In this document: positions 1 through 38,837 of the stretch, in pieces
Layout: each line of letters starts with the position of its first letter
Numbering within the stretch: the stretch's first letter is position 1
Assembly (NCBI GenBank): GCA_029821195.1
Contig: JALGTU010000010.1
Coordinates: forward strand, 1 to 38,837
Reading direction: 5' to 3'
DNA length: 38,837 bases
Source: Candidatus Zipacnadia bacterium
Lineage (GTDB): Bacteria; Armatimonadota; Zipacnadia; Zipacnadales; Zipacnadaceae
Position numbers and translations under genes: made by a program
The notes under the pieces: generated by a model
Told to the model about the DNA's origin: nothing
The model's database searches: none
What the model saw: only the letters and a program-made list of their open reading frames with translations

Positions 1-1925
1 CATCTCGAATACCGTGCGCGCGGGGTGCAGCAAGCTGGCCGCGCGCAGCCGCCTGATGAGTTCGTATAGCTCGCGGAGCTGGCCGACCGGCAGCTCGCCG
101 CGCTCCGACGAGCTACGCCAACTGTCCTCGCCCGCAACCAGTTCGGCCACAGCAGTGATGATCGCTCGGTCTTCAGGCCGCCGGCGAATTGCCAGACCAT
201 CCTCCTCTCCCGGCACACTCACCAGCAGGAACAACTGGCGGTCGTTCATACTCACTGGGGGCCGAGTTAGCAACCGCACCAACGATAGATCGTCAAAGGG
301 ATCATTGACCACGCGCATAAAGGCGAGCAGATCGAGGCCAGCGGATGCTCGAAAAAGCCCACCCCGCCCAGCGCCTGGTAGGGGATCTTGCGCTCTTCAA
401 AAGCGTTCTTGAGGTAGCGGAAGGCCTCACGCTTGCGCATCAGCACGCAGATATCGCCCCACTTAAACTGGCCCTCGTCAGCAACAAGCTGCCGGACTTT
501 TTCGGCAATATACGCCGCCTCCCGCCGTCGCGCGTGACGTATTGCCTCGTCGGCCCCAGCGGTGAACGGTGCTACGCTGATGATCGTGCCCGCCGCCTCC
601 TTCGGGCTAGTCAGCGCGGGATCCTGAGGTCGGGCGTGCTGCGCCGCCGCGTTGGCGCACACCGTAAGCTGCCGGTCCATGCGGTACGTGACCGTCAGCG
701 GCCGGAACAACGGCGTGCCACTAACCAGGTCACCCTCGCCGAACGGCAGCAGGTTGTCCAGGTTCTCGGGCTGGGCATCGCGCCAGCCGTAGATTGACTG
801 CTTCTGATCGCCGACGACCATGAGCCGCTGGTAGCTGTCTACCTCCCGGCGTTGACCGGCGCGCTCCACCTCAAACCGGGCGGGCCGCGCCAACGCTTGG
901 ACCATCGCCATCTGCGCGCGCGAGGTATCCTGGAACTCGTCCACCAGCAGATACTGGAACCTCTGCCGGTAGCGGTCGCGAATATCCAGGTAATTATCCA
1001 ACAAGTCCACCGCCTTGTTTATCTGGTCGGCGAAATCAATACCGTCACGCTCGGCCAGCCGCTGCTGATACAGACTGCACGCCGCCTCGGCAGCAGCCAG
1101 GATTGTGCGCTCGATTTCCTGCTCGCGAGCCAGTCGCTCGTCGAGGTCCGGGTGCACCGTCGCCTTCTTCAAGTCAACGTAATAAAGCTTGCGCAAGTTC
1201 AACGTGGCGCTACTCTCGCCTACGGGTGCCTGGGCCAGATCCTCCGACGGGAATATGCCTGCCAGGCGCCTCTGCAAGTCGGGGGCAAGCGCTTTCGCAT
1301 TCTCCAGACGCGCAACTTCCTGCGCAGTGGGCAGCGCTGCCCAAAAGCGTGCTGACAGTGCCAGCGCCTGCTCGCGAAACTCGTCGGGGTTAAGGCCGTT
1401 ACTCCTGGCATAGGTGACGAGCTGCACCAGAAGGCCGCGCAGAGCGTCCGGCCAGGCAAAGCCCATCTCCGCGAGCCGGTCGGGATGCAAAGCGTGATTC
1501 GGGGCAAAATCTCCCACGAAGACGTCGGCCACGAGCTGCTCGAACTCGAGCCGTTGTTGCAGCTCGGTCAGGAGCTGGGGCTCGGGCGAGAGGCCCACCT
1601 GGTAGCTGCACTCGCGCAGCAGGCGCACGGCGAAACTGTGGAAGGTATGCACCCACAACTCCCCCGTGAAGGCAACTTCGTTAAGCCGCAGCAGCCGCTT
1701 AATGCGCAGCTTCATTTCGGCCGCCGCGTTGTTCGTGAAAGTCAGCGTAAGTATGCGCTCCGGCTCGATCTGCTCATTGTTGAGCACCAGCCAGACGAAG
1801 CGGTGCGCCAGCACGAAGGTCTTCCCCGACCCAGCTCCCGCCACTACCTTCAAGGGTATATCCAGGCGCGGCTCCTCGATGATTGCTCTCTGCTCTGCGC
1901 TGGGCTCGTACTCGTATCGCATCAT
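1..1925 (-). CDS. UvrD-family (AdnB/AddA-like) DNA helicase, frameshifted and cut by the window edge
   Basis: Superfamily 1 ATP-dependent DNA helicase, probably the motor partner of the upstream helicase-nuclease in double-strand-break resection. Counting from the ATG at 1925, the Walker A motif GAGSGKT is at residues 30-36, VHTFHSF at 92-98, Walker B VDEFQDT at 328-334 and GDQKQSIYGWR at 372-382. After HPLA at residue 530 (positions 334-340) the frame becomes nonsense and stops at 267. Shifting by one base gives LDLLAFMRVVNDP and then open helicase-like sequence down to base 1. This is what one missing base would produce: either a sequencing error or a real inactivating frameshift. Motifs V and VI and any C-terminal nuclease lie beyond the window. 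The start is chosen because its ATG shares one base with the TGA of the upstream gene (TGATG), implying translational coupling. Confidence 0.85.
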
Positions 1926-4900
1926 CAGCTCGGCTCTGCCTCGCTGCAGATCAGCACGTATGGACAGGCACCGAAATTCGGGGCACAGCCCTCCTTGGGA
2001 GGATAGCCCTCGAACTGGGACCGCTGCTTTATTTGTCCAGCCAAAGCCGCCAGTTGGGCAGCGATCTGCTCCAGTTCGTGGCGGGTGAAGGCCGCATCTC
2101 CTCCTGGCTGGGCATCCGGTACCAGCTCCACGCACGAGCGACGGCAGGGAGGACTGGCATCAGGAGCCAGGCTCTGGAGACATACCCGGATGACCCGCCC
2201 TTGCCCCTCTGCCTCCCACCCTAACGCGTACAGCGGGAGCTGGTAGTCTACCTGATCGGGTTCTGCATACCTCTCGCCGGGACGGTAGCAGAAGCTCCGG
2301 CGCAGCGCGGCCCTTGCCGCAACTTTGCCACTCTTGTAATCAATCACCTCGACAGCGTCGCCCACCGCAACCACTTGGTCTATGCGGCCCCGGAACCGAT
2401 GAGCCTGCCCGCTGTCGTCGGTCAGCTCGATGTCAAACCACTGTTCTTGAGCAAGCGACTCCTCGGAGAAGAACTCAGTCGCCGCGTAGACTTCAAGCGC
2501 CCGTTGCGCACGCTGGTAGTGGACGCGGTAGGAGTAGGGCGAGTCGAACTCGTCCTGATGCCGGGCGAACGCCGCCGCCAGAATATCAAGCGCCCTCTCC
2601 CGACTTCGCACTCCGGGCGACAGCTTGTTCAATTCCGCCATTATCTCGTGAATGATCGTACCGTACAGGAAAATGCCGGGGTCTTCACCGGCCAGCCCGA
2701 GCAGCTTCTCAAAAAAGAACTGGCGCGGGCAGCGCAGGTAGGACCTGAGAGAACTGGCGCTGAGCGGCCAGCCAGGGGCGAGCTCGGCGAGAATCGGCGC
2801 GCCGCTAAACTCAGGCTGCGGCACCGATTCTTCCACTGGCGCCGGTCCCTCCTGCGCCAACATAGGCCGCCCGGCACACGGCACGACCGGGCAGCCCTGG
2901 TGTGTCGTGCGCCCGCCCGAAGCCTGCGGCATCAGTCCGGAAAAGACGCACTCGAAGTCAGCCTCACGCTGCTGCGCAGTAGGCCCCAGGACGAAATCCT
3001 CGGGCAACGCTGAGACCAGAAACTCCGACGGGCCGACTTTGCCGCCGTTCTTCTCCACGTGACAAGTGAGTATAAGCCGGCGCCGAGCGCGGCTGAGACA
3101 GGTATAGAACAGCCGTACCTCCTCAGCGAGCGCCTCACCACCCGCTTCGCCCCAACCAGCAAAGGTCAAAGTGGCGGTGGGGATGCCCAGGTGCGCGCGG
3201 ACCCGCTCGCGCAAAGCCTCAACCGTCCGGTCGGGCAGCAGGCGCGAGACAACCGCTGGCGCCGGGAAAGTATCCTCACTAAGCCCTACCAGATACACCA
3301 CCTCAAACTCCAGGCCGCGAACGTCGTGGGCAATCATCACCTGAATTCCGGCGCGGTCGGGAGCCGCCGCCGGCCCGCTGCTCATCTCCACAACGCTGAG
3401 CGCCTGCTCAAGCGACAGGCTTCTTCCCACCACCTCAACAAGGGCTTTTTCCGCCTCGCCTAAGGAGTCCAGCAGGCCAACCAGCGCCGGCATCATCGCC
3501 GGGGGCATCCGCGCCGCTAAGTCCGGCAGCAGCCCGGTCTCGCGCAGGACCAGCCTTATCGCGGCCACCGGCTCATCCCGGGCTACTTCCCCCGCCCGCC
3601 GCACAGCTTCCGCCCAAAGGCCCAGCGGCTCGCCCCGCCCAGCCAGCATAAAGCGGCCTTCCCGCCGGCAGTCGCCACGTTCTCGCGCCAAGGCCAACTC
3701 ATCCCCCCCGGTCAGACTGGCCAGCCGCCACACCGCCAGGTTGGCCCCCGCCAGTTGCTGCTCGCGAATCGCCGTCGGATAGGTGTCGCAGTCCCGAACG
3801 TACAGCAGCAAAGTGATAAGATCGCCGACCAGACGCCGAGCAGCCCACGCCCCCGCCACAGCCTCCTGCCCGGCAACGGGAGCTCCGCGCAGCGCCAGAT
3901 GCTCGCGCGCCGCCTCCGCTTGCTCGTGATTGCGGACGATGACCGCGATGTCATCGGGCGCAAGCTCGCCCTCGCACAGCAAAGCAATGATTCCATCGCC
4001 GATCCCCGCCAGCTCCTCGCTGAAGGTGCGATAGACGCCGACCTCCACCTGGCCTGGACCGTCGGTCTCCCCCAACGGCGCACTGCTCAGCTCCCAGTCC
4101 CGGGCAAACCGGCGCGCGATCTCAGCCACCTCCGAGGCCATCCGCCCTGGTTGCTGCGCCGGCAACTGCGTGCGAACCACCTCGCGGTCAGGCAACAGCG
4201 AGGCCAGCAGTGCAGCCGGGTCCTCCACCGCGCCCCGGAAGCGATATATCGCCTGGGCCGGCTCGTGAGTCGCCAGCAGTCGGGTTTCGGGGCTGCACAG
4301 AGCAGCCAGCAGCTCGATCTGCAGCAGCGTGGCGTCCTGCAGATCGTCGGCGACGATTAGATCATAGCGGCCCCGCCAACTGCCCGCCAACTGCTCGTCG
4401 GTCAGCGCCACCAGCGCCAGCCAGATGAGGCCGCGCAGGTCGTAGACATTGGCCTCGCGCAGGCGCTGCTGATACCGCTCGTAGATGTCGGCCAGGTCGG
4501 CCAGGGCACCGCGATGTGGTAAGCCGGGGGTGATGTCCTCGCGGAACGTGCGGGTGTCTATCTTGCAGCGCTTGAGTTCGGCAATGAAGTCGGCAACATC
4601 ATCGCGGAAGCGCGGGCTGCGGCGGACCTCGTCTGCCTGGTAGTAGCGAGCGGCCGGTGTCGTCTCCCGAATCACCTCGCCCACCAGCAGCCGCTCGGGC
4701 AGTGGCCGGATTATAGCCCGTCCCCAGTGAGTGGCGCTCTCGCGGAGAATCTGCCCGGCGATGTCCTCGTACGTGCCAGTGACCGGGACTAGCGTCCGCC
4801 CCGTCCGGGCGCTGCTTAAGACAAACCAATCGCGCTCGCGCTGGGCAGCCGGTTGGTCCAGCGCCAGCCACAAGACCCTCGCCGGCGAGAGGCCACCTTT

Positions 4901-5008
4901 TTCAACGGCCTCCACCACCGTCTGGCGCAGACGTGTGGTCTTGCCGGAACCAGGCCCGCCCCGGATCAGTTCACAAAGTCGGTTCACAGCCATTGTCGGA
5001 GTTGTCAC
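1925..5008 (-). CDS. AdnA/AddB-like helicase-nuclease subunit with RecB-type nuclease domain
   Basis: Long UvrD-like protein (1027 aa) with a C-terminal PD-(D/E)XK nuclease, of the kind that pairs with an AdnB/AddA partner to process DNA ends. Walker A GGPGSGKTT is at residues 17-25. The Walker B position reads VADDLQDAT, with DD in place of the usual DE. Motif V-like AHDVRGLEFEVVYL and motif VI-like YTCLSRARRR follow. The nuclease domain shows His787 (GTIIHE), Asp877 (GRID), Asp890 and Lys892 (IDYKSGK). Cys760, Cys1008, Cys1015 and Cys1021 resemble the four-cysteine Fe-S staple of AddB-type nucleases, although the spacing C-X6-C-X5-C differs from the C-X2-C-X5-C of AddB. The intact Walker A favours AdnA over AddB, whose motor is dead. 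The start is GTG at 5008; an in-frame ATG at 4993 is an alternative, and neither has a clear ribosome site. Confidence 0.85.
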   Translation of the reverse strand: MTTPTMAVNRLCELIRGGPGSGKTTRLRQTVVEAVEKGGLSPARVLWLALDQPAAQRERDWFVLSSARTGRTLVPVTGTYEDIAGQILRESATHWGRAIIRPLPERLLVGEVIRETTPAARYYQADEVRRSPRFRDDVADFIAELKRCKIDTRTFREDITPGLPHRGALADLADIYERYQQRLREANVYDLRGLIWLALVALTDEQLAGSWRGRYDLIVADDLQDATLLQIELLAALCSPETRLLATHEPAQAIYRFRGAVEDPAALLASLLPDREVVRTQLPAQQPGRMASEVAEIARRFARDWELSSAPLGETDGPGQVEVGVYRTFSEELAGIGDGIIALLCEGELAPDDIAVIVRNHEQAEAAREHLALRGAPVAGQEAVAGAWAARRLVGDLITLLLYVRDCDTYPTAIREQQLAGANLAVWRLASLTGGDELALARERGDCRREGRFMLAGRGEPLGLWAEAVRRAGEVARDEPVAAIRLVLRETGLLPDLAARMPPAMMPALVGLLDSLGEAEKALVEVVGRSLSLEQALSVVEMSSGPAAAPDRAGIQVMIAHDVRGLEFEVVYLVGLSEDTFPAPAVVSRLLPDRTVEALRERVRAHLGIPTATLTFAGWGEAGGEALAEEVRLFYTCLSRARRRLILTCHVEKNGGKVGPSEFLVSALPEDFVLGPTAQQREADFECVFSGLMPQASGGRTTHQGCPVVPCAGRPMLAQEGPAPVEESVPQPEFSGAPILAELAPGWPLSASSLRSYLRCPRQFFFEKLLGLAGEDPGIFLYGTIIHEIMAELNKLSPGVRSRERALDILAAAFARHQDEFDSPYSYRVHYQRAQRALEVYAATEFFSEESLAQEQWFDIELTDDSGQAHRFRGRIDQVVAVGDAVEVIDYKSGKVAARAALRRSFCYRPGERYAEPDQVDYQLPLYALGWEAEGQGRVIRVCLQSLAPDASPPCRRSCVELVPDAQPGGDAAFTRHELEQIAAQLAALAGQIKQRSQFEGYPPKEGCAPNFGACPYVLICSEAEPS

Positions 5009-5044
5009 CCGGTATCAGCCAGTTGCTGACTATTACGACTATCC

Positions 5045-5081
5045 GCGCGGGCCGGCTTCACTGCCTTCAACCGGCCCCTCC
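5045..5081. repeat. REP-like palindromic repeat, copy 1
   Basis: A 37-bp element matching copy 2 (5557-5593) at 36 of 37 positions in the same orientation. It contains the inverted arms GGGCCGG (5049-5055) and CCGGCCC (5071-5077) around a 15-nt loop. It lies just past the stop codon of the transposase gene. Placement on both sides of a REP-associated tyrosine transposase is typical of a REP/BIME-type element. Confidence 0.85.
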
Positions 5082-5084
5082 GAA

Positions 5085-5555
5085 TTACGGACAGCTTAAG
5101 AGTGCTGACCACGGCCAATCTTCCCAACGCTCGCACAAACCTTCCCGTACAGGATTGTCCAACACGTACTCCACCATAGCCGGCACGTCTTCTTCCTCAC
5201 GCGCATGCCTATCCCAATAACTCCGCTGCCACGCGAAATCGGCATGTCCCAAACCATGAGCTTGCCGACTGACTTCACTCTTGAATGTCGCAACGAATGA
5301 CCCAAAACTGCTTTGTTCACTGTGCATCGAGCAGACGACGTGTATGTGATCCGGCATGATGCAATACGCATGCAAGGACAGCTTGAAGCGGACGGTTCGC
5401 TCGTGCAGCACCCGCACGATCATCGGTGCAAGGTCGGGAACAAGGACACTCCCCCCGCTTTTCGCCACGATAGTGACAAAAATGGGCGAGCGATGCGTCT
5501 TGTAGACCTCCTCAGGGAGTCTAAATGGATGCTTTCGGCTCGGTAATTTGCACAT
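5085..5555 (-). CDS. REP-associated tyrosine transposase (Y1/IS200-like, RAYT)
   Basis: Single-domain HUH transposase of about 156 aa, the usual size for RAYT proteins, which nick single-stranded DNA and are linked to spread of REP palindromes. The HUH motif is in YCIMPDHIHVV (His-Ile-His). A conserved tyrosine sits in QRSYWDRHAR, followed by the family signature VEYVLDNPVREGL and a WPWSAL ending. The reading frame extends upstream to a TTG at 5582, but those extra codons lie inside REP copy 2, so the ATG at 5555 is preferred; it has no clear ribosome site. The gene is bracketed by two near-identical palindromic repeats with no other transposon ends seen. It looks intact and could act on REP copies elsewhere in the genome. 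Confidence 0.9.
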   Translation of the reverse strand: MCKLPSRKHPFRLPEEVYKTHRSPIFVTIVAKSGGSVLVPDLAPMIVRVLHERTVRFKLSLHAYCIMPDHIHVVCSMHSEQSSFGSFVATFKSEVSRQAHGLGHADFAWQRSYWDRHAREEEDVPAMVEYVLDNPVREGLCERWEDWPWSALLSCP

Positions 5556-5556
5556 G

Positions 5557-5593
5557 GCGCGGGCCGGCTTCACTGCGTTCAACCGGCCCCTCC
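5557..5593. repeat. REP-like palindromic repeat, copy 2
   Basis: Second copy of the 37-bp element, with one mismatch to copy 1 (G at 5577 in place of C). Its arms GGGCCGG (5561-5567) and CCGGCCC (5583-5589) can form the REP stem. It ends two bases before the transposase start codon. A shorter degenerate stretch resembling its 3' half (TTCAACCGCCCCT) occurs near 5693-5705. Confidence 0.85.
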
Positions 5594-5603
5594 CGGAGGG
5601 GCC
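5585..5603. repeat. Perfect 9-bp inverted repeat overlapping REP copy 2
   Basis: GGCCCCTCC (5585-5593) pairs perfectly with GGAGGGGCC (5595-5603) around one base. It shares its left arm with REP copy 2, so the two hairpins exclude each other. No T-run follows on either side, so it is not an obvious intrinsic terminator. The remaining 230 bases up to the next gene hold no gene that can be supported. Confidence 0.7.
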
Positions 5604-5837
5604 TGTCGAGTAGGACGAGTATCACGAGGCCTGCGAGGCTGGCCCACCTTGCCGGCACACCCAGAGTTTGTGCAAGGGCGAGCCCCGCCCCATTCAACCG
5701 CCCCTTTCTTGTTGCTATCTATCTTCGTTGCGCACGGCTCCCAGTCCTGCCTCGCCGCAGGGAAGGAATCCCAACCTCCTTGGCGAACCTTACGCTGGCA
5801 ACATCAATTGTGCTTAGCGATCAGAGGAGACCTAACA

Positions 5838-7208
5838 ATGAAATCCGACATACAGGTAAAGCAGATTGAAGTATCCTTTGAGCCGTTTGTCGCCCGCACA
5901 CCGCTGAAGTTCGGAGCCGTGGTGATGGACGCGCTGCACTTCTGCCGGGTCAAGGCCACCGTCGAGAACGGGGAGGGGAAGGTCGCTGACGGATGGGGCG
6001 GGATATTCGTCGCTGACTTCTGGGCCTGGCCGACCTTTGACCTACCCCACGAGCCGAAACAAGCAGCAATGATGGACGTAATCCAGCGCTACGCTGACAT
6101 GGCGACCGCCTACCCCGGGCCCGCCCACCCTATTGACATCTTCCTCGACCTGGAAGAGGACCTGCGCGCGATGAATGAGCAGGTCTGCGCGGAGCGCGAG
6201 CTGGTGCCGGCCCAGCCGTTTCTGGGCGCGCTGGTCTGCGCCTCGCCGATTGATGCCGCGCTGCACGACGCCTTCGGCAACGTCAACGGTATTGACTGCT
6301 ACGACGGCTACGGCCCGGAGTTTATGAGTGACCTGAGCAAGTACCTCGGCCCCGAGTTCGCGGGCAAGTACATCCCCGACTACATCCGCAGCGAGTACCT
6401 GCCCAATGTCCCCATCTTCCACTTGGTCGGCGGGCTGGATAAGCTGACCGAGGCGGAGAAAGATGATTCGGACCCCGACGACGGTAAGCCCGTAAGCCTC
6501 GACGAGTGGATCCGCGCCGAGGGCATGTACTGTCTGAAGGTGAAGCTGCGCGGCAACGACCTGGACTGGGACGTGGATCGCATGCTGGCCGTGCACCGGA
6601 TCGGCGGCGAAGAGCTGCCCAAACTCGGCATTGAAGAGATGCACCTAACCGCCGACACCAACGAACAGTGCGAGACCCCGGACTATATCATCGAGATGCT
6701 CCATAGAATCAAGGAGCAGTCGGAGGACTGCTTCGACCGGATTCTGTACATCGAGCAGCCCACCGAGCGCGACCTCACCGCGCACCGCTACGACATGCGC
6801 GAGCTATCGCAGCTCAAACCGGTCATCGTGGACGAGAGCCTCACCGATCTGGAGAGCTTCGAGTTGGCGATGGAACTGGGCTGGTCGGGCGTAGCCCTGA
6901 AGACCTGCAAGGGCCACTCGTCCGATATGATCTTCGCGGCCAAGGCCCGAGAGCTGGGCATTCCCTACGCCCTCCAGGACCTGACCAACCCCAGTCTCGC
7001 CTTGATTCACTCAGTAGGCATGGGCGCGCGCCTATACACGATAATGGGCGTGGAGGCCAACAGCCGCCAGTTCTTCCCGGACGCCACCACCGAGGCCGAG
7101 CAGCGCGTACACGCCGGCATCTTCAACGTCCGGCGCGGCGTGGCGGATACCTCCAGCCTGCAGGGCACCGGCCTGGGCTACCAGATGGACAAGCTGCTGG
7201 GCTCCTAG
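5838..7208 (+). CDS. Enolase-superfamily (mandelate racemase/muconate lactonizing type) enzyme
   Basis: Divalent-metal enzyme of 456 aa from the MR/MLE branch of the enolase superfamily, which abstracts a proton alpha to a carboxylate (sugar-acid dehydration, racemization or epimerization). Visible barrel signatures are KVK (Lys234, Lys236), TADTN (Asp273), YIEQP (Glu306), VDES (Asp332, Glu333) and ALKTCK (Lys355 and Lys358), which give the three metal ligands and a catalytic lysine. It is longer than most members because of extra sequence between the N-terminal cap and the barrel (about residues 95-200), so its substrate cannot be assigned. The ATG at 5838 is chosen because AGAGGAG lies just upstream; the open frame runs back to 5649 without a start signal. 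With so many glycan-degrading genes nearby, a role in sugar-acid catabolism is plausible but unproven. Confidence 0.85.
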   Translation: MKSDIQVKQIEVSFEPFVARTPLKFGAVVMDALHFCRVKATVENGEGKVADGWGGIFVADFWAWPTFDLPHEPKQAAMMDVIQRYADMATAYPGPAHPIDIFLDLEEDLRAMNEQVCAERELVPAQPFLGALVCASPIDAALHDAFGNVNGIDCYDGYGPEFMSDLSKYLGPEFAGKYIPDYIRSEYLPNVPIFHLVGGLDKLTEAEKDDSDPDDGKPVSLDEWIRAEGMYCLKVKLRGNDLDWDVDRMLAVHRIGGEELPKLGIEEMHLTADTNEQCETPDYIIEMLHRIKEQSEDCFDRILYIEQPTERDLTAHRYDMRELSQLKPVIVDESLTDLESFELAMELGWSGVALKTCKGHSSDMIFAAKARELGIPYALQDLTNPSLALIHSVGMGARLYTIMGVEANSRQFFPDATTEAEQRVHAGIFNVRRGVADTSSLQGTGLGYQMDKLLGS

Positions 7209-7241
7209 CCGGACCACCTCCAGCCCCGCTCCGCGGGCGAC

Positions 7242-7271
7242 TTGCCCGGATAGCCCGATTTGGAGTATCAT
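7242..7271 (+). promoter_or_regulatory. Sigma-70-like promoter for the cation antiporter gene
   Basis: TTGCCC (7242-7247) and TATCAT (7266-7271) are separated by 18 bases, about 46 bases before the next start codon. It may also serve serS, which follows closely. Confidence 0.5.
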
Positions 7272-7317
7272 TAGTGCTTGACGTATCCACTGATGTGGAA
7301 AGAGGTATCCCACGGGA

Positions 7318-8307
7318 ATGGCTGTTATTGAGTTTCTCGTCCTGCTACTGATAATAGCAGGCGCTGCGATATTGCTCAGCCTGGGCGCAGAGATACTGGC
7401 CGAGCGCTACGGTGCCAACTTCACCGGCAGCATCGTCCTGGGCCTGATCACCACGCTGCCCGAGTATATGTTCGTGGTCTGGGCCGCAATCAAGGGCCAC
7501 TACCACATGGCCGTCGGGTCGGCAGTGGGTTCATGCGTGCTCCTGGTCACGCTCGGCTATGGGTTGGTGCTTGTCGTCGCGACCACCCGGCTCAGCCGCA
7601 AGCCGGTGAGGGTCGTAGAACTGTCCCGGACGACCGCGATTGATGCCTGGTATCTGGCCGCCACTGCCCTGGTCGCCTTTGTGCTGGCCTGGGAGGGCAA
7701 CGGGCTGGACGTCAAAGACGGCGTTATTCTGATGCTGCTGTTCGGCGGCTATATGTACCAGTTGGGACGCCAGGCGCACGAATTCTCGCAGGGGGTCGAG
7801 CATAAGCCCAGCCGCCGGCAGATGGTCAAGGCGACCGTGTTTCTCCTGGCCGGCGCTGTGATTATTTTCTTCCTGACCGAGCGATTCGTGGACTCGATGC
7901 TGGAGCTAGCCCACCTGGCTGGGATAAGTCCGTTCGCCGTAGCCCTCATCCTGGGGCCGATAGCCTCGGAGATGCCCGAGAAGCTGACCGCTTACTTTAC
8001 GGTGCACCGTGACGGGAAGCTGGCCGAGATCTCCGTGTGCAACTTCCTGGGCTCCAAGGTGAATCATAATAGTCTGCTGCTGGCCGCGCTGCCCTTTGTC
8101 GCCTACCTGTGGCACGGCCAGGCCAACGTATCCAATATCGTTACCATACCGTTCATACTGATGACCGTTATTACGTTCTTCGCGGTAGCCAACCTGGCGC
8201 GGCGGCGCTTGGCGTTCCGAGATGGGTTGATGTTCGCCTGCGCATATCTTCTGCTCATCGGAGCCGCGTATTATGTAGCCGACCCGAGCATGTTCCCCAC
8301 CCATTGA
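7318..8307 (+). CDS. Sodium/calcium exchanger (CaCA) family membrane protein
   Basis: Integral membrane antiporter of 329 aa with about ten hydrophobic segments. The two inverted alpha repeats of the CaCA family are visible. The first is GLITTLPEYM followed by GSAVGSCVLL (residues about 42-77). The second is LGPIASEMPEK followed by NFLGSKVNHN (about 213-245). The TLPE and SEMPE cores correspond to the ion-binding repeats of YrbG-type exchangers, in which acidic residues coordinate the cation. Expected role: cytoplasmic-membrane export of Ca2+ or another cation in exchange for Na+ or H+. The ion cannot be told from sequence, and the second repeat's NHN is not the standard form. The ATG at 7318 has AGAGG about 12 bases upstream. 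serS follows after 55 bases and may be cotranscribed. Confidence 0.85.
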   Translation: MAVIEFLVLLLIIAGAAILLSLGAEILAERYGANFTGSIVLGLITTLPEYMFVVWAAIKGHYHMAVGSAVGSCVLLVTLGYGLVLVVATTRLSRKPVRVVELSRTTAIDAWYLAATALVAFVLAWEGNGLDVKDGVILMLLFGGYMYQLGRQAHEFSQGVEHKPSRRQMVKATVFLLAGAVIIFFLTERFVDSMLELAHLAGISPFAVALILGPIASEMPEKLTAYFTVHRDGKLAEISVCNFLGSKVNHNSLLLAALPFVAYLWHGQANVSNIVTIPFILMTVITFFAVANLARRRLAFRDGLMFACAYLLLIGAAYYVADPSMFPTH

Positions 8308-8362
8308 GCAGCCCGCAGGGGAATGATTCTTGCTATGGTTCGATCAGAAGGAGCATAGACTG

Positions 8363-9643
8363 GTGCTCGACAGACGCCTGATACGGGAAGAACCGGAAAA
8401 AGTGCGCCAAGCGCTGGAAAAGCGCGGCTACGACTTCGATCTCGACGCGCTTATCGAGCTGGAGGCCCGACGCCGCGAGCTGCTCGTGGCGGTTGAGAAT
8501 CGGCGCGCGGAGAAGAATAGCATCTCCGAGCAGATCGCCCAAACGATGCGTGAGGGCGGCGATGCCGAGCCACTCAGGAAGCGTTCTTCGCAGATCGGTG
8601 TCGAGCTTCAGGCCCACGAGCAGGAACTCGAAGAAGTCCAAAGCCGCTTCGACCAGATGATGCTGGATTTGCCCAATATTCCCCTGGACGAAGTGCCGGT
8701 CGGCACCTCGGAAGAAGACAACGTGGTGATGTACCAGGTTGGCGAGCTCCGGCAGTTCGACTTTACCCCCAGGCCGCACTGGGAGATCGGCCAGGACCTC
8801 GGCATCCTTGACTTCGAGGGCGCTACGCGGATGGCCGGAGCGCGGTTCGTGACCGATGTCGGCGCGGGCGCGACGCTGGAGCGCGCCCTGTTCAATTTCA
8901 TGCTCGACACCCACACCCGCAAGCACGGCTATACGGAGGTCTTCCCGCCCTTTCTGGGCAACAAGCGGTCCCTGTATGGCACCGCTAACCTGCCCAAGTT
9001 TGAAGAAGACCTGTTCAAGACAACGGACGGCTACTACCTGATCCCCACCGCCGAGGTCCCGCTGACTAATATGCACCAGGACGAGATCCTCGACGGCGAT
9101 GACCTGCCCCTCTACTACACCGCCTACACTGCCTGTTTCCGGCGCGAGGCCGGGGCCGCGGGCAAGGAGACACGCGGGTTAATTCGCGTCCACCAGTTCC
9201 ACAAAGTGGAATTGATGAAGTTCGTTAAGCCCGGCCAAGGCTCCGACGAGTTGGAGAAGCTGGTCAAGAACGCTGAGACGATCATACAGGCTCTCGAGCT
9301 GCCCTACCGCCGCACCCACCTATGCACCGGCGATATGGGCTTCCAGCCCCAGCAGACCTTCGACCTGGAGGCCTACTTCCCCGCTATGGACCGCTGGCTG
9401 GAGCTTTCTTCGTGCAGCCAGTACGGCGATTTCCAAGCCCGCCGCTGCAACACCCGCTACCGCCCCGCGCCCGGCGCCAAGCTCGAGTTCGTCCACACCA
9501 TGAACGGCTCAGGTCTGGCGTGCGGTCGCACGATGGCCGCGATCCTGGAGAACTACCAGCAAGAGAACGGTACTGTAGTGATCCCCGAGGTCCTGCGGCC
9601 CTATATGGGCGGCATGGCCGAAATCCTGCCCCCAATGCCCTAG
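8363..9643 (+). CDS. serS: Seryl-tRNA synthetase
   Basis: Class II aminoacyl-tRNA synthetase that charges tRNA-Ser (and tRNA-Sec where present) in the cytoplasm. At 426 aa it has the normal length and appears complete. The N-terminal part (about 30-100) is the charged helical hairpin that grips the tRNA long arm. The catalytic core shows TAEVPLTN (229-236), motif 2 FRREAGAAGKETRGL (259-273), SSCSQYGDFQARR (349-361) and motif 3 GSGLACGRT (382-390). The start is the GTG at 8363, giving MLDRRLIREEPE, because AAGGAG (8348-8353) lies nine bases upstream and family members begin at this point; the frame is open to a TTG at 8330 without support. This is a housekeeping gene among accessory ones. Confidence 0.97.
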   Translation: MLDRRLIREEPEKVRQALEKRGYDFDLDALIELEARRRELLVAVENRRAEKNSISEQIAQTMREGGDAEPLRKRSSQIGVELQAHEQELEEVQSRFDQMMLDLPNIPLDEVPVGTSEEDNVVMYQVGELRQFDFTPRPHWEIGQDLGILDFEGATRMAGARFVTDVGAGATLERALFNFMLDTHTRKHGYTEVFPPFLGNKRSLYGTANLPKFEEDLFKTTDGYYLIPTAEVPLTNMHQDEILDGDDLPLYYTAYTACFRREAGAAGKETRGLIRVHQFHKVELMKFVKPGQGSDELEKLVKNAETIIQALELPYRRTHLCTGDMGFQPQQTFDLEAYFPAMDRWLELSSCSQYGDFQARRCNTRYRPAPGAKLEFVHTMNGSGLACGRTMAAILENYQQENGTVVIPEVLRPYMGGMAEILPPMP

Positions 9644-9670
9644 AACCGCAACCCAGCGGTCGTTATCCGT

Positions 9671-9730
9671 CTCTGTCTGCTGTCTCCGCCGTTGTCTGTC
9701 GTTGTCTGCCCCTATCTGCCGTTGTCTGGC
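9671..9730. repeat. Array of 10-nt repeats, left copy
   Basis: Six consecutive 10-nt units follow the serS stop. The last four (9691-9730) are closest to GTTGTCTGCC; the first two are degenerate. The unit, rotated to GCCGTTGTCT, is the reverse complement of the unit in the array at 11875-11930. It could be a simple-sequence intergenic repeat of the host; no hairpin or coding function is apparent. Confidence 0.7.
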
Positions 9731-9748
9731 GCATTGCAGCAGGGGAAC

Positions 9749-9778
9749 CTGACAGGGCCAGCGAAAGTCTGATATAGT
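9749..9778 (+). promoter_or_regulatory. Sigma-70-like promoter
   Basis: CTGACA (9749-9754) and TATAGT (9773-9778) are 18 bases apart, ending 38 bases before the ATG at 9817. It would drive the two-gene unit 9817-11874. Confidence 0.55.
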
Positions 9779-9816
9779 AGCAGAGCAGCAGGCCCGCGTT
9801 CAGGAGGCGAGTGATC

Positions 9817-10905
9817 ATGCAGCACGTAGCCGCGCTGGTGGTAATCCTCTTTGTCAATGGCGTACAGATACCAATGCCGGCCCCGGCCGTGGTTGAAGGC
9901 GAAACCACCTGGATACCCCTCCGGGCGGTCTGCGAGGAACTGGGTTGGCAGGTAGGCTGGGACGGTGCTACCAACTCGATCAAGATCACCACGGAGAACC
10001 AGCCGCAAATACTGATTCAGGTCGGCAAGCCGCAGGTGACAATCGGGTCCGAGACCGTCGAGCTGACCCCCGCGCCGCAACGCCGCGACGGCGTGACCTA
10101 CATTCCCGCGAAACTGCTTAGGGCCATACCGGGCGTGGAAATGCGCTGGGACAACGAGCAGAAAGCCCTGCACATCAACGCTCTGCCCACAGGGGAGCCG
10201 GTAGCCGTGACAATCAGCGAGCTGGTCACCGACCCACCGGGGTGGCTAAACGAAGTGGTTAGCATTGCCGGAGAATATACCGGCTGGCAGGGCAACCCGT
10301 TCAGCCCCGCCACCAGCCAGGGGCCACCAGTCACGCGTAGCGATTGGACCATCCGCGACGCTACCGGCAGCATCTACTGCTCCGCGAGAAGCGCCCTGAG
10401 CGACTCCCCGATAGCGCTGCGGCCCTACGAAGACTATGGCCGGCGCATAATGCTCACCGGCACGGTGCGCCTGGCCCCGGGCGGCTTCCCCTATCTGGAG
10501 CCAACCGAGATCCTGCCCATAACCGGCCGCGAAGGCCTGACCTGCTTCGTCACCACCGACCGCTACCAGTACTCCCCCGGCGATACGGTGGTCATCGAGA
10601 TGACCGTCGCCAACCCTTTCCCGGGACCGGTCACGCTTCAGTTTATGTCTGGCCAGACCTACGACTTCATCATTCGCGACGCGAAGGGCAACAATATCTG
10701 GCAGTGGTCGGACGACAAGGTCTTCACGATGGCCCTGGTAAACAAGCAGCTCAAGGCGGGGGAAAGCTATAAGGTCTCAACCCGGTGGACCGTGCCCGTG
10801 CACGAGAAGGCGACTAGCTTTGGCCGGTATCGCCGCATCTTCGGTATTGTCAATGCCAGTGTCCTGGCTTATCCACATACCATCGAGATTACGGGACAGC
10901 GCTAA
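9817..10905 (+). CDS. Copper-amine-oxidase-N-like / BsuPI-like multidomain protein
   Basis: A 362-aa protein with three recognisable parts. Residues about 10-125 resemble the 'copper amine oxidase N-terminal' stalk-type domain, with the motif IPLRAVCEELGWQVGWD and a weaker second half around YIPAKLLRAIPGVEMRWD; these domains are non-catalytic. Residues about 128-245 look like a small beta-barrel of OB-fold type (SDWTIRDATGSIYCSA, RIMLTGTVRLAPGG). Residues about 245-335 match the BsuPI proteinase-inhibitor-like fold (YSPGDTVVIEMTVANPFPGPV). The ATG at 9817 is chosen over the GTG at 9811 because AGGAGG (9802-9807) is nine bases upstream. The N-terminus has only a short hydrophobic stretch that runs straight into the domain, so export is uncertain. 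The next gene begins six bases downstream. Function unknown; protein-protein interaction is likely. Confidence 0.7.
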   Translation: MQHVAALVVILFVNGVQIPMPAPAVVEGETTWIPLRAVCEELGWQVGWDGATNSIKITTENQPQILIQVGKPQVTIGSETVELTPAPQRRDGVTYIPAKLLRAIPGVEMRWDNEQKALHINALPTGEPVAVTISELVTDPPGWLNEVVSIAGEYTGWQGNPFSPATSQGPPVTRSDWTIRDATGSIYCSARSALSDSPIALRPYEDYGRRIMLTGTVRLAPGGFPYLEPTEILPITGREGLTCFVTTDRYQYSPGDTVVIEMTVANPFPGPVTLQFMSGQTYDFIIRDAKGNNIWQWSDDKVFTMALVNKQLKAGESYKVSTRWTVPVHEKATSFGRYRRIFGIVNASVLAYPHTIEITGQR

Positions 10906-10911
10906 CCAAGT

Positions 10912-11874
10912 ATGAGTGAAGAACCTGTCAGTGCGTCGGTACATTCTTCGCCCAAAGGGGTACAGAAACTAGTAGTATTGTACCTGGCCGTGGGTGGCTT
11001 GGTGATCGGGGGCCTGCTGGGGTGGGTCCTGCGCGTGCAGCAGCCTTTGCTTCCGCCCCAGCAACCCGCACGTCCGCCGGTCAAGCCAGCACAGCCCCTG
11101 GAGGCGCAGCTTCCGGAACACGCTATCGTCTTCACCACCGAAGACAATGCCCCGGCGGCTACGCCCGACCTGCTCCCCGCCCAGGCCACCAAGATTCACT
11201 GCTTCTACCGCTTCCCCGACCTCTCCCCCGAGGCCCAGGTGAGCGCCCGCTGGTGGCATAACGGGGAAGCCCTAGGACCCGTCGAGACGGGTGAGCCGGC
11301 GGAGGAACCAGAACCGGCAGAGATCGAAGAGGACGTCGCCCAGGCCGAGAACGACGCTCGCCGGGACGAACAACTCCCGCACATCGTCCTCCCGCCGCCG
11401 GGCGACGCCCAAACATTCACACCTGGCATCTACGAGCTGGAGCTGTACAGCGGTGAGCGGCAGTTGGGCCGCGCCTCGTTCGTGCTCGCGGAGAATGCTG
11501 AGGAAATAATGGCGGCGAGGCCCTCGGAAAAAGGCCACACCCGCATAGTAAGCCTGGTCACCACTCGGCGGGTCAACGCCAGGGGCAAACCGGACAAACC
11601 TCAGACTACTTTCGGCGGCCGGGACAAGATATACGCGGCCTTCACCTACATCAACGCCACGGCGGGCGGTGTCTTCCACGTGCAGTGGTACTACCGGGAC
11701 AAGCTCATCGAACCGGCCTCTCAGGAGCTTGAGATGAAGGGCGGAGCCGGGCGTGGCTTGGCCTGGCTGAAAGCCGACAAGCAACGCCTGCTCGCCGGCA
11801 AGTACTGCGTGACTATATTTTTGGGTGGCGTAGAAAAGCCGCTGGCCCAGGCGCGATTCACGGTACAGGACTAG
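10912..11874 (+). CDS. Single-span membrane-anchored protein with two beta-sandwich-like repeats, function unknown
   Basis: Not a recognised family. The 320-aa product has a short cytoplasmic N-terminus, one membrane helix at about residues 19-40 (LVVLYLAVGGLVIGGLLGWV), a proline-rich linker (about 45-65) and an outer part containing what looks like an internal duplication. Module one includes FYRFPDLSPEAQVSARWWHNG and ends PGIYELELYSGERQLGRASF. Module two includes FTYINATAGGVFHVQWYYRD and ends AGKYCVTIFLGGVEKPLAQARF. A Glu-rich insert (about 123-145) interrupts the first. Each module resembles an immunoglobulin-like sandwich with a central Trp. The gene starts six bases after the preceding stop with a poor ribosome site, so it is probably cotranslated with it. 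Confidence 0.7.
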   Translation: MSEEPVSASVHSSPKGVQKLVVLYLAVGGLVIGGLLGWVLRVQQPLLPPQQPARPPVKPAQPLEAQLPEHAIVFTTEDNAPAATPDLLPAQATKIHCFYRFPDLSPEAQVSARWWHNGEALGPVETGEPAEEPEPAEIEEDVAQAENDARRDEQLPHIVLPPPGDAQTFTPGIYELELYSGERQLGRASFVLAENAEEIMAARPSEKGHTRIVSLVTTRRVNARGKPDKPQTTFGGRDKIYAAFTYINATAGGVFHVQWYYRDKLIEPASQELEMKGGAGRGLAWLKADKQRLLAGKYCVTIFLGGVEKPLAQARFTVQD

Positions 11875-11930
11875 GACGACAGAGAACGACAGAGAACGGC
11901 AGACAACAGCAGAAAACAGCAGAAAACGGC
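11875..11930. repeat. Array of 10-nt repeats, right copy
   Basis: Directly after the TAG of the preceding gene, five units of about AGAGAACGGC/AGAAAACAGC fill 11881-11930, with a partial unit before. The unit is the reverse complement of the one at 9671-9730, so the two arrays form an inverted pair around the genes at 9817-11874. Confidence 0.7.
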
Positions 11931-11960
11931 TGACGAGGCATCCAGGGAACCACTCTATTC

Positions 11961-11989
11961 TTGCCTATACCGGCGCGAAAATGTATAAT
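11961..11989 (+). promoter_or_regulatory. Strong sigma-70-like promoter
   Basis: TTGCCT (11961-11966), a 17-base spacer and a perfect TATAAT (11984-11989) lie 56 bases before the ATG at 12046. Confidence 0.7.
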
Positions 11990-12045
11990 CAAATGGTCTT
12001 GTGCAAGCCCGCTGTTCGTTTGCGACTCGAAGGAGGGAGAGTACA

Positions 12046-12522
12046 ATGAGCGATAACGATCAGGGCCAGCAGTTCGAACAGGGCGCACAGCCTCCGGCCA
12101 CCCCGCCCGGTGAGCCCACTCCACCCGCGCCCGCCGCCCCCACACCACCGCCGGTCGCAGCCCCGGTGGCGGCGAATACCTCGGGCACCGGCGGCCCCGT
12201 CCCCGAGGAAATCAAGGGTTGGAACTGGGGCGCGTTCTGGTGGAGTTGGATTTGGGGCATCGCCCACAACGTCTGGATTGCGTTGCTCGCCCTGTGTCTG
12301 GGCATTATCTGGAGCATTGTCCTGGGCGTCAAGGGCAGCGAGTGGGCCTGGCAGCACCGCCAGTTCGACAGCGTCGAGCAGTTCAAGCAGACCCAGGCGG
12401 TCTGGGCCAAATGGGGCTGGATCCTGTTCTTTGTATCCCTGGCCATCGCGGTGGTCTGGATGATCTTCGCGTTCATACTGGTGGGCGCAGCAGCCATCAG
12501 TGAGGGCGCCGGTAGCCTCTAG
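12046..12522 (+). CDS. Small Pro-rich, Trp-rich membrane protein
   Basis: A 158-aa protein without an assigned function. Residues 1-50 are low-complexity Pro/Ala/Thr with acidic residues. Residues about 57-95 contain a striking aromatic stretch, WNWGAFWWSWIWGIAHNVW, leading into a membrane segment. A conserved-looking soluble patch (GSEWAWQHRQFDSVEQFKQ, about 95-115) follows, and a second membrane segment (about 124-148) ends the protein. The pattern recalls DUF2628-like small membrane proteins, but this is only by resemblance. The ATG at 12046 has AAGGAGGG ten bases upstream, a strong promoter is in front and an intrinsic terminator behind, so it is probably a highly expressed single-gene unit. 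Confidence 0.75.
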   Translation: MSDNDQGQQFEQGAQPPATPPGEPTPPAPAAPTPPPVAAPVAANTSGTGGPVPEEIKGWNWGAFWWSWIWGIAHNVWIALLALCLGIIWSIVLGVKGSEWAWQHRQFDSVEQFKQTQAVWAKWGWILFFVSLAIAVVWMIFAFILVGAAAISEGAGSL

Positions 12523-12571
12523 ACATCGGGCAATACGCGATTGAGTCGCAGTAGAAAGCGAAGACGAATTG

Positions 12572-12620
12572 AGCCTTCGCCGACATCGTCTAGTGCGTCG
12601 GCGAAGGCTGTTTGTTTCTG
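12572..12620 (+). terminator. Rho-independent terminator
   Basis: A perfect 13-bp stem, AGCCTTCGCCGAC (12572-12584) with GTCGGCGAAGGCT (12597-12609), has a 12-nt loop and is followed by GTTTGTTTCTG. It ends the 12046 transcript. The SGNH gene on the other strand ends 37 bases to the right, so it may also work, less efficiently, in reverse. Confidence 0.85.
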
Positions 12621-12656
12621 CCAGGCCACGGGTGGGTGGCGTTGCTCACGCAGCCT

Positions 12657-13223
12657 TCAGGTCTGTTCCTGCAACAGATAATCTGCTATCGCTTGCCCCA
12701 GCACCTGGGAGCCTTCGGGGGTGAAGTGGACGCCGTCGGGCCCCAGGAGCGCTTCAGGATCGTTATCCATCACTGCACGGTACAGGTCTATTGACTCCAC
12801 GCCCATCTCCGCCATCACGGCATCCGCGATCTCATTGTACGCGATGACATCCTCGTTCATCCGCCCGAACTGTCGGTACTCGTCAAGTACTGGTGTTGTC
12901 CGCGCCCAGATCAGCCGCGGCGAGTAGGCCAGCCCTTGCAACCGCGCCACGATGTCTCGCAGATTCGCCTCGTATTGATCCGGCGGCGTGACCAGTTCGC
13001 CCTCCTTCCGCATGGCATCGTGCAGCCCAGAATTGAACAAAACCACGTCCGGGTCATATCCCGCTAGCCAGCCATCCAGATCCTCGACGACTGCTGTGGA
13101 GGAGCCGCGGGTCGCCGGGCAGCGCACTACTGCATACCTCCCGCTGAATAACTTTACTAGGGTCAGAAGATAGTACCGCGAGATCGAGTCACCGACACAA
13201 TAGAGCATCTCATACTTGCGCAT
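12657..13223 (-). CDS. SGNH/GDSL-family hydrolase, tandem copy A
   Basis: Small cytoplasmic SGNH hydrolase (188 aa), a fold used by esterases, carbohydrate deacetylases and lipases. The nucleophile block is GDSIS with Ser13. The oxyanion Asn is in NSGLHD. The Asp-His dyad is PDGVHFTPEG (Asp163, His166). There is no signal peptide. Compared with copy B immediately upstream, block I reads ISRYY in place of ISLGY and block II TRGSST in place of NGGPST, so the active-site rim has diverged although the catalytic residues remain. The start has AGGAGG five bases upstream. It is the last gene of the unit fucosidase - SGNH B - SGNH A, which suggests removal of ester groups from sugars, by inference only. 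Confidence 0.85.
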   Translation of the reverse strand: MRKYEMLYCVGDSISRYYLLTLVKLFSGRYAVVRCPATRGSSTAVVEDLDGWLAGYDPDVVLFNSGLHDAMRKEGELVTPPDQYEANLRDIVARLQGLAYSPRLIWARTTPVLDEYRQFGRMNEDVIAYNEIADAVMAEMGVESIDLYRAVMDNDPEALLGPDGVHFTPEGSQVLGQAIADYLLQEQT

Positions 13224-13289
13224 GGTAGCCTCCTATTGGTTTGTGCTCCGTCACGCTTCCTACTCGGCTCGCCGTGGCTCGCGCGGCCT

Positions 13290-13871
13290 TCAAGCCTCTT
13301 CCTGCAACAGATAGTCTGCGATCGCTTGCCCCAGCACCTGGTAGCCTTCGGGGGTGAAGTGGACGCCGTCGGGAGCCAGCAGCGCTTCGGCATCGTTATC
13401 CATTACCACCCCGTACAGGTCTATTGACTCCACGCCCCTCTCCGCCATCACGGCATCGGCGATTTCATTGTAGGCGACTACATCCTCGTTCATCCGCCCG
13501 AACGACTTGACCGCCTGGTGGCGCTCGTCAATCACTGGTGTCGTCCGCGCCCAGATCAGCCGTGGCGAGTAGGCCAGGCCCTGCAAACGTTCCACGATGT
13601 CCCGCAGGTTCGCCTCGTATTGATCCGCCGATGTAGCGGGCTGGTCATCCTCCTTCCGCACGACATCGTGCAGCCCACAATTGAGCAAAACCACGTCCGG
13701 GTCATATCCTGCCAGCCAGTCATCAAGATTCTCGGCGATGCGCGTGGAGGGCCCGCCATTGGCGGGACAGTGCATTACGGCGTACTGTTGACCCAGTGAG
13801 GTGACCAGGATCCTCAGATAGCCCAACGAGATCGAGTCGCCGATTGAATAGAGCATCTTATACTTACGCAT
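13290..13871 (-). CDS. SGNH/GDSL-family hydrolase, tandem copy B
   Basis: A 193-aa paralogue of the following gene, roughly three quarters identical by eye, with most differences in the first 50 residues. Catalytic residues are Ser13 (IGDSIS), the Gly/Asn blocks NGGPST and NCGLHD, and Asp168-His171 (PDGVHFTPEG). It carries a four-residue insertion (around QAVKSF) relative to copy A. The ATG at 13871 has AGGAG just upstream. The 66-bp gap to copy A also resembles the region upstream of copy B, so the duplication unit probably included the leader. Probable substrate: acylated or acetylated saccharides, inferred from the neighbouring fucosidase. Without a signal peptide it should act in the cytoplasm. 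Confidence 0.87.
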   Translation of the reverse strand: MRKYKMLYSIGDSISLGYLRILVTSLGQQYAVMHCPANGGPSTRIAENLDDWLAGYDPDVVLLNCGLHDVVRKEDDQPATSADQYEANLRDIVERLQGLAYSPRLIWARTTPVIDERHQAVKSFGRMNEDVVAYNEIADAVMAERGVESIDLYGVVMDNDAEALLAPDGVHFTPEGYQVLGQAIADYLLQEEA

Positions 13872-13925
13872 GGTGGTCTCCTGTTCGTTTGTTATTCGCT
13901 ACGCCTTACTCGCCCCCGGTCAATA

Positions 13926-15101
13926 CTACTCACTCCTCCGTGGCTCCCCGTCCAACTCCAGTGCGATCACCGAGAGGTGCGGGTCGGGCGGTTCCTTGGG
14001 CAGCGCCGGAAAGATGACCCGATCGCCCTCCTGGACGAACTCAAGCTTCTCCCCCGTGGTCAGCAGCCGGGCATTCTGCACCGTATTGCCCAACTCGCTG
14101 AAAGCCCACTGCTGCCCTGGCCACAGCAGCATATGCAGATACAGCGTATTCCCCCGGGCGGTAGCTCCGCCGTTGACGAAAGTTCCGTGGCTGCCATACT
14201 TGCAGCGCTGCGCACCGTAAATCGCCTCGCCATGCCGCGCCAGCCACTTTCCCATCTCGCACAGGATTTCCTGCTGCGGCTCAGGGATGGTGCCGTCGGC
14301 CATTGGCGAGACATTCAGCAGCAGATTGCCGCCCCCGCCTGCGATGTGCACCAGGTCCAGCAGCAGCCGCGTGGGCGGCTTGTAGTACTGCTCGTTGCGA
14401 TAGAAGCCCCAGCGGTGGCCGACGACCAGGCAGCTCTCCCACATCCGGCCTGCCTCGGAAGCCTCGATTTTCTGCTCCGGGGTATCGAAATCGCCGGGCA
14501 GCAGGCCGCGATTGTTAATCAGACAGTCCGGCTGGAGTTCGCGGATCATCTTTGCCAGCTTCTCCGCCCGCCAGCAGGCAGCACAGCCCGGACCGCCGCC
14601 GTCAAACCACATCACGTCAAGCGGCCCGTAGTTGGTGCACAGCTCGCGGACCTGCCCGTGGACGTACTCGATGAACTCGGGCCACTCGTCCGACTCCGGC
14701 CCCGCCTGCCAGCCGGGATGGTGCCAGTCTAGCAGCGAGTAGTACAAGCCCACGCGCATCCCTCCCGCCCGCGCTGCCTCAATGTACTCGGCGATCAGGT
14801 CGCGCCTGGCTGCGGTCTTCGGGGCAGTGAAGTCTGACAAGTCGCTGTCATACAGGCAGTAGCCGTCATGATGCCGCGCGGTCAGCACCATATACCGCAT
14901 CCCCGCCTCCTGCGCCAGGTTCACCCAGTCGCGGGGGTCCCAGTCATCGGGCGCAAACTGGTCGGCGTACCGGCGATACTCCTCGAAGGGGATCTTCTCG
15001 TCGTGCAGCATCCACTCGGCGTGTGCGGGCACCGAGTATATCCCCCAGTGGATAACCATCCCAAACTTCGCTTCGTTGAACCAACTGGCATCCGCTGGCA
15101 T
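13926..15101 (-). CDS. Alpha-L-fucosidase (GH29)
   Basis: Family 29 glycoside hydrolase (391 aa) that releases terminal L-fucose with retention. The barrel begins FGMVIHWGIYS (13-23) and contains LTARHHDGYCLYDS (73-86), with the adjacent histidines that line the fucose pocket. The nucleophile should be Asp167 in MWFDGG. NLLLNVSPMADG (259-270) is the usual final barrel strand. The acid/base cannot be placed with certainty. A C-terminal beta domain (about 300-391) follows. There is no signal peptide, so it is predicted cytoplasmic and acts on imported oligosaccharides. The start has GAGGAG eight bases upstream. Two SGNH hydrolase genes follow in the same direction. The gene is divergent from the oligogalacturonate-lyase-like gene at 15280, so the 178-bp gap may hold shared control sites. 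Confidence 0.93.
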   Translation of the reverse strand: MPADASWFNEAKFGMVIHWGIYSVPAHAEWMLHDEKIPFEEYRRYADQFAPDDWDPRDWVNLAQEAGMRYMVLTARHHDGYCLYDSDLSDFTAPKTAARRDLIAEYIEAARAGGMRVGLYYSLLDWHHPGWQAGPESDEWPEFIEYVHGQVRELCTNYGPLDVMWFDGGGPGCAACWRAEKLAKMIRELQPDCLINNRGLLPGDFDTPEQKIEASEAGRMWESCLVVGHRWGFYRNEQYYKPPTRLLLDLVHIAGGGGNLLLNVSPMADGTIPEPQQEILCEMGKWLARHGEAIYGAQRCKYGSHGTFVNGGATARGNTLYLHMLLWPGQQWAFSELGNTVQNARLLTTGEKLEFVQEGDRVIFPALPKEPPDPHLSVIALELDGEPRRSE

Positions 15102-15181
15102 ATCTCAGTCCTCCTCAAGTCGTAGGCGTTCCGCATATCATTCCACTCCCCACCGCATTCTCCTCCCGCCGGAAGTCGCTC

Positions 15182-15210
15182 TTGACTTATGCTGCGCGTG
15201 CCGATAATCT
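15182..15210 (+). promoter_or_regulatory. Near-consensus sigma-70 promoter in a divergent intergenic region
   Basis: TTGACT (15182-15187), a 17-base spacer and TAATCT (15205-15210) should start transcription near 15217, giving a 60-nt leader for the plus-strand unit 15280-21218. Heptamers CTTGACT (15181-15187) and AGTCAAG (15218-15224) form an inverted pair that overlaps the -35 box and the likely start point, a plausible operator layout. Confidence 0.65.
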
Positions 15211-15279
15211 TTACGGGAGTCAAGGCAGGCTCTGGATGCGACCGAAGTTGCCCCACAAGAAAGGGCCCAGAAGCTGATC

Positions 15280-16509
15280 ATGGCAATCGGCGATACCTTC
15301 CCCGGTGGAATCACAGAAAGCCGCGACCCGGTGACGGGCCGAACAGTCCGCCAGCTTGCCGCCGGTGACGGTAACGACTACCACATCTACTACCAGGCCT
15401 ACGGCATCACCCGCGACGGCCGCTGGCTTGCCTTCTTCAGCGAGCGCGACCGCACCACCCAGCTCTATCGCCTCGACTTGCAGACCGGCGAGAGTACCCA
15501 GCTCACCGCCGGACGCACGCCCAACTCGGGCTGGTGGCCGTGGAACCAGATAGACACCACCGGCATATACGCCTTTATCGGCTGCCTCAACCCGGTGACC
15601 AGCGATGTCTTCTACTACCAGGATGACGAAATGCGCGCCGCCAACCTGGACACGCTGGAAGACCGGCTGGTAGTGAAGACGCCGCCGGGGATGCGGCCCC
15701 TGGCCCAGCCCGCCTGCGCCTATGACGGCAGTTTTGTGGCCACCGCTTATGCCAATAAGGAAGAAGTGCTGCGTTCGGAGGCCTCCCATCGCGAGATGCA
15801 AGCGCTGGGACGTTCCACCAGCGACGCCGAGCTTAACTGGCGGAAGGTGATAAAGTCCAGGCTGGACGCCGTGGACTTGCAGACCGGTGAAGTCACAACG
15901 CTACTTGATGACATCGAGGCACAACTGCACAATATGGTCATCGCTGCCGATAACGACACCATCCTGCTGGTCACCCCGCCGGAAAAGGTCGGCGGCCTGC
16001 TGTCGGTTAAGCGCAGTCAGCCCGGAGCGTGGGACATCGTCGCACTGCCCCAAGAATATGGCGGCATCTGCCACTTCCACTCCACCACAAACGGCTGGAT
16101 TACCTTTGAGAGTAACGTCCGCGCCGAAGACGCGCCGCGCACCTGGAGTGGCCCCGGCACCTATGGGACCTACCAGGGGCGGATGAGAGCGGACGGCTCG
16201 GAGTGCCGCGCCTGGTGGCTGGGCAATCAGGGGTACGTCCACACCGGCTATGATCTGACCAGCGAGTTCCCCTTTGCCGAGCTTTTCTGCGGCGGCGACC
16301 AGCACCAACTGGCCGCCATCCGCCCCCAGGACGATGGCACAGCCAAGCTCATCCGGCTTACCGGTAACCTGCCACCCGGTGGCGACCAGCGCCATCACGC
16401 CCACCCAATTCTGACACCCGACCGCCGCCGCATTGTCTATACCGCCACCGGCGACGATGGCTTCTGCCACATCTACGACGTCGAAGTTGCTGACCTGACC
16501 GGCGCATAA
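15280..16509 (+). CDS. Oligogalacturonate-lyase-like (PL22-type) beta-propeller protein
   Basis: A 409-aa protein with the seven-bladed propeller pattern of oligogalacturonate lyase, which splits short pectin fragments by beta-elimination in the cytoplasm. Typical opening strings are TVRQLAAGDGNDYHIYY (residues 22-38) and GITRDGRWLAFFSERD. Blade repeats of WD/TolB style run throughout. The C-terminal RHHAHPILTPDRRRIVYTA is the conserved His-rich segment that supplies metal- and substrate-binding histidines in PL22; an additional HFHSTTNGW lies in the middle. There is no signal peptide. The ATG at 15280 is supported only weakly (AGAAAGGG about 17 bases upstream). It is the first gene of a probable operon with an exporter, a heparinase-like enzyme and cdaA-ybbR. 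TolB-like propellers without lyase activity share this look, so activity is likely rather than certain. Confidence 0.75.
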   Translation: MAIGDTFPGGITESRDPVTGRTVRQLAAGDGNDYHIYYQAYGITRDGRWLAFFSERDRTTQLYRLDLQTGESTQLTAGRTPNSGWWPWNQIDTTGIYAFIGCLNPVTSDVFYYQDDEMRAANLDTLEDRLVVKTPPGMRPLAQPACAYDGSFVATAYANKEEVLRSEASHREMQALGRSTSDAELNWRKVIKSRLDAVDLQTGEVTTLLDDIEAQLHNMVIAADNDTILLVTPPEKVGGLLSVKRSQPGAWDIVALPQEYGGICHFHSTTNGWITFESNVRAEDAPRTWSGPGTYGTYQGRMRADGSECRAWWLGNQGYVHTGYDLTSEFPFAELFCGGDQHQLAAIRPQDDGTAKLIRLTGNLPPGGDQRHHAHPILTPDRRRIVYTATGDDGFCHIYDVEVADLTGA

Positions 16510-16547
16510 CCAGTGCCGACCAATACGCAGTAAGGAGAACAGCGCAA

Positions 16548-17051
16548 TTGGCGCAAGAGCTATTTGACGCCCTGCGCAACCTGCCGCCCGAGTGGGTAGT
16601 GATCATCCTGTCGGCTCTGCCGATCAGTGAGGTGCGCGGGGGTATCCCGGCGGGAATGATTATGGGCATGCCGCTGGCCCAGATCCTACCGCTGACGATA
16701 ATCAGCAACGTGGTCTCGGTCATCCCGGTGGTGTTATTCTTCAACTGGTTCGCTGACTGGCTGGCCGATGCGCCGGTACTGGGAAAGGTGATCGGCTGGC
16801 TGATCCGGCGGGCACGCTCCAAAGAAGCGCTGGTCGAAAAACACGGCGTGTGGGCGGTCACGCTGTTTGTCGCCATCCCGCTGCCGGTGACCGGCGCCTG
16901 GACCGGCAGCTTAGTCGCGGCGGTCTTCGGCATGCGCTTCGAGCGCGTGCTTTTCTGCCTGACCGTCGGTGTAATAATCGCCTCGACGATTGTCACCTCG
17001 CTGATGCTCGGCGGCATCGAGGCCTTTAGCGCAATCTCTATCGCCCCGTGA
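16548..17051 (+). CDS. Small multidrug-export-type membrane protein (PF06695/COG2426 type)
   Basis: Integral membrane protein of 167 aa with four to five hydrophobic segments, belonging by signature to the family called small multidrug export protein. Its true substrate is generally unknown. The diagnostic N-terminal LSALPISEVRGGIPAGM (about 21-37) and the later LFVAIPLPVTGAWTGSL (about 106-122) are both present; they look like the paired re-entrant motifs of DedA-like transporters. The start is TTG at 16548, supported by AAGGAG (16532-16537) ten bases upstream. It sits 38 bases after the lyase-like gene and 71 before the heparinase-like gene, probably in the same transcript. Confidence 0.8.
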   Translation: MAQELFDALRNLPPEWVVIILSALPISEVRGGIPAGMIMGMPLAQILPLTIISNVVSVIPVVLFFNWFADWLADAPVLGKVIGWLIRRARSKEALVEKHGVWAVTLFVAIPLPVTGAWTGSLVAAVFGMRFERVLFCLTVGVIIASTIVTSLMLGGIEAFSAISIAP

Positions 17052-17122
17052 CACCTCCACCGACCACTCCGCCGGTTGCTGATGGATCGTCGCGGGGCAC
17101 CTGAATCAGGAGAAAAACCGTT

Positions 17123-19237
17123 ATGCCCCCAGATGATTACACTGGAGATTGCCCAGATCTATGGGGCGTCTGGCAGAATCTTGAGGCCATCCGCGAGAAG
17201 TCGCTCAGTCCGATGTTCGCCCCCTGGCGCGAGAAGTTCCTGGCCGGACTTGACCAGCCGCCAGCCCCACGTCCCACCGGCGATGACGAGCAAATCTGGG
17301 AGTGGTTAATGGCCACGCCCAGGCTGGCCCTGGATAATGCCTTCGGATACGTGCTCACCGAAGAGCAGCGCTACGCCACCCGGGCGGCGCAGGCGCTGAA
17401 TGCGATCTACACCGACCAGTCGTGCTGGCTCCATCCCGAGTCGCTCGTGATGTACCCGCATGACCCCGCCGACCTGACCACCGCAAGAGTCACCCAGGAC
17501 TGCGCTAGCGCGCTGAGCTGGATATGGCCGGTTGCCGACAACGATGTCAGGCGAGACGTACTTGAGCTGATTGTCGAGCGCGGCGGACGGCCCATATACG
17601 AAGGCGCGCTGAAGGGGTGCTGGTGGGGCAGCGCGCTGAACTCCAACTGGACCTCGATTATGAACTCTGGTCTGGGGGTTGCAGCGCTGATGCTGCAAAG
17701 CTCCGATCCTGAGACCGCCGCGCTTTGGCTGGATCAGGCCCGCACGACGATCGTGAAGATGCTCGCTCTTGCCGCAGAGGAAGGAGCTGGGGTCGAGGGT
17801 GCCGGCTACTGGCTGGGCTGCTTCGGCGCGATTCAGGATTTCACCGAAGTGCTGTACAATGTCACCGGTGAGGATCTGTACACACACCCATTCTGGCACC
17901 ACTGCAGTCGCTTCCTGCCCTATCTGACGCTGCCTGATATGTCAGCACGGGTCAACTACGGCGATGCTGGTTACCAGGGTATGAGGGGGAGCGCTTTCTT
18001 CCACGCTGTGGCCGCGCGGGTGCGCGACCCGCTCGCCCAGTGGTACGGCAACGAGATTCTCCGGCGATACGAAGACGCCAACTGGCAGAATGTGGTCTAC
18101 TACGACCCCGACGTCCCCGAAGGGGATATCACTGCCGAACCGACCTGCCGCTTCTTCTCCAGTGTTCACCTGGCCTCGTTTCGCTCGGCTTGGGACCCGG
18201 ATGCGGTGTTTATGCTCTTCAAGGGCGGCTCGAATACATGGAGTCATTGCCATCTGGACCTGAACAGCTTCTTCATCACCGCTTACGGGGAGCGCCTGGC
18301 GACCGAGCCCGGCGCGGGCCACTATAGCATTGACTACTGGCGCAGCATCCAGCCGGTCGCCTCCACCGCCTGGCATAACTGCATTGTCGTGGACGGCGCG
18401 CACCAGCGCGTTGCTCCCCAGTACTCGATGAGCTATGACCTGGAGGAGGGCGGCGACTGTTACAGCCGGCTTAGCGATCATCTTTCCTCCGATGGCATCG
18501 AAATGATCCGTGGCGATGCCACCAGCGCCTACGGGGATACCCTCGAACGGGCCTGGCGAGATATCGTCTACCTGAAGCCCGATGTCTTCGTCATCTACGA
18601 TGACCTAGTCACGCATCCGGTGCGCGCTCAGCGCAACTTCGAGTGGATGCTGCACAGCGAATGCCCGATGAGCGACATTGACAGCGGCATCGAGGCGAAA
18701 GGCGAGCGCGCACGGCTGCTAATCCAGCCGATCTTCCCGCGCGACTGGGAACACAAGTACATCGAGGGCAAAACCATCCCTTCCGCCGACAACAAGCCGC
18801 TGCACTGCGTGAGCATCCGGCAGTTCTGGCACCATAAGCCAAATTCCAGCCCCAATCACTCGCCATACCCCCACTGGGATCCACGCGGCGATGCTCAGCC
18901 ACTGTTCCCGCGCGACTATCAGTACCTGGTGGTTCTGTCGGCGCTACCGACCGGAGCCGAGCCGCGGTTTGATGCGGAAGCGATAGAACAGCACAACGCG
19001 AAAGGTATCTACCTACAATCCGGCGAAGAGAAGATTGTGGTGATCTTTAACCACGGCGCGGACGTCATAGATATGGGTGGCGTGCAAAGCGATGCCGAAA
19101 AGATCGTGGTGCGCGCCCGGCCGAGCCATATATCCTGGGCACTGGTGCGAGGGACCTTGCTATCCTACGAAGATCATGTCCTGTTTGAGGGCCAAGCACC
19201 GACTTCGCGAACTGGCGAAAGGAGTACTCCGGGTTAG
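17123..19237 (+). CDS. Heparinase II/III-like polysaccharide lyase family protein
   Basis: A 704-aa protein with the two-part layout of heparinase II/III-type lyases: an alpha-helical toroid (about 1-330) and a beta-sandwich (about 340-680). Helical-domain hallmarks are NSNWTSIMNSGLGVAALML (173-191) and EGAGYWLG (225-232). The sandwich opens with SSVHLASFRSAWDPDAVF and carries HCHLDLNSFFITAYGERL (375-392), the His/Asp-rich motif of the family, then TAWHNCIVVDG (415-425). Such enzymes cleave uronic-acid polysaccharides. No signal peptide is seen, which is unusual for enzymes attacking polymers and suggests action on imported oligosaccharides. The ATG at 17123 has AGGAG upstream. The stop codon touches the start of cdaA (TAG then ATG), so the two are tightly linked. 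Confidence 0.8.
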   Translation: MPPDDYTGDCPDLWGVWQNLEAIREKSLSPMFAPWREKFLAGLDQPPAPRPTGDDEQIWEWLMATPRLALDNAFGYVLTEEQRYATRAAQALNAIYTDQSCWLHPESLVMYPHDPADLTTARVTQDCASALSWIWPVADNDVRRDVLELIVERGGRPIYEGALKGCWWGSALNSNWTSIMNSGLGVAALMLQSSDPETAALWLDQARTTIVKMLALAAEEGAGVEGAGYWLGCFGAIQDFTEVLYNVTGEDLYTHPFWHHCSRFLPYLTLPDMSARVNYGDAGYQGMRGSAFFHAVAARVRDPLAQWYGNEILRRYEDANWQNVVYYDPDVPEGDITAEPTCRFFSSVHLASFRSAWDPDAVFMLFKGGSNTWSHCHLDLNSFFITAYGERLATEPGAGHYSIDYWRSIQPVASTAWHNCIVVDGAHQRVAPQYSMSYDLEEGGDCYSRLSDHLSSDGIEMIRGDATSAYGDTLERAWRDIVYLKPDVFVIYDDLVTHPVRAQRNFEWMLHSECPMSDIDSGIEAKGERARLLIQPIFPRDWEHKYIEGKTIPSADNKPLHCVSIRQFWHHKPNSSPNHSPYPHWDPRGDAQPLFPRDYQYLVVLSALPTGAEPRFDAEAIEQHNAKGIYLQSGEEKIVVIFNHGADVIDMGGVQSDAEKIVVRARPSHISWALVRGTLLSYEDHVLFEGQAPTSRTGERSTPG

Positions 19238-20053
19238 ATGTCTGTCCTGCAGAGCGCCTGGGAGCTAATCAGCGACATAAGGGTACGCGATGTGGTAGAC
19301 ATCGTGCTGGTGGCTACGCTGGTATACTACCTGGCCCGGCTGCTGCGCCGCACCCGGGCGATATCCCTGGTCAACGGTCTGGTGGTTGTGTCTCTTGTCG
19401 TCCTGTTCCTGCTTTCTATGGGCCTGCCGACTCTCAACTGGCTGCTGCGCGGCCTCACCTATGGTGGGGTGCTGGCCCTGGTGGTGATCTTCCAGCCGGA
19501 GCTCCGCCTCGCCCTGGAGCGGCTGGGGCGCGGCGGCCTCTTCAGCGGCGTACTGGGGCGGTTGGGCACACACAGGCAACAGTTTCTAATAAGCCAGGTC
19601 GTAGACGCCGCTTACCGCCTCTCTGAAGAGGGCTATGGAGGGCTTATCGTCCTGGAGCGACGCAGCGGCTTGATGGACATCATCCGCACCGGCAAGATCC
19701 TCAACGCCCAGGCCTCAGTCGAGTTGCTGCTGACGATATTCTATCCGGGCAGTCCACTGCATGATGGCGCAGTGGTCATTCGCGAAGACGAGATTGTCGC
19801 TGCCGCCTGCGCCCTGCCCCATTCGGAGAGTCCCAGCCTGTCAACCAGCGCCGGGATGCGCCACCGCGCTGCCCTGGGGCTGGCCGAACGTACTGATGCC
19901 GTCATTGTAGTGGTCTCCGAAGAGACCGGCGCAGTTTCGCTGGCGGTTAACGGCTCCCTGTCGCCGCGCATTGAACGTCCCCAGCTTACCGAACGGCTCA
20001 TGGAGCTGTTCGAGGCTGAGCAGGAGGCCGGCTTCTTCTTCTGGCGCAAGTAA
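19238..20053 (+). CDS. cdaA: Diadenylate cyclase CdaA (membrane-bound c-di-AMP synthase)
   Basis: Converts two ATP to cyclic di-AMP, the second messenger for potassium and cell-wall homeostasis. The 271-aa protein has the CdaA form: three membrane helices in residues about 18-85, the conserved VVIFQPELRLALERLG (82-97), then the DisA_N domain with DGA at 176-178 and RHR at 208-210 in GMRHRAALG, the ATP-binding and catalytic signatures. The start ATG directly follows the TAG of the heparinase-like gene, with AAAGGAG about 13 bases upstream inside that gene's end. A YbbR partner gene follows after 28 bases, as in many bacteria; glmM, often third, is not present here. Confidence 0.95.
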   Translation: MSVLQSAWELISDIRVRDVVDIVLVATLVYYLARLLRRTRAISLVNGLVVVSLVVLFLLSMGLPTLNWLLRGLTYGGVLALVVIFQPELRLALERLGRGGLFSGVLGRLGTHRQQFLISQVVDAAYRLSEEGYGGLIVLERRSGLMDIIRTGKILNAQASVELLLTIFYPGSPLHDGAVVIREDEIVAAACALPHSESPSLSTSAGMRHRAALGLAERTDAVIVVVSEETGAVSLAVNGSLSPRIERPQLTERLMELFEAEQEAGFFFWRK

Positions 20054-20081
20054 CACCCAGACCCACCCCAGGGCATAACCA

Positions 20082-21218
20082 ATGATGAACGTAGTACGCA
20101 GAATTGCACGTGCCATCACCAACGAATGGCCGCTGAAGATACTCTCCTTGGCCCTGGCCCTGGCCCTGTGGGGATATTTCATCACCGAAAAGAACCCGCT
20201 CACGCAGGAGCAAAGAACCGTGGCGGTGGAAGCCGTTAACACCCCCGCAGGTCTGATAACCACCAGCATCCAGCCCCGCGAGGTACAAGTGACCTTCCAG
20301 GGGCGCCGCCGTGCTGTGGTTGCCGCCGACTTGAACGAAGTGCGCATCATCGCCGACCTGAGCAGCCTCAGTAGTCAGCAGCTCGGTGAGACCCCGCCCA
20401 TTGCCCTGGAAACGCAGGGCCTGCCCGCCGGTGTGGAGGCAATCCTCAGCCCTGGCGTGGCCCGTATCACCCTCGACCAGAAAGACACCATCGAGCGGAC
20501 GGTCACGGTCGAGACTCTGGGCAAGCAAGCCGAGGGCTTCCGCCTGGGCACGCCCCGGGTCAATCCTACCCAGGTGAGCATCCAGGGCGCCAGCAGCGCC
20601 CTGCGCGATGTGGCGCAGGTGGTGGCGGTCGTGGACGTCGCGGGCTTCAACTCCACCGTGGAGAAGAATATCCCGGTCCAACTACGCGATGAACGCAGTG
20701 TGAAAATAGCCGGCCTGCGCACCACGCCGGCTACAGTTAAGGTGATCGTGCCGATCACCAAGGTGGCGACCAAGACCGTGCCAATCACGCCCCGGCTCAG
20801 TGAGCCGCCCGCCGGCTACAAGGTGGTCTCGGTTCAGACCAGTCCCAGTACGGTCACCATCACTGGCGTGGAGAGTACCATCGCGGGAATCGAGTACATC
20901 AGTACAGTGCGGATCAGCATCGAGAACCTGCGCGGCGCGGGCACTTATACCCCCAGTCTAGTCTTCCCCCAGGGCGTCAAGTCAGTGGGCGTGGGTGCGG
21001 CGACGGTGAAAGTTGCCACGGAGCACGTGACTCTGCCCGAACCATCCCCCGAGCCAGAACCTACCGAGGGCGAACCCACCACAAGCCCGGGTTCCTCCGA
21101 TTCCGGCAGTTCCAGCCTAGCACCAGATGAGGAGACCGGCACCGAAGAGGTCCCCGACGAAACCCCGCCAGATGAGAATGCCGAGGACGCCGACAAAGAA
21201 GTGGACGAGGGCGACTAG
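20082..21218 (+). CDS. ybbR: YbbR-domain protein, likely CdaA regulator (CdaR-like)
   Basis: Membrane-anchored extracytoplasmic protein of 378 aa that in other bacteria binds CdaA and tunes c-di-AMP synthesis. The start NEWPLKILSLALALALWGYF (14-33) is the classic YbbR entry: a short amphipathic stretch running into one membrane helix. Residues about 40-325 hold around four YbbR repeats with the recurrent phrases LPAGVEA.LSP, RVNPTQVSIQG, TTPATVKVIVPI and SPSTVTITG. The last 55 residues are an unusual acidic, Pro/Ser-rich tail (Glu, Asp, Thr, Pro) that may be an unstructured spacer. The frame contains two adjacent ATGs at 20082. It ends 17 bases before the convergent HEAT/TPR gene, and no clear terminator lies between them. 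Confidence 0.93.
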   Translation: MMNVVRRIARAITNEWPLKILSLALALALWGYFITEKNPLTQEQRTVAVEAVNTPAGLITTSIQPREVQVTFQGRRRAVVAADLNEVRIIADLSSLSSQQLGETPPIALETQGLPAGVEAILSPGVARITLDQKDTIERTVTVETLGKQAEGFRLGTPRVNPTQVSIQGASSALRDVAQVVAVVDVAGFNSTVEKNIPVQLRDERSVKIAGLRTTPATVKVIVPITKVATKTVPITPRLSEPPAGYKVVSVQTSPSTVTITGVESTIAGIEYISTVRISIENLRGAGTYTPSLVFPQGVKSVGVGAATVKVATEHVTLPEPSPEPEPTEGEPTTSPGSSDSGSSSLAPDEETGTEEVPDETPPDENAEDADKEVDEGD

Positions 21219-21235
21219 CCCGGCTCAGCCAAGGG

Positions 21236-22339
21236 TTACTGCTCGTTGAGCAGCCGCTGCACCCGCTCGTAATTGAACTTTATGGCCGGAAAATCCGGCG
21301 ATAGCTTGTACATCTCCTGCCACTGTTTGAAGCTGGCCTCAAGCTGCCCGGTATGCTCCAGGCAATGTGCGTACACCCGCCAGCCCGCTCCCTGGGCCCC
21401 TAACTCTACCGACCGGCGCAAGTACGGCAGCGCCAGGTCATACTGCTTCAGGTTGAAGTAGTGCCAGCCCAGGTAGTAGTGACTCAGGGGGTTGTCGGGC
21501 AGCGTGCCGATGCCGCGATGGTAAGTGCCGATCGCCTCGGTGTTATACCCCATGCTCCACTGCAGCCAGGCAATTTCGCTGTACGTCGTTACCAGCCCGG
21601 GGTCCATCAGCAGCACCACCTCCATGCACCGGCAGCACTGGCTGTAATCACCCCAGTGCCACCACCAGTCCGACTCGGCTTCGTACGCGCCTAGTACCGC
21701 TTGCCAGATCACAGCGGCCTGCTCGGCCGTGAGCGGGGCCCGTTCGCTCGCAGGAGGCACAGGCGGCAGGGTCGCCGGCTCCGCCAGCGCCGCTGCGATG
21801 GTGCGCGTGATAAAGTCGGGCTGCGCCGACCGCATCGCTTCCGGCGTCCCCCGAGCAGTCTCAAAGCCCAATCGGCTGAGGCCAAGCACAGCGTAGTAGC
21901 GAATCCATGTCGGCTCGCCTATCAGCGCCGCCTCGGCGATCTTCCGCCCACGCTCATCGCCCAGGCAGGCCAGAGCAATCCCCGCCTGGATGCGCACGTC
22001 GCGGCAGTCATCGCCGGCCGCCGCAAGTAGCGCTTCGACAGCCGACAGGTCCCCAATCTGCCCGAGGACAAAGGCCGCGCGCAGGCGCTGCACGATGTCG
22101 CTGTCGCTGAGCCGGTCAACAAGCACCGGCACCATCTCGCTGTGGCCCCACATAATCGGCAGCGGCGCCCATTCCGGGCGATCTGGGCGCATCGCCATCT
22201 CCTCGAGTTCCAGCGCATGTATGCCCGGCAGCCCAAAATCGCCGGGCGATCCCCCGGCATCGGGGTCAGCCTCCGGTGCAGCAACAGCAAACTGTAACGG
22301 CACAGCAAGCAAACAGACCACAGCAATAATGCGCGACAT
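21236..22339 (-). CDS. Exported HEAT-repeat and TPR protein
   Basis: A 367-aa protein with a signal peptide (MSRIIAVVCLLAVPLQFAVAA, cleavage after about residue 21). Residues about 65-170 form PBS/HEAT-like helical repeats (RLRAAFVLGQIGDLSAVEALL, RIQAGIALACLGDE, IRYYAVLGLSRLG). Residues about 210-365 form TPR-like repeats (AIGTYHRGIGTLPDNPLSHYYLGWHYFNLKQYDLALPYLRRSVELG and neighbours), with a Trp/Cys-rich joint between (ESDWWWHWGDYSQCCRC). Both repeat types bind proteins, so an envelope scaffold is the likely role. It is the last of four genes on this strand, 26 bases after the lipoprotein gene, with GGAGAC/GAGGA in front of its start. Confidence 0.8.
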   Translation of the reverse strand: MSRIIAVVCLLAVPLQFAVAAPEADPDAGGSPGDFGLPGIHALELEEMAMRPDRPEWAPLPIMWGHSEMVPVLVDRLSDSDIVQRLRAAFVLGQIGDLSAVEALLAAAGDDCRDVRIQAGIALACLGDERGRKIAEAALIGEPTWIRYYAVLGLSRLGFETARGTPEAMRSAQPDFITRTIAAALAEPATLPPVPPASERAPLTAEQAAVIWQAVLGAYEAESDWWWHWGDYSQCCRCMEVVLLMDPGLVTTYSEIAWLQWSMGYNTEAIGTYHRGIGTLPDNPLSHYYLGWHYFNLKQYDLALPYLRRSVELGAQGAGWRVYAHCLEHTGQLEASFKQWQEMYKLSPDFPAIKFNYERVQRLLNEQ

Positions 22340-22365
22340 TATTCCGTCCTCACCGTCTCCCCAGA

Positions 22366-23565
22366 CTAATCAACCGTCAGGGTGAAGTTAATGCTCTCTA
22401 GCACGCGGCCTCCGCCGAGAAGTTCGACCTCCCGGCCGATAGTGCGGTCACCGTAAGCAACTTCAATGCGATAAGCCCCCGGGGGCACGAACAGATAATA
22501 GTACCCGTCGGCACCAGTAGTGTCTTCAGCAAGTACCAGGCCACGATTCAGGTCGAACGCAGTCACCACTGCACCCGAGTCATCCGCCGCCCCCAGAAGA
22601 GTGACCCGGCCAGTGATCGTGTACGGTGCGCCGGGCGGCTGCGGGGAGAATTCGTTGAGCAGAATAGTCAGGTCGTTGAGCCCCGGCACCACGTTGATGA
22701 CCGTGTAGTAGTCGTCGTAGCCCTCCGCGCTCGCCGTTACCGCCTGCTCACCCATGGGGACATCCGGCACCGAGAAAGTCCCGCTGGTATCGCTGACGAC
22801 CGGCGGCTGCTCACCAATCTGCACCTCAGCTCCAGCTACCGGCGACTCGGTGCGCATCTCCAACACGTGTCCGCTGACCGTAACCACGGCCTCGCCACTG
22901 AACAGCCGGAAATCCAGGGGGTCGTTATCGCCCGCGGAGTCAGCGGTAACGACATAGTCGGCCGTATCCTCGAAATAGTCCGCCGCCTGGCAGGTCACCG
23001 CGACCGGGCCGGCGGGGATGCCCCCAATAATGTACCAGCCGCCCTGGTCAGTGAAACCATCTACCGCCTCGCCAGGCTGTGCACCCGCCGGCAGGAAGCT
23101 CACCAGCGCGTTGCTGACGGGTTCTGCGGTGTCAACATCGGTCACCGTACCCGACACCGTGCCGGTAACGTCCAGGTCCGCCGGCGCCAGCGATATGCTC
23201 GCCGCTGTATAGCTATACTCACTGAGGGTCAGCATCTGGGAGGCGGTCACGTACCCGGGAGCAGTGACCGTCAGGGGCTGCTGGGGGGGACTCTCGGTAC
23301 CCAGCGGCACGTTCTGGAGTATCACCCAGTTATCCTGCAAGTTCGTCTGGCCGCGGACCCCGCCCACTACCACCTGGGCGAGCACCTCAATGAAATCCTC
23401 GGTGCCCTCGATCAGACACTCCACGACGACCGTCGCGGTCGCGCGCTCCTCAGCAATCTGTGTGCTCACACTACCGCACCCAGTCAACTGCCCGGCTAAC
23501 GCCCCGCACCCGACAAGCAACCCTATGACCAGCAGATTTGACCTGACTGAAGGCTTGATTACCAT
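22366..23565 (-). CDS. Lipoprotein with carboxypeptidase-regulatory-like domains
   Basis: A 399-aa envelope protein. The N-terminus ends in a lipobox-like LTGC (Cys30), indicating lipid anchoring. It then has a string of four beta-sandwich domains of the carboxypeptidase regulatory (CarboxypepD_reg) type, each with the pattern 'G.V.d..t..P...A.V...........T...G.Y.......G...V...A.GY'. Clear copies start near SGTVTDVDTAEPVSNALVSF, SGHVLEMRTESPVAGAEVQI and TGRVTLLGAADDSGAVVTAF; the first (about 45-130) is divergent. The third gene of the envelope operon, it starts 33 bases after the secreted 737-aa protein and 26 bases before the HEAT/TPR gene. The ribosome site is poor, so translation may rely on coupling. 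Likely a structural or binding subunit. Confidence 0.8.
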   Translation of the reverse strand: MVIKPSVRSNLLVIGLLVGCGALAGQLTGCGSVSTQIAEERATATVVVECLIEGTEDFIEVLAQVVVGGVRGQTNLQDNWVILQNVPLGTESPPQQPLTVTAPGYVTASQMLTLSEYSYTAASISLAPADLDVTGTVSGTVTDVDTAEPVSNALVSFLPAGAQPGEAVDGFTDQGGWYIIGGIPAGPVAVTCQAADYFEDTADYVVTADSAGDNDPLDFRLFSGEAVVTVSGHVLEMRTESPVAGAEVQIGEQPPVVSDTSGTFSVPDVPMGEQAVTASAEGYDDYYTVINVVPGLNDLTILLNEFSPQPPGAPYTITGRVTLLGAADDSGAVVTAFDLNRGLVLAEDTTGADGYYYLFVPPGAYRIEVAYGDRTIGREVELLGGGRVLESINFTLTVD

Positions 23566-23598
23566 AAAGCTCTGCCAGAAGACAAGAGGTGACTCGGC

Positions 23599-25812
23599 TT
23601 AGATTGGTGGGAAGATAATGCGGGCGCCACCCGCCACCAGACAGCGCATCCAGTAGCCCGCGAACGGCTCGATTGTCTCAACCAGCACGTAGCCGCCCTG
23701 CTCGCTGTAGCTGTATACCCCCGCCTGCACCCAACCGCGGGTGACGGCCTCGCTGAAACTGACCGGCCCCTCCGTGCCCACCTCTACCTGCAGGTCGGCC
23801 ACCGCCACCGCCTCCAGCCGGGGGCTGCCCACCATATTCCAGCCCAGCTCCACCGGCACCGCATAGCTGCGGTCCTCGTCGGGAAGTATGCCCTGCAGGC
23901 CGACGGTGGCATCACTGAACAAGCGGACCCAGAAAGCACGACCGGGCGCAAACGGCGCAATATCCGGCCAGATCTCGTACCGCCCCTGGGGCACCCGGCC
24001 GGGCTCCCAGCGCGCCATCAGCAAGTCGCCAGCCGCCACCCCCAGGACCTGAGCAGCGTCAGTCTGCTCGGGGGTTATTGGCAGCGAGATCATCTGCAGC
24101 CCGTTCGAGCCGGCATAGAAGGTATGACTGGCGGCTAATTGCCCGCCGCCTTCCAGAAAGATGATGTACGAATCCCAGCCCACATTGACCCGGCGGGTGA
24201 AGGTCTCGCCCCCGGGGTTGGTAACGGTCACTTCCAGTTGCGTCGGCGTCAGCCGTGCGCCACTCACGCAGGCTCCGAATACCGCACGCTGCGCCGGGAT
24301 ACCTGTTCCCTCAAAGCCCCCGGTCACGTCCACAGTGGCGTCGGGGCCGCCACGAATACCCCCGTAGAAATCGTTCTCGCCCGGATCAAAGCCGCGCACC
24401 CCGTACGGATAGGGATACTCCGCGCGCAAGCCGTTGAGGTCCATCTGGACTGTTACCTGCTGAGCACCACCGATGTTGTAGAAGGTGGGGATCAGGTAGC
24501 CCTCGCCCGCGCTGACCCCGCTCGTGGCCACGTCAATGACGTAGCCCTCCTCCGCGTATAAGCTCAGCGTCCGGCTGTAGTTCCAGTAGATGCAGCGGGC
24601 CTGCCCGCCGCGCGGCGATTCGTTCCCGCTGGCATCGGTCACGTAGTGCTCGACAATAAGCGCCACCGCCCGCTCCAGGGGAATATTCCAGGTGTAAAGC
24701 TTGCTGCCTGTACGAATGCTGGTATCCAGCACATAGTTGCGCTCGTACCAGTCGTAGAAGTTCATACCTTCAACCGTGCCGATGGCCGCGGTAGCAGTAT
24801 CCTTCAGCGCCGGTACGTCGCCCTGCATCCCCTCGTAGAAGCTCTGATAGTAGAGCTGGTTGAAATTGGCGAAAAACTGGGGATCTTCGATGTAGCACTT
24901 ATACCACGCCGCCCGGGCCATCGCAATACGCCACACCAGCATCCCGCTGAACCCCGAGGCCGGGTAGAAGGTGCTTGAACCCAACGCGGGCTGGTTTTCC
25001 GCCTCGTAGACCGACAGGCAGTAGAACGGCCCCGGATCAACCGGATCATAGCCCGGCGCCACCCCGGCACTGACCTGGACCGCCGTCGCCGCCGCCCCAA
25101 CGAATCCCTGCTCCCACGCGTCGTAGAAAAACGCAACATCGTCGTGGAAGGCACTGAGCACCAGCATCATCAGGATGAAGGTGTCCTCCACATAATTGCC
25201 GCTCAGGGGAGCCAGATGAATCTCGTTGGCGGTGGCATCGTATATTCCGCCTTGAATCTCCTCGAGAGTATCGTCGCGGATTACCGTGACCGTCAGGTCA
25301 AACGCGGGCGGCCCGTAGATCAGCCGGGCCTTGGGCATCGCGCCCTGCAGATAACCGCGCAGCGCTGCTTCCTCGGCCTCGGTGAAGCCCTGGAACTGGA
25401 ACTCAATATCGTTATCCGGGTCACCCAGTCCGCCGCCGCCCTGCATCGCGCGCGCCAGATCAGGCAACTGCACCTGTCCTCCCCGGATGTGGTAAGCGGT
25501 GCGCGGAAAGGACACTCGGGCGTCCGGGGCCTTAAGACCCAGAGCCTGCATAAGCTGCATGGTATATTCCGCCCGCCGCAGCAAAGCCGGACTGTGCTGG
25601 ACCGCCGCCGCCTGGCTGACTACCGCCTGCGGGGCCATCGCGCCCCGCGCCGGCTCGGGTACCAGAATCGCCCCCACCGGCCCGTCAGCACGCGTGGCGA
25701 AAGGCGTGTTATCAATATTCCCAAACGGTGCTCCGCCGACCGGAGCACCAGCCACGGCACCGGCCATGACCACCAGGCCCAACATAGCCAACCGAACTGT
25801 CCTATTACTCAT
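23599..25812 (-). CDS. Secreted protein of unknown function with two C-terminal 'GWNMV' modules
   Basis: A 737-aa protein I do not recognise. It has a signal peptide (residues 1-22) and a low-complexity stretch to about 75. A globular N-terminal part (about 80-420) includes YDATANEIHLAPLSGNY and FHDDVAFFYDAWEQGF (222-237), whose layout recalls a gluzincin metallopeptidase but without a HExxH motif. A beta-rich middle (about 420-560) follows, then two related modules of about 80 residues. The first opens NGLQMISLPI and ends PGRAFWVRL; the second opens GWNMVGSP and ends FAGYWMRCL. Both resemble surface-attachment modules. The ATG at 25812 is chosen over the GTG at 25827 because GAGGGG precedes it and the signal peptide starts there. 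Only eight bases separate it from the stop of the barrel gene. Confidence 0.7.
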   Translation of the reverse strand: MSNRTVRLAMLGLVVMAGAVAGAPVGGAPFGNIDNTPFATRADGPVGAILVPEPARGAMAPQAVVSQAAAVQHSPALLRRAEYTMQLMQALGLKAPDARVSFPRTAYHIRGGQVQLPDLARAMQGGGGLGDPDNDIEFQFQGFTEAEEAALRGYLQGAMPKARLIYGPPAFDLTVTVIRDDTLEEIQGGIYDATANEIHLAPLSGNYVEDTFILMMLVLSAFHDDVAFFYDAWEQGFVGAAATAVQVSAGVAPGYDPVDPGPFYCLSVYEAENQPALGSSTFYPASGFSGMLVWRIAMARAAWYKCYIEDPQFFANFNQLYYQSFYEGMQGDVPALKDTATAAIGTVEGMNFYDWYERNYVLDTSIRTGSKLYTWNIPLERAVALIVEHYVTDASGNESPRGGQARCIYWNYSRTLSLYAEEGYVIDVATSGVSAGEGYLIPTFYNIGGAQQVTVQMDLNGLRAEYPYPYGVRGFDPGENDFYGGIRGGPDATVDVTGGFEGTGIPAQRAVFGACVSGARLTPTQLEVTVTNPGGETFTRRVNVGWDSYIIFLEGGGQLAASHTFYAGSNGLQMISLPITPEQTDAAQVLGVAAGDLLMARWEPGRVPQGRYEIWPDIAPFAPGRAFWVRLFSDATVGLQGILPDEDRSYAVPVELGWNMVGSPRLEAVAVADLQVEVGTEGPVSFSEAVTRGWVQAGVYSYSEQGGYVLVETIEPFAGYWMRCLVAGGARIIFPPI

Positions 25813-25820
25813 TTTGCCCC

Positions 25821-28800
25821 TCACCACTGCGGGAACGTATTGTAGGAGCCGCCGCCCTCGTAGCCACCACCCCAGCCATGGCCGCTCCCCTGGTAGTAGC
25901 CGCCCTGCCGGCGCCGGTCAGCGCCGCCGTAGGTTGAGAACTCATCGCCAAGACCCGGCTGGTAGCCGCCAAACGTGCCGCGCCGGGGGCCACTATCCAT
26001 GGTCGAGGTGGGCCCCCGGAACCGACTGGCCCCCATGCCGCTGGCGAAATTGCTCTGCAGGGACAGCATAAAGGTGTGCGCGTTGTAGTCCTGGCCCTGC
26101 GTGGCCACGCCGGTATACCCCAGGAACGGCGAGCTCGACTGGCCGGCCCGATGCCCGATGAACCGGTAGCCAAAGGTCAGCCTGTTGTTCCGCCCGACCT
26201 CATAGTTAAGGCCCAGGTCAACGATCTTCTTGCTGAACGCCGAATAATCACTGTCAAATTCCGAGGTGCTGGCCCGCAGCATCAGGCTCGACCGGTTGCC
26301 CAGTCGGTAGCTGAACTGCCCAGACAAGTCCCGCAGGCCGGTATCAGTCTGATAATACCGCTCGCGGCCGCCAATGAGAATGTAAGAAGGGCTGCTGCCC
26401 GTCATCCGATTGATGGACACGTTGAGGTCCCACGGTTTGTCCTGGGGCCGATAGTTCAGGCCCATAATCAGGGAGTCGTTGCTCACCGAGCCCCGCCCCG
26501 CCTGGAGGAACTGAAGATCATCCTGGCTGAAATTCGTCGTGAGCGTTATCTCGCTGGTGGCCTGCCAGGTAAGCGCCAGGCTCCGGTACTTCTGGTCGCT
26601 GTCACTCAGGTAGCCGCTCCCCCCGCCGCTGAGGTACTTGCGCTGCCCCGAGGTCAGCATCAGCGAAAGCTTTCTACTAGGTTGGTAACTGGCGGTGAAG
26701 CTGGTACTGGTATCCTTGTAGTATGGTTCGTCGTCGTCATCCTGACAGGGCCATACCTCCCGCGCAGGCCAACTCGCCGGTACAATTGCACTAAGCGCAG
26801 CGGGGACCGCGCCCGCAATCGGACCGGGCAGCCCGCCGCCCCCACCATGACCGCTGCCCGGAAAACCGCCGTAGAAGCCGCTGCTCACCCGGCCGAGTGA
26901 AGTCGAACCGCTGCGCTCCAGGGAGAGGTTCAACTTGTCCGAGGGTGACCAACTCCCATGTAGACGGGTGTAGTCCGACTCCGAGCGGCCTCCCTCGCCC
27001 CCTACGGCCACCGACCGATCCTTGCCCAGGTCCGCCCTCAGGCTCAGACGGGACGAAGGAGCATAGTCAAGCGAAACCCGCCGCTGTCGCGTTTCGCTGC
27101 CGAATGACCCCGTAGAGCTTCCCGTGCTGCCCGCGTTGCGCTGATCCGTGGTGGTGAGCGAGAGCTGGGTCCGCAGCTTGTTGCTAAAAGCATGAGACAG
27201 GTCCACCGAAGTGCGCGTGTAATCGCTGTTGCTCTGCGCACCCCCGCTGTTGGCCATGGTCTGCCGCCGCAGCGTCGTCACCGGCCAACCCGGAAAGCGC
27301 AACTCTACATCCCAATCCCGGCGTTTGACCGAGACATTCTGAACCGGTGTGGTATCCTGCGTGGGCCGCAGCTCGGCGGCCTGAAACGGCTCCAGGCCGG
27401 TGTCAAACCCCACCCCACCCCCGTAGCCACTGTAGCCGAACGACAGCCCCGCGGTACTCTCCGAATCCTCCAGGGCACTGCGCACGCGAATATGCCGGCT
27501 CGGCTGCCAACCCAGATCCAGCTTCAGGCCTCGGTCATTGCGGCGAAAGCCCGTGGAGTCAATGTAACTGAACCGCGGCTCAACGTCGCGATAAGTGGCC
27601 AGCAGATCATACCGGGGCCGACGGTAGCTGAGAATCGTCTGCAGAGCGCTGCCCGAGCTGCCCTGGCTCTCGCTCTGAGCAAAATCAGTGCGCAGCGACA
27701 GGTCGTCGCTCACCTGGTAACCAAGGTCAAAGCCCCGCACTTCCACATCACTGGACAGTGCCGTCTCCCCGAGCTCGTAGTAGTACTGAATCCGCACCAG
27801 CGCCGTCGGTGGAACCGCCAGCCGGAAGATAATTCGGCCAATCTGCCGATAGGCGTCATAGTCCACCCCCTCCTGCATCGGGACATTGTCCATGAGAACC
27901 TTCAGCGCCTCGGCGATGGTCTGCGCACTGCCCTGGTAGATCACCTGGGCTCCGTCGGCGATGATGGGCCGGAAATTCGTATCGAACGGCCCGGTGGTGC
28001 CCGAGCCGTAATAAACATCCTCCTGGTAGGATACCGTATCCCCCTGACCGGCCTCGGGCCGGTCCTGCTCGAGCCAGGTGACTCCCACCTGGACCTTGCC
28101 CCTCTTCAGCGGCGCTTGCACGCGCAGACCGGTCAAAGTCCCGGCATTACCGAAGTAGCCCGAGGACTGGTAGCTCACCGAGATCGTCGAGGTGCTGGGG
28201 ATGGCTCTGCTAGGGCCCTCTACCGGCGAGAACCACAACTCGCCACTCTGGTAGTCCAGCCGGTAGTCCACGCCTCGTAGCTGGAACTCCTCGTCCACCT
28301 TCACTGATTCGCTGCCATCAATGATCGGCGTATACCTGAGGAAATAGGGCCCGGGCGTGTCATTTCCCGACAAAGTCTCGTTACGGGTGTAACCCTTCTG
28401 CTCGGAGCTAAAGGCGCGCAGCACACCATCGCTGGGCAGCTTCTGGTCAAGCTGCCAGCCCTTGAGGCTCTTGGCGAAACTGGCAAACTCGTTGTTGCGC
28501 AGGCTGATGTTCAGATCGCCGAAGTACAGCCCCGTATCGTGGCCGACATAGCCGACCAGCCAGCGCGAATAGCGGGCCCCGTAGCCGGAAAACGAAAGAT
28601 CAGTCCGAAAGCCGAACTCCTTCCAGATCGGCCCCTCCACGCTCAGACTGGTGCGCCGCTGCAGCGACCCGGTGTCCCAGCGCTGACTCTCGAAGACAGA
28701 CGACGCCCCCTCGATGCTGTGCTCCTGCAAGGTGAGCGTGTTATTACCCGATACCTGAACGCCCTGGAATAGCCCCCACTTCTCGAAGAGGTTTTCAACG

Positions 28801-28889
28801 CTCTTTAGCGGATTGGCCCCGGCCCCTGTTGCTACCAGCAGCACAACTGCCGCCACCAGCACAGCCGCCGGCCGGATGACGCCACGCAC
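25821..28889 (-). CDS. SprA-like outer-membrane beta-barrel protein with Gly-rich tail
   Basis: A 1022-aa exported protein (signal peptide 1-25) whose sequence from about 385 on is an alternating pattern of short amphipathic strands and Ser/Asn/Gly turns, as in a large outer-membrane barrel. Residues about 180-240 and 300-371 are two modules of the kind seen in SprA: 'IIDGSESV ... G.DY.LDY.SGEL.F ... ISVSYQ' and 'IIADGAQVIYQG ... GVDYDAYRQIGRIIF ... VRIQYYY'. An external-loop-like insert at about 670-720 is rich in Gly and Pro and carries a DDDDE run. The last strand ends in SLQSNF at residue 948, after which comes a 74-residue Gly/Tyr/Arg-rich tail. The start is GTG at 28889 with GAGGAAG about 15 bases upstream. 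It is the first gene of the four-gene envelope operon. Confidence 0.8.
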   Translation of the reverse strand: MRGVIRPAAVLVAAVVLLVATGAGANPLKSVENLFEKWGLFQGVQVSGNNTLTLQEHSIEGASSVFESQRWDTGSLQRRTSLSVEGPIWKEFGFRTDLSFSGYGARYSRWLVGYVGHDTGLYFGDLNISLRNNEFASFAKSLKGWQLDQKLPSDGVLRAFSSEQKGYTRNETLSGNDTPGPYFLRYTPIIDGSESVKVDEEFQLRGVDYRLDYQSGELWFSPVEGPSRAIPSTSTISVSYQSSGYFGNAGTLTGLRVQAPLKRGKVQVGVTWLEQDRPEAGQGDTVSYQEDVYYGSGTTGPFDTNFRPIIADGAQVIYQGSAQTIAEALKVLMDNVPMQEGVDYDAYRQIGRIIFRLAVPPTALVRIQYYYELGETALSSDVEVRGFDLGYQVSDDLSLRTDFAQSESQGSSGSALQTILSYRRPRYDLLATYRDVEPRFSYIDSTGFRRNDRGLKLDLGWQPSRHIRVRSALEDSESTAGLSFGYSGYGGGVGFDTGLEPFQAAELRPTQDTTPVQNVSVKRRDWDVELRFPGWPVTTLRRQTMANSGGAQSNSDYTRTSVDLSHAFSNKLRTQLSLTTTDQRNAGSTGSSTGSFGSETRQRRVSLDYAPSSRLSLRADLGKDRSVAVGGEGGRSESDYTRLHGSWSPSDKLNLSLERSGSTSLGRVSSGFYGGFPGSGHGGGGGLPGPIAGAVPAALSAIVPASWPAREVWPCQDDDDEPYYKDTSTSFTASYQPSRKLSLMLTSGQRKYLSGGGSGYLSDSDQKYRSLALTWQATSEITLTTNFSQDDLQFLQAGRGSVSNDSLIMGLNYRPQDKPWDLNVSINRMTGSSPSYILIGGRERYYQTDTGLRDLSGQFSYRLGNRSSLMLRASTSEFDSDYSAFSKKIVDLGLNYEVGRNNRLTFGYRFIGHRAGQSSSPFLGYTGVATQGQDYNAHTFMLSLQSNFASGMGASRFRGPTSTMDSGPRRGTFGGYQPGLGDEFSTYGGADRRRQGGYYQGSGHGWGGGYEGGGSYNTFPQW

Positions 28890-29003
28890 CGTCGTTGCTT
28901 CACTTCCTCAAATCAGCTTGGAATCACAGATGTAGATTTGACGCTGCCGCCCAGCGATTTGTTCCCGCCACCGCCAGCTCCCCCCCAGCCGTCGGCCTTG
29001 CGT

Positions 29004-30020
29004 CTACTCGGGGAAACCCTCCCGGCGCAGCCGCGCGCCGACCTCACGCAGTACCGGCTCATCCTCGGGGTCAAGCGAGCCGTCGGGCAACGGACCGGTA
29101 TTGATGATGAGATTGCAGCCCGCTTGCCGCGCAGCACGCAGCGTCGCCCAGACCTCCTCAGCAGTCTTGTGCTGACCGGCGGTCTCCGCATTATACCCCC
29201 AGGAGCCCGGAGCCATCGTATTGCAGATCTCGCCCGGTCGGCCCGCCGTGTCAACGGCCTCGTGCTCGGGCGCCAGGAAGTCCTCCGTGCCCAGCAGCCC
29301 CTGCTTGTACGAGACCAGCACCTGGGGCTGGAGGCCGTGGATGTAATCATAAAGCTCCTGGCACTTGAACTGCGCGTAGTCGCCAGACGCCGGCGTGGAG
29401 ATGCCATCCAGCCAGATCGCGGCCACTGGACCGTAGTTGGTAAGTAGCTCGGTGATCTGTGCGGTCATGAAGTCGAGGTAGATCTGCAGATCATGCTCCT
29501 CACCGTACGCATATGAGGGTTCGGGCGGATCGTACTCGGGGCGGGCGCTGCGGGGCCACTGGTCGTTGTTGGGGGCGTGGGGATGGCGCCAGTCGCGGCC
29601 ATGCGAGTAATACAGGCACAGACCCAGGCCCCGCTTCGCGCACGCTTCGGCCAGCTCGCCCACCAGGTCCCGTCCTGCCGGCGAGTTGACGCTGTTGAAG
29701 TCACTCTCGGCGGTATCGAACAGGCAGAACGAGTCGTGGTGGCGGGTAGTGATGTTGATATACTTCATCTCGCAGTCCACTGCGAAGTCAGCGATATGCT
29801 CGGCATCGAAGCTCTCAGCGGTGAAGCGGTCCTTGAGCTTTTCGTACTCGGCGACGTAGATCTTCTCGCGGAGCTGGACCCACTCGTGGCGGCCGAGCAG
29901 CGAGTATAGCCCGTAGTGCAAGAAGAGCCCGTATTTGGCCTCGCGAAACCACTGCAAGGCAGCTTCGCGCGGGCTTTCTCGATAAAGATCAACGTATCCG
30001 TCCAGATAAGATGGGAGCAT
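29004..30020 (-). CDS. GH29-like alpha-L-fucosidase, catalytic domain only
   Basis: A 338-aa protein with the GH29 barrel and almost nothing after it. The barrel opens AKYGLFLHYGLYS (28-40). ITTRHHDSFCLFDTAESDF (90-108) is the histidine-containing pocket segment. The nucleophile should be Asp205 in IWLDG, and INTGPLPDG near the C-terminus is the final strand. It is distant from the GH29 at 13926 and lacks its C-terminal beta domain, so it belongs to a different subgroup and its specificity may differ. There is no signal peptide. The ATG at 30020 is preferred because AGGA lies ten bases upstream; an in-frame GTG at 30029 is the alternative. About 250 AT-richer bases with a strong hairpin separate it from the gene before it. 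The 114 bases after its stop, up to the barrel gene, hold no supported gene. Confidence 0.87.
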   Translation of the reverse strand: MLPSYLDGYVDLYRESPREAALQWFREAKYGLFLHYGLYSLLGRHEWVQLREKIYVAEYEKLKDRFTAESFDAEHIADFAVDCEMKYINITTRHHDSFCLFDTAESDFNSVNSPAGRDLVGELAEACAKRGLGLCLYYSHGRDWRHPHAPNNDQWPRSARPEYDPPEPSYAYGEEHDLQIYLDFMTAQITELLTNYGPVAAIWLDGISTPASGDYAQFKCQELYDYIHGLQPQVLVSYKQGLLGTEDFLAPEHEAVDTAGRPGEICNTMAPGSWGYNAETAGQHKTAEEVWATLRAARQAGCNLIINTGPLPDGSLDPEDEPVLREVGARLRREGFPE

Positions 30021-30190
30021 TATCGTCACATCCTAACCCGTATTATTTATAGGGACAAATGCAATAAGCGTTACATACACCGGCCCCTCACCCTGCACAG
30101 GGATTAGCGCCAATGCACAGTTTCTACGAATAACGACATGCTGTATTTGTCGCCTTATTGCTCACTGCTAGAAGTTTTTGCCGGAAAAGT

Positions 30191-30229
30191 GTGAAAAACC
30201 GGCTTTTTCCCAAAAAGCGGGTTTTTCAC
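30191..30229 (-). terminator. Near-perfect 18-bp hairpin, bidirectional terminator
   Basis: An 18-base arm (30191-30208) pairs with 30212-30229 with a single mismatch (G30201 against G30219) around a three-base loop (CCC). Each strand read outward has a GC stem followed by five T, so it can stop transcription both ways. It lies 52 bases past the stop of the minus-strand glycosidase gene, which it probably terminates. Confidence 0.8.
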
Positions 30230-30281
30230 GAAAGCCGTTCATGAATAATCCGGCCTAAATCAGGCTGGCACACCGGACTGG

Positions 30282-32549
30282 TCATTGAATATTGTAGACA
30301 TGCACACCCCAGGACCGGAAGCGGTCCTCCAGTATGCCGCCCTGAATCGGCAGAGACCTCTCCGCCTCGAAGAGCGCCGTCGCGGACTGGCCGCCTACCT
30401 TCATCCGCACCGTCGCCGGCTCGGCACTGCCGCTTACCGCGACCAGGTAGCGCTCGCCGGCCACATCCTTGATCGCTGCCCGGAAGTTCTCCCAGTCCAC
30501 GCTCGCTTCAACCGGCACGAACTCTCCCGGGGCAAAGAGCACCGGCGCGAATCCGCGCAGCTCGCTGTTCAGCTTGCGCGTAAACGACCACAGGTCGTGA
30601 TTTAGCTTGAGCTGTCCGTACTTGGGAGAATTCTCCGAATACGAGTAGTAACCAAACCACTTATAGCCGTGGATGACGTGCAGCCAGGCGATACAGCGCA
30701 GTTCGTCGGGCGTGGGCATGCGCATGCCCACCGGGCTGTAGGTCTGCAGGAAGATGCCCATTGGCCTGCGCCCACGAATCTTCTGGTCAGTGATACTGAG
30801 AAACACCTTATGGCTGAACGGGTCAGCCCCAGGGATGGGATAGTAGTCGTACGTCCACAGATCCTGGCTCTCCAGATAGTCAGCGAACAGGTTGGGCCGA
30901 CACATATTCACCCAGACAATGTGATTGGGATCCAACGAGCGAATCAGGTTGGCTGCCGCCAGGACCTGCTCCGGGCTGAGCTTGTGAACGCCCGGCTCAT
31001 CCACCAGGTCCCAGCCCAGCAACGCCGGGTGATCTTTGAATTGGACAACGGCTTCGCGGATGTGGTCGAGGTCCAGATTGCCATCATGCAGGAAATAGCC
31101 ATTATTAAACAGCGCCGCCATTCCCCACATGCCTGCCTCCCGGCAGGCATCCAGCTTGGCGCCGATGCTCCGGCACGGGTCATTATCACCACCCCAGACT
31201 GCGACAACGTTAAAGCCCTGATCGCGGATTTTCTCGCTAGCATTGGCATGGGACAGGTACCGCCCCAACAGGGGCTTGCCGTTCAGGAAGACGGCATCCC
31301 CTACGGCCTCGGTCTTCTGCACCGGCTCCCACTGCACCAGCGCCCCGAGCTTGAAGATGACAAAGTCCCGGTCATCCTCGAGCATTACCTGGCCGCGGCG
31401 CGTGAACCGCGCCTTCACGTTATACCGGCCGACCGGCAGCTCGGTGAGGTCAAAGGCAGTTTGCACAGCCGGGAAGGCAGCGTCGAGCTCCGTCCGGGCA
31501 CTCCACTCGGTGCTGTCTTCCGGCTTCATCGCCACGCTCAGCGAGATCTCGTCAACTACCTCCAGCGTCCCCGCGAACTCAGCCTTCCAGGTCGCCTGCT
31601 CTCGGCCCAACGGGTACGCGTACTCGTCCAGCGCAATCTTTATCGGATTGGGAACCTCCACCAGATAGCTGCCCGCGATGAGCTGCTTGTCGTTCTCGAA
31701 CACCTTCAGCTTGAGCGGGACCTGTCCGGTTTGGTTGGCATCAACCGTCAGCGGCAGGTGCTGGCTGGTCCCCCCGGCCAGCGAAGCGAGCAGTTCCGCC
31801 TGCTCACCGCGGCCCAGTTGCGCAGTAATCCGGAACCGGCGCACCGAGTTGATCAGGCTGTTTAGCACCACGGTCATCTCATTGGCGCCGATGTGCAGGA
31901 ACTCGACGCGGACGTCCCGCAGCTCGAGAGCGCCGCGCCGGTCAACCTGCTCGCCCGGCTGAGGCGGAATCATCACCGGCCCCGGCTCGGTTTCCAGGTG
32001 CATCAGCGGCAGCGGGGTGACAAGCGAAACGAAGTCTTGGTCGGCGTTGCTGGGCACGTAGTTAGCGTCGGTGGTAAGCAGGATGACGTCTATGTACTGG
32101 GCGTCTTCGGGTTTGTTATCCTGCTGCCGGACAAGGCGCAGTCGGTGGTCGCCCGGGCCGCTGACCAGGCCCACCGGATTTGACCACATCAGCCGGGTTT
32201 GCTGGCGGGGAAAGCTGAGCTGCCCCAGCCTCTGCCCATCCCACAGTACGTCTGTCAGCGACCGATTGTTCCACGCCAGCGCGCGGACGAAGATGTAATA
32301 GGGACCGACATTGAGGCCCGTGATCTCGTACTCCACCCAGCCGCCCGGTCCCAGAATCACCCCGACCTTGCTGCCTGAAGGATGGCCCATCCAGGAGGTG
32401 AAGCCCTCGTTGCGCGTTGATCCGGCCGCGTGCGCGGCAAAGTCTTCTCCCTCCATATACCGCCACTCGTAATCTGCACTAGCCGCCAGACTCGTGAGGG
32501 CCAGAGACAAGCATACAGACAACCAGCACGTAGCGTAGCAGCGAGTCAT
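30282..32549 (-). CDS. Secreted clan GH-A-like glycoside hydrolase
   Basis: A 755-aa protein with a signal peptide (residues 1-25). The N-terminal domain (about 28-160) has the look of a carbohydrate-binding sandwich (MEGEDFAAHAAGSTRNEG, GWVEYEITGLNVGPYYIFVRA). Residues about 200-400 are beta domains. A TIM barrel follows at about 415-665: FLNGKPLLGRYLSH is the usual GH2/GH5-type entry, and HPALLGWDLVDEPG (507-520) carries the probable acid/base Glu518. The second catalytic acid may be Glu639 in YYSYSEN. A small C-terminal beta domain closes the protein. The substrate is not deducible. It is the only clearly exported glycosidase here, so it may make the oligosaccharides used by the cytoplasmic enzymes. 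AAAGGTG lies six bases before the ATG. It follows a GH3 gene by 54 bases. Confidence 0.75.
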   Translation of the reverse strand: MTRCYATCWLSVCLSLALTSLAASADYEWRYMEGEDFAAHAAGSTRNEGFTSWMGHPSGSKVGVILGPGGWVEYEITGLNVGPYYIFVRALAWNNRSLTDVLWDGQRLGQLSFPRQQTRLMWSNPVGLVSGPGDHRLRLVRQQDNKPEDAQYIDVILLTTDANYVPSNADQDFVSLVTPLPLMHLETEPGPVMIPPQPGEQVDRRGALELRDVRVEFLHIGANEMTVVLNSLINSVRRFRITAQLGRGEQAELLASLAGGTSQHLPLTVDANQTGQVPLKLKVFENDKQLIAGSYLVEVPNPIKIALDEYAYPLGREQATWKAEFAGTLEVVDEISLSVAMKPEDSTEWSARTELDAAFPAVQTAFDLTELPVGRYNVKARFTRRGQVMLEDDRDFVIFKLGALVQWEPVQKTEAVGDAVFLNGKPLLGRYLSHANASEKIRDQGFNVVAVWGGDNDPCRSIGAKLDACREAGMWGMAALFNNGYFLHDGNLDLDHIREAVVQFKDHPALLGWDLVDEPGVHKLSPEQVLAAANLIRSLDPNHIVWVNMCRPNLFADYLESQDLWTYDYYPIPGADPFSHKVFLSITDQKIRGRRPMGIFLQTYSPVGMRMPTPDELRCIAWLHVIHGYKWFGYYSYSENSPKYGQLKLNHDLWSFTRKLNSELRGFAPVLFAPGEFVPVEASVDWENFRAAIKDVAGERYLVAVSGSAEPATVRMKVGGQSATALFEAERSLPIQGGILEDRFRSWGVHVYNIQ

Positions 32550-32603
32550 GTGAGCACCTTTTCCCGATTAATCGACGCGCAGAGCATCCCCCGAGTTCCT
32601 GGG

Positions 32604-34868
32604 TCACTCCACGGCCACTTCCGTAGCCAGGCGGCGGGAATTGGGGTCAACCAGCCTTTGCGCAGTTACCTCAAAGCTACCCTCGAGTCGGATATCCGCC
32701 GACGAGCTTCCCACCATCACCTTAAACTCACCCGGCTCTACCACCATCCGCATATCCCGGTCGTAGAAGGCCAGCAGGTCCATTGGCAAGGTGAAGGTTA
32801 CTGTCTTCTTCTCGCCAGGCTCAAGGCCGACGCGGGCGAAGCCTTTTAGTTCCCTGTTCGGGCGGGTGAGTGAGGCGACGACGTCACGCAGATAGAGTTG
32901 CACCACTTCGTCGCCGCTGCGCTTGCCAATATTCGCCACGGTGCAGCTAATGCTTACCTCAGCCTCTTCGCCGACCTGCTGCGGAGCGATCCGCAGATTG
33001 CTGTACTTGAAATCGGTGTAGCTCAGCCCGTGCCCGAACGGCAGCAGCGGGTAGGCGGTGTTGAAGATATAGGGCCGGAAAGCAAGCGGCCGGCGGTTGT
33101 AGGGGGCGGGGATCTGGCCAGAATTGACCAGGATGGATACAGACAGCTTGCCGCCCGGATTGTAGTCCCCGAACAACACGTCCGCCACGGCATTGCCGCC
33201 CTCTTCGCCGGGCATCCACGCCTCGACAATGGCCGGCACGTTCTCAAACATCCACGGACTGCTCAGGGGCCGACCGTTGACCAGAACCACCACCAGCGGA
33301 GTGCCGGTCTCGTACAGCGCTTTAAGCAGCTCCTCCTGGGCGCCGGGCAGCGTAATCTCGGTCCGGTCGAGGTTCTCGCCGGTGGTGCCGTCTACGTGCA
33401 TGCCCGACTCATCCCCCACCACCGCCACCACCACATCCGCGTCCTGCGCGGCCTTGATTGCCTCGGCAAAGCCCTCAGTCGAGTCACTCATCGCCTCGCA
33501 GCCCTGGGCAGAGCGAACCTCGGTCTGGGCCGATACCTTGGCCCTTATACCCTCCAGGATGGTGATGATGTCTACACCATCGGGGCTGTCCGCCACGTGT
33601 ACCGGATAGCTGTAATCCCCCATAAGGTTGGTGGTGCTATCCGCATTCGGCCCGACCACGGCGATAGACTTGACCGCCGAGGAAAGCGGCAGAAGATCCT
33701 TTTCATTCTTCAGCAGCACAATCGAGCACCGCGCCACCTCCCGGGACAACGCACGATGCTGAGGCATATCAAAGACCGTCGCCGCGCTGGCTTCGTCAAC
33801 GAAAGGCTCGTCAAACAGGCCCAACGCAAGCTTGAGCCGCAGGTGGCGACGCACAGAGCGGTCTACCAGCGACTCGTCAATCTCGCCGGCGCGGACCGCA
33901 TTGATCAGCGGCTCGGCATAGTAGTCCCAGTCAGGCAGCTCGACGTCTAGCCCGGCCTCCAGTGCCTGCTTGGCGGCCTCGGCTTTGGTCCCGGCGATGT
34001 AGTGCTCGGTCTGGAGCATGGTGATCGTGCCGTAGTCGGCTACGACCACCCCGTCAAAGCCCCACTGGTTACGCAGGACCTCGGTAAGCAGTTCCGGGGA
34101 GGCGCTGCACGGGATGCCGTCAATCTCGTGGTAGGCGCTCATAACCGAGCCGGCCCCGCCCTCGGTTATCGCCACCTGGTAGGGAAACAGGAATACCTCG
34201 CGCAGCTCGCGGGACGGAATGCGGGCCGGGGCCAGGTTGCGCCCGCCCTCGGAGAAGCTGTTCCCGACGTAATGCTTGAGGCACGATAGGATCCCCTCAC
34301 GCAGATTATCCCCCTGGAGGCCCTGGACATAGGCTGTGGTCATCCGGGAGATCAGGTAGGGGTCCTCGCCCATTGTCTCCTCAGTCCGCCCCCAGCGGGG
34401 GTCCCAGCCCAAATCCAGCACCGGCGACAGACAATAATTCGTGCCCAGGGCCCGCGCCTGCTGCCGGATTACGTCGGTCATCCGTCTAATAAGCTGCGGG
34501 TCCCAGGTCGAGCCAAGCCCGATAGCCTGGGGGAAGACGGTGGCACCCATGGCCATCAGGCCGCTGAGGCACTCCTCGTGGACGATGGCCGGAATACCCA
34601 GGCGTGTCTCCGCGCGCAGGAAACGCTGGATTTCGTTGGCAAATCGGGCCGCTTCAGTGGGCGGGATCTCCAGCCAGCCGGCGATTCGCGCGACCTGGCC
34701 GATGCCGTACTTCAGACGCTCCTTCATCTTCGCGCGCGACAACTCGCCGTTGTCGCCGAGCAGGTCCTTGACCGTAACCGCACCAATCTGGGCCGCCTTC
34801 TCCTCCAACGTCATCTCACGAAGCAACTCTTCCAGCCGGCTTTCTTCTTCAGGGGTCAGTGTAATCAC
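32604..34868 (-). CDS. Beta-glucosidase/xylosidase-type GH3 enzyme, copy A
   Basis: A 754-aa family 3 glycoside hydrolase with the full set of domains: (beta/alpha)8-like domain (about 10-330), alpha/beta sandwich (about 350-580) and C-terminal fibronectin-III-like domain (about 640-740, ending RDVVASLTRPNRELKGFARV). The nucleophile should be Asp278 in VVADYG. LKHYVGNSFSEGGRN (198-211) is the conserved KH loop, and GEDPYL (167-172) is another hallmark. GH3 removes single beta-linked glucose, xylose or related sugars from non-reducing ends. No signal peptide, so cytoplasmic. The start is the GTG at 34868, which sits eight bases after GGGAGG; the frame stays open to 35030, but the extension is not family-like. 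Copy B lies immediately upstream. Confidence 0.92.
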   Translation of the reverse strand: MITLTPEEESRLEELLREMTLEEKAAQIGAVTVKDLLGDNGELSRAKMKERLKYGIGQVARIAGWLEIPPTEAARFANEIQRFLRAETRLGIPAIVHEECLSGLMAMGATVFPQAIGLGSTWDPQLIRRMTDVIRQQARALGTNYCLSPVLDLGWDPRWGRTEETMGEDPYLISRMTTAYVQGLQGDNLREGILSCLKHYVGNSFSEGGRNLAPARIPSRELREVFLFPYQVAITEGGAGSVMSAYHEIDGIPCSASPELLTEVLRNQWGFDGVVVADYGTITMLQTEHYIAGTKAEAAKQALEAGLDVELPDWDYYAEPLINAVRAGEIDESLVDRSVRRHLRLKLALGLFDEPFVDEASAATVFDMPQHRALSREVARCSIVLLKNEKDLLPLSSAVKSIAVVGPNADSTTNLMGDYSYPVHVADSPDGVDIITILEGIRAKVSAQTEVRSAQGCEAMSDSTEGFAEAIKAAQDADVVVAVVGDESGMHVDGTTGENLDRTEITLPGAQEELLKALYETGTPLVVVLVNGRPLSSPWMFENVPAIVEAWMPGEEGGNAVADVLFGDYNPGGKLSVSILVNSGQIPAPYNRRPLAFRPYIFNTAYPLLPFGHGLSYTDFKYSNLRIAPQQVGEEAEVSISCTVANIGKRSGDEVVQLYLRDVVASLTRPNRELKGFARVGLEPGEKKTVTFTLPMDLLAFYDRDMRMVVEPGEFKVMVGSSSADIRLEGSFEVTAQRLVDPNSRRLATEVAVE

Positions 34869-35052
34869 TACGAATACCTCCCAGCATACTTTCCGCCTAG
34901 CAATCGCCCAAAACAGAGTAAACGTCGCATCTGCTGCTGTACTTTCGGCCTGGCCGACACATTCCCTCCTCGCACCAACCATCAGTACAGAGCGCGGGCC
35001 AATATTGAGGCCCATCATCTCGCACGCCATCCGCCCACAGAGTTCCGCAGAA

Positions 35053-37335
35053 TCACTCCACAGCTACTTCTGTACCAAAGCGGCGCGAATTCGGGTCCAC
35101 TAGCTTCTGCTCCGTCACTTCGAAGCTGCCCTCGAGGCGGATGTCCTCCGACGAGCTACCCACCATCACCGCAAACTCGCCCGCCTCGACCACCAGCCGC
35201 ATATCCCGGTCGTAGAAAGCCAGCAGGCCCATTGGCAAGGTGAAGGTTACTGTCTTCTTCTCGCCGGGCTCGAGGGTGATGCGCGCAAAGCCCTTCAATT
35301 CCTTGATTGGGCGGACAACCGAAGCGACGGCGTCGTGCAGGTAGAGCTGCACCACCTCGTCGCCGGCTCGCCCGCCTGTGTTCTCCACCGTGCAGCTAAT
35401 AGCTACCTCCGTCTGCTCGCCAACCTGCTGTGGAGTAATCTGCAGACCACTGTACTCGAACTCAGTGTAGCTCAGGCCGTGTCCGAACGGCAGGGCCGGG
35501 TAGGCAGGATGATAGACATAGGTCCGCAGCGAGAAGGGCCGCCGGTTATAGGGCATCGGCGCTTGGCCGGCGCTGGCCAGGATTGAAACGGGCAGCTTCC
35601 CGCCCGGATTGTAGTCGCCGAAGAGCACGTCGGCCACGGCGTTGCCTGCCTCTTCGCCCGGCAGCCACGCCTCGACAATGGCCGACACATTCTCGAACAT
35701 CCACGGGCTGTACAGTGGCCGACCATTGACCAGAACCACCACCAGCGGAGTGCCGGTCTCATACAGCACTTTAAGCAGTTCCTCCTGGACACCGGGCAGC
35801 GTAATCTCGGTCCGGTCGCGGTTCTCGGAGGTGGTCAGGCCCGACGACCCTCCCACCACCGCCACTACTACATCCGCCGCGCGCGCGAGGGCCACTGCCT
35901 CCGCAAAGCCCTCTGTCGAGTCACTCATCTCCATCGGCCAGCGCGGAACACGCAGCGCTGGTGGACCTACCGCGCAGCCCTGGGCGTAGCTAACCTCAGT
36001 CTGCGGGGAAGTCTTCCCCCGTATGCCCTCCAAGATGGTCACAATGCGAATCCCCGCCGACCCCGCCCTATCCCTATAGGAATAGTACCCCAGTACGTTC
36101 CGAGTTTCGTGGGCATTTGGCCCGATCACCGCGAGAGATTTGATATCACGGGGAAGTGGGAGTAGGCCGTCGCTGTTCTTCAACAGGACGATGGAGCGGC
36201 GGGCCAGTTCCCCGGCGAATTCCCGGTGCTGCGGCATATCGAAGACCTTCGCAGCGCTGGCTTCGTCCGCAAAGGGGTCATCAAACAGGCCCAGCGCGAA
36301 CTTCGCACGCAGGTGCCGCCGTACCGCCCGGTCCACGTGAGCCTCCGGGATCCTCCCGTCGCGTACCGCCTCGAGGAGGGGCTCACGGTAATAATCCCAA
36401 CAGTTCGGCTCGACGTCTACCCCGGCCTTCAGCGCCTGCTCCGCAGCCTCGGTCTTGCTTGCGGCGGTGCAATGCACAGTGTGCAACTGGTCAATGGCAC
36501 CGTAGTCTCCCACGACCACCCCGGTAAACCCCCACTCGTCCCGCAGGATCTTGGTCAAGAGCTCCTCGGACGCACTGCACGGAATCCCGTCAATGTCGTG
36601 CATACCGCTCATAACCGCGCCGGCCTGGCCCTCCTTGATAGCCACTTCGAAGGGGAACAGGAAGATTTCGCGAAGCTCGTGAGGCCCAACGTGCACCGAC
36701 GCCGGATGGCGCCCACCCTCAGAGAAGCCGCCTCCCGCGAAGTGCTTGGGCGCGGCGATGATGCCTGTCTGCAAATCACTCCCCCGGAGCCCCTGGACAA
36801 AAGCTGCGGCCATCCGCGAGGCCAGGTAGGGATCTTCGCCCAGTGTCTCTTCGATCCGCCCCCAGCGCGGATCCCAGGCCACGTCTAGCACCGGCGACAG
36901 ACATTGCCGCACGCCCACGGCCTGGCCCTGCCGCCGAATGATGTCGGTCATCCGCCTCGCCATCTCGGGGTCCCAGGTGGAGGCCAGCCCGATAGGCTGG
37001 GGGAAGATCGTGGCTCCCAGCATCATCAGGCCCGCGATACATTCGTCGTGCACTATCGCAGGCACACCCAGCCGTGTCTCTTCGAGCAGGAAGTGCTGGA
37101 TTTCGTTGACCAGCCGGGCTCTCTTAGCGGGGGCAATCTCCTTCTGACCAGTGATTCGCGCTATCTGCCCGATGCCGTACTTCAGTTCCCGCTGCATCCT
37201 ATCTCGCGACAGCTCATCGTCATCATCCAGCAACTGCCGTCCTCCGACCCCGCCCATCTGGGCCGCCTTCTCCTCCAGGGTCATTTCAGCCACAAGCTCT
37301 TCCAACCGACTCTCTTGTTCCGAGGTGAGTTTCAT
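35053..37335 (-). CDS. Beta-glucosidase/xylosidase-type GH3 enzyme, copy B
   Basis: A 760-aa GH3 enzyme closely related to the gene that follows it, with the same three domains. The nucleophile should be Asp277 in VVGDYG. The KH loop is PKHFAGGGFSEGGRH (196-210), and GEDPYL is present. Relative to copy A it has an insertion (VGPPALRVPRWPM) in the sandwich domain and lacks the MHVDGTTGENL stretch, replaced by a shorter SGLTTSENR; this loop lies near the sugar-binding cleft, so substrate preference may differ. The chosen start is the ATG at 37335, preceded by GGGAGGTATT at 11 bases, the same leader string as in copy A. There is no signal peptide. It is the first gene of a unit with copy A and the secreted GH-A-like enzyme. 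Confidence 0.92.
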   Translation of the reverse strand: MKLTSEQESRLEELVAEMTLEEKAAQMGGVGGRQLLDDDDELSRDRMQRELKYGIGQIARITGQKEIAPAKRARLVNEIQHFLLEETRLGVPAIVHDECIAGLMMLGATIFPQPIGLASTWDPEMARRMTDIIRRQGQAVGVRQCLSPVLDVAWDPRWGRIEETLGEDPYLASRMAAAFVQGLRGSDLQTGIIAAPKHFAGGGFSEGGRHPASVHVGPHELREIFLFPFEVAIKEGQAGAVMSGMHDIDGIPCSASEELLTKILRDEWGFTGVVVGDYGAIDQLHTVHCTAASKTEAAEQALKAGVDVEPNCWDYYREPLLEAVRDGRIPEAHVDRAVRRHLRAKFALGLFDDPFADEASAAKVFDMPQHREFAGELARRSIVLLKNSDGLLPLPRDIKSLAVIGPNAHETRNVLGYYSYRDRAGSAGIRIVTILEGIRGKTSPQTEVSYAQGCAVGPPALRVPRWPMEMSDSTEGFAEAVALARAADVVVAVVGGSSGLTTSENRDRTEITLPGVQEELLKVLYETGTPLVVVLVNGRPLYSPWMFENVSAIVEAWLPGEEAGNAVADVLFGDYNPGGKLPVSILASAGQAPMPYNRRPFSLRTYVYHPAYPALPFGHGLSYTEFEYSGLQITPQQVGEQTEVAISCTVENTGGRAGDEVVQLYLHDAVASVVRPIKELKGFARITLEPGEKKTVTFTLPMGLLAFYDRDMRLVVEAGEFAVMVGSSSEDIRLEGSFEVTEQKLVDPNSRRFGTEVAVE

Positions 37336-37487
37336 CAACCGCAATACCTCCCATGGGTGCATTTGCAGCAACCCCTGCACATAATAATGCCCCCGACGTT
37401 TACCTCCGTCTGTTCGCCACAGGTCAGGGGTTCCCTTCCCTGGGCCCGGCTGACTGGCCAGGAGGCACCTCCCCTCCCCGCCGATTC

Positions 37488-37516
37488 TTGACAACGGCGA
37501 AAAGTTGCCGTATCAT
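37488..37516 (+). promoter_or_regulatory. Sigma-70 promoter of the tRNA-Leu gene
   Basis: A perfect TTGACA (37488-37493), a 17-base spacer and TATCAT (37511-37516) place the start point near 37523, about nine bases before the mature tRNA. Confidence 0.85.
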
Positions 37517-37531
37517 AGCTGTGCAGTGGGT

Positions 37532-37618
37532 GCCGAAGTGGTGGAATTGGTAGACACGCTGTCCTCAGGAGGCAGTGGGCTTCGGCCCGTGCCGGTTCGA
37601 ATCCGGCCTTCGGCACCA
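37532..37618 (+). tRNA. tRNA-Leu (anticodon CAG)
   Basis: An 87-nt class II tRNA including the encoded CCA. The acceptor GCCGAAG pairs with CTTCGGC and is followed by discriminator A and CCA. The anticodon stem CTGTC/GGCAG encloses the loop CTCAGGA, giving anticodon CAG for CTG codons. A long variable arm (TGGGCTTCGGCCCGT) and the T arm GCCGG-TTCGAAT-CCGGC complete the cloverleaf. Discriminator A and the long variable arm are leucine features. No integrated element was seen next to its 3' end. Confidence 0.97.
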
Positions 37619-37802
37619 CCACAGTGATACGCTCAGAGACTGCGTAGTTCTGCATCCACTGGCGCGGTGGCCCCATCACCGTTATGAAGGGTGCCATCTG
37701 CTTACCGGCGAACAATATGGGTATAAGAATTGCTGCCCAGCGTACCATCGGCCCACACAGCAGGCGGGCCGTATGCCTAATCCGTCACGGGAGGTAATCC
37801 AG

Positions 37803-38549
37803 ATGCGCAAGTGCTTAGTGCCAATGCTGTGCGTAATCGTAGTGCTGTTGCCGGCGGCTGCCTCCGCAGACGTTCGGGAAATCACTGTGGACCGAGTCAC
37901 AGAAAGCGGCCGGCTGCTGGTACCCATTCGCGGGATCTTCGAGTCGTTCGGCGCCACCGTGCAGTGGGACGGGGCCCGCAAGGCGGTCGAAATAGACCGC
38001 GGCAGCGACCATATAACCATGTTCGTCAATGACTACGCCGCCTACGTCAACGGGCAAACGGTCTATCTCGACGTGCCGCCCCGGATTATCCGCAGCCGCG
38101 TCCATGTGCCCCTGCGCTTCGTGGGCGAAGCGCTCGGCGGAACGGTGGACTACTACGGCAGCCAGGTGGACATCTCGGTGCCCGGTGCCGGTTCGTTGTG
38201 CGTGAATCTAAGAACTGCGTCCCGGCGACCCGCCAGCACCGGGCGGCGAACCGGGGGCACCTATCTCGCTACCTGGACCAGCCAGCGGCGGGTGACCGAC
38301 GCGGACCTGGCCGGATATACCAACTGGCAACTGACCCTGATGCGCAACGAGATCTACGCTCGCCACGGCCGCCCCTTCAAAAACCCCCACATCCGCAGCT
38401 ACTTCCTGAGCCAGTCGTGGTATTCGCCGAACGCCAATTACCAGGAGAGCTGGCGAGCAGCAGAACGCCGCATACATCCGAGATTATCAGACCGCCGTTT
38501 TCATCGTGGATGGTCCGGCCACTCATCCGTAGTTGCTCAAACAGCTTAA
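37803..38549 (+). CDS. Copper-amine-oxidase-N-like and YARHG-domain protein, probable frameshift at its end
   Basis: Exported protein with a signal peptide (residues 1-22). Residues about 25-127 form a copper-amine-oxidase-N-like domain in two halves (LVPIRGIFESFGATVQWDG; VHVPLRFVGEALGGTVDYYG). A linker follows, then a YARHG domain (about 163-218) with DLAGYTNWQLTLMRNEIYARHGR, LSQSWYSPNANY. After NYQES the frame turns unlike the family (WRAAERRIHPRLS). The next frame instead reads EQQNAAYIRDYQTAV and stops at 38532, which matches how YARHG domains end. A base gain or loss near 38445-38458 is therefore likely; the uncorrected frame ends at 38549. The ATG at 37803 has GGGAGG eight bases upstream. 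Role unknown; YARHG domains occur in surface proteins. Confidence 0.75.
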   Translation: MRKCLVPMLCVIVVLLPAAASADVREITVDRVTESGRLLVPIRGIFESFGATVQWDGARKAVEIDRGSDHITMFVNDYAAYVNGQTVYLDVPPRIIRSRVHVPLRFVGEALGGTVDYYGSQVDISVPGAGSLCVNLRTASRRPASTGRRTGGTYLATWTSQRRVTDADLAGYTNWQLTLMRNEIYARHGRPFKNPHIRSYFLSQSWYSPNANYQESWRAAERRIHPRLSDRRFHRGWSGHSSVVAQTA

Positions 38550-38567
38550 CGCCAGGGGACAAATCAC

Positions 38568-38837
38568 TTGCTGTCACTCACCGTACGAACGGGGCCAGCG
38601 CGGCGGCGCCGCGCTGCACTGCCGTGTTCCATTCTTCTGCTCATAGTTGCCTTGGTATTCGCCTTCAGCGACGCAGCCTGGCCCAATTGCGCCACTGTCT
38701 TGGCCACCTCTCAGCCCGATCACGCCAAGGTCTTTGTCAACGGCTACTTCAAGGGCTTCACGCCCTGCACCGTCAGCATCTGTTCGGCACAGGCCAAGCC
38801 GCGCCAATACCGCTTCACCATCATTAAGCCCGGCTAC
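38568..38837 (+). CDS. PEGA-domain envelope protein, N-terminal part only
   Basis: An open frame of 90 codons that runs off the right edge. It starts at TTG 38568, nine bases after AGGGGA. A basic start (RRRRAALP) is followed by a hydrophobic export segment (CSILLLIVALVFAFSDAA). The following sequence, ATSQPDHAKVFVNGYFKGFTP and then YRFTIIKPGY, is the beginning of a PEGA domain, a surface beta module whose name reflects a conserved Pro-Glu-Gly-Ala. The preceding YARHG gene ends 18-35 bases upstream, so the two may be cotranscribed. The start codon is not certain, but the domain assignment is good. Confidence 0.7.
   Translation, partial: MLSLTVRTGPARRRRAALPCSILLLIVALVFAFSDAAWPNCATVLATSQPDHAKVFVNGYFKGFTPCTVSICSAQAKPRQYRFTIIKPGY

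Follow-up and report, generated by a model that had tools for sequence, protein, structure and literature searches.

A putative outer-membrane barrel with SprA-type modules in a conserved Armatimonadota operon: a possible surface-export system

What kind of envelope machinery is encoded by an Armatimonadota operon whose first product resembles, over a short stretch, the SprA protein of type 9 secretion? The window analyzed here, i.e., the whole stretch of 38.8 kb, is contig 77 of a 3.0-Mb draft genome of an Armatimonadota host. A preliminary description had placed in it four tightly packed minus-strand genes, each with an export signal on its product, and the open reading frames and the intergenic gaps of 8, 33 and 26 bases between them are confirmed. 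These genes encode an outer-membrane barrel protein (25821..28889), a secreted protein (23599..25812), a lipoprotein (22366..23565) and an exported HEAT/TPR protein (21236..22339). When their N-termini were read by eye, Sec-type signals were found on the barrel (ATGAGA|NPL), the secreted protein and the HEAT/TPR protein, while the lipoprotein carries a lipobox (LTGC at Cys30), which bears out the claim of an export signal on every product. An alternative GTG start of the secreted protein at 25827 would yield a protein of 742 aa and make its gene overlap with that of the barrel. Scans for promoters and terminators gave results close to the shuffled background, and a single-sequence search of the PDB returned weak, unrelated matches only. 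Elsewhere in the window there are two alpha-L-fucosidase-like genes (13926-15101 and 29004-30029, both on the minus strand) and an apparent tandem pair of related genes (32604-34868 and 35053-37335) whose products have similar N-termini and are perhaps glycoside hydrolases; together they hint at a cluster for carbohydrate degradation immediately upstream of the operon.

The barrel protein consists of 1022 aa, with a signal peptide, two SprA-type modules, a strand-rich C-terminal region and a Gly-rich tail that ends in QW. Its sole informative match in Pfam and NCBIfam is SprA, and no curated family fits it. The NCBIfam SprA model (TIGR04189) matches about 85 residues of it (residues 188-275) with an E-value of 1.8e-4; its score of 18.8 bits is far short of the 200-bit cut-off. 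The two modules are found at residues 175-250 (28140..28367, minus strand) and residues 283-378 (27756..28043, minus strand). Aligned profile to profile with hhalign, module 1 and module 2 are homologous with a probability of 99.4% (E = 3e-21), while 18 control windows from the same protein reached at most 2%. The SprA model also matches 23 of 33 barrels across the phylum, at best with an E-value of 1.9e-21 and 75 bits in three stretches, and the best stretches in the orthologs correspond to model positions ~590-690. Among 61 genomes, this barrel accounts for most of the matches to the SprA model, as a rule with a single match in each genome, alongside a few module-bearing paralogs, and none of the 61 genomes contains a protein above the 200-bit cut-off. 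The Pfam SprA_N model (PF14349) matched neither the window barrel, nor the 33 family members, nor anything in the window's own genome, in a genome search that was silent in the control genomes too. A canonical SprA was rejected on the score given above and on length, as 1022 aa compare with a model of 2319 positions. Judged by these profile comparisons, the window barrel is not SprA, but its SprA-type modules are real. The two SprA-type modules of the preliminary description are thereby confirmed.

Modules of this kind have weak matches to phage tail proteins, too (TIGR02217, seen in orthologs, and DUF2460), and are therefore mobile beta-modules that by themselves are no proof of a translocon. 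Weak EpsL-type matches occur in seven barrels. Downstream of the modules, AF2 predicts regular strands of 9-16 residues at low confidence, and residues 400-950 (26040..27692, minus strand) are predicted to form a strand-rich barrel region, of which the last strand is aromatic (NAHTFMLSLQSNF). The pLDDT values of about 30 obtained for both the barrel and the secreted protein are attributable to the small number of close sequences that were admissible (only 4-5). Three features underlie the assignment as a beta-barrel, namely the pattern of secondary structure, the aromatic residues at the C-terminus and the kinship of the modules with SprA, and we infer the fold and the function of the protein from its sequence.

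The secreted protein, 737 aa from its ATG and encoded on the minus strand, has no Pfam or NCBIfam match and belongs to no known family, as the preliminary description had it. Most of its orthologs are ~1000 aa long, and 17 of 28 possess a C-terminal FlgD-Ig domain (hereafter CTD), whose profile hits in the PDB include FlgD structures (8e-9) and PorU, at its C-terminus (0.0018). The protein of the window's genus stops before the CTD, which was lost there. The window protein ends instead in a domain at residues ~565-741 (742-aa numbering; 23605..24135, minus strand) that recurs in further large secreted proteins of Armatimonadota, and in several full-length ones this type of domain sits ~170-190 aa before a C-terminal FlgD-Ig domain. 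A helix motif, [LH]xAF[HR]D...yDxWExG, is found at residues ~210-245 (window 25080-25200), and its W-E-x-G is invariant in 28 orthologs. The stretch LVLHAFHDD...YDAWEEGF recalls HExxH...E, but the protein was rejected as an active metallopeptidase, given that the catalytic residues are absent from the orthologs read and that there is no profile hit.

The lipoprotein (399 aa, minus strand; lipobox L-T-G-C at 23476..23487) contains carboxypeptidase-regulatory-like domains, with three stretches matching CarboxypepD_reg (PF13620, E = 1.1e-27), and it weakly matches an anammox S-layer protein. The fourth product (367 aa, minus strand) matches HEAT_2 (E = 1e-10) and TPR_2 (E = 2e-9). The domain content first proposed for both proteins is thus borne out. 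Adjacency of the HEAT/TPR gene to the other three is confined to the window's family, with 6 loci; elsewhere its relatives are found on other contigs or farther off, and the protein is therefore no core member. Genes for a c-di-AMP cyclase (cdaA) and a YbbR protein (window 19238-21218, plus strand) converge on the 3' end of the operon, and within the window's family most loci keep this cdaA-ybbR pair there, bordering the HEAT/TPR gene.

Searched with a profile of the barrel family, 261 of the 291 Armatimonadota genomes, and 137 of the 156 genera, give a match, although some of these matches are weak and possibly to the modules only. Of 61 genomes searched for relatives, 57 contain the barrel, 59 have a match to the secreted protein and 52 one to the lipoprotein, with some matches of the latter two reflecting shared domains only. 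The neighborhoods of 36 barrel loci from 19 families were examined with a simple codon-usage gene caller, so that some gene boundaries are approximate. The barrel, the secreted protein and the lipoprotein are kept together in 30 of these loci (13 families), in which the gene for the secreted protein lies at most two co-directional genes downstream of that for the barrel, often overlapping or separated by tens of bases. Downstream, 16 loci from 9 families continue with co-directional LptC/LptA-like genes; nine loci from 8 families have csaB or a DUF5693 gene directly upstream, and in the more distant classes a PEGA/CarboxypepD_reg lipoprotein is encoded between the barrel and the secreted protein. 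The widespread operon therefore reads csaB/DUF5693 - barrel - lipoprotein - secreted protein - lipoprotein(s) - LptC - LptA. The wide occurrence of the barrel, the secreted protein and the lipoprotein, and their conserved order, are more than chance co-location would give. The window contains a reduced version of the wider operon with a local addition, and we infer that the order of the wider operon is ancestral. The expectation that the four families would stay together is consequently upheld for the barrel, the secreted protein and the lipoprotein but not for the HEAT/TPR protein, which joins them in the window's family only; an envelope system whose barrel has SprA-type modules is supported, and in other families the operon is wider than the four genes and includes csaB/DUF5693, a second lipoprotein, LptC and LptA. 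Secretion or surface assembly, the joint role first suggested, is a putative function. Our literature search found no paper that treats either this operon or an Armatimonadota system resembling type 9; the paper on Zipacnadia, a class of the phylum, names type II, flagellar type III and LPS genes only.

The FlgD-Ig domain is by no means limited to the operon protein. FlgD-Ig matches are found in 60 of 61 genomes; the window genome has 12 of them and other genomes as many as 48, the majority within long open frames, while the same model finds matches in only 5 of 14 control genomes. The domain is at the extreme C-terminus in 19 of the 20 top loci, the exception (in genome G047) being near the N-terminus, and in 35 of 40 further sampled loci, where the stop codon follows 13-18 aa past the domain. 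Thirty-one of those 35 tails have a terminal Arg, compared with 9% of the other genes in the same loci (p = 4e-28, a value that overstates independence because the tails are homologous). Compared with NCBIfam, ten tails match FlgD models best, but there are also matches to PorZ, to PorU (at best 2e-7) and to TIGR04183, the model of T9SS type A sorting domains (at best 5e-5, one tail being just over its cut-off). An FlgD-Ig-type CTD ending in Arg, found on numerous large exported proteins, is a candidate sorting signal, whatever the answer to the question of the barrel. Proteins with Arg-ending FlgD-Ig tails are encoded at G000:C148 (L139, and L204 8525-12061 on the minus strand), L132-L151 and L164-L203. 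In two genomes, genes for tail proteins (a PD40/CarboxypepD_reg protein and a protein of ~940 aa) enclose a gene for a C11 clostripain-family peptidase (L115:2250-16760 and L117:1041-15540), and the cluster of one of them, L115, also includes a subtilase with a tail. PorU is a clan CD sortase (C25), and C11 belongs to the same clan; this kinship and the place of the gene inside a cluster of CTD genes make the C11 peptidase a candidate processing enzyme. The cluster, conserved between the two genomes, may thus encode cargo together with an enzyme of its own to process it.

Based on these results, we propose, with a probability of roughly 0.4, that the operon encodes an Armatimonadota-wide system for surface export or display that works like the type 9 system without being one. 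Cargo proteins would cross the inner membrane via Sec, after which their C-terminal beta-sandwich would be recognized in the periplasm, the tail targeting them to the outer membrane. The barrel may serve as the channel or the assembly platform for the cargo, and the lipoproteins as lids, carriers or scaffolds. PorU itself carries a CTD, and the secreted protein of the operon could be either an accessory in a PorU-like position, without the peptidase, or the first cargo. The HEAT/TPR protein would be a lineage-specific periplasmic add-on, perhaps a scaffold comparable to the TPR-rich SprE, a binding partner of SprA within type 9 translocons (PMC10994853). This reading is favored by the SprA modules, the CTD of the operon partner, the linkage in 30 of 36 loci and the genome-wide tails taken together. 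It is weakened by the loss of the CTD from the operon protein in the window's own genus, by the FlgD-Ig domain being a widespread fold whose closest models are flagellar FlgD, by the barrel being under half the length of the SprA model and by the LptC/LptA and csaB genes in the operon, which point to work on a glycolipid or polysaccharide. The link between the tail and the barrel that the proposal presumes is a weak one, its sole statistical indication coming from three genomes treated as barrel-less, in which FlgD-Ig counts are 3, 4 and 0 compared with a median of 10 (p = 0.004, n = 3, uncorrected for phylogeny); one of the three, G047, gave a weak partial barrel match (2e-9) in a deeper profile search. 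Neither a motor gene nor a PorV-like gene was seen in the loci, and the GldM model matched in 0 of 61 genomes in a search in which no positive control rang either.

The same neighborhoods can be read in other ways. With LptC/LptA-like genes (16 loci, 9 families) and csaB/DUF5693 (9 loci, 8 families) in the operon, a route for an outer-membrane glycolipid or polysaccharide is a serious alternative, if on the whole an improbable one: CsaB/DUF5693 would modify a (pyruvylated) polymer, the LptC/LptA-like pair would bridge the periplasm, and the barrel and the lipoproteins would place the product at, or export it to, the surface. The weak EpsL-type matches of seven barrels agree with it, as do the two to three LptF/G genes that most genomes contain and the further LptA-like genes near them, which come in addition to the operon pair. 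The presence of LptC/LptA in the same operon also led us to consider the barrel as the missing LptD of the diderm Bacillati, as LptD was not found in diderm Firmicutes by earlier workers (PMC5007114). That candidate was dropped: the barrel has no jelly roll, and a separate LptD-like protein of about 780-820 aa is encoded beside LptF/G in the loci read. At E <= 0.1, neither the N-terminal LptA-like jelly roll (PF03968) nor the C-terminal barrel domain of LptD (PF04453) was detected in the 33 barrel members, the latter model being insensitive here, since it is over its cut-off in no relative and, among the controls, only in E. coli and Caulobacter. The lack of an LptA-docking jelly roll and the LptD-like protein already at hand beside LptF/G also speak against the glycolipid route, which leaves the SprA-type modules and the CTD of the operon protein unexplained, and in the window's family the LptC/LptA pair is gone from the operon. 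There, an LptC/LptA-like pair is found on another contig (G000:C180 in the window genome, L152:6430-7928; also L153:7668-9124), beside an unrelated 1342-aa gene. The divergent LptD-like proteins (L154:2669-5122, L155:3-2354 and L156:7598-9970) are below the Pfam LptD model and may be useful for the question of LptD in diderm Bacillati.

A static assembly of barrel, lipoproteins and secreted protein at the surface, or from periplasm to surface, that exports nothing, such as a porin, a tether or the base of a surface layer, would suit the presence of the barrel in 261 of 291 genomes, as expected of a core envelope structure. Surface scaffolds often contain CarboxypepD_reg and PEGA domains, and the match of the lipoprotein to an anammox S-layer protein, weak as it is, points the same way. 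Nevertheless, no SLH or OmpA-type peptidoglycan-binding domain was found in the proteins scanned, and neither the SprA modules nor the phylum-wide set of CTDs would be explained; we regard this explanation as about as likely as the glycolipid or polysaccharide route. The SprA-type modules and the type-9-like CTDs would also fit a genuine type 9 system, acquired from or held in common with Bacteroidota; the sub-threshold SprA scores in 61 of 61 genomes, the shortness of the barrel relative to the 2319-position model, the silent GldM model (lacking its positive control) and the absence of any other T9SS family from the loci render it highly improbable. Even less credit is due to the idea that the genes for four exported proteins, unrelated to one another, are neighbors by chance in a compact genome, to which only the variable position of the HEAT/TPR gene lends itself: the barrel-secreted protein-lipoprotein order, kept over many families, refutes it for three of the four genes. 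Among these readings, export or display at the surface by a type-9-like machine is the one that we prefer.

A further proposal concerns origins. Armatimonadota may possess their own CTD-dependent secretion system, with a translocon of ~1000 residues that shares only the modules with SprA, an FlgD-like sorting domain with a free arginine as its last residue and, possibly, a clan CD peptidase of the C11 family for processing at the surface; it would have arisen in parallel to or before the type 9 system. We consider this unlikely at present. To our knowledge, type 9 secretion has been described as confined to Bacteroidota; with a phylum-wide operon that has SprA modules, and with many proteins that bear type-9-like tails, the origin of the type 9 machine would become testable from a deep-branching diderm phylum, and a largely uncultured phylum would gain a candidate surface-export system. 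Whatever its function, an unannotated barrel in ~90% of Armatimonadota genomes is a core envelope component worth naming.

Compared with known systems, the operon shares features with several and coincides with none. In other bacteria, csaB pyruvylates the ligand of SLH domains, and csaB is next door to the barrel in several families. Like OmpM, the tether of diderm Bacillati (PMC10628300), the barrel is a widely kept outer-membrane protein of a phylum in that group, but no SLH match was found in the window barrel or its 33-member family. LptC- and LptA-like genes in the operon (9 families) recall the LptC-LptA-LptD bridge, from which the barrel differs in having no LptD jelly roll and in the other LptD-like protein beside LptF/G. 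Like the CTD of PorU and the T9SS sorting domain of type A (TIGR04183), the tails are Ig-like beta-sandwiches at the extreme C-terminus with a basic last residue, and they match both weakly but repeatedly (PorU, to 2e-7; TIGR04183, to 5e-5), although they are closer to FlgD_ig (PF13860) than to Por_Secre_tail, they end in Arg, and the window's own operon protein is without a CTD. Relative to SprA/Sov (TIGR04189), the barrel has under half the length, scores 18.8 bits where the cut-off is 200, has no SprA_N match, is accompanied by no motor genes in the loci and belongs to Armatimonadota instead of Bacteroidota; what the two have in common is a module of ~85 residues, at SprA positions ~600-690 and present twice in the window barrel, an exported and barrel-like protein to carry it and, in most lineages, an operon partner with a type-9-like CTD.
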